Assembly: GCA_017464305.1 (NCBI GenBank)
Contig: JAFUDS010000005.1
Span: forward strand, 124,001-188,000
Source of the DNA: Clostridia bacterium
GTDB taxonomy: Bacteria > Bacillota > Clostridia > Christensenellales > Aristaeellaceae
DNA length: 64,000 nt
Reading direction: 5' to 3'
Positions 1 to 64,000 of the stretch are shown here, one piece after another (the first letter of the stretch is position 1; each line of letters starts with the position of its first letter). A model generated the notes under the pieces. It made no database searches and was not told where the DNA came from. It saw nothing but the letters and a program-made list of their open reading frames with translations. Made by a program: the position numbers and the translations under genes.

Positions 1-105
1 CACAGCATCAGCGTCCTGCAGCATCGCGCCCAGGACACTGACCTCCGCTTCCTGGCTGTTGGGGGGAATCAATCCCCGCAGCCCCTGCTCCATTTGTTCC
101 GGCAT
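1..105 (-). CDS. dnaB: replicative DNA helicase DnaB, N-terminal fragment
   Basis: Only the first 35 codons lie in the window; the gene runs off the left edge. The reverse strand from 105 reads MPEQMEQGLRGLIPPNS followed by QEAEVSVLGAMLQD. The PPxxxEAExSVLGAML block is the hallmark start of the DnaB N-terminal domain. The ATG at 105 is the first in-frame start after a stop shared with rplI, and only a weak purine stretch precedes it. It sits 27 bp downstream of rplI on the same strand, the usual rplI-dnaB order in Bacillota, so co-transcription is likely. DnaB would unwind DNA at the replication fork. Confidence 0.9.
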   Translation of the reverse strand, partial: MPEQMEQGLRGLIPPNSQEAEVSVLGAMLQDADAV

Positions 106-132
106 CTGATAACCCCATCGCGTGTTGATTGA

Positions 133-585
133 TTATTTTTCCAGCGGGCTGACCCGCAGGGTCATGGTGGTGGACACCCCGGGATACAGGCGAATGCTGA
201 TCTCCCGATCCCCGGTCTCCTTAATGGGATCCCCCAGGTCGATCTTCCGCTTGTCCGCGGCGTATCCATGCTGCTTCTCCAGGGCCTCGGCCACCTCCGC
301 CGCGGTCACGCTGCCGTACAGCCGCCCTTGGGCGCCGCATTTGATCTGCAGGTTAATGACCTTCCCCTTCAGGGCGTCGGCCTTGGCCTTCGCCTCGGCC
401 AGGGCTTCCGCCTCCCGGGCGTCCTGGGCCGCGCGCTTCTTTTCAATCTCCTTCAACGTCCCCGCCTTGGCTTCCACCGCCAGCTTCTGGGGGAAAAGGA
501 AATTCCGGGCGTATCCGTCGCTGACGTTCAGAATCTCGTCCCGCTTTCCAATATTTTTGACATCCTTCAGCAGTACAACCTTCAT
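133..585 (-). CDS. rplI: 50S ribosomal protein L9
   Basis: 150 residues, matching the normal L9 length of about 148. It starts [17 protein letters not shown] and continues with the [14 protein letters not shown] block typical of the L9 N-domain. A charged helix (about residues 40-75, [21 protein letters not shown]) and the C-terminal rRNA-binding domain follow. The ATG at 585 was chosen over an upstream in-frame start because GGGAGAGGAATC sits directly before it and the family starts at MKVV. L9 binds 23S rRNA in the large subunit. A promoter candidate lies about 70 bp upstream and dnaB follows. Confidence 0.97.
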
Positions 586-652
586 GATGATTCCTCTCCC
601 TTCCGCCTTGCGAAGGGTCAACAAAAAGCCCCTCCACACAGGAAATCAATTT

Positions 653-681
653 ATTCTATCCTATAAATAGTCAAATTGCAA
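653..681 (-). promoter_or_regulatory. candidate sigma-A promoter for rplI-dnaB
   Basis: On the minus strand TTGCAA (676-681) and TAGAAT (653-658) are separated by 17 bp, in AT-rich DNA upstream of rplI. The leader would be about 60 nt. Two direct copies of TTTGTAACAA lie just upstream, near 708-727. Assigned by motif match only. Confidence 0.45.
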
Positions 682-922
682 GCCCCGAACGCAAATATTC
701 CACATAATTTTGTAACAATTTGTAACAATTTTGTTGTCAGCAGGATAGCCGATTTGCTTTCAGCAAACGCTGATGAAAGCTTCCGGTGGAGCTTCCAGCG
801 CGAAAAAGTATAGCGGATGGAGAGAACCCTCGCGCTACAAAGCAGGCGCAAGTTTTTTGAGGGTTGAGAAAAGCTCCCCCACAAAACGAGGGAGCGAAAG
901 ATGGCTGTCCATCAGCTTCTTC
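682..922. repeat. intergenic stretch with GC-rich palindromic repeats
   Basis: No gene is seen in these 241 bases. They contain an imperfect hairpin (GCTCCC at 873-878 with GGGAGC at 890-895) of the same family found at 27946, 30771, 59066 and 59105. A more degenerate copy lies near 775-805 (AAGCTTCC/GGAGCTTCC). The region lies between rplI and the 3' end of the esterase gene, so the hairpin may end transcription of the esterase. Confidence 0.5.
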
Positions 923-1744
923 TTAGAAATCCAGGGTATGCTGATCCGGGTTCATGGCCGTTTGGGCCCGCTCCTCCGGCATCCATTCCAGCACCACATG
1001 GCGAATCTCCTGCTCCCAGAAGTCCCAGGTGTGCCCGCCGGGGGTGGTCCGCCAAGTATGCTCCACGCCCAGGTCCATCAGCGCCTGGTGGAATTTCTCA
1101 TTGTCCGCCAGCAGGAAATCCTGCTCTCCGCAGGAAAGATACAGCCGGGGAAAGTCCTTTCCGGATTGGACCCGCTCCCGGGCCAGCTGCAGTGGATCCA
1201 GATCCGTACCCACCAGATGGTCCAGATCTCCGAACATGGCCCGGGCGTAGGGCTCGTTCATGGGGCCGGCCGTCCCCGTCCGGTTCTGCAGCGATTCCAG
1301 CAACAGCGCAGAAGAGAAGGCGATGATCCCCCCGAAGGTATCCGCGTATTTCAGCCCCGTGCGCAGCGCGCCATATCCGCCCATGGAGAAGCCCCCGATC
1401 CAGGTATCCTCCCTTTGGGGCGACAGGGGCAGCATGGCCCGGGTAGCCTCCACCAGCTCCTCTCCGATCCAGCGGGAAAAGTTATTCATATAGTCCGGGT
1501 GATCCAGATAGAACCCGTTTTCGCCGTCGGGCATGACGACGCACAGGTTCCGGTCGTCGGCATATCGCTGGATGCAGGAGCTGGTGACCCAGCTGGTGCT
1601 GTTGCCATAGATGCCGTGCAGCAGGTACAGGGTCCGGAAGGGAGCACCGGTCTTCGCCGGATCCACGTCCATGGGCAGGAAAACGTTAAAATGCGCCTTC
1701 CTCCCCAGCTGCTTTGATTTGTAATCCACCTGTAAAAATGCCAT
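923..1744 (-). CDS. alpha/beta-hydrolase esterase (esterase D / tributyrin-esterase type)
   Basis: 273 residues, no signal peptide, so probably cytoplasmic. The fold is the putative-esterase family (PF00756 type). An oxyanion-side LLHGIYGN lies near residue 41, the nucleophile elbow G-F-S-M-G has Ser120, a candidate acid is the Asp in CGEQDFLL near 209, and the histidine is in GGHTWDFW near 238. Such enzymes remove acyl groups from small esters or acetylated sugars. It lies downstream of the sugar ABC genes but behind their terminator (1798-1825). A 16-bp dyad 25 bp upstream of the start may control it. A role in deacetylating imported oligosaccharides is inferred from context only. Confidence 0.85.
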   Translation of the reverse strand: MAFLQVDYKSKQLGRKAHFNVFLPMDVDPAKTGAPFRTLYLLHGIYGNSTSWVTSSCIQRYADDRNLCVVMPDGENGFYLDHPDYMNNFSRWIGEELVEATRAMLPLSPQREDTWIGGFSMGGYGALRTGLKYADTFGGIIAFSSALLLESLQNRTGTAGPMNEPYARAMFGDLDHLVGTDLDPLQLARERVQSGKDFPRLYLSCGEQDFLLADNEKFHQALMDLGVEHTWRTTPGGHTWDFWEQEIRHVVLEWMPEERAQTAMNPDQHTLDF

Positions 1745-1769
1745 CTTCTTTCATATCCTTTCTTGTCGT

Positions 1770-1785
1770 ATGAAACGAGTTTCAT
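1770..1785. promoter_or_regulatory. 16-bp dyad upstream of the esterase gene
   Basis: ATGAAAC-GA-GTTTCAT is a perfect inverted repeat with a 2-bp centre. It sits between the terminator of the upstream operon and the esterase start, a plausible place for an operator. No clear promoter was recognised beside it. Confidence 0.35.
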
Positions 1786-1797
1786 TTCGCTTTTCTG

Positions 1798-1825
1798 AAA
1801 AAAACGGCTCCCGCGAAGGGAGCCG
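1798..1825 (-). terminator. rho-independent terminator of the 5.1-1.8 kb ABC operon
   Basis: CGGCTCCC and GGGAGCCG form an 8-bp stem with a 5-nt loop. Read on the minus strand it is followed by seven T. It lies 14 bp past the stop of the last permease gene. Confidence 0.85.
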
Positions 1826-1838
1826 CTCAAATTTTTGT

Positions 1839-2687
1839 TTATCCCTTGATACCCGTGGAAGCGATGCCCTCGACCAGGCTCTTCTGGAAGATGAGGAACA
1901 GCACCGTGGCAGGCACGATGGACAGAGTGGACATGGCCAGGGTGGAGCCGATATCCGATCCGGAGGACGGATCGTTAAACAGCTGCAGGGCCAGGGAAAT
2001 GGGCCGCATGCTCGCCCGGTTCACATACAGCAGGGCGGACAGATAATCATCCCATCTCCAGATGAAGGAGAAGATGGCCGAGGTCACCAGGGCCGGGACG
2101 ATCAGCGGCAGAATGATACGGAAGAAGGTGACATAATAGGAGCAGCCGTCGATCTTCGCGGCCTCGTCCAGATCCTTCGGAATGCCGTCAATGAAGTTCA
2201 TGATCAGGTAAACGAAGAATCCCTGAATGGCGAAGAAATAGGGCAAAATCATGGGGAAATAGGTGCCGACCCAGTTCAGATGCCGATACCACATGAACTG
2301 CGGAATCATCAGGATCTGGGCGGGCAGCATCATGGTGCTCAGCACCAGGCCGAACAGAATCTTCTTTCCCTTGAACTGCAGCCGCTGCAACGCGTAGGCC
2401 ACCAAAGAGGAGGACAGCAGCGTGCCAAAGGTGGAGGTCAGGGAGATGAAGAAGGAGTTTAGGAAGAAGGTGCCAAAGGTGTATCCCATGAATCCCTTCC
2501 AGCCCTGAATATAGTTCCGCAGCGTCCACTCTGTGGGGATCAGCTGCTTCGCCGTGGGCAAAATCGTATCCACGGGCTTAAAGGAGCTGAACACCATCCA
2601 CAGCAGGGGGTAAACCATGATCAGCGCACCGGCGGCGACGAGAATGTGATACAGGACTTCTTTCCAGGGTTTTCTTTCAGTTTTCAT
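1839..2687 (-). CDS. carbohydrate ABC transporter permease, MalG/UgpE type
   Basis: 282 residues with about six membrane segments, the first near residues 12-33. The cytoplasmic EAA loop reads DEAAKIDGCSYYVTFFRIILP near residue 175, where the import ATPase docks. The end, EGIASTGIKG, is typical of this subunit. It starts 20 bp after the partner permease and ends in a terminator. No ATPase gene is in the operon, so a shared MsmX-like ATPase elsewhere probably powers it, as is common for sugar importers in Bacillota. The substrate is not known. The neighbouring oxidoreductases and glycosidases suggest an oligosaccharide or uronide. Confidence 0.92.
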   Translation of the reverse strand: MKTERKPWKEVLYHILVAAGALIMVYPLLWMVFSSFKPVDTILPTAKQLIPTEWTLRNYIQGWKGFMGYTFGTFFLNSFFISLTSTFGTLLSSSLVAYALQRLQFKGKKILFGLVLSTMMLPAQILMIPQFMWYRHLNWVGTYFPMILPYFFAIQGFFVYLIMNFIDGIPKDLDEAAKIDGCSYYVTFFRIILPLIVPALVTSAIFSFIWRWDDYLSALLYVNRASMRPISLALQLFNDPSSGSDIGSTLAMSTLSIVPATVLFLIFQKSLVEGIASTGIKG

Positions 2688-2707
2688 ATATCCTCCCGCC
2701 TCCTCTC

Positions 2708-3634
2708 TTACGCGTCATAGACCCACTTGCTGCGGCTCTTGAACAGCAGGAAGGTAACCAGGGACACGATCACCAGCATGATCCAGGCCAGGGCGGAGGC
2801 ATAGCCCATCTGGCTCTTGCCCAGGGCCGGGAAGGCCTTGTTGTACTGATACACGGTGTAGAACAGGGTGGAATCCCGAGGCCCGCCGTTGGTGATCAAT
2901 TTGGACTGGGTGAAGGCCAGGAAGGAGTTGATGGTCTGCTGCACCAGGTTGAAGAAGATGGTGGGGGTCAGCAGCGGCAGGGTCACGTGGAAGAAACGCT
3001 TGATGCCGTTGGCGCCGTCGATGCTGGCCGCCTCGTACAGCTCCATGGGAATCTGTTTCAGGCTAGACAGGAAGATCAGCATGGAGGAGCCGAACTGCCA
3101 CACCGTCAGGATGATCAGCACCCAGATGGCCGGCCCTTCGCCGAACCAGTTGAAGCCCGTCATGCCGGGGAAAATCGTGCTCAAAATGGCGTTGATGGTG
3201 CCGTTGGATTCAAACATCCGGCGCCACAGAATAGCCACGGCCACGGATCCGCCGATGATGGAGGGCAGATAATAGGTCGCCCGATAGAAGCCCACCGCCC
3301 GGGTCTCGTGGTTCAAAATCAGGGCGACGATCAGGGCGAAGATGACCTTCAGGGGCGTGCCGATCAGGGCGAAATACACCGTGACCCCCAGGGCTTTGGA
3401 GAAGGTCTTGTCCTTAGTAAAGATCTTGATATAGTTATCCAGGCCGATCCAGGTGGGCGGGCTCTGGATGTCGTATTTACAGAAAGAATAATACAGGGAA
3501 AGGGCCATGGGGATCAGCAGGAACATCAGAAAGCCGATGATGAAGGGCAGACTGAAGATGAGCCCTGCTGTGGACTCCTTGTGGAACCACCGGGTAAAGC
3601 CGGATTCCCGCCTTTCCAGCGAGCGGTTAGACAT
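2708..3634 (-). CDS. sugar ABC transporter permease, MalF/UgpA type
   Basis: 308 residues from the ATG at 3634, which follows a strong GGAGGAGGAGATT ribosome site. An in-frame start 17 codons upstream lacks one. Six hydrophobic segments are visible, the first near residues 22-45. The EAA motif ELYEAASIDGANGIKRFFHVTLP lies near residue 200. It forms the import channel with the next permease and receives sugar from the binding protein encoded upstream. A GC-rich hairpin separates it from the binding-protein gene and may lower its expression. Confidence 0.92.
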   Translation of the reverse strand: MSNRSLERRESGFTRWFHKESTAGLIFSLPFIIGFLMFLLIPMALSLYYSFCKYDIQSPPTWIGLDNYIKIFTKDKTFSKALGVTVYFALIGTPLKVIFALIVALILNHETRAVGFYRATYYLPSIIGGSVAVAILWRRMFESNGTINAILSTIFPGMTGFNWFGEGPAIWVLIILTVWQFGSSMLIFLSSLKQIPMELYEAASIDGANGIKRFFHVTLPLLTPTIFFNLVQQTINSFLAFTQSKLITNGGPRDSTLFYTVYQYNKAFPALGKSQMGYASALAWIMLVIVSLVTFLLFKSRSKWVYDA

Positions 3635-3666
3635 AAGCCGAATCTCCTCCTCCGTTGTCGTTCGAG

Positions 3667-3691
3667 AAAAGGGGCGGTGGAACACCGCCCC
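3667..3691 (-). terminator. intercistronic hairpin between binding protein and permeases
   Basis: GGGGCGGTG (3671-3679) pairs with CACCGCCCC (3683-3691) around a 3-nt loop. On the minus strand four T follow. Similar hairpins lie after the other sugar-binding protein gene here (17895-17926). The likely role is partial termination or 3' protection, so that binding protein is made in excess over membrane subunits. Confidence 0.65.
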
Positions 3692-3726
3692 CTTCTTACT
3701 TTAACTCAGGGATACCGCCGTAGGGA

Positions 3727-5067
3727 TCAGTAGTTGGAGGCGATATCGTTGGTGGACTCGACGAAGTCAGCGCCCAGCTCTTCCGCCGTGTAGGCCGGAT
3801 TCTTCAGCAGGGCTTCGTCGCTCAGCCGCTTCAACACGTCCGCGTTCACTTCGCCGACGTAGCTGGGCAGGGGCGCGAAGATGGGGGAGCTGTTGTCTTC
3901 CACGATGGCCAGATAATCCACGGCCACGCCGTAGGTGGGATCGATCTTGTTCACTTCTTCCGCGATCTCAGCGGCCACGGAGCTGTTGGCGGGCACGCCA
4001 CGCTCGGCCTTCAGCAGGATGTTGGCCTGAGGATCATTGATCAGGTAGTTCAGCACAGCCACAGCCGCGTCGGGGTTCTTGCTGTCGGTGGTGACGGAGA
4101 AGAACTGACCGGGCTTCATGTAGTTGGAGGCTACCGGATCATCGCTGGGCCAGGAGCAGATGCCCAGTTCAATGCCATCCGCCTGAGCGGCAGCGTTGAA
4201 AGCGGCGATCTGGTTGGAGAAGGCGATGGAGCACCAGGTGCGGACGTCGGGGGTGGCGCCGAAGACCATGGGGCTCTGGGCGATATCGTCCACGTTCACG
4301 TTGGCGATTTCATCAGTGTTGAACATCCAGCCTTCGGCCACGCCGTCCAGCATCAGCTTGTAGTAGCCGGCGGCTTCCTCGGCGGTCAGGGTAGTGCCTT
4401 CCGCTTCGAACAGGGCCGTCTTGCCCAGGCCGCGAGCGTAATAGGTGGGATAGTTCTCGGAGTTACCCTGGCCATAGATGACGCGATATCCGCCGTCCTT
4501 CGCGGCCATGATCTGCTTGGTGATCTCCTCGAACTTGGCCCAGGTCAGGTTCACGGGAACCTCGATGCCCAGCTCGTCGGTCAGGGTCTTGTTGTACAGC
4601 AGGGCGGGGGCATTCACGCCGGCGCAAACCGCAACCAGCTTATCGCCCACCTTGCCGGTGTCGATGATGTTCTGGCTCAGGCCACTCAGATCCAGGGCGC
4701 CGCTCTCCACGTAGGGAGTCAGGTCCAGCAGATCATCGGCGGCGGCCCACTGCTCGATGTAGGCGTAGTCCTGCTGCATCAGATCCGGCAGGCTGTTGTC
4801 CGCCGCGGCGGTCAGCATCAGGGCCCAGTAGTTGGACCAGTTCTGGGCGTTGGTGTTGAAGGTGATGTTGGGATAATTCTCGGTCAGATAGTTCAGGGCG
4901 TCGGCGGTCGCGGCGTCGCGAACCTGATTGCCCCACCAGCCGAAGCCCAGCTCGATGTCGCCGGCGTTGGCCAGATCATAGGTACCGATCTTCAGATCAT
5001 CCGCGAAAGCGGAGGTCATGCCCAGCAGCAGCGCCAGGGACAGGAATAGAGCAACAATCTTCTTCAT
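3727..5067 (-). CDS. extracellular solute-binding protein of a sugar ABC importer
   Basis: 446 residues from the ATG at 5067, which has AAGGAGG 8 bp upstream. A Sec signal peptide (MKKIVALFLSLALLLGMTSA) is followed by an AFA-DD cleavage site. There is no lipobox cysteine, unusual for a Gram-positive binding protein. The mature part has the bilobed MalE-like pattern of family-1 solute-binding proteins (FGWWGN, NITFN near the start; NPDAAVAVLNYLIN near residue 325). It would hand a sugar to the two permeases downstream. Its promoter is almost perfect and is flanked by palindromes. The ligand cannot be told from sequence. Confidence 0.9.
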   Translation of the reverse strand: MKKIVALFLSLALLLGMTSAFADDLKIGTYDLANAGDIELGFGWWGNQVRDAATADALNYLTENYPNITFNTNAQNWSNYWALMLTAAADNSLPDLMQQDYAYIEQWAAADDLLDLTPYVESGALDLSGLSQNIIDTGKVGDKLVAVCAGVNAPALLYNKTLTDELGIEVPVNLTWAKFEEITKQIMAAKDGGYRVIYGQGNSENYPTYYARGLGKTALFEAEGTTLTAEEAAGYYKLMLDGVAEGWMFNTDEIANVNVDDIAQSPMVFGATPDVRTWCSIAFSNQIAAFNAAAQADGIELGICSWPSDDPVASNYMKPGQFFSVTTDSKNPDAAVAVLNYLINDPQANILLKAERGVPANSSVAAEIAEEVNKIDPTYGVAVDYLAIVEDNSSPIFAPLPSYVGEVNADVLKRLSDEALLKNPAYTAEELGADFVESTNDIASNY

Positions 5068-5102
5068 ACAAAAGGTCCTCCTTATTTTTTGACGACGTCT
5101 TC

Positions 5103-5162
5103 GACATGTCGTTTTTATCTTTATATCATGACATTTGGGACATGTCAATACTGTATCCCAAA
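5103..5162 (-). promoter_or_regulatory. consensus promoter with flanking GACATGTC palindromes
   Basis: On the minus strand TTGACA (5143-5148) and TATAAA (5120-5125) are 17 bp apart, an almost perfect sigma-A promoter for the binding-protein operon. Two identical 8-bp palindromes GACATGTC lie at 5103-5110 and 5139-5146, 36 bp centre to centre, bracketing the -10 region. A second dyad, TTTGGGA (5134-5140) with TCCCAAA (5156-5162), surrounds the -35 box. The layout fits repression by a dimeric regulator; which regulator is not known. Confidence 0.7.
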
Positions 5163-5261
5163 TTTTCTTACCTATCATTATATCTTATTTTATTCAGTCT
5201 ATCGAAAAAAGGCCCCGCGCCTTGGCTTCAAAACGATTACATTTCTTTGCAAAAGATACAC

Positions 5262-5291
5262 TTGTTTTTCCCCTTTCAATTCGGATATAAT
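5262..5291 (+). promoter_or_regulatory. candidate promoter for the Gfo/Idh/MocA pair
   Basis: TTGTTT (5262-5267) and TATAAT (5286-5291) are 18 bp apart, about 70 bp upstream of the first oxidoreductase. It fires away from the binding-protein promoter, so the 293-bp gap is a divergent control region. Confidence 0.55.
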
Positions 5292-5360
5292 GAATGCCGA
5301 AGAAACATCGCGGTCTTCCAAATGGACCAGCTTTTATTTTGTTGAAGGAGGTCTCCATCC

Positions 5361-6527
5361 ATGTCTGATCAAGTACGTCTCGGCATCATCGGCATCGGCA
5401 ACCAGGGCTCCACCTATGCCCGCCGCCTGGTGAAGGAAAACTGGGTTCCCGAAATCCAGGTGACCGCCATCGCGGATAAAAATCCCGACCGGCTGCAGTG
5501 GGCCCGGGAGAACGTGTCCCCGGACATCGCCTATTTTGAGGATGCCCTGGCCATGCTGGACAGCGGGCTCATCGATGCCTGCGTCGTGGCCATTCCCCAT
5601 TATGATCACCCGAAGTACGTCATCGAGTGCCTGCATCGGGGCATCCATGTCCTGTGCGAAAAGCCCGCCGGCGTCTATACGGAGCAGGTTCGGGAGATGA
5701 ACGAGGAGGCGAAGAAATACCCGGATGTGGTCTACGCCATGATGTTCAATCAGCGGACCAACTGCGTCTATCGCAAGATGCGGGAGCTGATCCAGAGCGG
5801 CAAGTACGGCCGGGTGCGTCGGGCCAACTGGCTCATCACCAACTGGTATCGCAGCCAGTATTACTACGACAGTGGCGATTGGCGGGCCACCTGGTCCGGC
5901 GAGGGCGGCGGCGTGCTGCTGAACCAGTGCCCCCATCAGCTGGATCTGTGGCAGTGGATTCTGGGCATGCCCAAGAAGGTTCAGTCCTTCATGCACTACG
6001 GCCAGTGGCACGATGTGGAGGTGGAGGACGATGTGACCACCTACATGGAATATGAGGATGGGCACACCGGCGTTTTCATTACCTCCACCGGCGATCCCCA
6101 CGGCTCCAACCGCTTCGAGGTGCAGATGGACGGCGCCCAGCTGGTGGTAGAGAAGGATAAGCTGTACCTGGCGGAGCTGGAGCAGCTGGAGCAGGATTGG
6201 ACCAAGACCAACACCATTCCCTTCGGCACGGTGCCCGCCAAGGAAATTGAAGTAGAAACCGACGGCCTCAACCCCCAGCATCAGGGCGTGTTCGCGGCCT
6301 TTGCCGGCGCCATTCTGCGGGGCGAGCCCCTCATCGCCGGCGGCGAGGAGGGCATTAACGGCCTGACCCTGTCCAATGCCATGCACCTGTCCGCCTTCCT
6401 GGGCCAGGCGGTGGAAATCCCCTTCGACGAGCATCTGTACTATGAGGAGCTGATGAAGCGGGTGTCCACCTCCCGCCGCAAGGAGCCGGCCAAGGCCGTC
6501 TTCGCCAACACGGAGGGCACCTACTGA
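5361..6527 (+). CDS. Gfo/Idh/MocA-family NAD(P)-dependent oxidoreductase
   Basis: 388 residues, starting after GAAGGAGGT. The N-terminal Rossmann fold carries GIIGIGNQG near residue 9. The family motif E-K-P is at 100-102 (CEKPAG), with the lysine normally placed at the active site. The C-terminal alpha/beta domain contains NWYRSQYYYDSGDWRATW near 165-182 and LNQCPHQLDLWQW. Members oxidise or reduce sugars, inositols or sugar acids, or act as glycosidases by redox chemistry. It is a close paralog of the next gene (long shared blocks around GDWRA and GEGGGVLLNQ). The two may handle the sugar brought in by the divergent importer. Confidence 0.92.
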   Translation: MSDQVRLGIIGIGNQGSTYARRLVKENWVPEIQVTAIADKNPDRLQWARENVSPDIAYFEDALAMLDSGLIDACVVAIPHYDHPKYVIECLHRGIHVLCEKPAGVYTEQVREMNEEAKKYPDVVYAMMFNQRTNCVYRKMRELIQSGKYGRVRRANWLITNWYRSQYYYDSGDWRATWSGEGGGVLLNQCPHQLDLWQWILGMPKKVQSFMHYGQWHDVEVEDDVTTYMEYEDGHTGVFITSTGDPHGSNRFEVQMDGAQLVVEKDKLYLAELEQLEQDWTKTNTIPFGTVPAKEIEVETDGLNPQHQGVFAAFAGAILRGEPLIAGGEEGINGLTLSNAMHLSAFLGQAVEIPFDEHLYYEELMKRVSTSRRKEPAKAVFANTEGTY

Positions 6528-6529
6528 GC

Positions 6530-7714
6530 ATGAGCGACGCAATTCGTATCGCGGTCATCGGCATCGGGCATATGGGCACCGCCCATGCCCGGTGCATCCA
6601 TTCCGGCGCCATCGCCGGGGCCCGGCTGGCCGCGGTCTGTGACACCAATCCGGACCGGCTGGCCTGGGCGGAGCGGGAAATGCCGGAGGCGCTCCGTTTC
6701 CCGGATTATCATCAGCTGATCACCTCCAGCGCCGCCGACGCGGTGATCATCGCCGTGCCCCATCCCTTGCATAGCCTCATCGCCCGGGAAGCCCTGGGGG
6801 CCGGGCTCCACGCTCTGTCGGAAAAGCCCCTGGATATTCGGGTTTCCGACGCCCGGAAAGCGGTGGAGGCCGGGAAGGAAGCGGACAACGTGTTCGCGGT
6901 GATGCTGAACCAGCGGACCAATCCCATCTTTCAACGGGCCCGAGACATCGTGGCCAGCGGAGAGCTGGGACAGCTGAAGCGCAGCGTCTGGATCATTACC
7001 AACTGGTACCGCACCCAGCATTACTATGACAGCGGGGACTGGCGGGCCTCCTGGCGCGGGGAAGGGGGCGGTGTGCTGCTGAATCAGGCGCCCCACAACC
7101 TGGACCTGTGGCAATGGATCTGCGGCATGCCCGTGGAGATGACAGCCCAATGCGATCTGGCGAAATATCACCATATCGAGGTGGAGGACGAGGCGACGCT
7201 CTTCGTCCGATATGCCAACGGCGCGACGGGGTGCTTCATCACCTCCACCGGCGAATCTCCCGGCACCAATCGGCTGGAGATCAGTGGCACCCGGGGCAAG
7301 CTGGTGCTGGAGGAAGGGAAACTCCGGCGGTGGCAGCTGCGGGAGGATGAGGAAATGGTCCGATTCTCCTCCCAGGTCAGTTTCGCCCAGATTCCCTATG
7401 ATTATTCCGAATGGATCCCCGACACGGAGCCCACGGCTCACGCCGGCATCCTGCAGAATTTTACGAACGCGATTTTGAAGGGCGAGCCCCTGCTCTCCCC
7501 GGCGGAGGACGGGCTAAACGAGCTGACCCTGTCCAACGCGGCCTACCTTTCCTCCTGGGAAGGGGGAAGGCCCGTGGCCCTGCCCCTGGACGAAGCCCGG
7601 TTCGATGAGCTGCTGGCCCAGCGGCAGGCGGAATCCAAAGTCCTTGGCGCCGGCCAGGGGATCACCCATGATATCACCGGGGAGTATTCCCACCGTTGGC
7701 AAACCAATTGGTAA
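6530..7714 (+). CDS. second Gfo/Idh/MocA-family oxidoreductase
   Basis: 394 residues, starting 2 bp after the stop of its paralog, so translationally coupled. It has Rossmann motif VIGIGHMG near residue 9, E-K-P at 98-100, and the shared block NWYRTQHYYDSGDWRASW. Paired Gfo/Idh/MocA genes next to an ABC importer and a glycosidase often form a short sugar-modification pathway. Here both could interconvert a keto intermediate, but this is inference. A bidirectional terminator follows at 7721-7747. Confidence 0.92.
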   Translation: MSDAIRIAVIGIGHMGTAHARCIHSGAIAGARLAAVCDTNPDRLAWAEREMPEALRFPDYHQLITSSAADAVIIAVPHPLHSLIAREALGAGLHALSEKPLDIRVSDARKAVEAGKEADNVFAVMLNQRTNPIFQRARDIVASGELGQLKRSVWIITNWYRTQHYYDSGDWRASWRGEGGGVLLNQAPHNLDLWQWICGMPVEMTAQCDLAKYHHIEVEDEATLFVRYANGATGCFITSTGESPGTNRLEISGTRGKLVLEEGKLRRWQLREDEEMVRFSSQVSFAQIPYDYSEWIPDTEPTAHAGILQNFTNAILKGEPLLSPAEDGLNELTLSNAAYLSSWEGGRPVALPLDEARFDELLAQRQAESKVLGAGQGITHDITGEYSHRWQTNW

Positions 7715-7720
7715 ACAAAA

Positions 7721-7747
7721 GGAAGGAGCCTGAATTTGGTTCCTTCC
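7721..7747. terminator. bidirectional terminator
   Basis: GGAAGGAGCC (7721-7730) pairs with GGTTCCTTCC (7738-7747, with one mismatch/wobble). T-rich DNA lies on both sides (TTGTTTATTTT to the right; TTTTGTTT on the other strand). It can stop both the oxidoreductase transcript and the opposing GH115 operon. Confidence 0.75.
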
Positions 7748-7757
7748 TTGTTTATTT

Positions 7758-7874
7758 TCCACGTCCTTTTCTGATTCTTGACCTCGTACATCTTCACACC
7801 CGCCGCCTACAAGCAGTTGTGCAGATCTGTCTCGCTCTTCGCAACGCGAATCTGCTGTTCCAGAGAAAGATCCA
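7758..7874 (-). pseudogene. decayed GGDEF-domain C-terminus, downstream copy
   Basis: On the minus strand the translation reads DLSLEQQIRVAKSETDLHNCL, a stop codon, then AGVKMYEVKNQKRT. This matches the end of a diguanylate-cyclase GGDEF domain (A-D-x-x-M-Y-x-x-K), interrupted by TAG. It aligns with 9904-10020 at roughly 80 percent of bases (about 95 of 117 by eye) in the same orientation. It has no start and cannot be functional. It lies between the GH115-like gene and the terminator. Confidence 0.75.
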
Positions 7875-7878
7875 TCCA

Positions 7879-9888
7879 CTAAATTCTTTCCAACTCGATG
7901 ACGTCCCGCAGGCCATTGGCCAGGGCTTCATCCTCCAGCTGGCGGGTAATGTGGCTTTGCAGGGTTACCCGGGTTTCTGCCGGGGGAATCAGATACTTCC
8001 GCTCCCAGTCGAACTGATTGGTCCCGTCCCCCCGCAGGCGGAAGAAGGCCCGCATGCCGGTCAGCACCTGCTCCGTCAGCCCTACATTGGTAAAGCAGTC
8101 ATTCCGATAAAAATGGGCGAACATGCCATGCTCGGACCGGGCCATGGCTTCCCGAGTCTCCCGGACGGCTGCCAGCGCCCGATCCGTCCACAGGAAGGCC
8201 TGCAGATCGTTTCCCCGCAGGGCCTGCCGACAGGCCTGGGCAAAGGCCAGCACCGTTTCGCAGCCCGCCCGGTGCAGAATGGCCGGGGTCAGCAGCAGAT
8301 CCTCCAGAGCATGGGCTGCTGGGCCCCGCAGCTTCGCCAGCGCCGCCCGGCACTGCTGCTCATACCGGCCCCAGGAAGCAACGCCCGGTGCCGCGATGTC
8401 CGCCATCTGGGCCGCCTGGGCGTCAAAATCCTCCGCCGGGGCTGCCCAACTGATTTTCTGCACCCATTTTTCGCCCCGAGCCAGGGCATTGGCCATTTCC
8501 CGAACTGGGAAGTGATAGAATTGATCCCCCGCCCGGTCATCCTCGTGGGGGCCATAGGCAGCGGAGCTTTCGCCATACGCGGTCAGCAGGCAGCCCAGGG
8601 ATGCATCTTCAAAATAGTCCACCGCGTATTCCGCCGCCGCTTTTTCCAGATCGCAGTCCCCGTCCCGCCACAGGCGGCGAATCAGCTCCAGGGTGAACAG
8701 ATGGGGCCGAATGGAGCCGGAATTGATGATCCAGCACTGATCCCCGCCCCGCTCCAGGACGGTTTTCAGCTCCCGAATCACCAGAGGGAAGGGCACCTGC
8801 AGCATGGTCAGGTGGTTCGCGGCCTGCAGGTCGTAGAATCCGGCATGATAATAGATGCCGCTGGCCCCCGTTTTCTCCGGACCGGGCATGGCGTCGATCC
8901 GGGGATTATCCAGCCCCTGCCGCCGGGAAACCATTTTTCCGAAGCCGTTGTCGCTCCAAATACGGATCACTTCCTCCGGGATGTCCAGATGCCCATCCCG
9001 ATACAGGCTCATCATCTCGCCATACAGGTAGGAGCAGAACACCGCCTCCGGCTCCTTCTCCCGCACCATGGCCATTTGTTTGCGAATCATGGCGGAGATA
9101 AAAGCCCCCCGCTTCGCGTCCGTATCCATCTTCGGATCGTCATCCCAGAAGGCGTGATCTCCCTGGCCCCGGAAGCCCACCGTCCAGAGCACCGGCCGCC
9201 CTTCGTTCATCTGAATCCCCCGCCGCCACAGGGCCTCGAACTTCTCTGGATATTTGGAATAGGAGGGCTCCAGATGTGGCCAGGTCCGGGCAAACATGGG
9301 GGCCCCCAGCATCTCCGCGTGATGCTGGGCCAGCCTCAGCCCCATCTCAGAGGCCAGCAGGTTGATGATTTCCCCGTCGTACTGCCGATCCGTCCCGGCG
9401 ATGACCAGATTCCCGCCCAGCCGTAGCAAGGCCTCGAAGCTCCGCTGCCAGACCCGATGCCGCTGGGCCGGGGTAAAGCACCAGCCGTCCAGCAGCACCT
9501 CATCGTTGATGAACCATCCCCGCCAGCGCACCCGATAGGCTGGAGAAGCCCAGGTTTGATCCGGCACCTGGCAGGCCGCCACCCGATGATTCGGCAGGCC
9601 GCTCCACCAGCCAAAGGGCTTCACCCCCAGCAGCCGTTCGCTGACGGACAACAGGGCATAGACCGCCCCAAGGGCATCAGCGCAGGTGAGGCGAATTTCC
9701 GTCTCACTCACCTCCGCGGTATAGCTCTCCGCCGGAAGAGTGGGATCCAGCGTTACCTGAATACTATTTTCCGGTCCTTCCTGAGGTAAAATCTCCTCCA
9801 TATCCCGGCGCAAAATATCCGCCGCGTGATGAATGGGGGACAGGCTCTCCTCCGCAATGATCCGGGTCCGTTGGCTGAATTCAAACAT
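7879..9888 (-). CDS. glycoside hydrolase, GH115-like (alpha-glucuronidase type)
   Basis: 669 residues, no signal peptide, so probably intracellular. The N-terminus has a GH20b/GH67-like beta-alpha domain (GAVYALLSVSERLLGV near 94-109). The segment YRVRWRGWFINDEVLL near 142-157 resembles the conserved RGIFINDE strand of GH115, a family that removes 4-O-methylglucuronic acid from xylan. Later blocks such as GIYYHAGFYD and WIINSGSIRPH fit the TIM-barrel core. It is shorter than most GH115 enzymes (usually 800 or more), so the accessory C-terminal module may be missing. Its ATG overlaps the stop of the upstream GGDEF fragment by 8 bp. Family assignment is from motif memory; GH67-like is the alternative. 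Confidence 0.7.
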   Translation of the reverse strand: MFEFSQRTRIIAEESLSPIHHAADILRRDMEEILPQEGPENSIQVTLDPTLPAESYTAEVSETEIRLTCADALGAVYALLSVSERLLGVKPFGWWSGLPNHRVAACQVPDQTWASPAYRVRWRGWFINDEVLLDGWCFTPAQRHRVWQRSFEALLRLGGNLVIAGTDRQYDGEIINLLASEMGLRLAQHHAEMLGAPMFARTWPHLEPSYSKYPEKFEALWRRGIQMNEGRPVLWTVGFRGQGDHAFWDDDPKMDTDAKRGAFISAMIRKQMAMVREKEPEAVFCSYLYGEMMSLYRDGHLDIPEEVIRIWSDNGFGKMVSRRQGLDNPRIDAMPGPEKTGASGIYYHAGFYDLQAANHLTMLQVPFPLVIRELKTVLERGGDQCWIINSGSIRPHLFTLELIRRLWRDGDCDLEKAAAEYAVDYFEDASLGCLLTAYGESSAAYGPHEDDRAGDQFYHFPVREMANALARGEKWVQKISWAAPAEDFDAQAAQMADIAAPGVASWGRYEQQCRAALAKLRGPAAHALEDLLLTPAILHRAGCETVLAFAQACRQALRGNDLQAFLWTDRALAAVRETREAMARSEHGMFAHFYRNDCFTNVGLTEQVLTGMRAFFRLRGDGTNQFDWERKYLIPPAETRVTLQSHITRQLEDEALANGLRDVIELERI

Positions 9889-10120
9889 GAGCTTCCATCC
9901 TTCGCGTCTTTTTCTGATTCTTGACCTCGTACATCTTCATATCCGCCGCCTGTAGGCAGCTGTCCAGATCCGCCTCGCTCGTCGCGGGGCGGATGTACTG
10001 TCCCAGGGAAAGATCCAGACGGAAGGGCAGCTTCCTTTCCTCCTGAATTTCCGCCAGCTTCTGGCGCACCAGGCTGTCCGCCCCCAGGACATACTCTATA
10101 TTCTGGCTCTCTCCATTCAT
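9881..10120 (-). pseudogene. truncated GGDEF (diguanylate cyclase) C-terminal fragment
   Basis: An open frame of 79 codons starts at MNGESQNIEY and ends KKTRRMEAHV. The middle reads LPFRLDLSLGQYI, then SEADLDSCLQAADMKMYEVKNQKK, matching only the last third of a GGDEF domain. The GGDEF signature loop and the GTP-binding half are absent, so it cannot make c-di-GMP. It starts 6 bp after the Nudix stop and its end overlaps the GH115-like start, so it is probably still translated and may couple translation. A second, broken copy lies at 7758-7874 on the far side of the glycosidase gene. Confidence 0.7.
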
Positions 10121-10125
10121 TCCTT

Positions 10126-10740
10126 CTACTTCGCGAATTCCGCCAAGCCGATCCAAGTATAGACAGAAATGGGCTCCTCTGCCATCATCCGCCGGGCTTC
10201 CTCCCGGGTCACCAGGCGGAAGCCGTTAAACTGCTCCGAGCCCTCCGCGTGGCTCTGGGTCAGCTCGCTCTCCGCGTGGTCATACAGGTCGATCCGAACC
10301 ATGGCGTTGGATTCATCCGTCAGCCCCGGGGAGGAAAACAGGCAGGGATGGACCATCCGGAATTCGTCCTTCGGCCCCAGGGCGATCCCCGTTTCCTCGT
10401 ACAGCTCCCGAGCCGCCGTATCCCGAATGGCCTGGGGCCGATCCTTCCCCCGATCCTCCGGATCGATGAGCCCCGCGGGGACGCTGTCCACGAATTGCCC
10501 CAGGGGGTAGCGATACTCCCGGTTCAACAGCATGCGATCCTCCTGCCCCGGCCCGTGCCAGACGACGCAGAGGGAAACCGCGTCGGGAATCATGGCCCGG
10601 AACTGCTCCTCGGACAGGGCGGCCACCAGATCCTCCCGGCCCCGGCGGGTGGCGTCAAAATAATGCTTCCCCGGGGCGTATTGCAGATCAAAAACCTTGA
10701 TAAATCGGGTGTCCAGCAGGGTTTCCACAGGATAATTCAT
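10126..10740 (-). CDS. Nudix hydrolase (ADP-ribose/nucleoside-diphosphate-sugar type)
   Basis: 204 residues. The Nudix box is seen as AGLIDPEDRGKDRPQAIRD followed by TAARELYEETGI. The RELxEExGI core that binds the metal is intact, preceded by an unusually long loop. An FSSPGLTDE segment after the box is typical of ADP-ribose pyrophosphatases. The start follows AAAGGAAG. It sits in the sugar-utilisation operon, where it may clear nucleotide-sugar or ADP-ribose by-products. The substrate is unproven. Confidence 0.88.
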   Translation of the reverse strand: MNYPVETLLDTRFIKVFDLQYAPGKHYFDATRRGREDLVAALSEEQFRAMIPDAVSLCVVWHGPGQEDRMLLNREYRYPLGQFVDSVPAGLIDPEDRGKDRPQAIRDTAARELYEETGIALGPKDEFRMVHPCLFSSPGLTDESNAMVRIDLYDHAESELTQSHAEGSEQFNGFRLVTREEARRMMAEEPISVYTWIGLAEFAK

Positions 10741-10761
10741 TTCAACCGGCTTCCTTTCTCT

Positions 10762-12267
10762 TTAAAACGCGAAGGGCTCCAGGGGCAGGCCGTTGGCCGC
10801 GAAAAGGTTCACCAGGCCGTAATCCGTCCAGGCGTAGCGGGCGTGCAGCGGATGCTCGACCCCCGCTGCCGTCAGATGCAGGAAGGGGCCTTCCAGCATG
10901 GCCCGGGCGGGCACGAAGTTCCCATCCGCCCCGGCCAGCTCCAGCAGGGCCGGCTCCTTTCCGTCCCGGGCCATCAGGGGCTGATCCGTCGTCAGGGTCA
11001 TCATGCTGCCCTCGATTGTCCGCCCCGTGACCTGAGGAGCCTTCTCCCCCTTTTCGCCGTAGATGATCTCCCGCGCCAGCTCGTACAGCCGCTCCCCTAC
11101 CACCCGCTTGTTGGTGGGGTGCAGGTTGTTGAATTCTCCCTGATCGATCAGGCAGGCCATGCCCGTGTTCCGCATCCGGTCCCGGGTGGCGCTCTGCCGC
11201 AGCCGCAGGGCGGGCCAGGTCTTGGTGTCCGTCTTCCCCTGCTCCAGCCACATGGGCAGTTGCACAAACAGGAAGGGCAGGCCCTCCTCCTGGAAGGTTT
11301 CCCGCCAGCGGTCGATAAGGGACATCATGAGGGTGTCATATTTGCTGTCCACGCTGGTGGCGTCGGTCTCCCCTTGATAGAACAGGATTCCCGTCAGGGT
11401 CAGGGGCGCCAGGGGGGCCACCATGGTGTCGTACAGCCCGGCTGGCCGGAAGGGATCCGCCGGCCCCGCCGGAGGATTCCAGGGGTTGGGGCCCAGCTCC
11501 TTTTCCACCTCAGCCCATTCGCAGCCCGGATGCTCCGCGCGGTACTTCCCCGCCGCGTCGTTCCAGGCATTCAGCACCCGGCGGAACTCCCGCTCCTTTT
11601 CCAGATATTCCTCCAGGGTGATCCCCGCGGCCTTTTTCTCATATTCCTCCAGATAGCGAAGGCCCTCCGCCGTCCGCCGCAGCCACTTTTCCTCCATCCA
11701 GCAGGTGATGGAGGTGCCGCCCCAATAGCAGTCGATAACCCCCACCGGCACCTGCAGATGGCGCTGCAGCTTCATGGCGAAGAAATACGCCGCCGCGCTC
11801 ATATCCTGCCCTCGGCCGGGGCCGATGGCCTGCCAGCGAACCTGGTCCCAGGCCTGCTGCCGCTCCTGGCTGAACCAGGCTTGCTTCGGCACGTTGAAGT
11901 ATCGCACCATGGGGTTCACATGGCTGGCGATGAGCTCCGGCCCCTCGTCCGCGTTGCGCAGCTCCAGCTCCATGTTGCTCTGCCCTCCGGCCAGGAACAC
12001 CTCTCCGATGGAAATGTCCAAGGCGCAGAAGGTTTCCTGCCCGTCGGAGACCAGCAGCCGGCACCCCGTGTTCGCCGCCTGGGCCGGCAGCACCACCAGG
12101 AACCTCCCCCCGAAGGCCCGGGCCTCCCCCTGGGCCAGCAGGGCGTCCTTCCCGTCCCGCAGCTCCACATGGATGCGGGCCCCGTCCTCCGCCTCGCCGA
12201 AGATCCGGAGCTCTTTTCCGCGGCAAAGCACCGCGCCGTCCGAGAATATGGGGGATACTTTCAACAT
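10762..12267 (-). CDS. sialate O-acetylesterase-family carbohydrate esterase (SGNH fold)
   Basis: 501 residues from the ATG at 12267 (GGAGGG 7 bp upstream; a TTG one codon earlier is possible). The nucleophile block is AGGQSNMELE near 92-101, the glycine/oxyanion block is FYQGETDATS near 278, and the acid-base block DQGEFNNLHPTNK is near 375. All three SGNH signatures are intact. There is no signal peptide. In a mannan locus the natural role is probably removal of acetyl groups from imported acetylated manno-oligosaccharides rather than from sialic acid, since no sialate genes are present. It is separated from the phosphorylases by a strong hairpin. Confidence 0.88.
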   Translation of the reverse strand: MLKVSPIFSDGAVLCRGKELRIFGEAEDGARIHVELRDGKDALLAQGEARAFGGRFLVVLPAQAANTGCRLLVSDGQETFCALDISIGEVFLAGGQSNMELELRNADEGPELIASHVNPMVRYFNVPKQAWFSQERQQAWDQVRWQAIGPGRGQDMSAAAYFFAMKLQRHLQVPVGVIDCYWGGTSITCWMEEKWLRRTAEGLRYLEEYEKKAAGITLEEYLEKEREFRRVLNAWNDAAGKYRAEHPGCEWAEVEKELGPNPWNPPAGPADPFRPAGLYDTMVAPLAPLTLTGILFYQGETDATSVDSKYDTLMMSLIDRWRETFQEEGLPFLFVQLPMWLEQGKTDTKTWPALRLRQSATRDRMRNTGMACLIDQGEFNNLHPTNKRVVGERLYELAREIIYGEKGEKAPQVTGRTIEGSMMTLTTDQPLMARDGKEPALLELAGADGNFVPARAMLEGPFLHLTAAGVEHPLHARYAWTDYGLVNLFAANGLPLEPFAF

Positions 12268-12292
12268 CAACGCGCCCTCCTATTGAAAGAAT

Positions 12293-12319
12293 GAAGGCGG
12301 GGGCTTTGCCCCCGCCTTC
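12293..12319 (-). terminator. GC-rich hairpin between phosphorylase and esterase genes
   Basis: GAAGGCGGGGGC and GCCCCCGCCTTC form a perfect 12-bp stem with a 3-nt loop. On the minus strand the following bases (ATTCTTTC) are only partly T-rich. Partial termination or an mRNA stability element fits best. Confidence 0.6.
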
Positions 12320-12368
12320 CGGAAAATTACAGGAACATGCAAGTGAATATTTCTCTTCACTCTGCTAT

Positions 12369-13544
12369 TTATTTTCGACCCAGATAGGCCAAATTCCTTT
12401 CGATCAATTCCAATCTCTGCTTGACCCCGTCCACGGAGCGCAAGGCGTCCTCCGGGGTATGGAAAACATAGTCGATCATCCGATCCACATCCATCTCCGC
12501 CACGTGCATCCGGGTGTCGGAGGAAGCATAGTACAAATATACTTTCCCGTCCTCGTCCGCAATGGCGCCATTGGTAAACACCACGTTGCTGACATCCCCG
12601 ACCCGTTCCCGGCCCAGAGGGCCCAGCAGCATGCCGCCAGGCTCGGCGATCACCTTCGCGGGATCCTGCAGATCCGTGGCGAAGGCATACAGCACATACC
12701 GCAGCCCCGCCGCCGTGTTCCGCACCCCGTGGGCCAGATGAATCCAGCCCTTCTCCGTCTTGATGGGCACTGCGCCGGCGCCATTCTTGCTTTCGGTAAT
12801 GGTGTGATACCGGCGGCGGCTGATGATCTTCTCCTCGTCAATGACCGGATTCGTGATGTCCGCGCACAGGCCAAAGCCGATGCCGCCGCCGCTTCCGGTC
12901 TCGATGAAATCATCCATGGGCCGGGTGTAGAAGGCGTACTTCCCTTCCACGAATTCCGGATGGAGCACCACGTTCCGCTGCTGGGGGGACCGCAGAGTTT
13001 TCAGATTCGGCAGCCGCTCCCAGGTTTCCAGATCCTTCGTCCGCACAATGCCCGCCGCGGCCACCGCCGCGGATAGATCGGGATTGTCCGGATCCTTGCT
13101 CTCCGAGCAGAACACGCCGTAGATCCAGCCGTCCTCATGCTGGGTCAGACGCATGTCGTATACATTTGTCTCCGCCTTCTCCGTGTCCGGCAGCAGGATG
13201 GGCCGATCCCGGAAGCGGAAGCCCTCCGTGGGCCGGTCGCTCTCCGCCACGGCGAAAAAGCTCTTCCGGTCCATGCCCTCTACCCGAACCACCAGGCAGT
13301 ATTTATCCCCCAGCTTGATGGCGCCGCTGTTCAGGGTGGCATTCACCCCCAGCCGCTGCATCATGAAAGGGTTGGTCTCCGGGTTGGCGTCGTACATCCA
13401 GAAGGGAGGCACATGCTCCCGAGTCAGCACCGGGTTACGATACCGGCTGTACAGCCCGTTATAAAAATGCTCATCCACCGGATTCGGCCGGGACAGCAGC
13501 CGCTCGTAGGCCTCCATCAATGATTCAAAACTTCTCGCCCGCAT
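12369..13544 (-). CDS. 4-O-beta-D-mannosyl-D-glucose phosphorylase, GH130 subfamily 1
   Basis: 391 residues. The ATG at 13544 is chosen because GGGAAGG lies 9 bp upstream and family members begin about here; the in-frame ATG at 13589 overlaps the previous gene. Blocks matching GH130_1 include [18 protein letters not shown] near 47, [21 protein letters not shown] near 70, [19 protein letters not shown] and [18 protein letters not shown]. The enzyme would split mannosyl-beta-1,4-glucose with phosphate to mannose 1-phosphate and glucose (EC 2.4.1.281). It follows the other GH130 gene and the 2-epimerase that makes its substrate. Confidence 0.9.
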
Positions 13545-13563
13545 TTGCTTTCGCCTTCCCCCA

Positions 13564-14595
13564 TCAATAATGATGCACCGCTTCTTCATCCGCCCAGTTC
13601 AGCACGCTGTGGCCTTTGATGTACTGAACCACTTCGTCCACCTTGGTGAAGGCCAGGCCCACATGGGTGTCCGCGCAGCCGTAATAGATGGCGATGCGCC
13701 CGGTGGCCTCGTCCTGCAGCGTCGCGCAGGGGAACACCACGTTGGGCACGAACCCGGTCACCTCGTAGGGCTCCTCGGGAGTCAGCAGATAGTTTTCGCA
13801 GCGATACAGCACCTTGCTGGGCTCGTCGATGTCCAGAATCGCGCCGCCCATGGAATAGACGAAGCCATTGCAGGTGCTGGACACGCCATGGTAGAACATG
13901 AGCCAGCCCTCGGTGGTCTCGATGGGGGCTGCGCCGGCGCCGATCTTCACGCTCTCCCACCATTCACTGCCCCTGCCCATCACATGACGATGCCGGCCCC
14001 AGTAGATCATGTCTGGGGATTCGGACAGGAAGATATCCCCAAAGGGGGTGTGTCCGCTATCGGAGGGCCGGGACAGCAGCTTGAAGTTGCCGCCAATGCG
14101 CCGGGGGAACAGCACCGCGTTGCGGTTGAAGGGAATGAAGGGATTTTCCACCCGGGTAAAGGTCTTGAAATCCTGGGTCTTGGCCATGCCGATGGCCGCG
14201 CCGAAGAAATCCGTGCACCAGATGATGTAATAGGTGTCCTCCACCTTCACCAACCGGGGATCATAGGCGTAATGGGGCAGCATGGGCTCGCCCTTTTCGT
14301 CCGTGAAGGGCACCTTTTCCCGCTCCACCTCCCAGTGGATGCCGTCCTTGGAATGGCCCAGGTACACATGGGGAATGCCGTTCACCTGCTCGCCCCGCAG
14401 CACGGCGATGAAGCCATCCTCCCAGGGAGCCACGGCGCTGTTGAAGATTCGGGCGATTTCCGGCGTGGGGTTCCGGCCCAGGATGGGATTCTCCGTATAG
14501 CGCCAAATGGGGGCTGCCGTCTTCAGATCGGCCGGCTTCTCCTGCCAGGGGATGTTGGGCAAAGCGCCCGCGTTCAATATCTTAATTTCAGACAT
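13564..14595 (-). CDS. beta-1,4-mannooligosaccharide phosphorylase, GH130 (probably subfamily 2)
   Basis: 343 residues from the ATG at 14595, preceded by AGAGGAG. A longer open frame upstream is only repeat DNA read through. Recognisable GH130 blocks are [20 protein letters not shown] near 33, [19 protein letters not shown] near 104 and [11 protein letters not shown] near 285. These enzymes phosphorolyse beta-1,4-mannooligosaccharides from the non-reducing end, giving mannose 1-phosphate (EC 2.4.1.319). With the second GH130 and the 2-epimerase it forms the usual two-phosphorylase mannan pathway. The two GH130 proteins are clearly different subfamilies, not a recent duplication. Confidence 0.87.
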
Positions 14596-14626
14596 GGTTT
14601 TTTCTCCTCTCTGTTGTGTAGTCATG

Positions 14627-14820
14627 TGCGCGCGGGAGTTCCCCTCCGGGGCACGGCTCGCGCCTCCGTTCCAGACGTAGCGGCACAAAGCGGCTGCCTT
14701 CGCAATAGGATTCGCACGCGCACCGCGGGTGCAAGCGCCTCGCGCACCGCGCGCGGTATGCTCGCCACCCGCTAAGTGCCGACGTCTTCCAAGGGCCCCG
14801 GAGTGAAACATCCCTTCGCA
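14627..14820 (+). repeat. dispersed intergenic element, copy 1
   Basis: It begins TGCGCGCGGGAGTTCCCCTC and ends AAACATCCCTTCGCA. Between lie shared blocks GTTCCAGACGTAGCGGCAC and CTAAGTGCCGACGTCTTCC. It fills the gap between the epimerase stop (14822) and the GH130 start. Unlike copies 2, 3 and 5 its right flank is coding DNA and does not pair with the left flank. It creates a spurious N-terminal extension of the GH130 frame. Confidence 0.8.
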
Positions 14821-14821
14821 A

Positions 14822-15985
14822 TTAGTCCGGCATTTTCGCCTCGATCAACCGCAGGCACATGCGGCTGTTATGGTAGGGGCATTTCCACTCCTCCACCATG
14901 GGCCGCTCCGTCAGGCTGCCGTCCTCATAGACGGACCAATACCATTCCCCATTGGGCCGAGGATCCACGATCATCCGCTGGATCGTTTCCCACTGGGTCT
15001 GCAGATCCGCTGCCCAGGCGGGATCCTTAGTCATTTCCCATCCGCAGTGCAGGCCCAGCATAGTCTCCGCCTGCACCCACCAGATCCGCAGCTCGCTGAC
15101 CTCTCCGGCCACCCATTCGTTCTTCAGCCCATGCTCCGTAAACGCCCGCTCCCGGACGCTTTCCAGCAGATCCAGACACATGGCCCGGTAAGGCGCCCGG
15201 TCCTTCTCCGGCAGGAACTCCTGGGCCGAATCCCACAGCAGCCATCCGCTCTCGATGTCGTGGCCATAGCTCTGCATATCCAACAGGGGGCGATACTCAT
15301 CGTCCATGAAGACCTCCAGCCGGCGCTTCTCCGGGTTGTACATCTTCTTCAGCAGGATCTCCAGGGCCCGCAGCCCCGCCTGCCACACATGATCCTCCGG
15401 CTCCGCCCGGTGCAGCTCCGTGTAAGCCTCCAGCACGTGCAGCAGGGTGTTCATGGTCCGGGTAGCCATGACCCCATTCTCGCTCAGCTTCTCATTGCTC
15501 TCCGGAGAGAAATCCGCCTGATAGGCCTCCCCGTATCCGTTATAGACGGTGCACTTTTCCTCGATGACCCGATACAGGGCTCGGGCCTTCTCCAGGGCCT
15601 CCCGCTTCCCCGTCAGCCGGTAATAGGCGGACAGGCCGTAGATGGCGAAGGCCTGGCAATAGGTATGCTTGGTGGTGTCCGCAGGCTTCCCATCGTAGGT
15701 CACACTCCAGTAGACGCCCCCGTGAGCCTCGTCCTCAAACATCTTCAGGGCTTCATAGGCCCAGTCCGCGTACCGGCGGTACTCCCCGCTGCCTAGGATC
15801 CGGGCGGCGGCGGAAAAGGTCCAGAGGATGCGGCTGTGCAGGATGCAGCCCTTGTCCGCCTCCCGCTGGATGTTCAACCCTTTGTCCACATAGCCGTAAA
15901 ACCCGCCGTGTTTTTCGTCCTTCAGCCCCTCCCAGAAGGGTAGAATCTTCCAGGTCAGATGATCCCGCAATTCCTGTTGTAGCAT
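14822..15985 (-). CDS. cellobiose/mannobiose 2-epimerase (AGE family)
   Basis: 387 residues, an (alpha/alpha)6 barrel protein of the N-acylglucosamine 2-epimerase family. Conserved blocks are KHGGFYGYVDKG near 26, LHSRILWTFSAAAR near 50, TKHTYCQAFAIYGLSAYY near 109, SYGHDIESGWLLWD near 238 and KCPYHNSRMCLRL near 368. The histidines in GHDIE and CPYHN are the usual catalytic pair. It epimerises the reducing-end sugar of beta-1,4 disaccharides (EC 5.1.3.11), here most likely mannobiose to mannosyl-glucose. It sits upstream of the GH130 genes in the same operon, which supports that substrate. Confidence 0.92.
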   Translation of the reverse strand: MLQQELRDHLTWKILPFWEGLKDEKHGGFYGYVDKGLNIQREADKGCILHSRILWTFSAAARILGSGEYRRYADWAYEALKMFEDEAHGGVYWSVTYDGKPADTTKHTYCQAFAIYGLSAYYRLTGKREALEKARALYRVIEEKCTVYNGYGEAYQADFSPESNEKLSENGVMATRTMNTLLHVLEAYTELHRAEPEDHVWQAGLRALEILLKKMYNPEKRRLEVFMDDEYRPLLDMQSYGHDIESGWLLWDSAQEFLPEKDRAPYRAMCLDLLESVRERAFTEHGLKNEWVAGEVSELRIWWVQAETMLGLHCGWEMTKDPAWAADLQTQWETIQRMIVDPRPNGEWYWSVYEDGSLTERPMVEEWKCPYHNSRMCLRLIEAKMPD

Positions 15986-16000
15986 CTTTCTTACCCTTTC

Positions 16001-16876
16001 TTATCCCTTAACGGATCCGCTGGCCAGGCCCGCGTACACCTGCTTCTGGAAGATCAGGAAGACCACCAGAGAGGGAATCAGCGTCAGCAGCACGCCCGCG
16101 CAAATGATGTTATAGGAGCTCTTGAAAGGCCCGGAGAAGGAATATAGTGCCGTGGAGATGGTTCGCCAGGAGTTGGACTGCAAGTACAGGTTGGCGTTGT
16201 AATACTCGTTGTAGACCCCCACGCCCTTCAGCACCGCCACGGTGATGATGGCCGGCTTGGTCAGGGGCAGCAGAATCTTGAAGAACACCCCGAAGTAGGT
16301 GCACCCCTCCAGCACCGCGCTTTCATCCAGCGCGCCGTCCAGGTTTTCAAAATACTGCAGGAAGATGTAGATGGAGATGACATCCGTGCCGCTCATCAGG
16401 ATCATGTACCCCACGATGGAGTTCAGGAAGCCCAGCTGCCGCATGATGTCATAGGTGGTCACCTGCATAGCGATGCCAGGGATCAGGGTCGCGATCATGA
16501 ACAGGTTCCGGATCAGGCCGTTGCCCGGGAACCGGAAGCGGTTCAGCACATAGGCCAGCATGGAGCCCATCATGACGGAAACGATGACCACCACCACTAC
16601 CACGGAGGCCGAGGTCAGGAAGGCTCGGGGCATATCCCCGTCCACCCACACCTGGCGGTAGTTGTCGAAATTCAGCCAATTCTGGGGCAGGTCCATGGCG
16701 TTGGTGGTCGCGTATTCCTCCGCCGTCTTGAAGGAGGTGGTAAAGGAGGAAACGATGGGCAGCAGCGCGATGAAGCACGCCAGCAGCAGCGCCGCGTACT
16801 CCAGGGCCTTGATGATGATTCGCTGAATCTTCGCCGCTGTGTTGGTTGTCCGAACCGCCGTTGTTACATTAGACAT
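16001..16876 (-). CDS. carbohydrate ABC transporter permease, MalG type (manno-oligosaccharide locus)
   Basis: 291 residues with six predicted membrane helices, the first near 26-46. The EAA loop reads DESAVLEGCTYFGVFFKILLP near 185, where ESA replaces the usual EAA. It ends GLASGSVKG as usual. A good ribosome site (AAGGAGGCGGCGAAG) precedes the ATG, 18 bp after the partner permease. It probably imports beta-manno-oligosaccharides, judged by the enzymes in the same operon. No ATPase is encoded nearby. Confidence 0.92.
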   Translation of the reverse strand: MSNVTTAVRTTNTAAKIQRIIIKALEYAALLLACFIALLPIVSSFTTSFKTAEEYATTNAMDLPQNWLNFDNYRQVWVDGDMPRAFLTSASVVVVVVIVSVMMGSMLAYVLNRFRFPGNGLIRNLFMIATLIPGIAMQVTTYDIMRQLGFLNSIVGYMILMSGTDVISIYIFLQYFENLDGALDESAVLEGCTYFGVFFKILLPLTKPAIITVAVLKGVGVYNEYYNANLYLQSNSWRTISTALYSFSGPFKSSYNIICAGVLLTLIPSLVVFLIFQKQVYAGLASGSVKG

Positions 16877-16894
16877 TCTTCGCCGCCTCCTTTC

Positions 16895-17857
16895 TTACCA
16901 CAGCGCCTTGGCCTTGTTGGCCTTGGCGTTGAAGGTATTTTCCGAATCCTTCATCACGTACCGGAAGAACAGCCGCTGAGCCACGGTGAAGATCAGAATC
17001 AGGCCCATCAGCACCATGGCCATGGCGCAGGCCTGACCCACCTTCTGGCTCACGTGGGCCATCTGGTGAATCTTGATGAAGAAGGTGGCCGTGCCGTTGG
17101 CGCCCATGGAGCCTACCACGTAGGCCGGCTCGAAGGCGGACAGGGAACCCGTGATGCTGAGGATCAGGTTCAGCATGAACACGGTCTTGATGCCCGGCAG
17201 GATGATGGCCTTAAACTGCTGCCAGCGGTTGGCGCCGTCGATGGTGGCCGCCTCATACAGGGTGGGATCGATGGAGGCGATGGCCCCGATGAACAGCACC
17301 ATGTTCTGCCCGCAGTATTTCCACACGGAGGTGAACACCAGGCTCCAGTTGTTCACGCTCTGATCCCGTAGCCAGTAGGGCAGGCTGTCCAGCTTGAAGC
17401 CGATGGCCTGGAGCACGGAGTCCAGCACGAAGCCTCGGGTGTAGAAATACTTGAAGATGTATCCGATGGCGATACCGTTTACCAGGAAGGGGAAGAACAT
17501 GATGGCCTTGTATACCCCGCCGCCCCGGATGTTTTCCAGGCTCAGCACGGAGGCAAAGAACAGGGCCAGGGCCAGCTGCACCACTGCGCCCGCCATGTAG
17601 TACAGGCTCAGCAGCATCGCGCCCACATATTCCGACTTGGAGAACACCTTCAGGTAGTTATCAAACCCGACGAAGCCCTTGTTCTTCGTGTAGCTCATGT
17701 TGTAGAAGCTGAATTGGATCATTTTGACAAAGGGCACATAGGTAAACAAAATCAGCAGAAACAGGGGCACGATGGCGAACAGGACGATCACCGCCACCTT
17801 CTGCCAATTGATCCGCTTCCTGCGCAGATCGGGCTGAACCTTGCTCATCACGCTCAT
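16895..17857 (-). CDS. sugar ABC transporter permease, MalF type (manno-oligosaccharide locus)
   Basis: 320 residues from the ATG at 17857, 8 bp after GGAGG; a GTG three codons earlier overlaps that site and is less likely. There is a basic cytoplasmic N-terminus (RRKRINWQK) and then six hydrophobic segments, the first near 22-43. The EAA loop LYEAATIDGANRWQQFKAIILP lies near 208. It pairs with the MalG-type subunit. Confidence 0.92.
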   Translation of the reverse strand: MSVMSKVQPDLRRKRINWQKVAVIVLFAIVPLFLLILFTYVPFVKMIQFSFYNMSYTKNKGFVGFDNYLKVFSKSEYVGAMLLSLYYMAGAVVQLALALFFASVLSLENIRGGGVYKAIMFFPFLVNGIAIGYIFKYFYTRGFVLDSVLQAIGFKLDSLPYWLRDQSVNNWSLVFTSVWKYCGQNMVLFIGAIASIDPTLYEAATIDGANRWQQFKAIILPGIKTVFMLNLILSITGSLSAFEPAYVVGSMGANGTATFFIKIHQMAHVSQKVGQACAMAMVLMGLILIFTVAQRLFFRYVMKDSENTFNAKANKAKALW

Positions 17858-17889
17858 GAGCCGCACCTCCGGAACTTATTCTTTGCTTC

Positions 17890-17926
17890 AAAAAGGCGGG
17901 GCCAGGAGCATTTCCATGGCCCCGCC
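17890..17926 (-). terminator. intercistronic hairpin after the binding-protein gene
   Basis: GGCGGGGCCA (17895-17904) pairs perfectly with TGGCCCCGCC (17917-17926). On the minus strand it is followed by TTTTTG. Like 3667-3691 it lies between binding protein and permeases and probably gives partial termination. Confidence 0.7.
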
Positions 17927-17989
17927 GCTGGGGGTGAGCAGAGGAGAGGAGGATCCCCTCCCCTGCCCTTCATTTCTAATTTTCGGGAA

Positions 17990-19324
17990 TTACTTAACTT
18001 CCACGTTCAGGGTCGCCTGAGCGTCGCTCCAAGCTTCGTTCCAGTCGGCCATGATGTCGTCGAAATCTTTGTCATGGTTGAAGCCATGCTCCACGATCTC
18101 CTGCACCTTGGTGTTGCCGCCGGCATTGATGGCCAGCTCAGACTCGCTGTTCAGCTCGCTCAGCAGGGTCGCTTCGCCTTCCAGGGCGTCGGCGTCCGCC
18201 ACCATGTCGATGCCGTCGAAGGCAGCGTACAGGTCCGGATATTCGCCATTCTTGTCGATCGGCACGCCGCCTTCGCTGTAAGCGAAGCCGCTCTGCTCGG
18301 TGACATACTTCAGATAGTACAGGGAAGCCAGCTTCTCGTCGTCAGAGGCCTGGACGTTGATGCCGAAGCAATAGTCGGGGCCAGCGGGGGCGTACTGCTT
18401 GCCATCCACGGTGATGGGGAACGCCATGTAGCCCACATCTTCCGGATGCTCGCCGCCCTCGGCGTCACGCATCTGGGTGAAAGCCCAGGAGCCCAGCACC
18501 ATGGTCGCGATCTGGCCATTGTTCAGCATGGGCTTGCAGCCTTCCCAGTCAGTGGTGGTGTAGTCTTCTTCGATCAGGCCTTCCGCCGCCGCGTCGTACA
18601 GAATCTTGTACACCGCATAGGGGCCGGTCAGCTCGTCTTCCTGCTTGGCGAAGGGATCCTTCGCGTGGGGCAGGATCTGATTCTGATATTCCGCCTTGCC
18701 GGTAGCGGCCACGCCGATGTAAGCATCCCAAGCGCCCATGGTCCAGCCAGCGGCGTAGTTGGTGTACAGCGGGATGGCGTCGGTCTTTTCCTTCACGGCG
18801 CGCAGGGCGTCCAGGAACTCAGCGGGGGTCTTGGGCAGCTCGGTCACGCCGGCTTCCGCGAAGATCCGCTTGTTGTACAGGATGCCGTTGGCATTGCCAG
18901 TGGAGGGGATGCCGTAGGCTTCGCCTTCATAAGCCCAGTTGCTCATGAAGTTGTACAGGCCGTTCAGGGTATCCAGCTTGCCCAGGGAGATGTAATACTT
19001 GCTCAGCTCATCCTTGTCCACGGTGGGGATGCCCATGATGGTCCAGTCGTTGTTACCGATCCGCAGCAGGGCGTTTTCGGCGTAGTCGGTGATCAGCTCA
19101 TACTCGATCTCGACGTTGGGATAGGTCTTGTTGAACTCATCCACATAGCCCTGGAGCTTCTCCGGGATGTCAGTCCGATGATACACAAAATGGATCTTCG
19201 CGGTCAGGTCGGTGTTTTCTCCCCACACGATCTGATCCAGGGTGGGCAGCTCATCCGCCGCGGCGAAAGAGGCCATCCCCAGCGCCAGGCACAGGGCCAG
19301 AACCAAAGCCAACAGTTTCTTCAT
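17990..19324 (-). CDS. extracellular solute-binding protein, probably for manno-oligosaccharides
   Basis: 444 residues. The signal peptide (MKKLLALVLALCLALGMASF) ends at AAA-DE; the only cysteine lies inside the hydrophobic core and does not form a lipobox. The mature protein has the family-1 binding-protein pattern (ELSKYYISLGKLDTLNGLYN, GNANGILYNKRIFAEAGV near 190). It is the first gene of the operon and is read from a consensus promoter overlapped by LacI-type operators. The ligand is inferred from the mannan enzymes downstream. Confidence 0.9.
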   Translation of the reverse strand: MKKLLALVLALCLALGMASFAAADELPTLDQIVWGENTDLTAKIHFVYHRTDIPEKLQGYVDEFNKTYPNVEIEYELITDYAENALLRIGNNDWTIMGIPTVDKDELSKYYISLGKLDTLNGLYNFMSNWAYEGEAYGIPSTGNANGILYNKRIFAEAGVTELPKTPAEFLDALRAVKEKTDAIPLYTNYAAGWTMGAWDAYIGVAATGKAEYQNQILPHAKDPFAKQEDELTGPYAVYKILYDAAAEGLIEEDYTTTDWEGCKPMLNNGQIATMVLGSWAFTQMRDAEGGEHPEDVGYMAFPITVDGKQYAPAGPDYCFGINVQASDDEKLASLYYLKYVTEQSGFAYSEGGVPIDKNGEYPDLYAAFDGIDMVADADALEGEATLLSELNSESELAINAGGNTKVQEIVEHGFNHDKDFDDIMADWNEAWSDAQATLNVEVK

Positions 19325-19351
19325 GGTAGGTTTCTCCTCCTTTTTATTTGG

Positions 19352-19417
19352 TTAACAAATTTGTTAATCTGTTAACTTCATTAACCACATTATAAACCTT
19401 CCCTATTTTGTTGTCAA
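19352..19417 (-). promoter_or_regulatory. consensus promoter and LacI-type operators of the mannan operon
   Basis: On the minus strand TTGACA (19412-19417) and TATAAT (19389-19394) are exactly 17 bp apart. Just downstream of the expected start is a perfect 16-bp palindrome TTAACAAATTTGTTAA (19352-19367), and next to it GTTAACTTCATTAACC (19371-19386). The same half-site occurs before the divergent lacI gene, so repression by that LacI protein is the simplest reading. Confidence 0.8.
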
Positions 19418-19504
19418 TAGATGTTCCCTGTCTATTTTGGCAAAATTTCTTCCCTGAGTTCTATTTTATTCCACCAATTCTGTTTTCTTTCCTGTTTTTT
19501 ACTC

Positions 19505-19560
19505 TTGACATTCAGAGGCAGATTGCTTATAGTTTAGTTAACAAAATTCATTTTGTTAGC
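19505..19560 (+). promoter_or_regulatory. promoter and operator of the lacI-family gene
   Basis: TTGACA (19505-19510) and TATAGT (19528-19533) are 17 bp apart. The dyad GTTAACAAAA/TTTTGTTAGC (19537-19546 and 19551-19560) lies over the expected start site. It shares its half-site with 19352-19367, implying autoregulation. Confidence 0.75.
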
Positions 19561-19601
19561 CTATTCGTAAATCCAAGTACGCTGTAAAGGAAGCTCCGAA
19601 G

Positions 19602-20606
19602 ATGAAGAAAACCACCATGCGGGATATCGGGAAGGCTGTAGGCGTCAGCGCCGTGACCGTCTCCAAGGCCTTGGCCGGCAAGCCGGGCATGAGCGACGCC
19701 ATGCGGGAGAAGATTCTCCGGGCTGCCGAGGAGATGGGATACAGCTATCCCCAGGAGTCCGCCGTCCCAGCGCCCCGGAATCTGGATATCGGCATTCTGG
19801 TGCCCGAGGCCTTCTTCGGCGCCAATACCTTCTATGCCAATGTGTATAAGCGGCTGGTGCAGCGGCTGACAGAGGAAGGGCTCTTCGCCCTGCTGGAGCT
19901 GGTGGATCGGAAGGCGGAGGAGGAATTGTCCCTGCCCCTGGTACTGACCAGCCATCATGTCAGCGGCCTCATTATCCTGGGCCAGCCCCGGAAGGAATAT
20001 TCCCGGCTCATCGCTGAGCAGGGGATCCCCGTCATCTTCCTGGATTTCTATGACGAACAGGCCAGCGCCGAAGCGGTGGTGGGCGACAATACCTATGGCT
20101 GCTATCGGCTGACCTCCCATCTGATTAAAAATGGACATCGGCGCATCGGCTTTGTGGGGAATTATCGAGCCACCAGCTCCATCATGGACCGCTATCTGGG
20201 CTATTGCCGTGCCATGCTGATGCACGATCTGCCCCGGCGGGATGATTGGGTCATCATGGACCGGGGGCTGGATAATCAGCTGCTGGAAAAGCTGGAGCTG
20301 CCGGCCGAGCTGCCCACCGCCTTTGTGTGCAACTGCGACGTAGTGGCCCGGAAGCTCATGGATCAGCTGGCGGAGCGGGGGCTCCGGGTGCCGGAGGATA
20401 TCAGTGTCACGGGGTATGACGATTTTGAAATGGAAGCCGCCCCTGGCCCGGGTATCAGCACCTTCCGGGTGGATATGCACGCCATGGTGGATGTGGCGGT
20501 GAAAATCATGCTGGACCGTTGCGCTGGCATAGCCAAGCCCTTCGGCCGAACCGTCATCGGCGGTCAGCCGGTCTATCGGGACTCGGAACGCCCTCTGGCG
20601 GAGTAA
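19602..20606 (+). CDS. LacI-family transcriptional regulator of the mannan locus
   Basis: 334 residues. The N-terminal helix-turn-helix reads TMRDIGKAVGVSAVTVSKAL (residues 5-24) with hinge helix near 45-55. The periplasmic-binding-protein-like sensor domain follows (VVGDNTYGCYRLTSHLIKNG near 157, DISVTGYDDFEMEAAPG near 266). It is divergent from the ABC/phosphorylase operon, with matching palindromes at both promoters. The effector is probably a manno-oligosaccharide or phosphorylated sugar, by position only. GH113 follows convergently. Confidence 0.93.
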   Translation: MKKTTMRDIGKAVGVSAVTVSKALAGKPGMSDAMREKILRAAEEMGYSYPQESAVPAPRNLDIGILVPEAFFGANTFYANVYKRLVQRLTEEGLFALLELVDRKAEEELSLPLVLTSHHVSGLIILGQPRKEYSRLIAEQGIPVIFLDFYDEQASAEAVVGDNTYGCYRLTSHLIKNGHRRIGFVGNYRATSSIMDRYLGYCRAMLMHDLPRRDDWVIMDRGLDNQLLEKLELPAELPTAFVCNCDVVARKLMDQLAERGLRVPEDISVTGYDDFEMEAAPGPGISTFRVDMHAMVDVAVKIMLDRCAGIAKPFGRTVIGGQPVYRDSERPLAE

Positions 20607-20624
20607 GAAAGCTTTCCTTTCCCG

Positions 20625-21572
20625 TCAAATTTCCCCGCTGAAACGCAGCAGGGCGTCGTTGGCGGGCTTGCCATAGGTACAGTAGCCATTGTTGTCCTGG
20701 GCCGTCTGGGCCGGATAAAGCCGGGTGGCGCTCCAGTCCCACCAGCCGGTCCCGCGAACCCAGGGATTCCTTTTCAGCGCCTCCAGGAAGGCTTCGTACC
20801 ATCTGGTCTGGGCCGTCAGGTCCGTCCCTTCGCCGAAGCGCCAGTCATTGGGCCGATATTCGCTCTTCCCCCGGGAGGGGCATCCGCACTCCATAAACAG
20901 GAAGGGCTTCCCTTCCCGCTGGCATACGCTCTGAATCCGGGCGAAGTTTTCCTCCAGCTGATGAATGGGGTAATATCCGGAGGAGGAAATATAATCCACC
21001 GCGTCCCACCAGTGGACGTTTCCCTCCTGGAACTTATCGCAGTTGTAGGTGATTGGGCCGGAATAGATCTGCCGCACATGGGCCGCCACCTGCCGCCACT
21101 CTGCTTCCCGGCCGTCCGTGCCCACCATTTCGCAGCCAATGCAGAACATTTCCGCCTGATTTTCTTCCGCCATCCGGGCCACCCGGCACACATGATCCTC
21201 CCAGGAGGCAAACCAGTCCGCCCAGCCCGGCTCCGTCGGCACATCCTGGTCGAAGAAATGGATATAGGCCCGCCAATAGCCATCCCGGCAATTAACCATG
21301 GCCTTCAGAAGCACCTTCAGGCCCAGGGCCCTGGCTTCCTGACACACGGCCCGGACGTCCTCTTCGTCCATGACATCCGGATGATCGGAATCCATCCAGG
21401 TGGAATAGGTGTGATCCTGCCAGGCGCAGACGGGCAGGATGATGGCATTGCAACCCGTGGTCCGCTTCATTTCGGCCAGGGACCATTTCCAGCCGCTGCT
21501 CCGGGTAAAGCCCCGTTTTTCACAAAAACCAAAGGTGTAAGCGTTGAGAAACGGTAGGTCTGTCTGCTGCAT
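20625..21572 (-). CDS. GH113 beta-mannanase-like glycoside hydrolase
   Basis: 315 residues, a TIM barrel without signal peptide, so it acts inside the cell. Family blocks are TFGFCEKRG near 13, LKVLLKAMVNCRDGYWRAYI near 85, EMFCIGCEMVGTDGREAEW near 140 (probable acid/base Glu in GCEM) and PFLFMECGCPSRG near 222 (probable nucleophile Glu in MEC). The end WWDWSATRLYPAQTAQDNNG is also characteristic. GH113 enzymes cleave beta-1,4-mannans. An intracellular form would trim imported oligosaccharides for the phosphorylases. The ribosome site GAGGAGG is 8 bp upstream. It ends tail to tail with lacI. Confidence 0.85.
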   Translation of the reverse strand: MQQTDLPFLNAYTFGFCEKRGFTRSSGWKWSLAEMKRTTGCNAIILPVCAWQDHTYSTWMDSDHPDVMDEEDVRAVCQEARALGLKVLLKAMVNCRDGYWRAYIHFFDQDVPTEPGWADWFASWEDHVCRVARMAEENQAEMFCIGCEMVGTDGREAEWRQVAAHVRQIYSGPITYNCDKFQEGNVHWWDAVDYISSSGYYPIHQLEENFARIQSVCQREGKPFLFMECGCPSRGKSEYRPNDWRFGEGTDLTAQTRWYEAFLEALKRNPWVRGTGWWDWSATRLYPAQTAQDNNGYCTYGKPANDALLRFSGEI

Positions 21573-21739
21573 GATCGAAGCCTCCTCGGTTCAGTTTCGT
21601 CATCCTATTTTATCAAATATTCTCTCGTTCATCAAATCCAATATAAAAGAAGGGAAACACCGATTTGAACACATCAGCGCTTCCCTTTGGAAGCTCTCCC
21701 CAGCGGGGAGGGCAAAAACAATTTGTGAAAGGATTCCGT
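21573..21739. repeat. intergenic stretch with a GC-rich palindrome
   Basis: An upstream region of the GH113 gene with an A/T-rich left half. It contains CTCTCCCC-AGC-GGGGAGGG (about 21694-21712), another member of the short palindrome family. It follows the stop of the MalY/PatB gene and could act as its terminator. No gene is seen. Confidence 0.5.
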
Positions 21740-22918
21740 TCAGTCTTTCCGGTCTCTACAGGCAGCAGCCAATTGGGAAACGGCCTGAGCCAGGGTCTCC
21801 CGCTGGGTCGCCAGGACGAAACGCTGGAAGCCCGCTCCCTCCTGCCCAAAGAGATCTCCCGCGTCCAGCCAGAGCTTTGCCTTTTTCGACACGAGATTAT
21901 TCACCTCCGGCCCAGTGAGCCCGGTATCCCGGAAATCCACCCAAGCAAAATAAGTCCCCTGCGGTTCAATAAGCTGCAACTGAGGTAATTCCTTCTTCAA
22001 GCTTTCCCGGAAGAAGTTCAGATTCTCCGTCAAATATGCCTGGCAGGCCGCCAGCCACTCCTCCCCCGCCAGATAGGCCGCTTTCGTAGCGGCGAGGCCT
22101 AACGGATTCAGCTGCGAATAGCCGCTGGCGTTCATGCGGTGAACGAAGGCCTGCCGCAGCTCAGGATTCGGAATCCAAATGTTGGAAACCTGCAGCCCAG
22201 CCAGGTTAAAGCTCTTGCTGGCCGCGGTACAGATAAGGACCTGATCCCGCAGCTCCGGCGCCGCCCGCAGCAGCGTCTGATGCTCATATCCGGGCAGAAT
22301 CAAATCGCAATGGATTTCATCGGACACCACCCTTACCCCATGCCGGAGGCAAATATCCGCCAGCCGCTGCAGCTCCTCCTGGGTCCAGACTCGGCCCACC
22401 GGATTATGAGGGTTGCACAGAATAAAGAGCCGGGCCCCCGATTCCACAATCACCCGTTCAAAATCCGCAAAGTCAATCTCGTATCGCCCTTCCCGCAGCG
22501 TAAGCGGGCTGATGACGATCCTTCGGTCGTTGTCCCGAATCACCTCATAGAAGGGATAATATACTGGGGGCTGAATCAGCACGCTCTCCCCAAGCTCCGT
22601 CAGAGCCTGCACCGCCATGGCCAGGGCGCAGACCACCCCCGGAGTCTTCACCAGCCACTCCTGGGCGGGACGCCATTGGTGCCGCTTTTCATACCAGCCG
22701 GCCACCGCCTCATAATAATCCCCCTTCACATCGCTATATCCAAAAATGCCATGGGAGACCACCCGTTGCAGCGCCTCCTGAATGCAGGGCGCCACCGGGA
22801 AATCCATATCCGCCACCCACAGAGGCAACGCATCCGCCGCCTGGCCCCGCTCCACCGCGAAATCCCACTTCAAGGAATTCGTGCCATGCCGATCTACCAC
22901 CCGATCAAAATCATACAT
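21740..22918 (-). CDS. MalY/PatB-family C-S lyase (cystathionine beta-lyase type)
   Basis: 392 residues from the ATG at 22918 (GGGAGGATAAAG upstream), starting MYDFDRVVDRHGTNSLKWD as this family does. It is a fold-type I PLP enzyme: LPLWVADMDFPVAP near 29, NPHNPVGRVW near 169 and the PLP lysine in TAASKSFNLAG near 231. It would cleave cystathionine or cysteine S-conjugates to a thiol, pyruvate and ammonia. An in-frame TTG at 23035 also has a strong ribosome site (AGGAGG) and would add a basic 39-residue leader containing CTLC. It heads the sulfur-amino-acid cluster. Confidence 0.92.
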   Translation of the reverse strand: MYDFDRVVDRHGTNSLKWDFAVERGQAADALPLWVADMDFPVAPCIQEALQRVVSHGIFGYSDVKGDYYEAVAGWYEKRHQWRPAQEWLVKTPGVVCALAMAVQALTELGESVLIQPPVYYPFYEVIRDNDRRIVISPLTLREGRYEIDFADFERVIVESGARLFILCNPHNPVGRVWTQEELQRLADICLRHGVRVVSDEIHCDLILPGYEHQTLLRAAPELRDQVLICTAASKSFNLAGLQVSNIWIPNPELRQAFVHRMNASGYSQLNPLGLAATKAAYLAGEEWLAACQAYLTENLNFFRESLKKELPQLQLIEPQGTYFAWVDFRDTGLTGPEVNNLVSKKAKLWLDAGDLFGQEGAGFQRFVLATQRETLAQAVSQLAAACRDRKD

Positions 22919-23092
22919 TTCTTTATCCTCCCGCGATGATGTCAAATCCGTTGCCCGATTTGGGCGTCTTCCCGGCCTACATAAGGTGCAGATGCGCCGC
23001 CTCGCACCCCTGCTTTTCCTGGACTGCCCAGCCAAGGAACTTTCCTCCTAATACAATTCTGGATACAGTGCAAAATTTCCTTTTTTCCAAAA
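22919..23092 (-). other. leader region of the MalY/PatB gene, in-frame upstream start
   Basis: There is no separate gene. On the minus strand AGGAGG is followed 8 bp later by a TTG (23033-23035) in frame with the lyase; the 39 added codons are rich in Arg and include ICTLCR. Either the protein has an extension absent from the family, or this is a translated leader that senses something. SAM-I, T-box and similar conserved cores were looked for and not seen. Confidence 0.35.
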
Positions 23093-23124
23093 AAGCGGCA
23101 CCTCCCCCAAGCAGGGAGGTGCCT
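23093..23124 (-). terminator. terminator of the cyst(e)ine-binding protein gene
   Basis: GGCACCTCCC and GGGAGGTGCC form a perfect 10-bp stem. On the minus strand it is followed by GCTTTTTTGG. About 100 bp after the binding-protein stop. Confidence 0.75.
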
Positions 23125-23221
23125 TTGAAGAATGGAGGATGGAGGTTATTTTTGACCCATGTTCAAGGCTTCCCCGGAATGGTATGCGACATTCCGGAAG
23201 AGGCCATCTTGATCTCTTTGA

Positions 23222-24046
23222 TTACAGCACGCCGCCTTCGACCACCAGGGAATCCGCGTCAGCGTTCTCGCCATAGGTCTCCCGCAGGGTAGCTTCATAG
23301 TCCGCGTGGAAGAAGTTTTCTTCGCCCAGCTTTACGATTTCCTCGTTGATCCAGGCCAGCAGGGTTTCGTTGCCCTTGGAAACGGCGGGATTGATGGTGT
23401 CCAGATCGCCCAGGGACTCAATGCCCACAGCGAAACCAGGATTCTCAATCGCCCAGGCCAGCACTTCCGTGTTGTCGGTGGACAGGCCATCTCCGCGGCC
23501 ATCCAGCAGGCCCAGATAAGCATCGGTGTAGCTGTCGTACTTCACCAGCTCCACATCGGGATAATTCTTCTCGAAATAAGTCTCAGCCGTGGTGCCCTTG
23601 GAGACGATCAGCTTCTTGCCGTTCAGCTGTTCCACATCCGTCACCAGCGCGCTTTCGGGGCTAACCACGCCCAGGGCGACCTTCATGTAAGGCAGCGCGA
23701 AATCCACCTGCTCCGCCCGCTCGTCGGTATAGGTGAAGTTGGCCAGGATCACGTCCACCTTGAAGCTCTGGAGGAACTCAATGCGGTTGGGGGCATCTAC
23801 CGCCACGATGTCCAGCTCCACGCCCAGGTCTTCCGCCAGGCGGCGGGCCAGGTACACATCATAGCCCTGATATTCGCCGTTTTCATCCACATAGCCAAAG
23901 GGCTTCTTGTCATGGAACAAACCGATGGTAATCTTTCCGCTTTCCTTTACTTCATCCAGCGTGCGGAAACCATCCGCCAGGGCGGCGGAAGCCAGCACCA
24001 ACACCAGGGACAGAGCCAACGCGATCACTTTTACAAAACGCTTCAT
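23222..24046 (-). CDS. amino-acid ABC transporter binding protein, cyst(e)ine type
   Basis: 274 residues. The signal peptide MKRFVKVIALALSLVLVLAS ends at ALA-DG, again without a lipobox cysteine. The mature protein is a family-3 binding protein: SGKITIGLFHDKKPFGYVDE near 36, GYDVYLARRLAEDLGVELD near 60, ANFTYTDERAEQVDFALPYM near 97 and GRGDGLSTDN near 185. These blocks resemble CjaA/FliY-like cysteine or cystine receptors. It has its own promoter and terminator, apart from the ATPase/permease genes. Cys/Met lyases on both sides support a sulfur amino-acid ligand. Confidence 0.87.
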   Translation of the reverse strand: MKRFVKVIALALSLVLVLASAALADGFRTLDEVKESGKITIGLFHDKKPFGYVDENGEYQGYDVYLARRLAEDLGVELDIVAVDAPNRIEFLQSFKVDVILANFTYTDERAEQVDFALPYMKVALGVVSPESALVTDVEQLNGKKLIVSKGTTAETYFEKNYPDVELVKYDSYTDAYLGLLDGRGDGLSTDNTEVLAWAIENPGFAVGIESLGDLDTINPAVSKGNETLLAWINEEIVKLGEENFFHADYEATLRETYGENADADSLVVEGGVL

Positions 24047-24114
24047 TTTCGTTTACCTTCCTTTTCTTTATTCACATCCCCGCTCCGCGGGAATAGTTTA
24101 TCATGGTTTCTTTC

Positions 24115-24213
24115 TTATTCATTTTCTCCGGGGAAAGCGCTACGCTTCCAACACATTCGAAGCTCCATCCCGGCCCGGCATCGATCCTTGGCGCCGATAA
24201 AACGATTTCTCAC
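24115..24213 (-). CDS. small upstream ORF, possible Cys leader peptide
   Basis: A 32-codon frame with GTG start at 24213 and AGGAGG 7 bp upstream, ending TAA. It encodes MRNRFIGAKDRCRAGMELRM and then CWKRSAFPGENE, basic with two cysteines. It lies inside the roughly 200-nt leader of the cyst(e)ine-binding protein mRNA, between its promoter and start. That placement and the Cys codons suggest a regulatory leader peptide. This is inference; the peptide has no recognised family. Confidence 0.4.
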   Translation of the reverse strand: MRNRFIGAKDRCRAGMELRMCWKRSAFPGENE

Positions 24214-24260
24214 GCGCTTTCCTCCTCTCTTATTTCCCACCTCCCCGGTAGGTTAGTCGG

Positions 24261-24289
24261 ATTATAGCCTCGTTTTCCCAGCTTGTCAA
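24261..24289 (-). promoter_or_regulatory. consensus promoter of the cyst(e)ine-binding protein gene
   Basis: On the minus strand TTGACA (24284-24289) and TATAAT (24261-24266) are exactly 17 bp apart. The transcript would carry a leader of about 205 nt holding the 24115-24213 small ORF. A GC palindrome (CCCGCTCCGCGGG near 24079) lies near the end of the leader. Confidence 0.8.
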
Positions 24290-24324
24290 TAAGAAATTTT
24301 GTATTTGGCCTGTATTTTGGAAAA

Positions 24325-24353
24325 AAGAAAGCCGGGAGCGTTTTTGCTCCCGG
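24325..24353 (-). terminator. terminator of the amino-acid permease/ATPase operon
   Basis: CCGGGAGC (24332-24339) and GCTCCCGG (24346-24353) pair around a 6-nt loop. On the minus strand TTTCTTTTTT follows. It lies just after the ATPase stop and directly upstream of the binding-protein promoter. Confidence 0.85.
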
Positions 24354-24361
24354 GCATGGTT

Positions 24362-25120
24362 TTATCTGGCATTCTTTCGGGTGGAGGCGTAAGTAAAGCT
24401 TTGCAGGAACTGGCGGGCCCGCTCCGTCCGGGGCTCCCGGAAAAACTCGGCTGGAGCGCCCTCCTCCACGATGACACCCTGCTCCATAAAGAGCACTCGA
24501 TCCGCCACCGCTTCGGCGAAGCGCATCTCGTGGGTCACAATGGCCATGGTCATCCCCTGCTCCGCCAGGTCGATAACCACATTCAGCACCTCCGACACCA
24601 TCTCCGGGTCCAGGGCCGCGGTAATTTCATCCAGCAAGAGCAGCTCTGGATGCATCAGCATGGCCCGCACCAGGGCCACCCGCTGCTTTTGCCCGCCGGA
24701 AAGGGTCCGGGGCAGGGCATCCGCCTTCTCCGCCAGGCCCACCCGCTTCAGCATCTCCATGGCTTCCGCCTTCGCCTCGTCCGCCGGCCGTTTCAAAGCC
24801 TTGGTCGGGCCCAACAGCAGATTATCCATCACCTTCATGTGAGGGAAAAGATCATAGCTCTGGAACACCATGCCGATCTTCTGGCGCACCAGGTGCATGT
24901 TTTTCTCCTGGTCGGAAATCCGCTGATCCCGCAGCCAGATCTCGCCCCCATCGATCCGCTCCAAGCCATTGATGCAGCGCAGGAGGGTACTCTTTCCACA
25001 GCCGCTGGGGCCGATGACAACCACCACTTCTCCCTCGTGGATATCCAGGCTAACCCCCTTGAGGACGCCGGTTCCATCGAAGGATTTTTGAATGTTTTTG
25101 ACGCTTAAAATTGGGTTCAT
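24362..25120 (-). CDS. amino-acid ABC transporter ATP-binding protein (GlnQ/TcyC type)
   Basis: 252 residues. Walker A is GPSGCGKST near 37, the Q-loop follows in [12 protein letters not shown] near 87, the signature [15 protein letters not shown] is near 140 and Walker B is [14 protein letters not shown] near 162. The switch His is in [15 protein letters not shown] near 197. It starts 1 bp after the permease stop, so it is translationally coupled. It would energise uptake through the two permeases encoded just upstream. Confidence 0.96.
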
Positions 25121-25121
25121 C

Positions 25122-25793
25122 TTAATTCCAATACCTCTCTAATCTTCCTGCCAGCAGAGAGATGGGCCAGCAGATCAGGAAATACAGCAGGAACACCGTT
25201 GCATACACCCAGAAGGCGGCAGAGGGCTCCCGGTAAAACTGGCCAATGATCTGCTGTCCGACCTTTAGCACTTCGGTCACATTGATCATCTTCACCAGGG
25301 CGGTGGTCTTAATGATCCGGGTACTCAGGTTAATCGCCTGGGGCAGGAGCCGCCGCGCCGTCTGCGGCAGAAGGATGTATCGATTGATCTGCGCCTTGGT
25401 CAGCCCCAACGCTGCCGCGCTTTCCCGCTGATGCTTGGGAATGGAGGTCAGCGCCCCACGGAACAGATCCCCCATCTCCGCCGTACCCCAGAAGGAGAAG
25501 ACGATCACCGCGCTGGTTTCACCATCGAGATTCACGCCGAACAACCGGGCAAAGCCAAAATACACAATATACAGCAGCACCAGCTGGGGCATGAAACGAA
25601 CGATCTCCAGCCATACCCGGCAAACCGCCCGGGCAATTTTGCTGCGGCTCATCATCAGGAGACCGAAAATCAACCCCAGCACCAGGGAAATCCCAATGGT
25701 GATCAGCGCAATCCGCAGCGTCACCCAGAGGCCCAGCAGCAGGCGCTGAAAATTGATCCCCTTAAACAGAACGCTGATTCCCAAACCCTGCAT
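25122..25793 (-). CDS. polar amino-acid ABC transporter permease 2
   Basis: 223 residues from the ATG at 25793, which follows AAAGGAGG. It is a HisM/GlnP-type permease with helices near 14-35, 58-78 and at the C-terminus. The motif [22 protein letters not shown] near 127 is the EAA loop of the family, and [21 protein letters not shown] follows. Its start overlaps the end of the other permease by 32 bp. Two different permeases imply a heterodimeric channel. Confidence 0.93.
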
Positions 25794-26433
25794 ACCGAAG
25801 CCTCCTTTCCGTGAAAGTTGCAATCAGGGAAACCGGCAGCAGCAGCGCCAGATAGGCCACTACCAGCATGAAAAGCACCTCGATGGTCCGTCCGCCGCTG
25901 GTCCGCAGCGTATCCGCCACATTCATCAAATCCATCATCGCCAGCACGGAGAACATGCTGGTTTCCTTGATCAGGAAAATCACATTGGCAAACAGGGCCG
26001 GCGCCGCCGTAGCCAAGGCCTGGGGTAGCAGGACATAGCGGATATTTTGCCACCTGGTCAGCCCCAGGCATTCCCCCGCCTCCCGCTGGCTTTTATCCAC
26101 GGATTCCAGGCCGCTGCGGAAGCCCTCCGCCATATACGCACCGCCCAGAAAGGTCAACCCGATCACCGCGCAAGCCTCTGCGCTGAGCCGAATCCCCACC
26201 CGGGGAAGCCCCGCATACAGGAAGAACAGCTGCACCAAAAGGGGCGTGTTCCGCGCCAGCTCGATATATCCGTGGGCGATGCTCTTCAGCACAGGCACAC
26301 GAAAATACCGCGCCAGGCAACACAAAAGCCCCAGCACCAGGGAGCACAGGACGCCATAAAGGCCGAAGCGCAGCGTAACCCAGGCGCCGCCGATAAAATC
26401 GGAGACATGGGCAGACACAAAGCTCCAATCCAT
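25762..26433 (-). CDS. polar amino-acid ABC transporter permease 1
   Basis: 223 residues from the ATG at 26433 (GAGGAGGGGG upstream); the longer frame has no ribosome site. It has the same fold as its partner: ELARNTPLLVQLFFLYAGLP near 59, then KSQREAGECLGLTRWQNIRY near 116 (EAA loop) and NVIFLIKETSMFSVL near 160. It is the first gene of the permease-permease-ATPase operon. A 13-bp inverted repeat lies between its candidate promoter and its ribosome site. Confidence 0.93.
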   Translation of the reverse strand: MDWSFVSAHVSDFIGGAWVTLRFGLYGVLCSLVLGLLCCLARYFRVPVLKSIAHGYIELARNTPLLVQLFFLYAGLPRVGIRLSAEACAVIGLTFLGGAYMAEGFRSGLESVDKSQREAGECLGLTRWQNIRYVLLPQALATAAPALFANVIFLIKETSMFSVLAMMDLMNVADTLRTSGGRTIEVLFMLVVAYLALLLPVSLIATFTERRLRYAGFGNQRSV

Positions 26434-26450
26434 GCGAGCTCCCCCTCCTC

Positions 26451-26516
26451 TCGTCAATAACCCTTCTGTTTGATGGGTTATTGACGATAATACTCCCCTT
26501 CCCGAAAAAAGTAAAG
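26451..26516 (-). promoter_or_regulatory. candidate promoter with 13-bp inverted repeat
   Basis: On the minus strand TTTACT and TATTAT (26488-26493) are 17 bp apart. Directly downstream, TCGTCAATAACCC (26451-26463) and GGGTTATTGACGA (26475-26487) form a perfect 13-bp inverted repeat with an 11-nt loop, ending about 15 bp before the permease start. It would cover the transcription start as an operator, or form a 5' hairpin in front of the ribosome site. Confidence 0.6.
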
Positions 26517-26537
26517 GGGAAAATGAACTAACAAAGA

Positions 26538-26555
26538 CCCTCCCCATGGGGAGGG
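26538..26555. repeat. 18-bp perfect palindrome
   Basis: CCCTCCCCATGGGGAGGG, between the Cys/Met PLP enzyme gene and the permease promoter. It belongs to the short GC-palindrome family of this window and lies 28 bp past the PLP gene stop. Confidence 0.7.
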
Positions 26556-26582
26556 CGAAAATCCTAAGTGTCTTTCTTCTTT

Positions 26583-27725
26583 TTACTTCTCCAGCGCCTG
26601 CGTCAAATCCTTTATCAGATCTTCCGCGTCCTCCAGGCCCACGGAGAGACGCAGCAGTGTCTCGTCGATGCCCAGCTTTTCCCGCAGGGGTCCGGGCACC
26701 TCACAATGGGTCTGGGTCAGGGGATAGGTCAGCAGCGATTCCGTGCCTCCCAGGCTCTCCGCGAAGGTAATCAGCCGCACGTTTTTCAGCGCCCGATGGG
26801 CAGTTTCCTGATCCACCGTCCGGAAGGAAATCATGGCCCCGGAACCCGTGGCCTGGCTTTGGTTTACCTCATAGCCCGGATGGCCAGGGCGGCCGATATA
26901 GTACACCTCCCGCACCAATGGATGCTTCTCCAGGGCCTCCACGATCTTCTTGGCCGTTCTTTCCTGATGGCGCACCCGCACATGCAGGGTCTTGATCCCC
27001 CGCAGCACCAGCCAGCAATCGAAGGGCGCCAGGGCCGCGCCAATAGTCTTGGCGATCAGCCGCAGCCGGTCCGCGATCTCCGGCTCGTTCAGCACCAGGA
27101 AGCCAGAAATCGTATCGTTATGGCCGCTGAGATATTTCGAGCCGCTATGGACCACGATATCCGCCCCCAGGGTCAAGGGGCGCTGGAACACCGGGGTCAG
27201 GAAGGTATTATCCACGCTGAGCAGCGCCCCATGGGCATGGGCAATCCGGGCGCAGGCCTGGATGTCCGTCACCTTCATCATGGGATTGCTGGGGGTCTCC
27301 ACATGCATCAGCCGGGTGTTGGGCCGAATGCTGGCCTCCACCTGAGAAAGGGAGGTAGTGTCCACATAGGAAACTTCTATGCCATTTTTCGCGCAGACTT
27401 GGTCAAACAGGCGGGTGACACCCCCGTAGAGATCCTCTCCGCAAAGAATATGATCCCCAGGGCGCAGCAGCTCCACCAACGCAGAAACGGCTGCCATACC
27501 GGAGGAAAAGGCAATCGCCTCCTTCGCTTCTTCCAAAGAAGCGACTACTTCCTCCAGCTGCAGCCGGGTAGGGTTATCCTGTCGGGAATAATTAAATTGT
27601 TCGTGGCCAATCAAGGAATGTCCAAAGGTCGCCGTCTGATAAATCGGGAAGCTGACGGACCGCGCGCCATCCTGATAGGCATGTTCTTCCCCATGAATAC
27701 ATCGAGTGTCAAAATTCCATTCCAT
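26583..27725 (-). CDS. Cys/Met-metabolism PLP enzyme (cystathionine gamma-synthase / beta-lyase family)
   Basis: 380 residues from the ATG at 27725 (GGAGGAAAAAAC upstream). Family blocks are NYSRQDNPTRLQLEEVVASL near 57, SGMAAVSAL near 82, GGVTRLFDQV, ETPSNPMMKVTDI near 147, SVDNTFLTPVFQRPL near 174 and the PLP lysine in VVHSGSKYLSGHND near 198. The C-terminal RLSVGLEDAEDLIKDL is typical. It could be cystathionine gamma-synthase, cystathionine beta-/gamma-lyase or methionine gamma-lyase; sequence alone does not separate these. It belongs with the MalY/PatB lyase and cyst(e)ine importer. Confidence 0.92.
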   Translation of the reverse strand: MEWNFDTRCIHGEEHAYQDGARSVSFPIYQTATFGHSLIGHEQFNYSRQDNPTRLQLEEVVASLEEAKEAIAFSSGMAAVSALVELLRPGDHILCGEDLYGGVTRLFDQVCAKNGIEVSYVDTTSLSQVEASIRPNTRLMHVETPSNPMMKVTDIQACARIAHAHGALLSVDNTFLTPVFQRPLTLGADIVVHSGSKYLSGHNDTISGFLVLNEPEIADRLRLIAKTIGAALAPFDCWLVLRGIKTLHVRVRHQERTAKKIVEALEKHPLVREVYYIGRPGHPGYEVNQSQATGSGAMISFRTVDQETAHRALKNVRLITFAESLGGTESLLTYPLTQTHCEVPGPLREKLGIDETLLRLSVGLEDAEDLIKDLTQALEK

Positions 27726-28051
27726 TGTTTTTTCCTCCATCCTTTTATTTACCAATTGCCCCTCCAAAGGCAATAGGAATTGTATATGATTCTGGAGGAA
27801 AAGTGAAATATCCTTTTTCCATCGATAGCAATAGATTCTGTCTATGGCCTTGCATAAAATACAGCTTCCCCTCAGGGCAGAAAAGCAAGATATTTGCTGT
27901 ACAGTAGCCCTTCAAACCCAGTTGACTGAGGAAGCGACGATGAAAGCTCCCCCGCGGAGCGGGGGAGCGAGAAAAACATATCCATGGGCGAAGAAAGCAA
28001 TGTGCTTTCACACTGACTTGTATCAATCTTCGTTGTCCCGAATCATCCGTT
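27726..28051. repeat. 326-bp intergenic region with GCTCCCCC palindrome
   Basis: No gene is recognised. The main feature is GCTCCCCCGC-GGA-GCGGGGGAGC at 27946-27968, identical to the copy at 59105-59127 and preceded by ATGAAA as in the degenerate copy near 775. The left part is AT-rich and holds the upstream region of the PLP enzyme gene, where TTTCAC and TATACA 16 bp apart form a weak promoter candidate. A SAM-type riboswitch was looked for and not seen. Confidence 0.6.
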
Positions 28052-29356
28052 TCAGAAATGGAAGGGCAAGGAGGGATCCTCATCCGGAGGAAGAGACGCC
28101 GCCGCGCTCTGTTCCTTGCCGAAATAGTCAATCAGATCCTTCCGCAGCTTTTCCGGAATGCGCCGCCGGATGGGGAACACCTCGGCGTCCGCCAGCCGGA
28201 AAACCAGCTTCGCCAGGAAGGCCGCTTCCGCCTCCAGCACGTCAGCAGAAATCAAATCCATGTTGTCATAGCGGGTGTGCATGTATCCCCCGCCCCGGGG
28301 CGCTCCCTGGCCCATGCTGATGCTGGGCACGCCATGATCGCTGAACACCGCACAGTCACTGCTCATCACCCGCTGGGTGGTTACGGCGGCATAGCCCACC
28401 TCCCGTAACAGCTGCTTGGCCCAGGTTTCAGCCTCATCCTCCGCAGTGACGAAAACAATCTCCTTGCCTAGGATGCTTCCGCCCACGTCCACATTCACCA
28501 TGCCCTGAATCTGGGGCAGCTCCCCTTCATGGGCCTTGACCCAGGCTTTGGACCCCCGCAGGCCGGTCTCCTCCGATCCGAAGAGAATCGCCTTCACCGT
28601 ACGCCTGGGTGGATGCTGCTTCAGAGCGGACAGTAGCTGAACCACCTCCACAGCTCCAGCGCCGTTATCCCAGGCGCCAAAGGAGAAGGGCACGCTGTCG
28701 TAATGAGCACCCACTACCAGGGTTTCCGCTGCCTTGTCCGTGCCAGGCACGGTAACCACCAGGTTCTGGGAAGCCACGGTCTTTTCCTCCAGCCGCAGCA
28801 CCACCCGAAGGGAAACCGGCTTGACCCGCAGCAACTCCACCGCCTCGATCATCCGGATGGTAAAAGCCGGCAGAGGCTGCAGGCCATGGGTGCTGAGGCG
28901 GAACCGGGCCGTCTCCAGGTCGCTGTTTTCATAGGTATCCCGAACGGTGCCGCTGGTGGTCAAATAGGCCTTCACCCCCGCCTCCAGCAGCCGGCGATAT
29001 TCCTTCTGTGACAGCCGATCATGCAGCAGCACGATCTTCCCCCGAACCCGGGAGAGGCTCACCTCGTCAAAGGATTTCAGATAGAAAAACTCCCCTGTTT
29101 CCCCCGCCTCCGGCGTTTCCGCGCTGTCGATCAGCCCCGTCACCGGGAATGAGCGCTCGCTTCCGTCGGCCAAAATCGCGGTGACTTCCGCCCGGACCGG
29201 GACGCGATGGGTGTATTCAAAGCCTTCTACCTGGGGCTCGAAGCCCGCCTTGCGAATCTCCTCCGCCAGGAAAGCCGCCGCTTTCTGTTCCTCCGCCGTT
29301 CCGCTGGGGCGGGTGAAGCTGAGGGTCTGGAGCCGCGTATAGATTTCCGATGCCAT
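28052..29356 (-). CDS. M28-family zinc aminopeptidase with PA domain
   Basis: 434 residues, no signal peptide. The first 200 residues contain a PA-like insert (FFYLKSFDEVSLSRVRGKIV near 91). The peptidase domain shows the zinc ligands of the M28 family: VGAHYDSVPF near 220, GAWDNGAGAVE near 231 (bridging Asp), FGSEETGLRGS near 263 (catalytic Glu and ligand), MVNVDVGG near 287 and GYMHTRYDNMD near 360. It would remove N-terminal residues from peptides inside the cell. It lies downstream of the GST-like gene, separated by a perfect 17-bp hairpin, and near the opp peptide importer. Confidence 0.92.
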   Translation of the reverse strand: MASEIYTRLQTLSFTRPSGTAEEQKAAAFLAEEIRKAGFEPQVEGFEYTHRVPVRAEVTAILADGSERSFPVTGLIDSAETPEAGETGEFFYLKSFDEVSLSRVRGKIVLLHDRLSQKEYRRLLEAGVKAYLTTSGTVRDTYENSDLETARFRLSTHGLQPLPAFTIRMIEAVELLRVKPVSLRVVLRLEEKTVASQNLVVTVPGTDKAAETLVVGAHYDSVPFSFGAWDNGAGAVEVVQLLSALKQHPPRRTVKAILFGSEETGLRGSKAWVKAHEGELPQIQGMVNVDVGGSILGKEIVFVTAEDEAETWAKQLLREVGYAAVTTQRVMSSDCAVFSDHGVPSISMGQGAPRGGGYMHTRYDNMDLISADVLEAEAAFLAKLVFRLADAEVFPIRRRIPEKLRKDLIDYFGKEQSAAASLPPDEDPSLPFHF

Positions 29357-29379
29357 GATGATCTTTTCCTCCTTCCACC

Positions 29380-29417
29380 TTAGATTGCTCTCCCCCTGGA
29401 GGGGGAGAGCAATCTAA
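29380..29417. terminator. perfect 17-bp inverted repeat between GST-like and M28 genes
   Basis: TTAGATTGCTCTCCCCC (29380-29396) and its exact complement (29401-29417) enclose the loop TGGA. It starts 3 bp before the stop region of the GST-like gene on the minus strand. No long T-run follows, so it may be a terminator or a mobile palindrome of the CTCCCCC family. Confidence 0.7.
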
Positions 29418-29419
29418 GC

Positions 29420-30679
29420 TTAGGTATACGCTTCGTGCAGGTCAATGGGATTGATGGAGGCGTCGGCCCGCAGGGGGCTGTTCTCCGGCAGGGAGGGATC
29501 CCGATCCTTCCAATCCGGCCGGTTCCAGGGGGAGGGCGTAATCTCGCTCTGATATTCCTCCGCCGTCTCACCCGCGGGATGCCGCAGGAACTTCTCCTCC
29601 GGCGTCCGGCTCAGGGCCGCCCGGGCGCCGTCCGTGGCGTACAGGGCCTGATAATCCACCTGCCAGGCCAGCCGGCTGTTGAAATCCCGGAAGAGCCGCC
29701 CATCGGTATTTTCTGGCTTCTTCGGGAAGAAGGTGGTCTTGGCGAAAGCGGGAATGGCATACAGATCCCGGACATAGCCCCAGATGTTAGGATAATCCAC
29801 AATGCGATGCTTCGTGGGGCCGATGTTGCGATAATAGCCCGTGTCCCAGCGAACCAGGGTCACATAGAAGCGGATGTCCGCATCCGTTACGTAGTCGCCG
29901 AAGAGGAAGCGGTTCGTGGCCAGGCGTTGCTCCAGCTTGTCCAGGGATTCATAGAAATCCGCGTAGGCTTCATTGTATGCCTCGATGGAAGAGCAGAAGG
30001 CCATGCGATAATGGCCGTTGTTCACATGGGGAAACAGCCAGTCATTGAATTCATCGATGACATCCCGGAACTTCTTGGGATACAGATCTGGCGCGTCTGC
30101 CGGCTGGAAGGGCCGGAACTGCACCTCAATATAGTTGCTCAGGCGATGATAGTCATTGTTCACCGCTTTTTTCTCGATGATGTCCACAAAGGTGGGGGTG
30201 GTGGCCCGGCCCTTGTAATCCGGATTTCCCCGCTTGTAGAATTCCGAGAGGAAATAGGCTCCCGTAGCCTGATCCCGATGGCCCGGCTGGTCGCCAAAGC
30301 CATGGCCATATTTGTTGGTCTCGCCACTGTGAGTGGTCTTCGTATCGCCAATCACGTCCTGCAGACCTAGCAAATCCCGGGCGATGACAGGGCGGTTGGA
30401 CCAGTTGCAGCCCTCAGCCCAGTAGATCGCGTAGCGACCGGCCTCCGCTTTCAGGGTTCCCGGCGCGCTGCCGAAGGGCTGAATAAAGGAATTCGCCTGG
30501 CGCACGAAGGCGCCCCGTTCGTCCAATTCATTCCGGGTTTCCGCCGGGCGAGGCACTACGCCCACTTCCTGGGCATGCTCCTCCGCCTCCGCGTCGGTGT
30601 ATCCGGGAATGGAGGGGAAGCCATTCAGGCCACTGCGGCCGGGCTGAGGACGAGCGTTCAGATCACATGCGTTAGACAT
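29420..30679 (-). CDS. Xi-class glutathione S-transferase-like protein (YqjG/ECM4 family)
   Basis: 419 residues. The family resembles glutathionyl-hydroquinone reductase: GRYAIYWAEGCNWSNRPVIA near 81-100, TTPTFVDIIEKK near 159, then EFNDWLFPHVNNGHYRMAFC near 209 and TDADIRFYVTLVRWDTGYY near 265. The usual catalytic CPWA is here CNWS, keeping the cysteine (Cys91). It is about 90 residues longer than the Proteobacterial enzymes, with an added tail after 330. Its natural thiol is unknown; many Clostridia lack glutathione. The ribosome site AAAGGAGG precedes the ATG. Confidence 0.85.
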   Translation of the reverse strand: MSNACDLNARPQPGRSGLNGFPSIPGYTDAEAEEHAQEVGVVPRPAETRNELDERGAFVRQANSFIQPFGSAPGTLKAEAGRYAIYWAEGCNWSNRPVIARDLLGLQDVIGDTKTTHSGETNKYGHGFGDQPGHRDQATGAYFLSEFYKRGNPDYKGRATTPTFVDIIEKKAVNNDYHRLSNYIEVQFRPFQPADAPDLYPKKFRDVIDEFNDWLFPHVNNGHYRMAFCSSIEAYNEAYADFYESLDKLEQRLATNRFLFGDYVTDADIRFYVTLVRWDTGYYRNIGPTKHRIVDYPNIWGYVRDLYAIPAFAKTTFFPKKPENTDGRLFRDFNSRLAWQVDYQALYATDGARAALSRTPEEKFLRHPAGETAEEYQSEITPSPWNRPDWKDRDPSLPENSPLRADASINPIDLHEAYT

Positions 30680-30728
30680 TTTCTTTTTCCTCCTTTTTGA
30701 TAGGTATCATTTTGCAAGTTTTTTTATC

Positions 30729-30878
30729 CTCTCCCCGCTCCGCGGGGAGAGCTTTCCTTTACGGTTCTTGCTCCCCCGCTCCGCGGGGGAGCGTATCTCT
30801 ACGGTTCTTTTGTTCCCCTGCTCCGCGGGGGAGCATATCTCTACGGTTCTTTTGCCCCTCCGCTCCGCGGAGAAGCTG
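30729..30878. repeat. tandem array of four GC-rich hairpin units
   Basis: Four palindromes of the type GCTCCCCCGCTCCGCGGGGGAGC follow each other, each trailed by a link reading TCTCTACGGTTCTT or close to it. The ACGGTTCTT link occurs at 30761, 30801 and 30843, giving a period of 40-42 bp. The units differ slightly in the stems. The array fills the gap between the OppF stop and the GST-like start. The repeats are themselves palindromic and the links are repeated too, unlike a CRISPR array. Confidence 0.85.
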
Positions 30879-30883
30879 TTTTC

Positions 30884-31984
30884 TCATTTTTCTTCCGCCA
30901 GTTTTCTTTGAAACAGCACGCTGTTTTCATTTCGAACTCGGTTCAGGTTCTTTCCTGCCTCCGCCCGCACATCGCAGAAGAAGCAGGCGGGGTCATTCTT
31001 TCCGTAATCGTTGGTCACCAGCTCCCGCCACCGGAGGCAGGCCACGGTGTGTCCTGGGCCGATCTCCTCCTGCACCGGGGCTGTAGATCGGCATAGATCC
31101 GTGGCATAGGGGCATCGCTCCGCGAATCGGCATCCCCTGGCCCGGCCGATGGGGCTGGGCACATCCCCCTGGAGAATGGAATTCTCACAGAAGGGCTTGT
31201 CCGAGGGGCTGGGATCCGGAATGGCGGACAGCAATGCCCGGGTATAGGGGTGCACCGGCATTTCGTATAGCTCCTCCGCCGGGGCGATTTCCACCAACCG
31301 GCCCAGATACATGACCCCCACCCGGTCCGAGATATACCGCACCATGGACAGGTCATGGGCGATGAACAAATAGGTCAGGTTCAGCTCCTTCTGCAGTTGG
31401 CGCAGCAGGTTCACGATCTGTGCCTGAATGGACACATCCAGGGCCGAGATGGGCTCGTCGCAGACGATGAACTCCGGATTCACCGCCAGGGCCCGGGCGA
31501 TGCCCGCCCGCTGGCGTTGTCCGCCGGAAAACTCATAGGAGAAGCGGTTTGCGTGCTCCCGGTTGAGCCCCACCAGGCCCAGCAACTCGTACATTCGATC
31601 GTTGATCTCCTGCTCCGACCCCAGGTGGTGAATCCTCATGCCCTCCTTGATAATATCGCCGATGGTCATCCGCGGGTTCAGGGAAGCGTAGGGGTCCTGA
31701 AAGATCATCTGCACCGCACTGGCATATTCCTTCTGCTCCCGGCGGTTCAGGCGGGCAATGGGCTTCCCCTTGAATCGAATCTCGCCCCCGTCTGGCTCAT
31801 GGAGGCGGACGATACATCGGCCGCAGGTGGTTTTTCCGCAGCCGCTCTCTCCCACCAGCCCGAAGGTCTCTCCCCGGTGGATGGTGAAGGATACATCATC
31901 CACCGCCCACAGCGCCTCCGGCTCCGCGCCGAAGGTCTTGGTCAGGGATCGCACCTCCAGCAGCGCTTCCTCATGTTGCGGCAT
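30884..31984 (-). CDS. oppF: oligopeptide ABC transporter ATP-binding protein OppF
   Basis: 366 residues. Walker A is GESGCGKTTCGR near 43, the signature FSGGQRQRAGIARAL near 157 and Walker B FIVCDEPISALDVS near 176. The C-terminal oligopeptide-transporter extension carries PSPIGRARGCRFAERCPYAT near 292, with the cysteines that bind an iron-sulfur cluster in this family. Its start overlaps the OppD end by 14 bp. It hydrolyses ATP together with OppD. Confidence 0.95.
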   Translation of the reverse strand: MPQHEEALLEVRSLTKTFGAEPEALWAVDDVSFTIHRGETFGLVGESGCGKTTCGRCIVRLHEPDGGEIRFKGKPIARLNRREQKEYASAVQMIFQDPYASLNPRMTIGDIIKEGMRIHHLGSEQEINDRMYELLGLVGLNREHANRFSYEFSGGQRQRAGIARALAVNPEFIVCDEPISALDVSIQAQIVNLLRQLQKELNLTYLFIAHDLSMVRYISDRVGVMYLGRLVEIAPAEELYEMPVHPYTRALLSAIPDPSPSDKPFCENSILQGDVPSPIGRARGCRFAERCPYATDLCRSTAPVQEEIGPGHTVACLRWRELVTNDYGKNDPACFFCDVRAEAGKNLNRVRNENSVLFQRKLAEEK

Positions 31985-33011
31985 CCTCGATATCCCTCCT
32001 TTTTTCCCGCAGCTCCCGGGGGCAGTCCGGATCCAGCAGCCAGCACCGGCAGCTGTGGCCCGCCTCCGTCTCGAAATCCGGCGGCAGATGGGCCTTGCAT
32101 ACCCGCATGGCGCAGGGGCACCGGTCGGCGAAGGGGCAGCCCTCCGGGGGCTTCACCAGGTCCGGTGGCACACCCTCGATCACCGTCAGCTCCCGCTTTT
32201 TATCCATGCCCTTGGTGGGAATGGCCCGCAGCAGCGCGTGGGTGTAGGGATGCTCCGGATGCTCGAAAATCTGGCGGGTCTCCCCGCTTTCCACGATCAT
32301 GCCGCCGTACATGACGGACACATGCCGGGCAAAATTGGCCACCACTCCCAGATCGTGGGTAATAATGATGATGGAGGCCTGCCGCTGCTGCTGCATGTTC
32401 CGCATCAGCTCCAGAATCTGGGCCTGGACGGTCACGTCCAGGGCCGTGGTGGGCTCATCGGCGATCAGCAGCTTGGGATGGCAAGCCATGGCGATGGCGA
32501 TCATGATCCGCTGGCGCTGTCCGCCGGAAAACTCGTGTGGATACTGGCGGATGCGCTTTTCCGGGTCCGGCAGCTTCACCTCCCGCAGCAGCTGCTCCGC
32601 CTGTTCCATGGCCTGGCTTCGAGTGATGGTCCGCTTTCCCTGGGCGTCCCGCTCCGCGTGCTGCCAGATGACTTCCGCGATCTGGGCGCCTACGGTCATG
32701 GTCGGATTCAGGGAGGTCATGGGATCCTGAAAGATCATGCCCACCTCTTTGCCCCGAATCTGCTGCATCTCCCGGTCGCTGAGCTGAAGCACGTCCACCC
32801 CGTCCAGCAGAATCTGGCCGGATTTGATCTCCGTAATGGCGGGGTCGTGCAGCCGGACGATGGTCTGGGCCGTCATGGATTTGCCGCATCCGCTCTCCCC
32901 CACCAGGGCGGTGATATCATGGTCCGGCACCGTCAGGTTCACACCACGAACGGCCTGCACCTCGCCGGAATAGGTATGGAAGGACACCCGTAAATCTTTT
33001 ATTTCCAGCAT
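31971..33011 (-). CDS. oppD: oligopeptide ABC transporter ATP-binding protein OppD
   Basis: 346 residues. Walker A is GESGCGKSMTAQ near 39, the signature FSGGQRQRIMIAIAM near 150 and Walker B LLIADEPTTALDVT near 173. The C-terminal KPPEGCPFADRCPCAMRVC near 287 is the cysteine-rich extension. It ends overlapping oppF and starts 4 bp after oppC. Confidence 0.95.
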   Translation of the reverse strand: MLEIKDLRVSFHTYSGEVQAVRGVNLTVPDHDITALVGESGCGKSMTAQTIVRLHDPAITEIKSGQILLDGVDVLQLSDREMQQIRGKEVGMIFQDPMTSLNPTMTVGAQIAEVIWQHAERDAQGKRTITRSQAMEQAEQLLREVKLPDPEKRIRQYPHEFSGGQRQRIMIAIAMACHPKLLIADEPTTALDVTVQAQILELMRNMQQQRQASIIIITHDLGVVANFARHVSVMYGGMIVESGETRQIFEHPEHPYTHALLRAIPTKGMDKKRELTVIEGVPPDLVKPPEGCPFADRCPCAMRVCKAHLPPDFETEAGHSCRCWLLDPDCPRELREKRRDIEDAAT

Positions 33012-33015
33012 GTGT

Positions 33016-33960
33016 TCACTTCCTCATCTTAGGATCCAGCGCGTCCCGCAGCCCGTCACCGAAAAGGTTGAAGGCCAGAATGGTCAGCGCGAAGATGATG
33101 GCCGGGGAGAAGAACAGCCACAGGGATCCAGGGAACTGGTTAGCCCCCTCCTGCAACATGTTGCCCCAGCTGGCCGCCGGCACCGGGATGCCCAGGCCGA
33201 TATAGCTCAGGAAGGCCTCCGCGCCGATGGCTCCGGGGATGCTCATGGTGTAGTTCACCAGGATGGGCCCCACGGTGTTGGGCAGCAAATGCCGCCGCAG
33301 AATCTCCCATCGGCTGGCCCCTAGCACCTGGGCCGCGAAAACATACTCGTTTTCCCGCAGAGCCATGACCTGGCCCCGCACCATGCGGGCTAAGCCCGCC
33401 CAGCCCGTAACGCACAGGGAGAAGATCAGCGTGCCCACCCCGTTGGACATCACGGTTTGCAGCAGGATGAGGATGATCATCTGGGGAATGGAAACGATGA
33501 CGTCGATGATGCGCATCATAATGACGTCCACCTTCCCACCCACGTATCCGGAGATGCCACCATAAAGGATGCCCAGCACCAGATTGATGGTCTCCGCCAC
33601 AAAGCCGATCATCAGGGAGGTGCGGGTGCCCCACAGCAGGCGCGTAAAGGTGTCCCGGCCCAGCAGGTCCGTCCCCAGCCAGTGCTTTTCCGAGGGGGCC
33701 TGGAGGGTGGCCAGCAGATTGGTCTTCTGATAATTCGGGTACAGGATGGGCCCGATGATGCCCACCAGCACCACCAGGATGATAAACACCAGCCCCGTCA
33801 TGGCCGCCTTGTTCTTCCGCAGGGTCATCATCGCCCCCTGCCAATAGGTCAGGGACAGGCGGTTAATTCGCTGGCTGGCAGCCAGATCCCGGGGCACGGG
33901 GGTAAAATCTTTTACCAGCTCCTTTTCCCCGGGAAGGGAACGCTCCTGAAGTACCGACAT
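33016..33960 (-). CDS. oppC: oligopeptide ABC transporter permease OppC
   Basis: 314 residues. A long soluble N-terminus is followed by the first helix at about 54-76 (TGLVFIILVVLVGIIGPIL). The EAA-type loop AAQVLGASRWEILRRHLLPN lies near 220 and GLGIPVPAASWGNML follows, both typical of OppC/DppC. The LGTDLLGRDTFTRLLWGTR block near 95 is also characteristic. It forms the channel with OppB. The ribosome site TAGGAGGG precedes the ATG. Confidence 0.95.
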   Translation of the reverse strand: MSVLQERSLPGEKELVKDFTPVPRDLAASQRINRLSLTYWQGAMMTLRKNKAAMTGLVFIILVVLVGIIGPILYPNYQKTNLLATLQAPSEKHWLGTDLLGRDTFTRLLWGTRTSLMIGFVAETINLVLGILYGGISGYVGGKVDVIMMRIIDVIVSIPQMIILILLQTVMSNGVGTLIFSLCVTGWAGLARMVRGQVMALRENEYVFAAQVLGASRWEILRRHLLPNTVGPILVNYTMSIPGAIGAEAFLSYIGLGIPVPAASWGNMLQEGANQFPGSLWLFFSPAIIFALTILAFNLFGDGLRDALDPKMRK

Positions 33961-33972
33961 GAACCTTCCCTC

Positions 33973-34944
33973 CTATCTCTTGCGCCGCCCGGTGAGGCTG
34001 ATTCGCGGATCCACAAAGCAATAGACGATATCCACCAGCAGCGTGCTGCTGACGATGAAAATGGCATAGAAAATGGTCAGGCCCATGGTGAGGGTATAAT
34101 CCCTGGCGGTGACCGAATTGACGTAATACTTTCCCAGGCCGGGGATGGCAAATAGGTTTTCCACCACGAAGGAGCCGGTGCACAGTCCGCCCACCATGCG
34201 GCCGATGATGGTTACCACCGGCAGCAGCGCGTTGCGAATCTCGTGCTTCCACACCACCGTGCGCTCGCTGATGCCCTTGCTGCGGGCGGTTTTTACATAA
34301 TCCTGAGAGATCACGTCCAGCATGGAGGAGCGCATCATCCGAGTGATGGAGGCGATGGAGCCCAGAGCCAGCACAAAGGAGGGCAGAATCGTGTAGCGGA
34401 AGCTTTCCCACCGGGCCAAGGGGAACAGCTGGAAATCCGTGTGGAAAATATCCTTAATCCATCCGGAGAACCAAACCCCCAGCACCAGCTGCAGCAACGT
34501 ACCCAGCACGAAGGACGGCACGGAGATGCCGACGATGGCCACCACAGTGGAGAACCTGTCGATGAACTGATTGTGATGCAGCGCCGCCTCAATGCCCAGC
34601 AGCAGCCCCGCCACCACGCCGAAGATCATGGCCCGCAGGCCCAGATCCAGCGACACGGGGAAGGAGCGGAGAATAATCTCCGTCACGCTGCGATTGGTAT
34701 AGGTGATGGAGGTACCAAAGTTCCCGTGCAGCAGGTTGTTCAGATAGATCAGATACTGCCGGAAAATCGGCTGATCCAGCCCATAATTCGCCTCCAGCTG
34801 CGCCAGAGCCTCCGGATCCATGTTGGTGTTCCCCGTGTTGAAGGGGGTGCCCGGGATCAGTCGCATCAGGATGAAGGTCAGGGTGATGACCACGAAGATC
34901 GTCACGAAGGCCACCAGCACGCGGCCCAGGATATATTTCTTCAA
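33973..34944 (-). CDS. oppB: oligopeptide ABC transporter permease OppB
   Basis: 323 residues starting with TTG (MKKYILGRVL). The family pattern is complete: RVLVAFVTIFVVITLTFILM, then GTPFNTGNTNMDPEAL, then NYGLDQPIFRQYLIYLNNLL and GNFGTSITYTNRSVTEII. The EAA loop DYVKTARSKGISERTVVWKH lies near 212. A GGTGG stretch is the only ribosome-site-like sequence. A hairpin separates it from oppA. Confidence 0.94.
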   Translation of the reverse strand: MKKYILGRVLVAFVTIFVVITLTFILMRLIPGTPFNTGNTNMDPEALAQLEANYGLDQPIFRQYLIYLNNLLHGNFGTSITYTNRSVTEIILRSFPVSLDLGLRAMIFGVVAGLLLGIEAALHHNQFIDRFSTVVAIVGISVPSFVLGTLLQLVLGVWFSGWIKDIFHTDFQLFPLARWESFRYTILPSFVLALGSIASITRMMRSSMLDVISQDYVKTARSKGISERTVVWKHEIRNALLPVVTIIGRMVGGLCTGSFVVENLFAIPGLGKYYVNSVTARDYTLTMGLTIFYAIFIVSSTLLVDIVYCFVDPRISLTGRRKR

Positions 34945-34966
34945 ATTCCACCACGCTCCCAGCTTT

Positions 34967-34999
34967 GGGCGGCAGGAGCTTTCCTCGCCCCTGCCGCCC
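34967..34999 (-). terminator. intercistronic hairpin between oppA and oppB
   Basis: GGGCGGCAGG (34967-34976) pairs exactly with CCTGCCGCCC (34990-34999) around a 13-nt loop. No T-run follows, so an attenuating or stabilising role fits better than full termination. It is the third binding-protein/permease junction with such a hairpin. Confidence 0.6.
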
Positions 35000-35025
35000 G
35001 GGTTTGCTTGTCTTGAAGAGAAGGA

Positions 35026-36627
35026 TTACTTCACATCAGCGAAGTAGAAATCCTCATAGGGAATCACCGCGCGGCGCTCCGTGCCCGTGAGCCGGGAGGA
35101 GGTGGCGTAGTACTGAGAGGTGTAGTACAGCGGGATGATGGCGGCATCCTCCAGCAGGATGGCTTCCGCCTCGCCCAGATCGCTGACCCGCGCCACGATG
35201 TCCGTGTTATACACGCCCCGCAGATAGGCCTCGTTGAAGGCTTCGCTGTAATAGGCGGCGGGATTGTGATCCTCCGTCTGCTCATAGCCGGAGAGGAAAT
35301 TGGTAGCGTCGTTCCAGTCCGCGCCCCAGGAGTTGAACACAAAATCGTATTCATAATTGGTGCGCTTGGTGCGGTAGGAAGCGGATTCCAGCACGTCCAC
35401 GGTGACGGTGATGCCGAAGGTTTCCTCCCAGATCTGCTGAATGGCGGCGGAAACGGTGGCGTTCTCGGTAGCGTTGGAGGTCAGCAGCACCAGATTGATG
35501 TCAGAAGCCTGGATGCCTTCCTCCGCCAGACCTTCCTCAAACAGGGCCTTGGCCTTGGCTTCGTCGTAGGAATAGGTCAGGGTGGGGCCTACGATCTCCC
35601 GGAAGGTCCGGGTGTCGTCGCCCGCCAGGCCTACCGGCACAAAGCCGTCCGCGGGGGTGGAGCCGTTCTTGACCACGCCAGCCACCAGCAGCTCCCGGTC
35701 GATGGCGGAGGACAGGGCCTGGCGAATCTTCTGGTTCTTCACCACGTCGTGCTCCAGGTTCGCGCTGAGATAGGTGGTGCGGCCGTTGTTGAAGGTCTGC
35801 GCCTCAAAGCCGGCGGCGGTAATGGCGGAGAGGCGGGAGGCGTCGAAGTCCACCAGATCCAGCTCGCCGTTCAGGAACAGGTTCACTCGGGTGCTTTCAT
35901 CGGGGATGATCAGCACGGTGATTTCGTCGATGGCGATATTCTCTGCGTTCCAGTAATTGGCGTTCTTTTTGAACACCAGCTTGTCGTCATGAACCCACTC
36001 GTCGATGTAGTAGGGGCCATTGGAGATGAAGTATTCCGGCTCCAGGCCAATGTTGGCATAGCCCACCTGCTCCGCGTTGGCCCGGCTATAACCAAAGTGC
36101 ATGGGGTGAGTAATCAGCTGGGGGAAATAGGTCACGGGATATTCGGTTTCGAACACCACGGTCTTGTCATCGATGGCCCGCACGCCCAGCTCCTCCACGG
36201 ACGCCGTTCCGCGAACCACGCCCCGGGCGTTCTTGATTTCGTACAGGAAATCGGGATAGCTGACCTCCACCGTGCCGTCCAGCTGAGCGGCGATGGCGAA
36301 CACGAAATCATCCGCCGTCACGGGGGTGCCATCCTGATAGGCCGCGTCCCGCAGATGGAAGGTCCACTGGGTGTAATCCTCGTTGTGCTCATAGCTTTCC
36401 GCCACGCCGTTAGGGCTCAGCACGCCACCCTGGCCCTGGCGAGTCAAGCCTTCCCGAACCAGGTTGATGGTCAGGCCGTTGGAATCGCCAATGGCGTCCA
36501 CAGTGAAGGAAGGATCGCTGGGGATGGCCACGGTAATGGATTTTCCACTGCCCTCCGCCCCGGCGGAAACCACAAATACGCTCAGCAGCAGCGCCGCTGT
36601 CAAAATCAAACTGATAATCCGTTTCAT
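35026..36627 (-). CDS. oppA: oligopeptide ABC transporter substrate-binding protein OppA
   Basis: 533 residues from the ATG at 36627 (AGGAGAGG upstream); the longer frame runs into the GNAT gene. The signal peptide MKRIISLILTAALLLSVFVV ends at SAGA-EG without any cysteine, so it is not a lipoprotein. The family-5 pattern is clear: PNGVAESYEHNEDYTQWTFH near 93, HLRDAAYQDGTPVTADDFVFA near 112, and RQALSSAIDRELLV near 309. It binds peptides and passes them to OppBCDF. Confidence 0.94.
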   Translation of the reverse strand: MKRIISLILTAALLLSVFVVSAGAEGSGKSITVAIPSDPSFTVDAIGDSNGLTINLVREGLTRQGQGGVLSPNGVAESYEHNEDYTQWTFHLRDAAYQDGTPVTADDFVFAIAAQLDGTVEVSYPDFLYEIKNARGVVRGTASVEELGVRAIDDKTVVFETEYPVTYFPQLITHPMHFGYSRANAEQVGYANIGLEPEYFISNGPYYIDEWVHDDKLVFKKNANYWNAENIAIDEITVLIIPDESTRVNLFLNGELDLVDFDASRLSAITAAGFEAQTFNNGRTTYLSANLEHDVVKNQKIRQALSSAIDRELLVAGVVKNGSTPADGFVPVGLAGDDTRTFREIVGPTLTYSYDEAKAKALFEEGLAEEGIQASDINLVLLTSNATENATVSAAIQQIWEETFGITVTVDVLESASYRTKRTNYEYDFVFNSWGADWNDATNFLSGYEQTEDHNPAAYYSEAFNEAYLRGVYNTDIVARVSDLGEAEAILLEDAAIIPLYYTSQYYATSSRLTGTERRAVIPYEDFYFADVK

Positions 36628-36706
36628 TTTCTTTCCTCTCCTTTTATCTCGATCCTGCTTTCGTCCCTCGGAGGAATCCCCTTCCGCAAGGCGAAGCCAT
36701 TGTTTT

Positions 36707-37231
36707 TTACACTTCCAGTATTTTCTCCACCAGGATGATGGAGAAACCCAGCTTGGGGAAGGCGTCGGGATTTTTCTTCCGCTCCTCCTCCCGCCGGCGG
36801 CGGCGCTCCGCGTCCTCGGGGAAGTATTGATCCAGGGTCTCCTGGGGCAGCCGCCGATAGCCATTGGCCTCATAGAAGCCCACGGACCGATCCTGGCTGG
36901 TGATCAGGATGCGCTGGAATCCCTTCTCCGCGATCCACTTTTCCGCCTCTTTCATCAGGATGGAACCATAGCCGCCCCGCTGCTTCTCCCGCACGGTGGC
37001 CACCCGCTGAATCTGGGCGAATTCGCCCCGGGGATAAACGATCCGGAGGCCGGCCACCGGCTTGTGATCCTCCACCAGCAGCACCGCCTCCAGCTCCTCC
37101 GCTGGGCCATCCCCCTCGAACTCCCGTTCCACAGGGATGCCCTGGCCTACCACGAAAGCATCCGTCCGGATGTAGTCATATGCGATCCGCTGCCAGGCGG
37201 GGGATTCTCCGGTTACACGATACAGTTCCAT
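36707..37231 (-). CDS. GNAT-family N-acetyltransferase
   Basis: 174 residues. The acetyl-CoA site is seen as VATVREKQRGGYGSILMKEA near 97-116 (R/Q-x-x-G-x-G/A), with VGFYEANGYRRL near 140 as motif B. The basic segment RRRRREEERKKN near 163 is unusual and may reach out of the fold. It begins MELYRVTGESPAWQRIAYDY and has AAAGGAG upstream. The substrate is unknown. It stands apart from the opp operon by 79 bp without a terminator. Confidence 0.88.
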   Translation of the reverse strand: MELYRVTGESPAWQRIAYDYIRTDAFVVGQGIPVEREFEGDGPAEELEAVLLVEDHKPVAGLRIVYPRGEFAQIQRVATVREKQRGGYGSILMKEAEKWIAEKGFQRILITSQDRSVGFYEANGYRRLPQETLDQYFPEDAERRRRREEERKKNPDAFPKLGFSIILVEKILEV

Positions 37232-37722
37232 CTGTCTTTTCTCTCCTTTAATGGTCTATCAACATCGAATCTTCCCGTGGAGGGAACACATTCGAGCAAG
37301 TACGCTGCCGACTTGAAGGCGATTTTTCATCATCGATCTTCCTTTCCCGCGCAAAAGAAAATGAGCGACCCCTGCGAGCCGCTCCCCCTGCGCATTGTAA
37401 CCCAAACTAAGCGCGACAAAGCAGACCGCATGCTTCCGAATTCGACATACAGATACACATACAGGTACACATGTTCTTGCCCATCCGGCCTGCCATCGCT
37501 TCGTAAACCTTCCGCATCCTGGTCCGCTCCTTTCCTTTCATTTGGTTCGGAGAGAGCATACTCCTCCGCCATCGATTTGTCCAATACGCTTATCCTATGC
37601 AGTCCCATAGACGGAGTATATCGCTCCGCCAGAAGTTTACCATCAAAGTCCTTCTCACCGCCTTGCGTTCAAGCCTTTCAAAGCACTTTTCTTCCAACGA
37701 TATTTTCCCCATCTTGGCAAAG
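37232..37722. other. 490-bp region without an assigned family
   Basis: No recognised gene. It holds the small Cys-rich frame at 37407-37517, a short tandem motif (TACACATACAGGTACACATG near 37455-37474) and a weak dyad CGGAG/CTCCG near 37612-37628. A longer minus-strand frame ending at 37330 (about 90 codons, start at 37608) covers the same DNA, but it has odd VYLYVYLYV composition from the tandem motif and no ribosome site was seen for it. Confidence 0.4.
37407..37517 (-). CDS. possible small Cys-rich peptide (36 aa)
   Basis: ATG at 37517 preceded by AAAGGAG at 9 bp, ending TAG. The peptide is MRKVYEAMAGRMGKNMCTCM followed by CICMSNSEACGLLCRA: six cysteines in 36 residues, four of them as C-T-C-M-C-I-C. 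The run comes from a short TGTATG-type tandem repeat, so it may be chance. No maturation or export gene lies next to it. It could be a metal-binding peptide, a peptide-product precursor, or nothing; the ribosome site is the main support. Confidence 0.3.
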   Translation of the reverse strand: MRKVYEAMAGRMGKNMCTCMCICMSNSEACGLLCRA

Positions 37723-37751
37723 AAAAAAGCCCCGGCAAGCTTTGCCGAGGC
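37723..37751 (-). terminator. rho-independent terminator of pgsA
   Basis: GCCCCGGCAAG and CTTTGCCGAGGC pair as a GC-rich stem. Read on the minus strand it is followed by six T. It lies 29 bp after the pgsA stop. Confidence 0.85.
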
Positions 37752-37779
37752 GATCGTTTTACAATGAATAAAGGGTTTC

Positions 37780-38349
37780 TTATTTCTTCGCTTTCCGAAT
37801 CTGCCGCCAGGCCCGGAAGGTGTACACCGCCATGGCCACGATAGCCAAGCCCACGGACAGCCACAGCAGCATCAGATCCAGCTGCACCCCCCAGCTGCCC
37901 AGCTCCTCATGGAAGAAGCTGAGAATCAGGCTCAGGATGAAGCACACGGTAGCCGTTTTGCCAAAGTAGTTAGCATAAACCACCACGCCCTTGCCCAGCA
38001 TGAACACGCCGCCCAGCACCATGAACAGTTCCTTCCCCAGGACGATGAAAATCGCCGACCAGGGGAAAACCCCGGCATTACCCTGGCAAAACAGGGCTGT
38101 CATCACCATCAGCTTATCCGCCAAGGGGTCGAAGAGCTTGCCGAAATCCGTAATTTGCCCTAGCTTCCGGGCCAGATAACCATCCAGCGCGTCCGTCAGG
38201 CTGGCCAGACAAAAGATCGCCAGAGCCCACCGATTGTACCCGGCATTGAACACCAGCACGAACACCGGCACCAGGATCAGCCGGATCATGGTCAGCACAT
38301 TGGGCACGTTCCAGACATTGGTAAACAGCTTTCGGATTTTTTCCTTCAA
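37780..38349 (-). CDS. pgsA: CDP-diacylglycerol-glycerol-3-phosphate 3-phosphatidyltransferase
   Basis: 189 residues from a TTG at 38349, preceded by GAGAGGCGGG; no ATG lies in a family-like position. It begins MKEKIRKLFTNVWNVPNVLT. The CDP-alcohol phosphotransferase motif DALDGYLARKLGQITDFGKL followed by FDPLADK is complete (D-x2-D-G-x2-A-R-x8-G-x3-D-x3-D). Four to six hydrophobic helices follow. It makes phosphatidylglycerol phosphate in the membrane. Confidence 0.93.
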   Translation of the reverse strand: MKEKIRKLFTNVWNVPNVLTMIRLILVPVFVLVFNAGYNRWALAIFCLASLTDALDGYLARKLGQITDFGKLFDPLADKLMVMTALFCQGNAGVFPWSAIFIVLGKELFMVLGGVFMLGKGVVVYANYFGKTATVCFILSLILSFFHEELGSWGVQLDLMLLWLSVGLAIVAMAVYTFRAWRQIRKAKK

Positions 38350-38438
38350 AAGGGTCCCGCCTCTCTGGGTTTCCTCCGCGGCGCGAAAGAACACACCAAA
38401 TACATATATTCTTCCTTGCGGCCCTTTTTCCTGCTTTT

Positions 38439-39293
38439 TTATCTCCGTTTCAGCCGATATTGTCCCGGAGTAATCTCCATGATGCGCTTGAAGTTCTTGA
38501 TCATGTGGCTGCAATCCGCGTATCCCGTGGCTTCGCTGATGCGGGTCAGGTCCAGATCCGTAAACAGCAGGAACCTTTCCACCTGGGCTACGCGGATCTG
38601 CTCAATATAGTCCTTGCAGCTGATGCCATAAATCTCGCGAAATTTCTTGGCAAACCAGGGATAGCTCAGGCCGCAGTGGGCCGCCAGATCCTCCACCCGC
38701 AGGCTTTCCCGCAGATGGCGCTGGATATACCCGGACAGGCTGTAGATCGGATCGATCTGCGGATCCCGCTCTCCCAGGCGCAGCCCGCGGGCCAGCCAGA
38801 AGCGCACCAGCGCCATGCAGATCAGGCTCAGGCGGGCGCTGACGCTCAGATCGAAGCCGTAGGGCCGATCGGTCGCCTCCTGAACGCACAGGGCGCTCAG
38901 CTCCGGCAGAGCCATCTCCTTGACCTCGGGGGCTGGCACCACCATGGGCAGCTTATCCCGCCAGGCCTCGCAGAAAATCGCCTTCAGGCTGGGCGCGTAT
39001 TCCGGCATTTCGGGCAGGCGGTCCGGATCCATCCGCAACAGGTCCATCCGCACGCCTTCCCCTTCCGGGGCCAGACGATGGCGCACGCCGGGACAGAGCA
39101 GAATCGCCTCCCCGGGGGACACCAGCAGCTCCTCCCGGTCCAGGGTCACGCGGAGCTGCCCTTCCCGAATCAGGGCCAGCTCCGCAAAGTAATGGGTAAC
39201 CGCTTCCTCCGGCAGGGGGGAGCGATTGGAATCAATTCCGTAACAGTCAAAGGGCAAACACAAGGGAAGACACATTACCTTGGAGTTTTTCAT
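38439..39293 (-). CDS. AraC-family transcriptional regulator
   Basis: 284 residues. The N-terminal cupin-like half has HYFAELALIREGQLRVTLDR near 34 and GEAILLCPGVRHRL near 61. The C-terminal double helix-turn-helix runs from about 185: LRVEDLAAHCGLSYPWFAKK, FREIYGISCKDYIEQIRVAQ and RISEATGYADCSHMIKNFKR. Such proteins usually sense a sugar. Its target is unknown; neighbours pgsA and queA are housekeeping genes. It has its own promoter candidate and GGAGG before the ATG. Confidence 0.93.
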   Translation of the reverse strand: MKNSKVMCLPLCLPFDCYGIDSNRSPLPEEAVTHYFAELALIREGQLRVTLDREELLVSPGEAILLCPGVRHRLAPEGEGVRMDLLRMDPDRLPEMPEYAPSLKAIFCEAWRDKLPMVVPAPEVKEMALPELSALCVQEATDRPYGFDLSVSARLSLICMALVRFWLARGLRLGERDPQIDPIYSLSGYIQRHLRESLRVEDLAAHCGLSYPWFAKKFREIYGISCKDYIEQIRVAQVERFLLFTDLDLTRISEATGYADCSHMIKNFKRIMEITPGQYRLKRR

Positions 39294-39337
39294 GGACGCC
39301 TCCAGTCAGTGCCAAGTCAATATTTTGAACAGGGATT

Positions 39338-39366
39338 ATTATACCCAGTAATTGACAAAAATTCAA
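39338..39366 (-). promoter_or_regulatory. promoter of the AraC-family gene
   Basis: On the minus strand TTGAAT (39361-39366) and TATAAT (39338-39343) are 17 bp apart, about 45 bp upstream of the start, in a short AT-rich gap after queA. Confidence 0.7.
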
Positions 39367-39404
39367 CGATATTTTTCGACAATCCGGTATTTATGTTAGC
39401 CCTT

Positions 39405-40433
39405 TTATTCTATCAGCATGGCATCTCCAAAAGAAAAAAATCGATATTTTTCCTGTACGGCCTGCCTGTAAATGCGCAGGGCCTCCTCCCGGCCCAGGAA
39501 AGCGCTGACCAGCATCAAAAGCGTGCTCTGGGGCAGATGGAAATTGGTGATCAGGGCGTCCACCGCCTTGATCTTTACCCCGGGATAAATAAAGATCTGG
39601 GTTTCCCCGGCCCCGGCATGGATGATCCCATCCTCCGTAGCCATGGTTTCCAGAGTCCGGACGGAGGTGGTGCCCACGCAAACGATGCGCCCGCCGGCTT
39701 TCCGAATCCGATTCAGGGTGTCCGCCGCCTCCGGTGTTACCTGGCAAAACTCGCTGTGCATCACGTGGGTTTCCACATCCTCCACCTTTACCGGGCGGAA
39801 GGTACCCAGCCCTACATGCAGCAGCACGGGCACGATGGTGATTCCCTTCTGCCGAATCCGCTCCAGCAGCTCCGGGGTAAAATGCAGCCCCGCCGTGGGC
39901 GCGGCGGCAGAGCCCTCCTCCCGGGCATAGACCGTTTGATACCGCTCCGGGTCCGCCAGCTTTTCATGAATGTAAGGAGGCAAGGGCATCTCCCCCAGCC
40001 GATCCAGCAATTCCTCAAAGACCCCCTCGTAATGGAACCGCACCTTCCGGCCGCCGGTTTCATTCACGTTTTCCAGTATTTCGCACCGCAGCAGCCCCTC
40101 CCCAAAGGAGCAAAACGTTCCCGGCTTCAGCCGCCGTCCCGGCCGCACCAGGGCTTCCCAGTCCGTGGCGTTTTCCCGGCGCAGCAGCAGCACCTCCACC
40201 GGCACCCCTGTGTCCTCCTTCACGCCCAGCAGTCTGGCGGGAATGACCCGGGTTTCATTCACCACCAGGGCGTCCCCGGGGTACAGATACTCAATGATGT
40301 CGTAGAAATGCCGATGCTCGATTCGTCCCTCCACCCGGTGCACCACCAGCAGCCGGGAATGGTCCCGGGGCTCCATGGGGGTCTGGGCGATCAGCTCCTC
40401 CGGGAGCTCGTAATCAAAATCCGCCGTTCTCAT
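39405..40433 (-). CDS. queA: S-adenosylmethionine:tRNA ribosyltransferase-isomerase
   Basis: 342 residues. It begins [20 protein letters not shown] and contains RDHSRLLVV near 23, [13 protein letters not shown] near 64, [15 protein letters not shown] near 165 and [16 protein letters not shown] near 229, all family signatures. It converts preQ1-tRNA to epoxyqueuosine-tRNA using SAM. It starts 5 bp after ruvB and is probably read from the same transcript (ruvA-ruvB-queA is a common order). Confidence 0.96.
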
Positions 40434-40438
40434 GCTCG

Positions 40439-41473
40439 TTATTCGATCTCCATTTTCAATTGCTCCTGGGTCGCAGCGGGCATCTGCTTTTTCATATGTG
40501 CCCAGGCCAGGGGCGTGCAGATGCGGCCCCGAGGGGTCCGTTGCAGGAAGCCCAGCTGCATCAGGTAGGGCTCGTACACATCCTCAATGGTCACCGCGTC
40601 CTCCCCAGTGGTGGCCGCCAGGGTATCCAGCCCCACCGGCCCGCCGCCGAATTTTTCCATCATGCAGGTGAGCATATTCCGGTCCACCTTGTCCAGCCCC
40701 AGCTCGTCCACCTCCAGCAGGGTCAGGGCCTCCCGGGCCACCTCCCGGCTAATATGCCCTCCGGCCTTGACCTGGGCATAGTCCCGCACCCGCTTCAGCA
40801 TTCGGTTGGCGATTCGGGGCGTGCCCCGGCTGCGGCGGGCAATCTCCAGCATACCCTCCGCGTCCGCGTCCACCCCCAGGATGCCGGCGCTGCGCTGGAC
40901 GATTTTGCTTAAATCCTCCGGGGAATACATCTCCAGCCGGAACAGCATGCCGAATCGATCCCGCAGGGGGGCGGAAAGCTGCCCCGCCCTGGTGGTGGCC
41001 CCCACCAGGGTAAACTTGGGCAGATCCACCCGAATGCTGCGGGCGGTGGGCCCCTTGCCGATCATGATATCGATGGCATAATCCTCCATGGCGGGGTACA
41101 GCACCTCCTCCACCTGGCGGGAGAGTCGGTGAATTTCGTCAATGAACAGCACATCCCCGGCGTTCAGGTTGCTGAGAATGGAGGCCAGATCCCCCGGCCG
41201 CTCGATGGCCGGCCCGCTGGTGACCCGGATGCTCTGGCCCATCTCCGCCGCCACGATGCAGGCCAGGGTGGTTTTCCCTAGCCCGGGAGGACCATACAGC
41301 AGCATATGATCCAGGGCGTCGTGGCGGGACAGGGCGGCCTGAATGTAAATGTTCAGGCTGTCCTTCACCGCCTGTTGTCCCACGTAATCCTTGAGTGTGT
41401 GGGGGCGGAGCGTCTGCTCCACCGCACTGTCCTCCGACTGGAATCCGGAGGTTACAAAACGTTCATCATCCAT
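40439..41473 (-). CDS. ruvB: Holliday junction branch-migration ATPase RuvB
   Basis: 344 residues from the ATG at 41473 (AAAGAG upstream; a TTG two codons earlier is possible). Walker A is [11 protein letters not shown] near 63, Walker [12 protein letters not shown] near 112, sensor [19 protein letters not shown] near 157 and the C-terminal winged helix DALTLLE...[15 protein letters not shown] near 270. It forms hexameric rings that drive branch migration with RuvA. Confidence 0.97.
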
Positions 41474-41531
41474 CTGCAAACTCTTTTCTTACTCGTCTTC
41501 TCCGTCTAATGATCTCTCAGCAGACTTTATT

Positions 41532-41607
41532 GTCGCGACTGTCCACTGGACAGCTCGCTCCTTCAAGTTTGAGATTTGATTTTTCGAAATTCCCGCCTCC
41601 GGCGGTC
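41532..41607. repeat. short intergenic repeat, family B, solo copy
   Basis: GTCGCGACT, a hairpin CTGTCCACTGGACAG, CTCGCTCCTT, and an end block CGAAATTCCCGCCTCCGGCGG. The same order of blocks occurs at 54806-54889 inside dispersed-element copy 4. It occupies the ruvA-ruvB gap. Confidence 0.65.
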
Positions 41608-41613
41608 AAAAAA

Positions 41614-42225
41614 TCACATTCCCGCCATGTTCCGCAGCGCCAGGCGGATCAGCTCCTCCGCCTTGTCGCTCTGGTCCTTCACCTTGGACACGGCGTCCCG
41701 GGCCTCCATGGCGGAATATCCCAGGGCCGTCAGGGCCTCGATGGCTTCCATCACATGGTCCGCCTGCCCGGCCATCACCGGTGCCGTGCCAGCACCGCCC
41801 TCCGCCTGGAGGGAAACATCCGCCTGGGTCACCTTTTCCTTCAGCTCCAGGGCAATGCGCTGGGCCGTTTTCTTGCCGATGCCCGGCGCCCTGGACAGGG
41901 CGTTCACATCCCCCAGCAGAATCGCCAAATTCAGATCCCGCAGGGGCATGGCTCCCAGGAGCCCCAGGGCGGTTTTCGCCCCCACGCCGGAGACAGAGGT
42001 CAGCTGCAGAAACATCTGCTTCTCCTCCTTCGTGGCAAAGCCGTACAGCTCCATGGCATCATCCCGCACATTCAGCACGGTGTAGCACCGCATGGTCTCC
42101 CCCTGGGCGGGGGCGGCCTGCAGGGTGTTGTTGGAACAGCTCAGCTGCCAGCCCACCCCCGCCGCCAGCAGCACCAGGCTGCCATTGGCCTTTTCGCAAA
42201 CCTGGCCTTCAATAAAAGCGTACAT
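41614..42225 (-). CDS. ruvA: Holliday junction DNA helicase subunit RuvA
   Basis: 203 residues from the ATG at 42225 (AAGGAG upstream). It begins MYAFIEGQVCEKANGSLVLL. The helix-hairpin-helix segments are LTSVSGVGAKTALGLLG near 74 and APGIGKKTAQRIALELKEKV near 112. The C-terminal domain III, ALTALGYSAMEARDAVSKV near 160, contacts RuvB. It binds four-way junctions. Confidence 0.96.
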   Translation of the reverse strand: MYAFIEGQVCEKANGSLVLLAAGVGWQLSCSNNTLQAAPAQGETMRCYTVLNVRDDAMELYGFATKEEKQMFLQLTSVSGVGAKTALGLLGAMPLRDLNLAILLGDVNALSRAPGIGKKTAQRIALELKEKVTQADVSLQAEGGAGTAPVMAGQADHVMEAIEALTALGYSAMEARDAVSKVKDQSDKAEELIRLALRNMAGM

Positions 42226-42285
42226 GATTTCTCCTTGATTTGTTTCATCCGGGCGAGAAGAAAAATCTCTCACTCCCTGTTTTCC

Positions 42286-43596
42286 TTACAGCTGCTTCAT
42301 CTTTTCCTTCATGATTTCGCAGGCCCGGGCCCGGTGGCTGATGGCGTTCTTTTCTTCCTCGTTCACCTGGGCAAAGGTCTTTCCCAGGGGCTCGTACAGG
42401 AAGAGGGGATCGTATCCGAAGCCTCCATTTCCCCGGCGCTCCCGCAGGATGACCCCGGGGCACTTTCCCTCCGCCAGGATGGGCTCCTGCCCCGGCAGCT
42501 TCAGGGCCAGGGCGCAGACGAAGTTCGCCTCCCGGTCCTCGATCTGCTCCATCTTCCGCAGCAGCAGATCGTTGTTGGCCTCGTCGTCCCCATGGACGCC
42601 GGCATACCGGGCGGAATAGACCCCCGGTTCCCCATTCAGAGCGGTAACCATGAGGCCGCTGTCATCCGCGATGGCGGGCAGGCCCGTGGCGGCGCAAACC
42701 GCCTCCGCCTTGATGATGGCGTTGGCCGCGAAGGTATCCCCTTCCTCCACGATATCCTCCGTAAACCCGGCGGCGCTCATGGGCAGAATGGTGTAATAAT
42801 CCTGGAAGATGTGGCTCAGTTCCTTCAGCTTGTGGGCATTTCCCGTGGCCGCCAGCAGCACCGGCTTGGCGCACAGATGCTTCGCCCGGTCCCCCAGGGC
42901 TTCCCGCTGGGCGGCCATTAGCTCCCGAATGCCCTTTTCGCCATAGGCCAGCAGCTTCTCCAGCTCCTTCCGGCTGAAGGCCCGGCCCTCGCCGGTACCC
43001 TGCAGCTCGATCATCTCTCCCTGCTCGTTCATGACGAAGTTCATATCCACCTGGGCCCGGCTGTCCTCCTGATAGCACAGATCCAGGCTGGGCACGTTCT
43101 CCACGATGCCGGCGGAGATGGCCGCCACCTGATGGCGCAGGGGGGAGGCCAGCAGCTTCCCCTCCTGGATCAGCCGGTCCACGGCACAGGTCAGGGCCAC
43201 CATGGCTCCGGTAATGGAGGCCGTCCGGGTTCCGCCGTCCGCCTCCAGCACGTCGCAGTCCAGGGTGATGGTCCGCTCTCCCAGAGCCTTTAGGTCAATG
43301 GCCTGGCGCAGGGCCCGGCCGATAAGCCGCTGAATCTCCACCCCGCGGCCGTCCTTCTTGATGCCGTCCCGCTTTTTCCGGGTCCCGGTGGAGGCGGGGA
43401 GCATGGCATATTCCGCCGTCACCCAACCTTGGCCCTTTCCCTTCAGGAAGGGGGGCACAACCTCCTCCACGCTGGCGGTGCAAATCACCCTGGTCCCCCC
43501 GGTGGCGATGAGGCAGCTGCCCGCCGCCGTTTTTACAAAATCGGTCTGAATGGAAATCTCCCGCTGCTGGTCCGGCTCTCTTCCGTCAAAACGCAT
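42286..43596 (-). CDS. fused RNase PH and XTP/dITP diphosphatase
   Basis: 436 residues. Residues 1-245 are a full RNase [35 protein letters not shown] near 33, [20 protein letters not shown] near 71, and [17 protein letters not shown] near 115. Residues 246-436 are a full RdgB/Ham1 pyrophosphatase with [11 protein letters not shown] at 250-260, DDSGL near 318 and [11 protein letters not shown] near 393. The first trims tRNA 3' ends with phosphate; the second removes ITP, XTP and dITP. The genes are often adjacent in Bacillota; here no stop lies between them and the linker is only a few residues. Both active sites look intact. Confidence 0.94.
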
Positions 43597-43723
43597 CTCG
43601 CTTTAATCTCCTCTATTTGTCCTTATCCCGCTTTCGGAACACTTCATTTTATCGAAACCACCATAGCCTGTCAACTTGACTTTTCCCCCTGTTCCAGGTA
43701 CCATGACGGGTAGTTACCTATAT

Positions 43724-43954
43724 CTGTTTCGTCGTATGCGCGCGGGAGATTGCCCAGGGCTCCACCCGTTTTTCACTGAAAACAGTCCACTGGACTGTTT
43801 TCCGGGCGTGAAAAACCCCTCCGGGGCACGCTCTCGCTCCGTTCCAGACGTAGCGGCACAAAGCGGCTGTCTTCGGGCGAGCCCTCGCCACCCACTAAGT
43901 GCCGACGTCTTCCAAGGGCCCCTGAGTGAAACATCCCTTCGCACGACGAAACAG
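43724..43954 (+). repeat. dispersed intergenic element, copy 2
   Basis: Core 43736-43942 has the family ends (TGCGCGCGGGAG and ATCCCTTCGC). The flanks CTGTTTCGTCGT (43724-43735) and ACGACGAAACAG (43943-43954) are a perfect 12-bp inverted repeat. Inside is an extra palindrome, AACAGTCCACTGGACTGTT. It lies in the divergent gap between the rph fusion and ruvC; ruvC starts 35 bp after it. Confidence 0.85.
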
Positions 43955-43988
43955 CGCCGTAATATTGCATAGAAACGAGGCAAACAGA

Positions 43989-44483
43989 TTGATCGTTCTT
44001 GGCATTGACCCGGGATATGCCCTGATGGGATGGGGCGTGGTGGAAAGCGTCGGCAGCCGCATGCGGCTGATTAACTATGGCTGCGTGGAGACGAAGGCTG
44101 GAGTGCCGATGCAAACCCGGCTACGGACGCTGCAGCTGGGGGTTCGGGATCTGCTGCAAATCTACAAACCGGACGACGTAGCCTTTGAGGAGCTGTTTTT
44201 CGCCCGCAATGTGACCACCGCCCTCATGGTGGGCGCGGCCCGCGGCGCCGCCATCATCGCCGCAGCGGAGTATACGGAAAACCTGTACGAATATACCCCC
44301 ATGCAGATCAAGCAGGCCGTTACCGGATACGGCAAGGCGGATAAGAAGCAGGTCCAGCAGATGGTAAAGCTGCTGCTGAAAATGGATACCATCCCCAAGC
44401 CGGATGACGCGGCGGACGCCATCGCCTGCGCCATCACCCATTGCCAAACCGGCCCCGCCAAATCCCAGTTCATGATGAAATAA
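43989..44483 (+). CDS. ruvC: Holliday junction resolvase RuvC
   Basis: 164 residues from TTG at 43989, with GAGG 8 bp upstream; the upstream in-frame ATG is inside repeat DNA. Acidic active-site residues are visible in VLGIDPGYALMGWG near 4, VAFEELFFARN near 66 and KPDDAADAIACAI near 137. It cuts Holliday junctions. Unlike many Bacillota where ruvCAB cluster, it is on the opposite strand, split from ruvA by the rph fusion and a repeat. Confidence 0.93.
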   Translation: MIVLGIDPGYALMGWGVVESVGSRMRLINYGCVETKAGVPMQTRLRTLQLGVRDLLQIYKPDDVAFEELFFARNVTTALMVGAARGAAIIAAAEYTENLYEYTPMQIKQAVTGYGKADKKQVQQMVKLLLKMDTIPKPDDAADAIACAITHCQTGPAKSQFMMK

Positions 44484-44569
44484 TTCGATCTGCCGTCGTA
44501 GTCAATTGCCTCCCTGTCAGGTAGGCAAAAGTTCAATGGCGAACAGCGTCGCCAGGGAGGAGAATCTTC

Positions 44570-47014
44570 TTGAGCACATCGGAAAAAAAGCATGTTTTCA
44601 TCAGCTATAAATCAGATGAGTTCGATACAGCCAATTGGGTTCGGTCTATTCTGGAAACAAATGGCATTTCATGCTGGATGGCTCCCAGGGATATCCCAGG
44701 CGGTTCCAGTTACGCCGCAGAAATACCCGCGGCGATCCGCTCCTGCCGTGTATTCGTTGTCATTCTCTCTCAAAAGGCCCAAGAATCCACTTGGGTACCC
44801 AAAGAACTGGATATCGCCATTAATCATCATAAGATCATCATGCCCTTTATGCTGGAGGATTTCCAACTACGGGATGATTTTAATTTTTACCTGTCAAACG
44901 TACAGCGATACGCAGCTTACGAAAACAAGTCCCGCGCCATGGAGCGAATGATCCGAGAAATCCAGGCGATTCTCGAAGTGTACCCGAACAGCCAACCCAT
45001 CATCCGACAGGAAACATCAAAACAAAACAAGCCCCCGTCTGCCACTCAACAAAAAAGAATCAAACAATGGATCATCATTTCCGCTTGTCTTACGCTGCTC
45101 ATCTGCGGCGGAATATTCGGGCGTTTCGTTCTTTCTCCCACAGGGGAGTCCAGGAGCCATTCGAGAGAAGGAACAGAGCCGGCACAGATGGCCGAAGAAT
45201 CCCTTCCCGCAGACCTGATTGACCAACTGTATCACATCACGGTCATCGCGCCTGAACGTATGACCGTGAAAAATTTCAACACCGCCAAAAAAATACTGAA
45301 CGGTAGAATCGAATTGTTCTCCGACGGAAAATCCTATCAGTTAGAAGAGCAGGAGGATCGATTAGATTTGTTTCTTCCAGTGGATTCCTTTGCCATGGAA
45401 ACCATCGAGACCGCCCTTCGATGCTACATCACCAGAGCGATTAATTTATACATGATAGACAACGCCCTCGACTCCAGGGTAATTCCGATTTCCCGGAATG
45501 ATCTGGCCAGTGTGGCCCTGCACACAGGCACGATTCCTGGAGTAGATGCCGCATCATACGGAGTAACTGATCCAGAATACCAGTACATTACGATGGAACT
45601 AACAGATGATTTTGTTTCAGAAAACAAAGAAACCTATGAAGGATGGGAAGAACTGACCTTTGCGCAGGATGTAGTTGAGTTTCCAGACAGCTATGCTCGA
45701 TACTACACTTTCCCTTCTGGAGACAGCAAAACATTCTATGTGCTGAACAATGATCTGGGCGGAAAATATAGCGAATTGGTTGTCTATAACCTGACGCACG
45801 AGAGTCTTTCTGAAAGCTTCCGGTTTATGGTCGACGCAAACTACCAAGTCACCTGGGAAACAGCTACAGAGCACAAATCCGACTGGGGAACCCTGCAGCG
45901 CGAGTATCAGGAGTTTACAGAAGGAACTATTACATTCACTCTTTCCTCGGGGAACATATCCATGGGCGAACTGATTGACGAGTGCACCGCTTTAAAACTA
46001 CGGCTGGATGTGTTAGGAAATCCATACGCATTTGGACTCAGCAGCTACGGGGATGGCTACCTCATCGCGATAAAAACCAAACCAGACCGAATTAATCAGC
46101 ATATCATCGACCTGATGCGGAAGAGCATCTACCCCAAAGTCCGTTCCTTAACCTATGAAGATCTCGGTCTGAGCGCAAGGAGCGTGATTCTGAAAGAAAA
46201 GGAATCAGGCAAGTATTCGCTGCAACTGGAAGGTCATGGAGCGGATTCTTCTAACAGAGCAAAGCTGCAAGCCACGCTGGCTCTGAGCCAACAGGTAAAC
46301 GAAGAAGTGTATTTCTATATCAATGATCTGCCACTTTTCCCGATGAAAGATGTCCTCTATCATGATGACACCGCTGTCATCGATGTCGCGAATTATTGCT
46401 TTATACGGGATGGCAAGATCACGCTGGAACCAATCACCGCAGAAAATCAATGGTATGTGAATTACATCAAAACACTGCTCGAAACAGAATCCTCCATGAA
46501 AGCCACTCTTTCCTATGACGCAATGCAAATGAACCCCGACAGTCAAGGTATTTTGCCAACTGAGGAAGAACTGTCGCCATCCCTGTACTCCAATGCGTCC
46601 CAATTGGAAAACATCGTCCGTCAAAGTTGGTCCCAGGCCAGCACATCCTATGATTCAGGTTTCCTCTCCGTTTTTCTCCATCTTTCTCTGGATGATCGTT
46701 TTATCAGCCGATCTGTCCATCTAACTGAAGAAATCTTCCATGCGCTGAAAGGAAAAGATCTTTACCTTACAGAAATCGGCTTCTATCTCATTGATGAAGA
46801 GGGCGAAGAGAGAGCCCGCATCTTCCTCCAAAGGTCATATCTTGAACCCCAAGCCACCGGTGAAGTTTTACCCGAGTCTGATACTGACAACTTCCATTAT
46901 TACGGCATTATGAAAAATGGCATGATTGACGATTATCGCCAGCCGATGCTTGATGCATTAGAGGCGTCAGAATTCTATCAAACCCATCGAACGGACTATT
47001 CCGTGATCTACTAA
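44570..47014 (+). CDS. TIR-domain membrane protein with large extracytoplasmic domain
   Basis: 814 residues from TTG at 44570 (AGGGAGGAG 7 bp upstream). Residues 6-135 are a TIR domain: HVFISYKSDEFDTANWV, GISCWMAPRDIPGGSSYA near 32, and STWVPKELDIAINHHKIIMP near 73. Glu79 in WVPKE aligns with the catalytic Glu of NAD-cleaving TIR proteins such as SARM1. One membrane helix (about 166-188, IIISACLTLLICGGIF) is followed by some 620 residues outside. Two stretches there (about 235-270 and 467-505) look alike and faintly like the SecD P1 fold. TIR in front of TM and an ectodomain suggests a receptor with a cytoplasmic NADase. It is AT-richer than its neighbours. Function is inferred. Confidence 0.8.
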   Translation: MSTSEKKHVFISYKSDEFDTANWVRSILETNGISCWMAPRDIPGGSSYAAEIPAAIRSCRVFVVILSQKAQESTWVPKELDIAINHHKIIMPFMLEDFQLRDDFNFYLSNVQRYAAYENKSRAMERMIREIQAILEVYPNSQPIIRQETSKQNKPPSATQQKRIKQWIIISACLTLLICGGIFGRFVLSPTGESRSHSREGTEPAQMAEESLPADLIDQLYHITVIAPERMTVKNFNTAKKILNGRIELFSDGKSYQLEEQEDRLDLFLPVDSFAMETIETALRCYITRAINLYMIDNALDSRVIPISRNDLASVALHTGTIPGVDAASYGVTDPEYQYITMELTDDFVSENKETYEGWEELTFAQDVVEFPDSYARYYTFPSGDSKTFYVLNNDLGGKYSELVVYNLTHESLSESFRFMVDANYQVTWETATEHKSDWGTLQREYQEFTEGTITFTLSSGNISMGELIDECTALKLRLDVLGNPYAFGLSSYGDGYLIAIKTKPDRINQHIIDLMRKSIYPKVRSLTYEDLGLSARSVILKEKESGKYSLQLEGHGADSSNRAKLQATLALSQQVNEEVYFYINDLPLFPMKDVLYHDDTAVIDVANYCFIRDGKITLEPITAENQWYVNYIKTLLETESSMKATLSYDAMQMNPDSQGILPTEEELSPSLYSNASQLENIVRQSWSQASTSYDSGFLSVFLHLSLDDRFISRSVHLTEEIFHALKGKDLYLTEIGFYLIDEEGEERARIFLQRSYLEPQATGEVLPESDTDNFHYYGIMKNGMIDDYRQPMLDALEASEFYQTHRTDYSVIY

Positions 47015-47131
47015 CCTCTTCGATGCTGCGGCCGTCAGCCATGAACGAGTCTCAACCGTTTTGGATTTTACTAAAATCATGACCCTGCTCTGTCCAACCC
47101 TGGTACAGAGCCCGCTGAAAGGAGCCTTATT

Positions 47132-48556
47132 GTGAGCATAAAAGGAAAACAGCTATTCCGCGGATTCCTATTTTCCCTTCCTCTGATCATCGGGACCATC
47201 GGGTTGAAAATCAGCGGTGAATCCCTTTTGAACTCAATGTTTGATACCGTGACCATGTACGCGCTTAACTATGGAACGGAGCCAGTCAACCAGCTGGTGG
47301 AAATTGCGCGGTGGACAGCCCCACTCGCCACAGCGACGGGAATTATTCTGATGATTCAGCCAGTTCTCCGGGCGCTGCACGCAAAATTACTGTCTCTGCG
47401 CAAAGAGTCTATCGCTGTATATGGAGACCCTGCGCTCTTCCATCGTCTCCAGGCAAAGTATCCCGTCATTCAAGGGGATCAGGAATTGTTATCTGCCCAT
47501 ACTTATCTTCTTTTTGGAGAGGAGCAGGAAAATCTGGATTTTTATCAGGAGCATCTTGCAGCCCTATGTAATCATGAAGTTTATCTTCGTTGCGCTTCCC
47601 TTCCTTCTCAAATGATACAAAATCCCCGCTTACATCTGTACAACCCTGAAGAAACAGCTGCCCGACTCTATTGGAAACAGCGGAATTTAATTTCCCTTTT
47701 CCAATCTCATCATTTCACACTTAATATTGTTATCATTGGCTTTGGACGCATCGGAGAAGAACTCCTTTTCTGGGGACTTCAAAACAACATCTTTTCACCA
47801 GATCAATCCATTGCCTATCATGTTTTCGGGGAAGAAAACGGATATCGGCTGCTGCATCCCGGTTTGAACAAGATCAGCGACGCCATACAGTTTTACTCCC
47901 CGGCCTGGTGGGAGCAACTGTCCTTGCTTCAGCAGGCCGATCGAATTATCATCTGCCAACAGGAAAACCAGATACAGACCGTTCAGAAGCTGTTATCCGC
48001 CCTACCCGGTAAGGATCTGGACATCTGGGCCTCACATGTAAAAACTTTCACGCTCTGTGAGGAACAGAAACGGCTCAAATTATTCGACTGGAAAGAAGAA
48101 GCGCTACGCCCCGAATACATTTTTGACGCCACCACCTTATGCCGAGCCAAAGCAATCAGTTTACGATACGCACAGCTCTACAGTCAGAATTCGACCTCTA
48201 CGCTGGATATAGAAACCGAATGGATGAAGCTCAGTTCCTTTGCGCGCTATTCCAACATCAGCAGCGCGGATTATCACGAGATTCGCCTCCGCATGATGCA
48301 ATCCGCAGGTCTTTCCACAGATGGCAGCAACTTGACAAATGATCAGCTCGAACAGCTCAGTGAACTAGAGCACATCCGATGGTGCCGTTTTCATTTCCTG
48401 AACAACTGGAAATACGGAAAGCCCTTGAAAGGCGCGACAAAAGATTCTCTTCTTCGAATTCATCAAGATCTTCTTCCCTACGCTGAACTAAGCGATGCCG
48501 AAAAAGAGAAGGATCGTGAAGCCATCCGTGTGCTTCTGAGTGTGCGAGAATACTAA
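47132..48556 (+). CDS. membrane TrkA-N (RCK-like) protein with C-terminal RyR domain
   Basis: 474 residues from GTG at 47132 (AAAGGAG 7 bp upstream). Two membrane helices lie near 9-26 and 62-83. Then come RCK-like Rossmann units, the second with the dinucleotide loop IIGFGRIGEELLF at 201-213. Residues 405-470 match the bacterial RyR domain: LSELEHIRWCRFHFLNNWKY and DLLPYAELSDAEKEKDREAI. It is a known architecture (2TM-TrkA-N-RyR) of unproven function. RyR domains have been proposed, from comparative genomics, to bind nucleotide-derived ligands. It follows the TIR gene by 117 bp on the same strand, suggesting a pair in which TIR makes and RyR senses a signal. Confidence 0.8.
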   Translation: MSIKGKQLFRGFLFSLPLIIGTIGLKISGESLLNSMFDTVTMYALNYGTEPVNQLVEIARWTAPLATATGIILMIQPVLRALHAKLLSLRKESIAVYGDPALFHRLQAKYPVIQGDQELLSAHTYLLFGEEQENLDFYQEHLAALCNHEVYLRCASLPSQMIQNPRLHLYNPEETAARLYWKQRNLISLFQSHHFTLNIVIIGFGRIGEELLFWGLQNNIFSPDQSIAYHVFGEENGYRLLHPGLNKISDAIQFYSPAWWEQLSLLQQADRIIICQQENQIQTVQKLLSALPGKDLDIWASHVKTFTLCEEQKRLKLFDWKEEALRPEYIFDATTLCRAKAISLRYAQLYSQNSTSTLDIETEWMKLSSFARYSNISSADYHEIRLRMMQSAGLSTDGSNLTNDQLEQLSELEHIRWCRFHFLNNWKYGKPLKGATKDSLLRIHQDLLPYAELSDAEKEKDREAIRVLLSVREY

Positions 48557-48565
48557 GGAACCGCG

Positions 48566-50206
48566 TTATTTCTGCATCATCACTTTCCAGCAATTAAACT
48601 CTGGAATCCTAACATACCGACCCGCGTCTCTGAAGCCTGCTCGGACAATATACTGCGCCAGCTTTTGCGGGCTGTCAATCAGCGATGGATCCGTCAAATA
48701 AACGTAAAAAACACTCAACTTGTCCTTCCGCGCTTGTCGGAACACATGCTGTAATTCCTTTTTTGAACCGCACCTATATTCGTGTATATTATCCGCCCTG
48801 TGAACGTCAGTAATGATCGCCAACTCCGGAGACATATCCCGATTCCATCGGTAATAATAATCCGCCCGATCCAGACCAACCATGCAGTGGCTATATTCCA
48901 ACGGATTCCCTTTTGCATTCTGATCCCATGTGGCATCCAGCGCAGTCCATCTTCCATCAATTTGCACCAAATTCCACAGATGATTTGACGACGCCAGGTC
49001 CCCCTTTTCCTGTCCCGGAAGGTTGCTGCATCCGTACTGATACCTTACCTTCAACCCTGCTAATCCGGCGCACAAATAGAAAGCATCCGCGTACCCATCA
49101 CAGTTTGCTTCTCCGTTCAGCAGCGGTCCTATCGCGCAGTCATCCTCATCCGTTGTCTCATCAATAGTATAAACTGTTCGCCGACCGATGGCCTCGGAAA
49201 TCGCCAGCGCCATATTCCCCTGATGATGAGTCGGTATGCCCTGAAGCAAATCCCGCGCGGCCTGCAAGGTTAATTTTTCACGCACAGAGAGCCTGCTTTC
49301 CTGTTTCATCCTAACTAACTGTAAAATACGAAATCCAGGATAATAGTTCAAGTACCGCAGGCTGACATGCCCCTGAATAGGATTAGTATGCATATGAAAC
49401 ATGCGCACTCCCGCATGCTGAGTCAAGTCCACGCTTCGAGGGATTCTCTTTCCAGCATTGTTTAGAATTCCCTCTTGAAGCTGTTTGATCAGCTGTGGAT
49501 GGCATATAAACTCAATCATCTCCGGAAGCTTTGCCGTTGATTGTTCCACATATTGAATAATACTCTGCAGGCTGTCTAAAACGGGTAGTTTCGCATTTGT
49601 ACTTTGAGCTTTTGAAAAATCTACAGGCTTTTTCTGCTCTTTTCTTGAAGGTTGATACTTTGCCGTTTGTTGGGTTGCAGCGGATCTCTGGTAGGACGGC
49701 TGCTCCTTCGGGCAGCTCACGAAAAGCTTCTCCCCGCTGACACTTTGATAGAAGGATATAGCTGTATATCTGATCATTCCCTGTTCCGGATACAACGTGT
49801 ATTCGCTCCGGATAACCCCCGCTGTCCCTTCCGCCAACCTTATTCCCTGCCAGTTATTCTCCGATATCGCGTCCATCAAGGGTTGGGAAAGCACAATCCG
49901 AAATGTTTCTCCTGTGTTTTTTTCCATATTCCGCAAGGTTTGTATCAATTCTTCTCTGGTTTGAGAGTAAAATACAGGCTCTGCGCAGGGAAACAGCTGA
50001 TGGATTTTCAGATAGCCTTCTTCCACATTGATTCGGGCAAAGGGTTCATATCCAGCCCGTGCTAAAAGGCGAATCAGCGGAAGCCCATTTTCGACCGTCA
50101 TCTGTTTCATCATCAACGGTGGAAGCCGCATATCGATTTCATTCAGCCCTTGCTGGAAACAGGTGCGAAAATACTCCACCATTTCCCTGCTCATGGCTTC
50201 ATCCAT
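48566..50206 (-). CDS. transglutaminase-like cysteine protease-fold protein
   Basis: 546 residues from the ATG at 50206 (GGGGG 8 bp upstream). The transglutaminase core shows the triad Cys369 (GEANCDGYADAF), His409 (SSNHLWNLV) and Asp424 (WTALDATWD). Around it are three similar alpha/beta modules, near 75-160, 205-300 and 485-546 (each with a helix, a hydrophobic strand and a Y/F-rich end). There is no signal peptide or helix, so it is cytoplasmic unless exported otherwise. It may act as a protease or cross-linker. It ends 9 bp from the RyR gene, tail to tail, and shares the AT-rich composition of the island. Confidence 0.82.
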   Translation of the reverse strand: MDEAMSREMVEYFRTCFQQGLNEIDMRLPPLMMKQMTVENGLPLIRLLARAGYEPFARINVEEGYLKIHQLFPCAEPVFYSQTREELIQTLRNMEKNTGETFRIVLSQPLMDAISENNWQGIRLAEGTAGVIRSEYTLYPEQGMIRYTAISFYQSVSGEKLFVSCPKEQPSYQRSAATQQTAKYQPSRKEQKKPVDFSKAQSTNAKLPVLDSLQSIIQYVEQSTAKLPEMIEFICHPQLIKQLQEGILNNAGKRIPRSVDLTQHAGVRMFHMHTNPIQGHVSLRYLNYYPGFRILQLVRMKQESRLSVREKLTLQAARDLLQGIPTHHQGNMALAISEAIGRRTVYTIDETTDEDDCAIGPLLNGEANCDGYADAFYLCAGLAGLKVRYQYGCSNLPGQEKGDLASSNHLWNLVQIDGRWTALDATWDQNAKGNPLEYSHCMVGLDRADYYYRWNRDMSPELAIITDVHRADNIHEYRCGSKKELQHVFRQARKDKLSVFYVYLTDPSLIDSPQKLAQYIVRAGFRDAGRYVRIPEFNCWKVMMQK

Positions 50207-50220
50207 CACCTATTCCCCCT

Positions 50221-50433
50221 TCAGGTCTTCCCCTTGATCCTGTTTTTCTCCGCCTTTTTATCTGAAATCTTACCACCAATCCAAAGAAGAAGGGTGCCGA
50301 GCAGCGCAAGGATGATTCCAGGTAGGATCTCTTTCTCTTCTATCGCGATCAACAGTCCAGACAGCAGAAACCCTGTGCCCAATAGAGACACTACTGTTGC
50401 CAAGAATGAATTTCTGTACCACACTACCTTCAT
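50221..50433 (-). CDS. small two-helix membrane protein
   Basis: 70 residues from the ATG at 50433 (GGGGAGGAC upstream). It has two hydrophobic stretches, about 9-30 (FLATVVSLLGTGFLLSGLLI) and 38-53 (GIILALLGTLLLWIGG), and a basic tail KKAEKNRIKGK. No family is recognised. It lies 14 bp upstream of the transglutaminase-like gene on the same strand, so the two are probably co-transcribed and may act together at the membrane. Confidence 0.6.
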   Translation of the reverse strand: MKVVWYRNSFLATVVSLLGTGFLLSGLLIAIEEKEILPGIILALLGTLLLWIGGKISDKKAEKNRIKGKT

Positions 50434-50518
50434 TTGCGTCCTCCCCATATTCTACGGTACGAAAGCGGAAATTTGATCATCCTCATGAAACGCGACATAG
50501 ACTCGCTCTTGCTTTCAA

Positions 50519-52381
50519 CTATGCCAGCACTGTTTCCTCCGGTTGAGCGTTCAAAATCCTCATAAACTCCTCCCCCGTGATGGTTTCCTGCTTCAGCAGG
50601 AACGCCGCCAGCTCGTGGAGCTTTGCCTCATTTTCCCGCAGAATCTGGTCCGCCTTGCTCCGGGCCTGCTTCACCAGGCTCACCACCTGATCGTCGATCT
50701 TCTCGGAATAGGCCGGGCTGCAGGCCAGGGAGGTATCCCCGCCCAGATACTGATTGGTCACCGTTTCCATAGCGACCATGCCAAATTCGCCCATTCCGTA
50801 TCGGGTAATCATCCCCCGAGCCAGCTTGGTAGCCTTCTCGATGTCGTTGGAGGCGCCAGTGGTAATAGAATGGAAGATCAGCTGCTCCGCCGCCTGGCCC
50901 CCTGTCAGGGTGACGATCTTGTTCAGCAGCTCCTCCCGGCTCATCAGGTAATGCTCATCCTCGTCCACCTGCATGGTATATCCCAGGGCGCCGGAGGTCC
51001 GGGGGATGATGGTAATCTTCGTCACCGGAGCGGAATGAGTCTGCATAGCCGCCACCAGGGCATGGCCGATCTCATGGTAGGATACGATTCGCTTCTCATT
51101 CTCAGACATTACGGCGTTCTTCCGCTGATAGCCGGCGATGACCGTCTCCACGCTTTCCATCAGGTCTCCCTGGCTGACCTCGCTGCGTCCCAGCCGAACC
51201 GCCCGCAGAGCTGCCTCGTTGATGATGTTGGCCAAGTCCGCGCCGGAAGCGCCGGAGGTGGCCCGGGCGATCTCCTTCAGATCGATGCCGCTTTCGCATT
51301 TCACGTTCTTCGCGTGCACCCGCAGAATCGCCTCCCGGCCCTGCAGGTCCGGCAGCTCCACCGGCACCCGCCGGTCAAAGCGCCCCGGCCGCAGCAGGGC
51401 AGGATCCAGGCTCTCCGGCCGGTTGGTGGCCGCCAGAATCACCACGCCCTTCTTGCCGTCGAAGCCGTCCATCTCCGTCAGCAGCTGGTTCAAGGTCTGC
51501 TCCCGCTCGTCGTTGCCGCCGATGGCGCCGGCCCCGTCCCGCTTCTTGCCGATGGTATCAATTTCGTCGATAAACACAATGCAGGGCGCCTTTTCATTGG
51601 CCTGCTTGAACAGATCCCGCACCTTGGCGGCGCCCATGCCCACGAACATCTCCACAAATTCCGATCCGGAGATGGAGAAGAAGGGCACCTTCGCCTCCCC
51701 GGCCACCGCCTTGGCCAGCAGGGTCTTGCCCGTGCCGGGAGGGCCCACCAGCAGTGCCCCCTTGGGCAGCTTCGCGCCGATGCCGGCGTACTTGTCCGGA
51801 TGCTCCAGGAAGTCCACGATTTCCTTCAAGGCATCCTTGGCCTCTTCCTCCCCCGCCACGTCCGCAAAGGTGACGCCGGTTTCCTTGTCCGCCACGATCT
51901 TGGCGTTGGCCTTGCCGAAGGACAGGGCGTTCATGCCCCCGCCCATGCGCTTTGTCAGCTGGTTGCTCAGCAGATGGCCCAGGCCCCAGAAGATGGCGAT
52001 GGGCAAAATCCAGCTGAACACGAAGGACAGCAGGGTGTTATTCTGGGTCGGAATCGACGCGCTGAAACGAACCCCCGCGTTTTGCAGCCGGGTGATCAGC
52101 CCGTCATCCGGGAAAACCGCCGTCTTGTACAACTCCTCCTGCCCCTGGTCGTTGGTGGCCACAAAGATGATCTGGTCCGCCTCCTGCTCCAGGGAAACCT
52201 CGCTGACCCGGCCCGCGTCCACCCAGGTCAGAAAATCGCTGTATCCGACCACCTGAATTTGCCGCGCCATCATCGTAGGAAAGATGAAGGCGTTCAGCAG
52301 CAGCACGATCGTCGTTACGATCACCACATAGAAGATCAACGGCCTTTTCGCGTTGTGATCTCCATCATTGTTTTCAAACAT
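50519..52381 (-). CDS. ftsH: ATP-dependent zinc metalloprotease FtsH
   Basis: 620 residues. Two membrane helices (about 15-35 and 118-138) flank an outside loop. The AAA module has [13 protein letters not shown] near 213, [14 protein letters not shown] near 271 and [17 protein letters not shown] near 331. The protease has the zinc motif HEIGH, where most have HEAGH, and the third ligand in [21 protein letters not shown]. It degrades membrane and regulatory proteins. A good ribosome site (AGGAGAGG) precedes the ATG. It is not next to tilS-hpt as in Bacillus. Confidence 0.97.
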
Positions 52382-52546
52382 ATGCTTCCTCTCCTGCCCT
52401 CCCTCGTTTCCAATCCTTTTGCGGAAAGGGCATGGGTATTATATCCTGTTTTCCGGGGAAAGAAAAGTCAATTTGACTATCTTTCACCAAATGTTCATCT
52501 TTCGCACCCCTTCGGGGGAAGAGGCTTTCGCCAAGGTTTTCTCTCG

Positions 52547-52580
52547 AAAAAACCGGAGAGAAGAACAGGCTTCTCTCCGG
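52547..52580 (-). terminator. terminator of the DtxR-family gene
   Basis: CCGGAGAGAAG (52553-52563) and CTTCTCTCCGG (52570-52580) form a perfect 11-bp stem with a 6-nt loop. On the minus strand six T follow. Confidence 0.9.
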
Positions 52581-52593
52581 CTCATCCCATCGA

Positions 52594-52956
52594 TCACTTC
52601 AGCTTCTTTTCGCAGGCCTTCAGCGCCGCGAAGGTCTCGTCGCTGATGACATGCTCAATGCGGCAGGCATCCTCCGTGGCGTTCTCCTCGGAAACCCCCA
52701 GCTTCTTGAACAGACTGCTCAGCACCTGATGGCGCTCATAGATCTTTTCCGCGATGGCCTGCCCCTTCTCGGTGAAGGCCAGGTTTCCATCCTCCTCCAC
52801 GATGATGCAGTCATCCTCCCGCAGCTTGGCCATGCCCCGGCTGACCGAGGGGCGGGAAAGCTCCATCTCCTCCGCCACATCGATGGCCCGCACGGTGTGC
52901 TTTTTCTTCTTCAGGACCAGAATGGTCTCCAGGTACATCTCGCCGGATTCGCGCAT
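52594..52956 (-). CDS. DtxR/MntR-family metal-dependent regulator
   Basis: 120 residues. The winged helix reads MYLETILVLKKKKHTVRAID, then VAEEMELSRPSVSRGMAKLR near 26. The dimer/metal half has KIYERHQVLSSLFKKLGVSE near 71 and EDACRIEHVISDETFAALKA near 94, matching the family metal-site helices. It lacks the C-terminal SH3 domain of DtxR, so it is the short MntR-like form. It probably represses Mn or Fe uptake genes, none of which are nearby. The ribosome site GGAAGGAG is 11 bp upstream. Confidence 0.9.
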   Translation of the reverse strand: MRESGEMYLETILVLKKKKHTVRAIDVAEEMELSRPSVSRGMAKLREDDCIIVEEDGNLAFTEKGQAIAEKIYERHQVLSSLFKKLGVSEENATEDACRIEHVISDETFAALKACEKKLK

Positions 52957-52998
52957 GATGATTCACGCTCCTTCCAGATTTCGCTCTACTTCTCTCGA

Positions 52999-53037
52999 GT
53001 TGGCGTCATTATACTTTGTTTTTCTCTTTGACGCAAC
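52999..53037 (-). promoter_or_regulatory. promoter of the DtxR-family gene with flanking dyad
   Basis: On the minus strand TTGCGT (53031-53036) and TATAAT (53008-53013) are 17 bp apart. GTTGGCGTCA (52999-53008) and TGACGCAAC (53029-53037) form an inverted repeat with one extra base, bracketing the spacer. An autoregulatory operator is possible. Confidence 0.6.
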
Positions 53038-53046
53038 GTATTTTTT

Positions 53047-53218
53047 CTGTTCAGTCGTGCGAAGGGATGTTTCACTCAGGGGCCCTTGGAGGACGTCGGT
53101 ACTTAGCGGGTGGCAAGGGTGCTTGCGCCCGAAGGCAGCCGCTTTGTACCGCTACGTCCGGAACGGAGGCGCGAGCCGTGCCCCGGAGGGTAACTCCCGC
53201 GCGCATACGACTGGACAG
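53047..53218 (-). repeat. dispersed intergenic element, copy 3 (reversed)
   Basis: Read left to right it starts GCGAAGGGATGTTTCACTCA and ends GTAACTCCCGCGCGCAT. Flanks CTGTTCAGTCGT (53047-53058) and ACGACTGGACAG (53207-53218) pair over 12 positions with a single G-T wobble. It is the shortest, most compact copy, without inserted palindromes. It lies between glpK and the DtxR-family gene, 8 bp from the glpK stop. Confidence 0.85.
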
Positions 53219-53225
53219 CTATCTC

Positions 53226-54716
53226 CTAATGTTCAATCCACCCCATTGCCCGATCTACTGCCTTATGCCATCCCCGCAGGTTCAGCAGGCGGGTCGCTTC
53301 ATCCATTCGGGGCGCAAACTCCAAATCCTTCTGCCACAGGCTGGCCAGCTCCTCCGTGCCGCTATACAGCCCGCAGCCCAGCCCCGCCAGCAGCGCTGCT
53401 CCCAGGGCGGTGGTTTCCAGCACCTGTGGCCGGACCACCGGCACGTGGCTGATGTCCGCCTGGAACTGCATCAGGAAGGCATTGGCGCTGGCGCCGCCGT
53501 CCACCTGCAGTCGCTCCGGCTTCCGACCGGAATCCTTGATCATGGCCTGCATCAGATCCTCGCTCTGGTAGGCAATAGCCTCCAGCGCCGCCCGCACGAT
53601 ATGGGCCCGGCCCGTGCCCCGGGTCATGCCCACCAGGGTCCCCCGGGAATACATGTCCCACCAGGGAGCCCCCAGCCCCGTCATGGCGGGCACCAGATAA
53701 ACCCCGCCGGTACTCTGGACGCTCTCCGCCAGGCCCTCGCTCTCGGAGGCCCGGGTGATCATCTTCATCTCATCCCGCAGCCACTGGATGGTGGCGCCCC
53801 CCATAAACACGCTGCCCTCCAGGGCATAGGTGGGCTTGCCGCCGATGCGCCAGGCCATGGTGGTCAAAAGGCCGTTCTGGCTCTGCACCGGCTGATCCCC
53901 GGTGTTCATCAGCATGAAGCATCCCGTGCCATAGGTGTTCTTCACATCCCCCACCTGCCAGCAGGCCTGGCCGAAGAGGCTGGCGTGCTGATCACCGGCC
54001 ATGCCGGTGACCGGGATGGGGCGGCCCAAAATCGCCGGATCCAGCGTGCCGATGAACCCGGAAGAATCCACCACCTGGGGCAGGCAGGCCCGGGGAATCC
54101 CCAGCAGCTTCAGCAGCTCCTCGTCCCAGTCCTGGGTTTTCAGGTTAAACAGCATGGTCCGTCCGGCGTTGGTGGCATCCGTCACATGGGGCCGGCCCGT
54201 CAGCAGATTCCAGCACAGAAAGCTGTCCACCGTACCGAAGCAAAGCTCCCCTTTCTCCGCCCGGTCGTGCAGCTGATAATAGTCCAGCATCCATTTCAGC
54301 TTCGTGCCAGAAAAATACGCATCCGGAATCAGGCCCGTTTTTTCCCGAATCATGTCCCCCTGCCCCGCGGCCACCAGATCCTCCACGATCTGCGCGGTAC
54401 GCCGGCATTGCCAGACGATGGCGTTGCCCACGCACTTCCCCGTCTGCCGATCCCACAGGAAGGTGGTTTCCCGCTGGTTGGTAATGCCGATGGCGGCGAT
54501 GTCTCCCACGTCCACCCCACTGAGATGCACCGCTTCCTTCAGCGCGGTGATCTGGGTGTCCAGGATATCCTCCGGGTCATGCTCCACCCAGCCGGGGTGG
54601 GGGTAGTGCTGCGGAAATTCCACCGCGTGGGAGGCCACGATGACCCCCTCCGCACTGAAGACGATGGCCCGGGAACTGGTGGTTCCCTGGTCCAGCGCAA
54701 CCAAATACTTCGCCAT
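53226..54716 (-). CDS. glpK: glycerol kinase
   Basis: 496 residues from the ATG at 54716 (CGGAGGAAAC upstream). It begins MAKYLVALDQGTTSSRAIVF. FGGY-family motifs are WVEHDPEDILDTQ near 55, ITNQRETTFLWDRQTGK near 79, TYGTGCFMLMNTG near 267 and the ATP-site LQVDGGASANAFLMQFQADI near 406. It phosphorylates glycerol to glycerol 3-phosphate. No glpF or glpD is adjacent. Dispersed elements lie on both sides (copies 3 and 4). Confidence 0.97.
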   Translation of the reverse strand: MAKYLVALDQGTTSSRAIVFSAEGVIVASHAVEFPQHYPHPGWVEHDPEDILDTQITALKEAVHLSGVDVGDIAAIGITNQRETTFLWDRQTGKCVGNAIVWQCRRTAQIVEDLVAAGQGDMIREKTGLIPDAYFSGTKLKWMLDYYQLHDRAEKGELCFGTVDSFLCWNLLTGRPHVTDATNAGRTMLFNLKTQDWDEELLKLLGIPRACLPQVVDSSGFIGTLDPAILGRPIPVTGMAGDQHASLFGQACWQVGDVKNTYGTGCFMLMNTGDQPVQSQNGLLTTMAWRIGGKPTYALEGSVFMGGATIQWLRDEMKMITRASESEGLAESVQSTGGVYLVPAMTGLGAPWWDMYSRGTLVGMTRGTGRAHIVRAALEAIAYQSEDLMQAMIKDSGRKPERLQVDGGASANAFLMQFQADISHVPVVRPQVLETTALGAALLAGLGCGLYSGTEELASLWQKDLEFAPRMDEATRLLNLRGWHKAVDRAMGWIEH

Positions 54717-54751
54717 GTTGTTTCCTCCGATCTGCAAAATAAGCAAACTCC

Positions 54752-54943
54752 GCGTGCGCGCGGGAGTTCCCCTCCGGGGCACGCTCTCTTACCGCAACCT
54801 CAATGGTCGCGACTCCCCACAGGGGAGCTCGCTTCCTTTCGGTTGACCTCACCTCTGGCGAAATTTCCGCCACTGGCGGTCGCCAGAGGTTCGCCCGTTC
54901 CAGACGTCCAAGGGCCCCTGAGTGAAACATCCCTTCGCACGCC
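54752..54943 (+). repeat. dispersed intergenic element, copy 4, with nested repeat
   Basis: The ends match the family (TGCGCGCGGGAGTTCCCCTC at 54755; GGGCCCCTGAGTGAAACATC, then CCTTCGCAC, at the right). The centre is replaced by a family-B repeat (54806-54889), also found alone at 41532-41607. The closing stem is only about 4 bp (GCGT/ACGC). It lies between the beta-propeller gene stop and glpK. Confidence 0.8.
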
Positions 54944-54956
54944 TAATCAATTTCCA

Positions 54957-57911
54957 TTACTCAATCCGAATCCCATAAATATTATTCTTGTTCTTCTCCG
55001 TGGTGCCGATCACCATCATGCTGTCGAACACCGCCGGGCTGGCTTCGATGGTGCCGTCGATCTGCAGGGCGGCCCGCTCCTGGCCCGTTACGCCGTCCAG
55101 CATCAGGATGCTGCCATCCCCAGCGCATTGAATGATGGCTCCGTTGCCTGCTTCGTCATACACCGCCACGGGGGAGGAATATCCCCGGCCGCTGAGCCCC
55201 CGGGCCCAGACCACTTCGCCGTCCGCCTTGCGCAGGCAGATCAGGGCCGCGGTTTCGCTGCCCAGGCCCAGCTGTTCCTGGCCCGCGTCGCTCAGGTTGT
55301 TCACCGTGTAGTACACATATTCACTCAGGCCGTTCTGCCCCACCACCGGGGAAGCCCGGAATCCGCTAATGGTCTTGTTTTTCGTATCCTTCTTGACCCC
55401 GAAGGCCGCGGTCCACCTCTCCTCCCCCGTCAGGGCGTCGAAGCACTTGATCTCCGCGTCCCCCTTCTTGCGGGTGGCCAGCTCCGTGGCGGTATAGAGA
55501 TCCAGGCCATCCTCCCCATGCCAATCCAGGGCCGGGGTAGATTCCACCGTGTCTCCCAGGGAAACCGCCCATACCGGGGTCAGGCTGTTGGTATCCACGC
55601 ACCGCAGGAAGCCGCCCACATCCGCGTAGTACACATACCGATCGTACATGGCGATGGAAGCTTCCACCGCCGTGGAGGCTTCCTTTTCCCCTTTGGCCTT
55701 GCTTTTCATGACCACGGTGCTGGGGCTCTGGGTATAGGTGCCCGCGTTGTAGTCGAATTCCGAATTCAGGTTGATCAAATAAAGCATGCCGTTGGTGCCC
55801 GCTGTGATCATGCATCCCGTGGTCCGGTCGATGAGGGCGGAGGTTTCGAAGGAGCCCACCGTGTTGTAGGGCCGGTTGTTCTTCCCGTCCAGCCCGTCGA
55901 TGAGGCTCAGCTCCTTCAGCATGTATAGGTTATATTGCCGCAGGCCGATGGTACCCTGCTTGCCCGCCATCTTCCGGGCGAACTGGCCCACCGTCATGTA
56001 AGGCGCGCCGCCGGGATGCACGCTGGGGCTGGCCTTCATGGGGAAGCCCAGCTTGATGGAATTCCGGGTGGCGGAGCCATCGGACAGGTCCAGGAAATAG
56101 ATGCGCCCATCCAGGCCGCCGACGATAACCTCCTTCAAGCCGGATTTCTCCTTCTTGGAGTCGTACATCTCGCTCTGTTCCCGAACCTCTTTGCTCCATT
56201 TCACGATGGCGGGTTGGCCCACCCAGCCGATGCCATAATAGGTCTGGCTGGCGCCCTTGATGCTGCCCGCCTCCGCGGTCCAAGCCATCTCCAGGCTGTC
56301 CATGCCCTTCACCGTGCCCACCGCCGCGTTCTGGCGGAAGGCATCGTTCCGGAAGGTCAGGACGCCGATCTTCTGCTTGGTATATTCTCCCAGGGTCGGC
56401 ATATGGATCTTTTCCTTGTCCGACCGGGCATATTCCACCACCTTCTTGGTGCCGTTATAAACCACCGTGGTGGCGATGAGGGAGGGATCTGCGTTCTCCC
56501 CAGCGCTGGCGGTCAGCAGTCGCCGCTCCAGCGTGGGTTCCTCCGCCGTGGTAGCCGCGGGCTCCGCCGTCGGCAGCGTCTCCGCGATGGTCGCCGTTTC
56601 TTCCTCGGATTGGCTCGCCGCTTCGATCGCTTCTGTCTCTTCCTCTTCGGTCTTGCTTTCTATGTCCTCCCACTGTTCCTGGGCGGTAAAAGGCGCGGCG
56701 TCCTCCTCCGCTGCATCATCTGTCTCTTCCGTGTCCCATGTATCCCCAGGATCATCCGGGTCCAGCGCGCCAATGGCATCCTCTCCCAGGCCTTCCTTCT
56801 CCGCGTCCAGCTCCTCTTCCTCCAGCGGCTCCTCCTCCGGGCTCGGCACGGCCGTCGGCGTCGGCGTAGCGGTGGGAACCGGCGTCGCCGTGGGCGCTTC
56901 CGTCATAAAGGCCACCGGCAGCTCCGTCACCTCCGGCTCCGGCGTCGGCCGCAGGGTCAGGGCAACCTGCACCCGGGCCTCCGTGTCCATCCATTGATCC
57001 TGGGCCAGGGTCTGCAGCCGAACCTCGCCTATATAGGCCTCCTCTGCGTACCAGCTCATGGCCCAGCGGATCTCCTCCTCCGCCTCCACCACGTTCTCCT
57101 CGCAGGGCAGCACATTTCCGTTTTCATCCAGCAGGCGCACATCCGCCACGCCCTTGCCCGTCACCGCCAGGAAATCCACATAACCCGGCGCTTCCCGGCC
57201 GCTGTTTTCCGCCAAAGAGAGGGATATATTCACCGGCGCGGGGGTCGGCGCCCCGCCCAGCATGCCGATCACATTCTGCCGCAGGCCGCCAAGGGCGCTA
57301 TCCTCCGGCATCACCAGCATCGCCACCAGGCAGGCCACGATCACCAGCAGCACCACTACCAGCACCTTGAGCCCCTTATGGCCGCGGCCTCCGTCCGTCT
57401 TTTTCTCCGCGATCACCGGTCGCCCGACGTATCTGCTGTCCTGCCCCCGGGCACTCTCCGCCCCGGGATAGGCCATCCGCTGACGGTTCTGGCTTTCCTC
57501 CGCCAGCCGGGCCCGGCCATTCTCGCTCATTCGGGCCCGCTGGGTGGCGTCCATGCCCATGCGCCCAGCGGGGTACCCCACCCGTTCCGTGGGGGCGCTC
57601 CCCTGCCGGGGCCGGGCCTCGCCTGTCAGCGCCCGCGCTGGTTGAATCATGGTCCGCCCCATGTCCTCCTGGGCCGCGGCCTGCCGCTGGCGGTAGCGAT
57701 TCGCCACCTCTCGGGCGGTTTCGCTGCTGGAGCTCAAGGCCGGCTGCGCCGTGTAATTTGGCGCGGCATGCTCCCCGCTGTCCTCCGCGTATTTTTCCGC
57801 CCGCCTTCTCCGCCGGGGCGCTTCCTCCGTCGCGGCTGTTTCCGCGGGCTGGCTGTTCTTATTCTCTTCCACAGGCGCGCTGGCCTGCAGCTTTTCTTCT
57901 CTTTCGCTCAA
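54957..57911 (-). CDS. membrane-anchored PQQ-like beta-propeller protein
   Basis: 984 residues from TTG at 57911 (AGGAG 8 bp upstream; no ATG has a ribosome site). The first 180 residues are cytoplasmic, rich in Arg, Gln and Ala. One helix follows (about 180-201, VLVVVLLVIVACLVAMLVM). Then comes an immunoglobulin-like stretch, a Thr/Pro linker (TATPVPTATPTPTAVPSP) and a very acidic segment (EEEPLEEEELDAEKEG). The last 450 residues contain repeated strands such as VIVGGLDGRIYFLDLSDG and YYADVGGFLRCVDTNSL, which look like PQQ/BamB propeller blades. It may scaffold or sense something at the outer face. It has its own promoter. Confidence 0.75.
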   Translation of the reverse strand: MSEREEKLQASAPVEENKNSQPAETAATEEAPRRRRRAEKYAEDSGEHAAPNYTAQPALSSSSETAREVANRYRQRQAAAQEDMGRTMIQPARALTGEARPRQGSAPTERVGYPAGRMGMDATQRARMSENGRARLAEESQNRQRMAYPGAESARGQDSRYVGRPVIAEKKTDGGRGHKGLKVLVVVLLVIVACLVAMLVMPEDSALGGLRQNVIGMLGGAPTPAPVNISLSLAENSGREAPGYVDFLAVTGKGVADVRLLDENGNVLPCEENVVEAEEEIRWAMSWYAEEAYIGEVRLQTLAQDQWMDTEARVQVALTLRPTPEPEVTELPVAFMTEAPTATPVPTATPTPTAVPSPEEEPLEEEELDAEKEGLGEDAIGALDPDDPGDTWDTEETDDAAEEDAAPFTAQEQWEDIESKTEEEETEAIEAASQSEEETATIAETLPTAEPAATTAEEPTLERRLLTASAGENADPSLIATTVVYNGTKKVVEYARSDKEKIHMPTLGEYTKQKIGVLTFRNDAFRQNAAVGTVKGMDSLEMAWTAEAGSIKGASQTYYGIGWVGQPAIVKWSKEVREQSEMYDSKKEKSGLKEVIVGGLDGRIYFLDLSDGSATRNSIKLGFPMKASPSVHPGGAPYMTVGQFARKMAGKQGTIGLRQYNLYMLKELSLIDGLDGKNNRPYNTVGSFETSALIDRTTGCMITAGTNGMLYLINLNSEFDYNAGTYTQSPSTVVMKSKAKGEKEASTAVEASIAMYDRYVYYADVGGFLRCVDTNSLTPVWAVSLGDTVESTPALDWHGEDGLDLYTATELATRKKGDAEIKCFDALTGEERWTAAFGVKKDTKNKTISGFRASPVVGQNGLSEYVYYTVNNLSDAGQEQLGLGSETAALICLRKADGEVVWARGLSGRGYSSPVAVYDEAGNGAIIQCAGDGSILMLDGVTGQERAALQIDGTIEASPAVFDSMMVIGTTEKNKNNIYGIRIE

Positions 57912-57970
57912 GGTTCCGTCTCCTTCTATCTTTCCTCTGCTATGCAAAAACATTCCTCTACGCCGATTTT

Positions 57971-57999
57971 ATTATATACCCAAATCGTCCCCCTCACAA
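57971..57999 (-). promoter_or_regulatory. promoter of the beta-propeller gene
   Basis: On the minus strand TTGTGA (57994-57999) and TATAAT (57971-57976) are 17 bp apart, about 60 bp upstream of the TTG start. Confidence 0.65.
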
Positions 58000-58023
58000 G
58001 TCCGTTTCTTTCCCGGCAATCCC

Positions 58024-58052
58024 TTGCTCCCCCGGGAATGGATGGGTATAAT
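58024..58052 (+). promoter_or_regulatory. candidate promoter of the radical SAM gene
   Basis: TTGCTC (58024-58029) and TATAAT (58047-58052) are 17 bp apart, 55 bp upstream of the radical SAM start. The -35 box is weak, so a regulator may be needed. It is divergent from the beta-propeller promoter. Confidence 0.5.
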
Positions 58053-58107
58053 ACCTCCATGTCGTTTCGCCGCGCTTCGCTTTTTCCCAGCGATGGCGGA
58101 GCATTAA

Positions 58108-58998
58108 ATGAGAGGAGCCCTGTTCTTGATCTGTACCCTATGTCCCCGGCGCTGCGGGAAGGATCGCAGCCTCCAGCCCGGCTTTTGCGGCCTGGGGGAG
58201 CAAATGCTCATCGCCCGCATCGCGCCCCATCTGTGGGAGGAGCCGCCCATCTCCGGAAAGCGGGGCACCGGCGCCGTGTTCTTCTCCGGCTGCACCCTCC
58301 GCTGCGCCTATTGCCAAAATGGGGATATTTCCCATCGGAACCAAGGCCAACCCTTTACGCCCCGGCAGCTGGCGGACAGCCTGCAACGCCTGGAGGAGAT
58401 GGGCATGCAGTCCATCTCCTTCATCACCGCCACCCCCTTCCTGCCCCAGATTTTAGAGGCGCTGGAATGCTATCGCCCCGCCCTGCCCCTGGTGTGGAAC
58501 AGCTCTGGATACGAGCGGTTGGAAACCCTGCGGCGCCTGGAGGGCGTCATAGACGTCTATCTCCCGGACCTGAAGCACTATTCCTCCCGGATGGGCGCCC
58601 TCTGCGCCAAGGCTCCAGATTATTTTGATATCGCCTCCGCCGCCCTCCAGGAGATGTGCCGCCAAACAGGAGTACCGATATATAACGAGGAGGGGATCAT
58701 GACCCGGGGCACCTTGATTCGACATCTGATCCTGCCCTCTCTCACCGGGGAAAGCCTGAAGCTGCTCACCTGGGTGAAGGATACCCTGCCTCCGGGCACC
58801 CCCGTCAGCCTCATGCGCCAATATATCCCCTACAACGGGGTGTCGATTCCGGGGTTAGATCGCCGGGTGACGGAGAAGGAGTACCGCCGGGTGCGGGACC
58901 ACATGCTGGCCCTGGATCTCCCCGGCTTTCTGCAGGAGCCGGAGGCTGCCGACCCCAATTTCGTCCCCGTCTTTAACCAGCCAGAGAGTTTTGTATGA
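58108..58998 (+). CDS. radical SAM protein, PFL-activase-like
   Basis: 296 residues. The 4Fe-4S/SAM motif C-x3-C-x2-C is seen in FSGCTLRCAYCQNGD near 58. An N-terminal cysteine set (CTLCPRRCGKDR near 9, GFCGLGEQ near 25) resembles the auxiliary part of the PflA-like subgroup often annotated as putative pyruvate formate-lyase activating enzyme. Later blocks are SISFITATPFLPQI near 101, DVYLPDLKHYSS near 147 and MRQYIPYNG near 245. Its target is unknown; no glycyl radical enzyme is next to it. Confidence 0.88.
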   Translation: MRGALFLICTLCPRRCGKDRSLQPGFCGLGEQMLIARIAPHLWEEPPISGKRGTGAVFFSGCTLRCAYCQNGDISHRNQGQPFTPRQLADSLQRLEEMGMQSISFITATPFLPQILEALECYRPALPLVWNSSGYERLETLRRLEGVIDVYLPDLKHYSSRMGALCAKAPDYFDIASAALQEMCRQTGVPIYNEEGIMTRGTLIRHLILPSLTGESLKLLTWVKDTLPPGTPVSLMRQYIPYNGVSIPGLDRRVTEKEYRRVRDHMLALDLPGFLQEPEAADPNFVPVFNQPESFV

Positions 58999-59008
58999 AA
59001 TCAAAAAA

Positions 59009-59036
59009 CCCCCAGGAGGTCAGCCGCCTCCTGGGG
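59009..59036 (+). terminator. terminator of the radical SAM gene
   Basis: CCCCAGGAGG and CCTCCTGGGG pair as a 10-bp stem 12 bp past the stop. The T-rich tail is interrupted (TTCTGTGTTTCTTTT). On the other strand six T follow, so it may also serve the opposite direction. Confidence 0.75.
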
Positions 59037-59065
59037 TTCTGTGTTTCTTTTACTCGATATTAAAT

Positions 59066-59127
59066 CTCCCCCGCGAAGCGGGGGAATAAGAAGCACTGAA
59101 CGAAGCTCCCCCGCGGAGCGGGGGAGC
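59066..59127. repeat. pair of GCTCCCCC palindromes
   Basis: CTCCCCCGCGAAGCGGGGGA at 59066-59085 and GCTCCCCCGC-GGA-GCGGGGGAGC at 59105-59127, both followed by GAATAA-type sequence. The second is identical to 27946-27968. They lie in the convergent gap between the radical SAM gene and the E2-like gene. Confidence 0.75.
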
Positions 59128-59181
59128 GAATAAAATCAATCAACAGAACGACGAAAACGCTTTCCTGCTGATTCGAACAAA

Positions 59182-60084
59182 TCAGCCTTTCTTCAACTTG
59201 GGCACGTGGTATTCCACGCCCGGATCATACCGCACTGTCTCCGGCGGCGTTTCCAGCAGCTCCGGATGATTCAGGCAACGCACCACGTCCGCGAAGAAAG
59301 CCGCGTAATGGGCCCCGGAGGTAATTCGTTCATCCACCGTGACGCCGATGGGCAACCACCGCTTCATCCGGGCCTTGCCCTCCGCGTCCACCGTGGCCTC
59401 CTTCAGCACGCTGCCCATGCCATAGAAGGCGCTGACATTGCCGAAATTATAGATATGATGCCATACATGGTGCAGACCGATGGAGGCGTTATTGGTAATA
59501 AACATACTGCTGTAGAAGGGCAGCTCCTTCAGGAAGGCACCGGGCACCAGCCCATAGCGATCCAGCAGTCGAACCAACCCGACGATGACGCTGGCCACGC
59601 CAGGCACCGCCAGCACCACCTTTACCAGCTTGTCGATAAACACATCTCCGCCTTCGCCCGTTCCATCACCCCGGTTAGCCTCGATGGCGGCGATCATCCG
59701 GTCCCGCACGTCAAAGAGGGTGTCGGTAGGGTCGAACTCAATCCGCACCACCGATTCCGGGCTGTCGTGGTTCTGGCTGTCCTTCAGCAGCGTGAAGGAC
59801 ACGGAAAGATTATTTCGCGAAAAGAATTGCTTATTCTTGATGAAGCGATTGATCTCCGGATGCTGGCTCACCCCCCGCACATAGGCCGCGATGATGATCT
59901 GCATAAAGGTGATCTTCTCCCCCTCCACGCCCTTTTGGGCAATGTAGCGGGAAAGCATTTCATAATCCAGCTTGTGCTCCAGGAAAACCTGGGCATCGCA
60001 TCGCATGGGCATCAGATAAGGGGTAATCTGTACCACGCCATCAATGTTCTTTAGTCTCCGTCCATCGGGTCTGCGTCCGAACAT
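59182..60084 (-). CDS. 2-oxoacid dehydrogenase E2 / CAT-like acyltransferase domain protein
   Basis: 300 residues: a stand-alone catalytic-type domain without lipoyl or E1/E3-binding domains. Similarity is clear at FLEHKLDYEMLSRYIAQKG near 33, TFMQIIIAAYVRGVSQHPEI near 59 and the end MKRWLPIGVTVDERITSGAHYAAFF near 243. The usual active-site H-R-x-x-D-G reads E-R-I-T-S-G here, so the catalytic His and Asp are missing or moved. Similar proteins are common in Clostridia and annotated as E2 subunits, but no dehydrogenase genes are nearby. Its substrate, and whether it is an enzyme, are unknown. Confidence 0.8.
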   Translation of the reverse strand: MFGRRPDGRRLKNIDGVVQITPYLMPMRCDAQVFLEHKLDYEMLSRYIAQKGVEGEKITFMQIIIAAYVRGVSQHPEINRFIKNKQFFSRNNLSVSFTLLKDSQNHDSPESVVRIEFDPTDTLFDVRDRMIAAIEANRGDGTGEGGDVFIDKLVKVVLAVPGVASVIVGLVRLLDRYGLVPGAFLKELPFYSSMFITNNASIGLHHVWHHIYNFGNVSAFYGMGSVLKEATVDAEGKARMKRWLPIGVTVDERITSGAHYAAFFADVVRCLNHPELLETPPETVRYDPGVEYHVPKLKKG

Positions 60085-60163
60085 GGTTCTTCCTTCTCCT
60101 TACTTTTCGGGGAATACCGCTCGATTCAAATCAGCTCTTCCCGAAGGGATGCATAGGGGCGAA

Positions 60164-60649
60164 TTAAAACAGCTCCGTCGCCTTTTCCAGAGCTTCCTGC
60201 TGGGCAGCCAGCAGCTGCTCAAACTGCTGCCGATAGCTGGCGGCGGTGGCCTTCAGCTCGCTGATCTGCCGAGTCAGGGCGTCCCGCTCCTCGCTCAGGC
60301 CGTCCAGCCGCTCGGTAGCCTCCGCTTCCGCCTTGGCCCGAATGGCCTCCGCGTCCTCCTTGGCCTTGCGGATGGTTTCATCCTTCACCTGCTGGGCCGT
60401 GGTCAGAATCTCCCGGAACTGGTTGGTGATTTCCTCGCTGGGCACTGCGGCAGCATTCTCCTCCGCAGCCACCGGCACCACAGGATGAACCGCCGTGGTC
60501 TTCTGGCGCAGGTCCTTAATCTCCGCCTCCATCCGCTCCATCTCATCGCAGATGTCGTCCAGGAACTCATCCACTTCCTTGGGGTTGTATCCCTTGTTTA
60601 CGTGGGAAAACTCCTTGGTGCTGATCAGATCTACTGTGACTCTTTCCAT
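60164..60649 (-). CDS. divIVA: DivIVA-domain cell-division protein
   Basis: 161 residues from the ATG at 60649 (AAAGGAGC upstream). The N-terminal membrane-binding segment reads MERVTVDLISTKEFSHVNKG and YNPKEVDEFLDDICDEMERM. Two coiled-coil regions follow, about 40-60 and 85-155 (KAKADEDAEAIRAKAEAEAT-like, then LDGLSEERDALTRQISELKA). DivIVA binds curved membrane at poles and septa and recruits partners. It follows sepF by 63 bp on the same strand. Confidence 0.92.
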   Translation of the reverse strand: MERVTVDLISTKEFSHVNKGYNPKEVDEFLDDICDEMERMEAEIKDLRQKTTAVHPVVPVAAEENAAAVPSEEITNQFREILTTAQQVKDETIRKAKEDAEAIRAKAEAEATERLDGLSEERDALTRQISELKATAASYRQQFEQLLAAQQEALEKATELF

Positions 60650-60712
60650 TTTACTGTTGCTCCTTTCCAATTTTCGATTTCTTCAATGCCCTTTTCGGGC
60701 CAGCTTCCTTGC

Positions 60713-61591
60713 TCAATATCCGCCAAAGGCACCATAGGCCCCCGCGGCGGCGGGCATGCTTCCGGTGTAAGGATTCACACCCTGGCTCCCCGCCTGGGCA
60801 GCGTTCTCCCATCCCATGGCGTTCTGGCTCACCCGGCGCTCCCTTCGCGGCTGATAGCTTTCCTCCCCGTAGGGTTGCACCTGGGGAACATAGCTTTCCG
60901 GCGCCTCATATCTCCGGGCCTGTTGCTCCGGCAGAATCTTCACCCCCGGCGGCGCGATGACCACCACCCCTACGCTGGCCAGATTCCGCACCGTGCAATG
61001 CAGGGTGAAGGCGGCTCCCGCCAGCATATCCTGGCATCGCAGGCTTTCCCCCTCGCTGCCCAGCACATCCAGGGTCACCACCAGGGTCTCCCCATTCTTC
61101 ATGCACTCGATGGCTTCGTAACAGCTTTGCAGCGAGGTGATGGCCATAATGTGCTCCACATGGGTGAAGCTATTGCCAGCATCCGGCGCGAACACCCCGG
61201 GCATGTAAGAGATGTTATCCGCTGGCGGCTGTTCCTGAAAAGCGGGCACATACCCGCTGGCGGGCTCCATCTGCCCATTGCCGCGGAACCCCTGCTGCGC
61301 CGCCTGAGCCGCGCCGTATCCATAGGGATCGCCAGCGAAGGTACTCTGCACCGGGGCCTGCCCCGTCATGGGCGGGTTCATTCCCGTGAAGCCCGTATGG
61401 GCGTAGGGAACCTGGGGCTGGGCAGCCGCGTACTCCGCTGCCTTCTCCCGGGCTAATTCCTCCTCCCGCCGGTCTCGCCGCTGCACAGGCCGATAGCAGC
61501 TGGTCCCTCCGTCCGGCCGTCGGGAGGAGGCTTCCCCTCCCCGGCCGCTCAGCAGACCTCTGATGCGGGCCTGTACATCCTTCCATGCCAT
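60713..61591 (-). CDS. sepF: SepF-like cell-division protein
   Basis: 292 residues from the ATG at 61591 (AAGGAGG 11 bp upstream). The N-terminus MAWKDVQARIRGLL is an amphipathic membrane anchor as in SepF. A long Gly/Gln/Pro-rich linker is followed by the SepF core at about 140-215: HIMAITSLQSCYEAIECMKN, GETLVVTLDVLGSEGESLRC, and TVRNLASVGVVVIAPPGVKI. SepF anchors and bundles FtsZ. A second disordered tail follows the core. It is about twice the usual size. Position between divIVA and a membrane-fusion-like gene supports the call. Confidence 0.82.
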   Translation of the reverse strand: MAWKDVQARIRGLLSGRGGEASSRRPDGGTSCYRPVQRRDRREEELAREKAAEYAAAQPQVPYAHTGFTGMNPPMTGQAPVQSTFAGDPYGYGAAQAAQQGFRGNGQMEPASGYVPAFQEQPPADNISYMPGVFAPDAGNSFTHVEHIMAITSLQSCYEAIECMKNGETLVVTLDVLGSEGESLRCQDMLAGAAFTLHCTVRNLASVGVVVIAPPGVKILPEQQARRYEAPESYVPQVQPYGEESYQPRRERRVSQNAMGWENAAQAGSQGVNPYTGSMPAAAGAYGAFGGY

Positions 61592-61694
61592 AACTGAAAT
61601 TGCCTCCTTTTTTCCTGGCTTTTTCGGAAACCGCTGATGGCGCAATCTGGCCCCCGGATGCCTCCGGGGTTCGCTGCTGTCCATCCCGTTTCCT

Positions 61695-62924
61695 TTAGAA
61701 CAGGCGTACCGTCTGCCCTTCCGCCAGCACCCCCTGCTGAATCGCGGAGATATAAACCTCCCCTTCCCGCCGGTCCAGAATGTTCACCGGGATGAAGGTC
61801 TGATATTGTCCGTCCACCACCACGACGCCTGCCATGTTATCCTGATAATAAATCGCCCGGGCGGGCACCTTTAGGGTGGATACATTGTCCCCCAGCTCGC
61901 CGGTGCAGGTACGGATATACAGGATGGGGTTCACCTTGGCCTGCACCGCCAGGCGCACCACCATCTCCCCGCCGCTGCGGGTAAAGGAAACGACCCGAGC
62001 CTTCACCGTCGTATCCTGGAAGCTTTCCAGCTTCAGCTCGTATTCCGCGCCCTCTACCGGGTTCCAATTGCTGTCCCGAACCATCATCAGCACGTACCAG
62101 TAATCATCCCGGATCATGCGATAAATGGTGGTCTTCCCCTTCTGCAGGGCGCTCTGCTCCGGCTTGTTGCCGTTGAGCATGGATCGCACCTGGGCGGGGG
62201 TAAACTGGTCATAATTGTTCACCGTCAAGCCATATTCATATCCGTCGGAATAGAAGCTGACGATCCCTTCTGTCAAGGCTGCATATTGCTTCGTCCAGGA
62301 GCTGATGCGCTGCATCTGGCTCTGCTCATCGTCGTAGAGCCGGGTCATGCGCTGATCCTCGCTGTACTTTTGCTTCAGGTAGCTCTGGCGGGCCTGAATA
62401 GCCGTTTCCAGCAGGCTCTCCTGGTTGTTCATATTTCCCCGGGCGCCACCCACGATGGCCCGCACCTCTCGAGCCCGGGTCATAACCTCGCTTTCCAGCT
62501 TCTCCATCCGGGCGTCCGTCGCCACCTCGGAACGCAGCAGCTTCAGCTGATATTCCTTAATCTGGTCCCGATAATCCTGCAGGGTGGTCATCTCCCGGGT
62601 GCTGAATCCAGAGGAATAAACATTGCAGATGGTTGTCCCCCGGAACACGGCGGCCCCTTCCTCCGCGATGTATTCAATGCTGGTCAGGCCCTCCGCGTCG
62701 TAGGGCGTTTCATCCCGAACCAGCAGGCAATCCCCCGCGTATCGGGCCCCCAGCGTCCCGGAGCTGATCTGCCCATAGGGCTCCGCCTCCGGGGTCAGGG
62801 CTGTCACCAGATACCACACCACAAAACCCAGCACCACCACGATCAGCGCGATCTGCGCCACGCTCATGCGCTTGGGCTCCTCCGGCTGCGGCGCTACGGG
62901 CTGCACCGGCTGCGGCGGCGTCAT
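61695..62924 (-). CDS. HlyD/membrane-fusion-like protein next to sepF
   Basis: 409 residues from the ATG at 62924; a TTG at 62933 also has purines upstream, so the start is uncertain. A Pro-rich cytoplasmic start is followed by one helix (about 24-43, IALIVVVLGFVVWYLVTAL). A split lipoyl/barrel-sandwich region surrounds a helical hairpin of about 100 residues (DYRDQIKEYQLKLLRSEVAT). A beta-barrel with ARAIYYQDNMAGVVVVDGQY lies near 360, as in HlyD adaptors. Such genes sit beside sepF in many Clostridia. No transporter is adjacent, so a division or envelope role is as likely as efflux. Confidence 0.78.
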   Translation of the reverse strand: MTPPQPVQPVAPQPEEPKRMSVAQIALIVVVLGFVVWYLVTALTPEAEPYGQISSGTLGARYAGDCLLVRDETPYDAEGLTSIEYIAEEGAAVFRGTTICNVYSSGFSTREMTTLQDYRDQIKEYQLKLLRSEVATDARMEKLESEVMTRAREVRAIVGGARGNMNNQESLLETAIQARQSYLKQKYSEDQRMTRLYDDEQSQMQRISSWTKQYAALTEGIVSFYSDGYEYGLTVNNYDQFTPAQVRSMLNGNKPEQSALQKGKTTIYRMIRDDYWYVLMMVRDSNWNPVEGAEYELKLESFQDTTVKARVVSFTRSGGEMVVRLAVQAKVNPILYIRTCTGELGDNVSTLKVPARAIYYQDNMAGVVVVDGQYQTFIPVNILDRREGEVYISAIQQGVLAEGQTVRLF

Positions 62925-62969
62925 CTGATACAAGGCCTCCCTCTCCTTCCCCGGAAATAATCACCCTTT

Positions 62970-62998
62970 ATCTTATCACATCCCGCAGGGGTTTGCAA
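62970..62998 (-). promoter_or_regulatory. promoter of the fusion-like/sepF/divIVA cluster
   Basis: On the minus strand TTGCAA (62993-62998) and TAAGAT (62970-62975) are 17 bp apart, about 45 bp upstream of the first gene. Confidence 0.55.
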
Positions 62999-63007
62999 AT
63001 TTCGCAA

Positions 63008-63240
63008 TTTGCGAGTGAACGAAGGGATGTTCCCCGTAGGGTGCCTTGGAGAACGTCGGTACTTAGGCGGTGGCGAGCGCGAACGCGCGAAGGCAGCGCC
63101 TTTGTACCGCTACGTTCGGAACGGGGGTTCGAAACGCCCGGAAAACTGTCCAGTGGACAGTTTTCAGTGGGAGAACGGGCGGCAGCCCCGGGCCGGAGAG
63201 CCGTTACCCCAAGGGGAACTCCCGCGCGTTCACGGCGCAA
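63008..63240 (-). repeat. dispersed intergenic element, copy 5 (reversed)
   Basis: Left end CGAAGGGATGTTCC, right end GGAACTCCCGCGCG. The flanks GTGAACG (63015-63021) and CGTTCAC (63227-63233) pair exactly, extended by TTGCG (63008-63013) with CGCAA (63236-63240) across a small bulge. Internal blocks GTCGGTACTTAG and TTTGTACCGCTACGTTCGG match copies 1-3. It carries the extra palindrome AACTGTCCAGTGGACAGTT. It lies between the purR stop and the fusion-like gene. Confidence 0.85.
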
Positions 63241-63244
63241 CGCA

Positions 63245-64000
63245 TCACCCGTTCAACCAGGACGCCGGCCGAACGATGGCTTCGGGGGCCTCGCCGGAAA
63301 GCACCTCCAGGGTCATGAGGCTCCTTTCCCCTACCACCCGCTTCTTCTCCGGGTTCACCGTGGCCATCACAAATCCCATGCCAACCACCGCCACATTGAA
63401 TTCCCGCATCAGCTCCACCATGCCCCGGGCCGTGCCGCCCCCCTTCAGGAAGTCATCCACAATCAGGGCGCGCTGGTTCTCTTTCACCGCCCGGCGGCTC
63501 AGGCTCATGGTCTCGATGTTTCCGGAGCCGGAAACATAGTTGATGTTCACCGCCGACCCCTCATACACCTTGGAGGAGTGCCGGGCGATGACCAGGGGCA
63601 CCCCCAGGGCGTTGGCCGTGGCGAAGGCCACGGGAATCCCCTTGGTCTCCATGGTCAGCACAAAATCCGCCCGCTTGTTTTCAAACTCCGTGGCCAGAAT
63701 CTCCCCCATGCGGTTCACGATCTCCGGCGTGGAAAGGATATCCGAATAATAAAGGAAATCCCCCGGCAGCACCCGCTCCGTACCGCTGAGCTGGCGGCCC
63801 AGATCAGCAATGAAGGTTCGGGCGGATTCCCGGCTATGCTGCGGGCGATAGAGCACGCCCCCCGCCGCGCCAGTAATGGTTTCAATCTCCCCCAGGTCAA
63901 ATTCCTTCGCCACCCGACGCAGAGCGTCGATATCCTCGCTGATCGTGGATTTCGCCGCGCCAAAAAGCTCGCAGAATTGGTTCAGGGTAAACATCTTCCC
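63245..64000 (-). CDS. purR: pur operon repressor PurR (partial)
   Basis: The 5' end is beyond the window; 252 codons are visible, in frame to the last base. The winged-helix part reads NQFCELFGAAKSTISEDIDA near the left end of the protein, followed by GAAGGVLYRP. The phosphoribosyltransferase-like domain has LPGDFLYYSDIL, then METKGIPVAFATANALGVPL and the PRPP loop RALIVDDFLKGGGTARGMVE. This is the Bacillus-type PurR, which binds PRPP and represses purine genes. About 25 N-terminal residues are missing by comparison with the family. It ends 5 bp from dispersed element copy 5. Confidence 0.94.
   Translation of the reverse strand, partial: GKMFTLNQFCELFGAAKSTISEDIDALRRVAKEFDLGEIETITGAAGGVLYRPQHSRESARTFIADLGRQLSGTERVLPGDFLYYSDILSTPEIVNRMGEILATEFENKRADFVLTMETKGIPVAFATANALGVPLVIARHSSKVYEGSAVNINYVSGSGNIETMSLSRRAVKENQRALIVDDFLKGGGTARGMVELMREFNVAVVGMGFVMATVNPEKKRVVGERSLMTLEVLSGEAPEAIVRPASWLNG

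Follow-up and report, generated by a model that had tools for sequence, protein, structure and literature searches.

A candidate signalling pathway of a membrane-bound TIR protein and an RCK-RyR protein encoded on a genomic island of a Clostridia bacterium

In a window of 64,000 nucleotides of DNA from a Clostridia bacterium, a gene for a TIR protein with one transmembrane (TM) helix and a large outer domain (gene 1) and a gene for a membrane protein of the RCK-RyR type (gene 2) were found on one inserted island, and the pairing of such genes is supported as a recurring association that is organized as an operon in related gut bacteria. The reading which we regard as somewhat probable is that the RyR domain gates an RCK channel on binding a signal which the membrane TIR receptor produces from NAD. 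The outer domain of gene 1 would meet a stimulus at the cell surface, the cytoplasmic TIR domain would then make an ADP-ribose-type nucleotide from NAD, and gene 2 would act as the responder, its RyR domain binding that nucleotide and the pore of the RCK gating-ring channel opening or closing. Ion flux and membrane potential would be altered as a result, the simplest view being an immune or stress response that limits itself. In most of the fetched relatives (best 80 of 261) the responder would be a canonical K+ channel together with a second RCK-RyR subunit, and in the window a single filter-less relative would take this role. NADase chemistry, ligand and gating are predicted by analogy with the respective protein families, and the stimulus and the role in defence are guesses.

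The island is located between ruvC (43926-44483, + strand) and ftsH (50519-52381, - strand), and the ORF calls placed four genes in between (Table 1), in agreement with the gene order of a preliminary description of this DNA. In a sister genome (G332, about 95% DNA identity) the site between ruvC and ftsH is empty; the alignment ends at position 44481 of the window, at the end of ruvC, and restarts at 50520, at the end of ftsH, with 74 bp between the two aligned flanks in place of the island. The block had been described as AT-richer than both sides, which was borne out by GC contents of 0.46-0.49 in the island vs 0.53-0.66 outside (1-kb windows, within 36-60 kb) and by GC3 values of 0.51-0.57 for the island genes vs 0.74-0.83 for four flanking genes. 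What lies here is a genuine, discrete insertion, unless the relatives have cleanly lost it; the suggested acquisition as a unit holds as far as the discreteness and the empty site are concerned and shares its place with clean loss. A search for tRNA genes in the window gave none, and promoter and terminator scans gave results near shuffle level.

Table 1. Positions of the island, its genes and their predicted domains in the window
Feature	Position	Strand	Basis
Inserted island	44482..50519	.	Alignment break vs empty site of G332, GC drop, GC3
Gene 1, TIR-TM-outer domain protein, 814 aa	44570..47014	+	ORF, Pfam, hydropathy
TIR domain, residues 9-104	44594..44881	+	Pfam, alignment with relatives
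Transmembrane helix, residues 168-186, TIR side inside	45071..45127	+	Hydropathy and K/R count
Outer domain, about residues 190-814	45137..47011	+	Homologues in G028 and L142
Gene 2, two-helix RCK-RyR protein, 474 aa	47132..48556	+	ORF, Pfam, AlphaFold2 model, fold search
Helix 33-45, at K+ pore-helix place between membrane helices	47228..47266	+	Model, alignment with TVGYGD relatives
RCK/TrkA-like gating-ring region, residues 91-330	47402..48121	+	
RyR domain, residues 405-469	48344..48538	+	Pocket residues H414, W417, H444, D461
Gene 3, transglutaminase-like	48566..50209	-	Transglut_core
Gene 4, 75-aa two-helix membrane protein	50221..50448	-	ORF; two hydrophobic stretches by eye

Gene 1 starts with TTG and is preceded by the ribosome binding site GGAGGAG (by eye). 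Pfam TIR_2 was matched with an E-value of 2.4e-20 (residues 9-103), the helix begins at residue 168 and about 625 residues follow beyond it, in accordance with the architecture first proposed, i.e. a TIR domain with the glutamate of a WVPKE motif, one helix and an outer domain of about 620 residues. The putative catalytic residue in WVPKE is Glu79 (by eye; nt 44804-44806), and of 55 operon TIRs of relatives 46 have E and 9 have R in its column. Judged by its sequence, gene 1 has both the fold and the catalytic glutamate of enzymatic TIR domains. The match to ThsB_TIR was weak (27.3 bits, cut-off 21.2), and the TIR domain is here fused to the helix and the outer domain. The flanks of the helix carry 4 K/R on the TIR side vs 2 on the other side. 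For the outer domain no significant Pfam match was obtained; relatives of it are a TIR-TM protein of genome G028 and a lipoprotein of locus L142, which has a lipobox (by eye) and is encoded within a B-A-lipoprotein-TIR operon. Modelled alone, the outer domain reached a pLDDT of 34 and the model was left unused, and an assignment as SecD-P1-like was rejected as not significant (profile-profile P 0.044, probability 1.2%). Gene 1 is proposed here as the signal-making membrane receptor, with the NAD chemistry expected from its families.

Gene 2 starts with GTG, preceded by AAAGGAG (by eye), and had been described as a two-helix TrkA-N protein ending in an RyR domain. The RyR domain was recovered by Pfam (PF02026, E 4.2e-7, 30.6 bits vs a curated cut-off of 27.4), no Pfam sequence match to TrkA_N was obtained in gene 2, and the helices and the gating-ring fold are those of an AlphaFold2 model (pLDDT 84.8; TM1 3-28, helix 33-45, TM2 54-89), the helices not being called by a simple hydropathy threshold. 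Beyond TM2 the model matched the gating rings of KtrA, CASTOR, TrkA and GsuK, and by this model gene 2 has an RCK gating-ring fold. The top Foldseek rows were NAD dehydrogenases; the gating-ring reading was preferred because of Z, coverage and relatives. In the alignment with TVGYGD relatives a canonical K+ selectivity filter of the TVGYG type was absent from gene 2 of the window, and residues 32-49 of the model, the pore region, are of low confidence, which counts against the proposed pathway.

Used alone as query, gene 2 retrieved no relatives in genome_contigs, and with an alignment of relatives 261 were confirmed in one scan; the best 80 of these were fetched as loci, most of them from metagenome assemblies. 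A canonical TVGYGD-type K+ filter was present in 75 of these best 80 of 261 loci and a second RCK-RyR gene in 68. Two class A relatives scanned contain Ion_trans_2 (E 1.7e-12 and 9.7e-14), and a profile matches KvAP and KcsA at its N-terminus and RyR at its C-terminus. On these matches the family of gene 2 is to be read as an ion-channel family, a point missed by the preliminary description, and gene 2 is proposed as a signal-gated channel or a channel relative, with ligand and gating as predicted from its families.

The presumed co-occurrence of TIR-TM and RCK-RyR genes was found in the neighbourhood analysis. A TIR gene is located within 5 kb in 46 of the best 80 of 261 loci, and the pairing occurs in several gene orders across relatives. 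Among genomes with RyR, 14 of 51 (that of the window included) have a TIR at a distance of up to 10 kb, vs 1 of 133 genomes in the TrkA_N control (Fisher p 4e-8). That the two genes are mere island neighbours without functional link is very improbable: defence-type genes cluster in general and 34 of the best 80 of 261 loci are without TIR, but in 30 of the 80 a TIR gene of the same strand is no more than 300 bp away, the association outlasts changes of gene order, the TrkA_N control is almost devoid of it and an outer-domain homologue lies inside another such operon. The 34 loci without TIR in the fetched DNA, several of which were covered by about 8 kb on both sides, count against the proposed pathway, as does G028, where the relatives of genes 1 and 2 are on separate contigs. 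Two of the best 80 of 261 loci are from named Butyrivibrio strains (XPD2006 and VCD2006), and no TIR gene was found near these loci (L126 and L184). A TIR is present elsewhere in 31 of the 34 genomes of the TIR-less loci, vs at least 135 of 297 genomes in the order of the window, a comparison which is only suggestive because the two groups are not alike in lineage or size. Ten neighbours of TIR-less loci were scanned for alternative signal enzymes; no partner was common to the loci, and for the most part the neighbours had housekeeping or ordinary signalling functions. One neighbour of a TIR-less locus is a nucleoside hydrolase (L132), and a BLAST relative of it is located beside L137.

The TIR proteins of the relatives resemble gene 1 in their layout. 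A helix was found in 46 of 47 complete operon TIR proteins (among the best 80 of 261 relatives), and the K/R excess is on the TIR side in 51 of 54 TIR proteins, equal in 3 and reversed in none. Outer-domain families over cut-off were detected in 12 of 17 TIR proteins scanned, namely Sel1, TPR, LRR (as in the L177 protein), BspA-LRR and PQQ/WD40 (beta-propeller); in the other 5 no such family was over cut-off, which counts against the proposed pathway. From these family assignments the outer domain of the TIR receptor is seen to be exchangeable across relatives, which had likewise escaped the preliminary description. It is improbable that the roles are reversed, i.e. that the RCK-RyR channel is the sensor of a cytoplasmic nucleotide or of membrane state and the TIR protein an executioner by plain NAD depletion. 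Such an arrangement would leave no role for the diverse outer domains, which are on the TIR protein, and the pocket of the RyR domain is like that of a protein which binds TIR products; in its favour, RCK domains sense nucleotides. Moreover, TIR-like NADases such as Swarozyc work through NAD depletion, according to the available text of the preprint (PMC13174449).

As to the ligand, the available text of a 2026 preprint (PMC13232231) describes that phage RyR domains bind 2'/3'cADPR and that the phage protein RyDEP was crystallised with a cyclic-ADP-ribose product. The pocket residues H75, W78, H100 and D117 of RyDEP correspond to H414, W417, H444 and D461 of gene 2, the register to 35tm_A having been deduced from where the match begins and ends (constant offset of one) instead of a printed alignment, and among 75 class A relatives these residues are kept in 75, 75, 72 and 72, respectively. 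The suggestion that the RyR domain binds such ligands is thereby upheld with regard to the pocket. According to the same text, 6 of 8 phage homologues tested bound cADPR isomers without degrading them and none is a channel protein, which counts against the proposed pathway (PMC13232231). Conservation of His and Asp of the catalytic dyad of RyDEP (H414 in 75 and D461 in 72 of 75 class A relatives) would also suit an RyR domain acting as an off-switch that limits signalling by RyDEP-like hydrolysis or by sequestering of the TIR product. This alternative is quite improbable: a K+ channel and a gating ring are needless for a buffer, and other phage homologues tested left the signals undegraded (PMC13232231, available text).

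Records of mobile elements bear on whether the proposed TIR-to-channel pathway serves defence. No TIR-TM protein was found on viral contigs, where the channel alignment as query gave 22 matches with aligned query residues in the pore region only; the plasmid search gave two RyR-type records and one bare ion channel, and phage records one unannotated RyR match. An Arcobacter plasmid, from another phylum, carries a split version with TrkA_N, RyR and DUF4062 (a TIR-like NADase), which speaks for the proposed pathway. Viral contigs and phage and plasmid records yielded no module in which a fused RCK-RyR gene is combined with TIR. This negative result, together with the ordinary neighbours of the TIR-less loci and outer domains that appear to face outwards, would fit a physiological signalling module for osmotic, cell-wall or host-gut stress built from the same parts. 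We consider this rather unlikely in view of the scattered occurrence of RyR (51 of 297 genomes), the clean insertion and the fact that TIR and RyR parts belong to anti-phage conflict elsewhere.

Genes 3 and 4 had been counted as members of the system. Gene 3 matched Transglut_core (Pfam, E 1e-6), its Cys, His and Asp being identified only by eye, and gene 4 had no Pfam match over cut-off. In the 118 relative loci that were fetched (L070-L187), no ORF of 80 aa or more was homologous to either. Due to the fact that this ORF list could not hold a 75-aa protein, tblastn of the locus DNA was run, which left the 75-aa protein without a match and the transglutaminase with a single weak one (L084, 89 residues, E 7e-4) in the 118 loci. 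Relatives of the transglutaminase were present in 22 of 60 other genomes searched, and, the window's own pair apart, no contig in 61 genomes carried both a transglutaminase match and a gene 2 match. The description of the two proteins stands by family match and by eye, their membership is not supported, and by these homology searches they are probably island cargo outside the proposed system. The earlier overall reading as one TIR/RyR signalling or defence island is retained for the recurring association, the discrete unit and the conserved RyR pocket and given up for these two genes; of the outcomes named beforehand as refuting it, neither a lack of co-occurrence nor a base composition equal to the flanks was observed.

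In the literature searched, no description of the pairing of a TIR receptor with an RCK-RyR protein was found, nor enzymatic, ligand, conductance or phage data on the RCK-RyR/TIR family. The effectors of bacterial TIR signalling systems are NADases or membrane-clustering proteins in the available texts (PMC13174449, PMC11204291). If the proposed pathway is correct, a surface TIR receptor with an RyR-gated K+ channel would give innate immunity or stress signalling in bacteria an electrical output, animal-cell logic (NAD-derived messenger, RyR domain, ion channel) would be present in bacterial operons, and a small, testable setting would be available for the question whether cADPR acts on the RyR domains of ion channels. 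With 261 relatives confirmed in one scan, the RCK-RyR family is a large one, and its partners and pocket residues are defined.

Among known systems, RCK-gated K+ channels (MthK, GsuK, KtrAB, CASTOR, BK) share the two-helix pore, the gating-ring fold and, with the relatives, the canonical filter; they carry, to our knowledge, no RyR domain, a TIR gene is seldom found near ordinary TrkA_N genes (1 of 133 genomes), and the window copy is without filter. Animal ryanodine receptors likewise have an RyR domain on an ion channel and an NAD-derived cyclic nucleotide as proposed ligand, but here the pore is of the K+ type with an RCK ring and not a giant Ca2+ channel, and the enzyme of the animal cADPR pathway is CD38 instead of a TIR protein. 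Toll-like receptors show the same succession of outer sensor (LRR in L177), one helix and cytoplasmic TIR, whereas here the TIR is N-terminal and a predicted signal-making enzyme; shared descent of the whole architecture is not claimed. A Toll-receptor-like pathway, in which TM TIR receptors with exchangeable sensors (LRR, TPR, Sel1, beta-propeller) make a cADPR-type messenger that directly gates RyR-domain K+ channels, is possible and put forward tentatively. DUF4062 of Swarozyc is of the TIR-like NADase family, and a DUF4062 gene adjoins the split TrkA_N and RyR in Arcobacter; the terms RyR, TrkA and channel are absent from the main text of the preprint (PMC13174449). RyDEP shares the RyR/Repeat12 domain and the pocket of His, Trp, His and Asp, but it is described in the available text as a phage counter-defence protein (PMC13232231), whereas here the RyR domain ends a channel-type membrane protein beside a bacterial TIR gene. 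The families listed for the proteins of the window include no ThsA effector types (SIR2, SLOG, macro). In Thoeris with TM-macro ThsA, as presented in the available text (PMC11204291), a TIR makes an ADP-ribose-type molecule from NAD and an ADPR-binding membrane protein responds, as is predicted here; in contrast, the TIR protein is here itself membrane-bound with an outer domain, and the candidate responder combines RyR with an RCK channel fold instead of being a macro or SIR2-SLOG effector.

Between the convergent ruvC and ftsH genes, the ORF calls in the window gave the four-gene block of the preliminary description, in which genes 3 and 4 run opposite to genes 1 and 2. The proposal that this AT-richer DNA had been acquired as a unit was borne out by base composition and by an empty site. 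The GC content drops to 0.46-0.49 inside the island, and GC3 is 0.51-0.57 in its four genes vs 0.74-0.83 in four flanking genes. Searching 41 congeneric genomes brought up the sister genome G332, in which only 74 bp separate ruvC and ftsH and whose alignment to the window (about 95% DNA identity) ends at 44481 and restarts at 50520. The ruvC-ftsH gap is also short in the genomes G019 (about 230 bp) and G018 (about 130 bp), and it measures about 1.4 kb in G007. The island is a discrete insertion. No integrase was recognised among the ORFs of the window, and no target duplication was evident by eye in the letters at the island junctions when the window was compared with G332. An interspersed repeat of the window has the appearance of a small element, mobile or MITE-like; it is not present at the corresponding places of G332 and has 47 matches, many of them partial, in the window's own genome (assembly of 2.53 Mb in 51 contigs, 68.6% complete).

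Features of the island, of the window and of the loci compared (L numbers, fetched loci)
Feature	Location	Strand	Description
Gene 1	44570-47014	+	TIR domain, one helix, outer part
Gene 2	47132-48556	+	C-terminal RyR domain
Gene 3		facing (opposite to genes 1-2)	transglutaminase-like protein
Gene 4		facing (opposite to genes 1-2)	75-residue membrane protein
Repeat, ~165-185 bp	43756-43920; 53053-53237; near 54734-54956		imperfect inverted ends
Sel1 outer domain	L074, L114, L130
TPR outer domain	L072, L117, L150
LRR outer domain	L177
BspA-type LRR outer domain	L133
PQQ/WD40 propeller outer domain	L095, L122, L125, L142
Two-TIR loci	L117, L141, L145, L150, L170, L173, L179, L182, L183		short TIR Arg, long TIR-TM Glu
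Arcobacter plasmid	L226:3742-7465		TrkA_N, RyR and DUF4062-TPR proteins in succession
Rhizobium plasmid	L227:4039-5279		weak, sub-threshold RyR match (21.3 bits; Pfam cut-off 27.4); few-base overlap with caspase-like gene

Among 297 genomes of the order, an RyR match was obtained in 51 and a TIR_2 match in 135. Neighbouring pairs were counted between the 56 RyR places and 150 TIR places listed, and the counts are lower bounds: among these matches, a TIR lies near an RyR domain within 10 kb in at least 14 of the 51 RyR genomes, within 5 kb in at least 10 and within 1 kb in at least 5. The genome of the window is among the 14, as are G097, G116 and G248, which belong to a single genus and show the same spacing. 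For the TrkA_N control, a TIR was located within 10 kb in 1 of 133 genomes among the matches listed; its 150 places are the best-scoring part, so that the control tilts toward housekeeping genes. The difference between RyR and TrkA_N in association with TIR corresponds to a Fisher p of 4e-8, counted by genome and with kinship ignored. A scan of genome contigs with an alignment of class A proteins (RCK-RyR with canonical K+ filter) confirmed 261 relatives, of which the best 80 were fetched. In these best 80 of 261 loci, the canonical filter T[VI]G[YF]GD was present in 75, a second RCK-RyR gene (class B) in 68 and a TIR gene in 46, in every case within 5 kb; all three occurred together in 43, a same-strand TIR within 300 bp in 30 and two TIR genes in 9. 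Gene orders vary (A and B, class A and B genes; T, TIR gene): B-A-T 11, A-B-T 10, B-A-T-T 7, T pointing away from B-A 7, and others. TIR was not found in the other 34 of the 80 loci, some of which end at a contig edge and others of which show about 8 kb on either side, and no shared partner was detected among ten neighbours scanned at the TIR-less loci. Since the 80 loci are those closest to one query and derive mostly from metagenome assemblies, many of them labelled as from ruminant gut sites, these fractions are no estimate for the whole family. The suggested association of TIR and RyR genes was recovered by both neighbourhood searches, and the window island is a real member of a recurring membrane TIR and RCK-RyR channel system, discretely inserted.

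Besides the RyR domain of gene 2 (30.6 bits, Pfam cut-off 27.4), no RyR match was obtained in the genome of the window, whose assembly is 68.6% complete. According to the preprint PMC13232231, H75, W78, H100 and D117 surround the product of 3'cADPR in the phage RyR enzyme RyDEP (PDB 35TM), and two phage RyR homologues bind cADPR at nanomolar level. The window domain matched 35tm_A with an E-value of 0.023 (query 21-75 to chain 73-122) and an RyR1 chimera with 1.2e-9. H414, W417, H444 and D461 correspond to the four RyDEP residues, in a register deduced from the match end points, the offset being one throughout. The pocket columns of 75 class A relatives hold H 75, W 75, H 72 and D 72; among 73 proteins in which no filter was matched, most of them class B, the first three columns, the ones resolved there, hold H 73, W 73 and H 67. 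Window gene 2 lacks the canonical selectivity filter and by this mark falls outside the K+ channels; this copy could conduct another ion, be a regulatory subunit or be non-conducting. At the K+ filter position, class B proteins, e.g. L108:9665-11533, repeatedly show a non-canonical motif (ALCRMFGGVND, for instance), possibly marking a hetero-tetramer partner or a different selectivity.

In gene 1, the TIR domain (TIR_2, Pfam E 2.4e-20) retains Glu79, residues 168-186 form the single helix, and the outer part is without significant Pfam match. Of the 47 operon TIR proteins that are complete, 46 have a hydrophobic helix. Out of 55, 54 have a helix and are 200 residues or longer (one short fragment was dropped); in these, K/R is richer on the TIR side of the helix in 51, equal in 3 and reversed in none. 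An outer-domain family over cut-off was assigned in 12 of 17 relatives' TIR proteins scanned, and none in the remaining five (L076, L136, L141, L162 and the short TIR of L150). The window outer domain is shared with the TIR protein of genome G028 (39% along the whole protein). At L142 its homologue is a stand-alone protein of 501 residues (E 8e-20) with a lipobox, as judged by eye, located between the class A channel and the TIR-TM gene; this supports an extracytoplasmic site of the window's outer domain and ties it to the same operon type. A weak, collinear likeness of the outer domain to the SecD P1 domain (window 45887-46639) was rejected, as it was not significant in profile comparison.

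At the catalytic Glu column, 46 of 55 operon TIRs have E and the other nine have R; the nine R-bearing TIRs are the short member of each two-TIR locus (9/9). TPR repeats occur in the long TIR of L117, of L141 (same gene as L072) and of L150. From these residues, a partnership of a dead and an active TIR is possible. At L088:1-11998 (G181:C235), six consecutive TIR-TM genes come after a single RyR protein on the same strand, which is itself open at the start of the contig; the six are perhaps a receptor array serving one responder. At L079 (G004:C58), an RyR-domain protein is adjoined by four TIR-TM genes on both strands.

Outside the clostridia, the plasmid-borne Arcobacter gene set has a type I restriction gene and genes for recombinases nearby. 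A 2026 preprint (PMC13174449) treats DUF4062 as a family of TIR-like NADases, and the terms RyR, TrkA and channel do not occur in its main text.

The membership of the transglutaminase and the small protein in the system, as first proposed, was not supported: among 118 relative loci, the former gave a single weak match, 89 residues long (L084, E 7e-4), and the 75-aa protein none, and neither looks like a conserved partner.

The analysis itself establishes the architecture, the insertion, the recurrence and the residue conservation; for the mechanism, what is known of the families is that TIR enzymes convert NAD to ADPR-type products, that such products can be bound by RyR domains, and that pores are gated by RCK rings. 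In the window system, the outer domain would bring the TIRs into clusters, their product would bind the RyR domain, and the RCK ring would then shift the pore; the ion, the direction, the stimulus and a role in phage defence are the least certain points of this proposal. Among the open-access titles and abstract starts listed, none describes a pairing of bacterial TIR genes with RyR channels or with RCK-RyR proteins; the search was mostly confined to journals without subscription and is not proof of absence. Bacterial RyR domains may be mentioned in a comparative-genomics study from 2015 on conflict systems centred on nucleotides. In outline the window system is alike to Thoeris, but its effector type sets it apart from that system.
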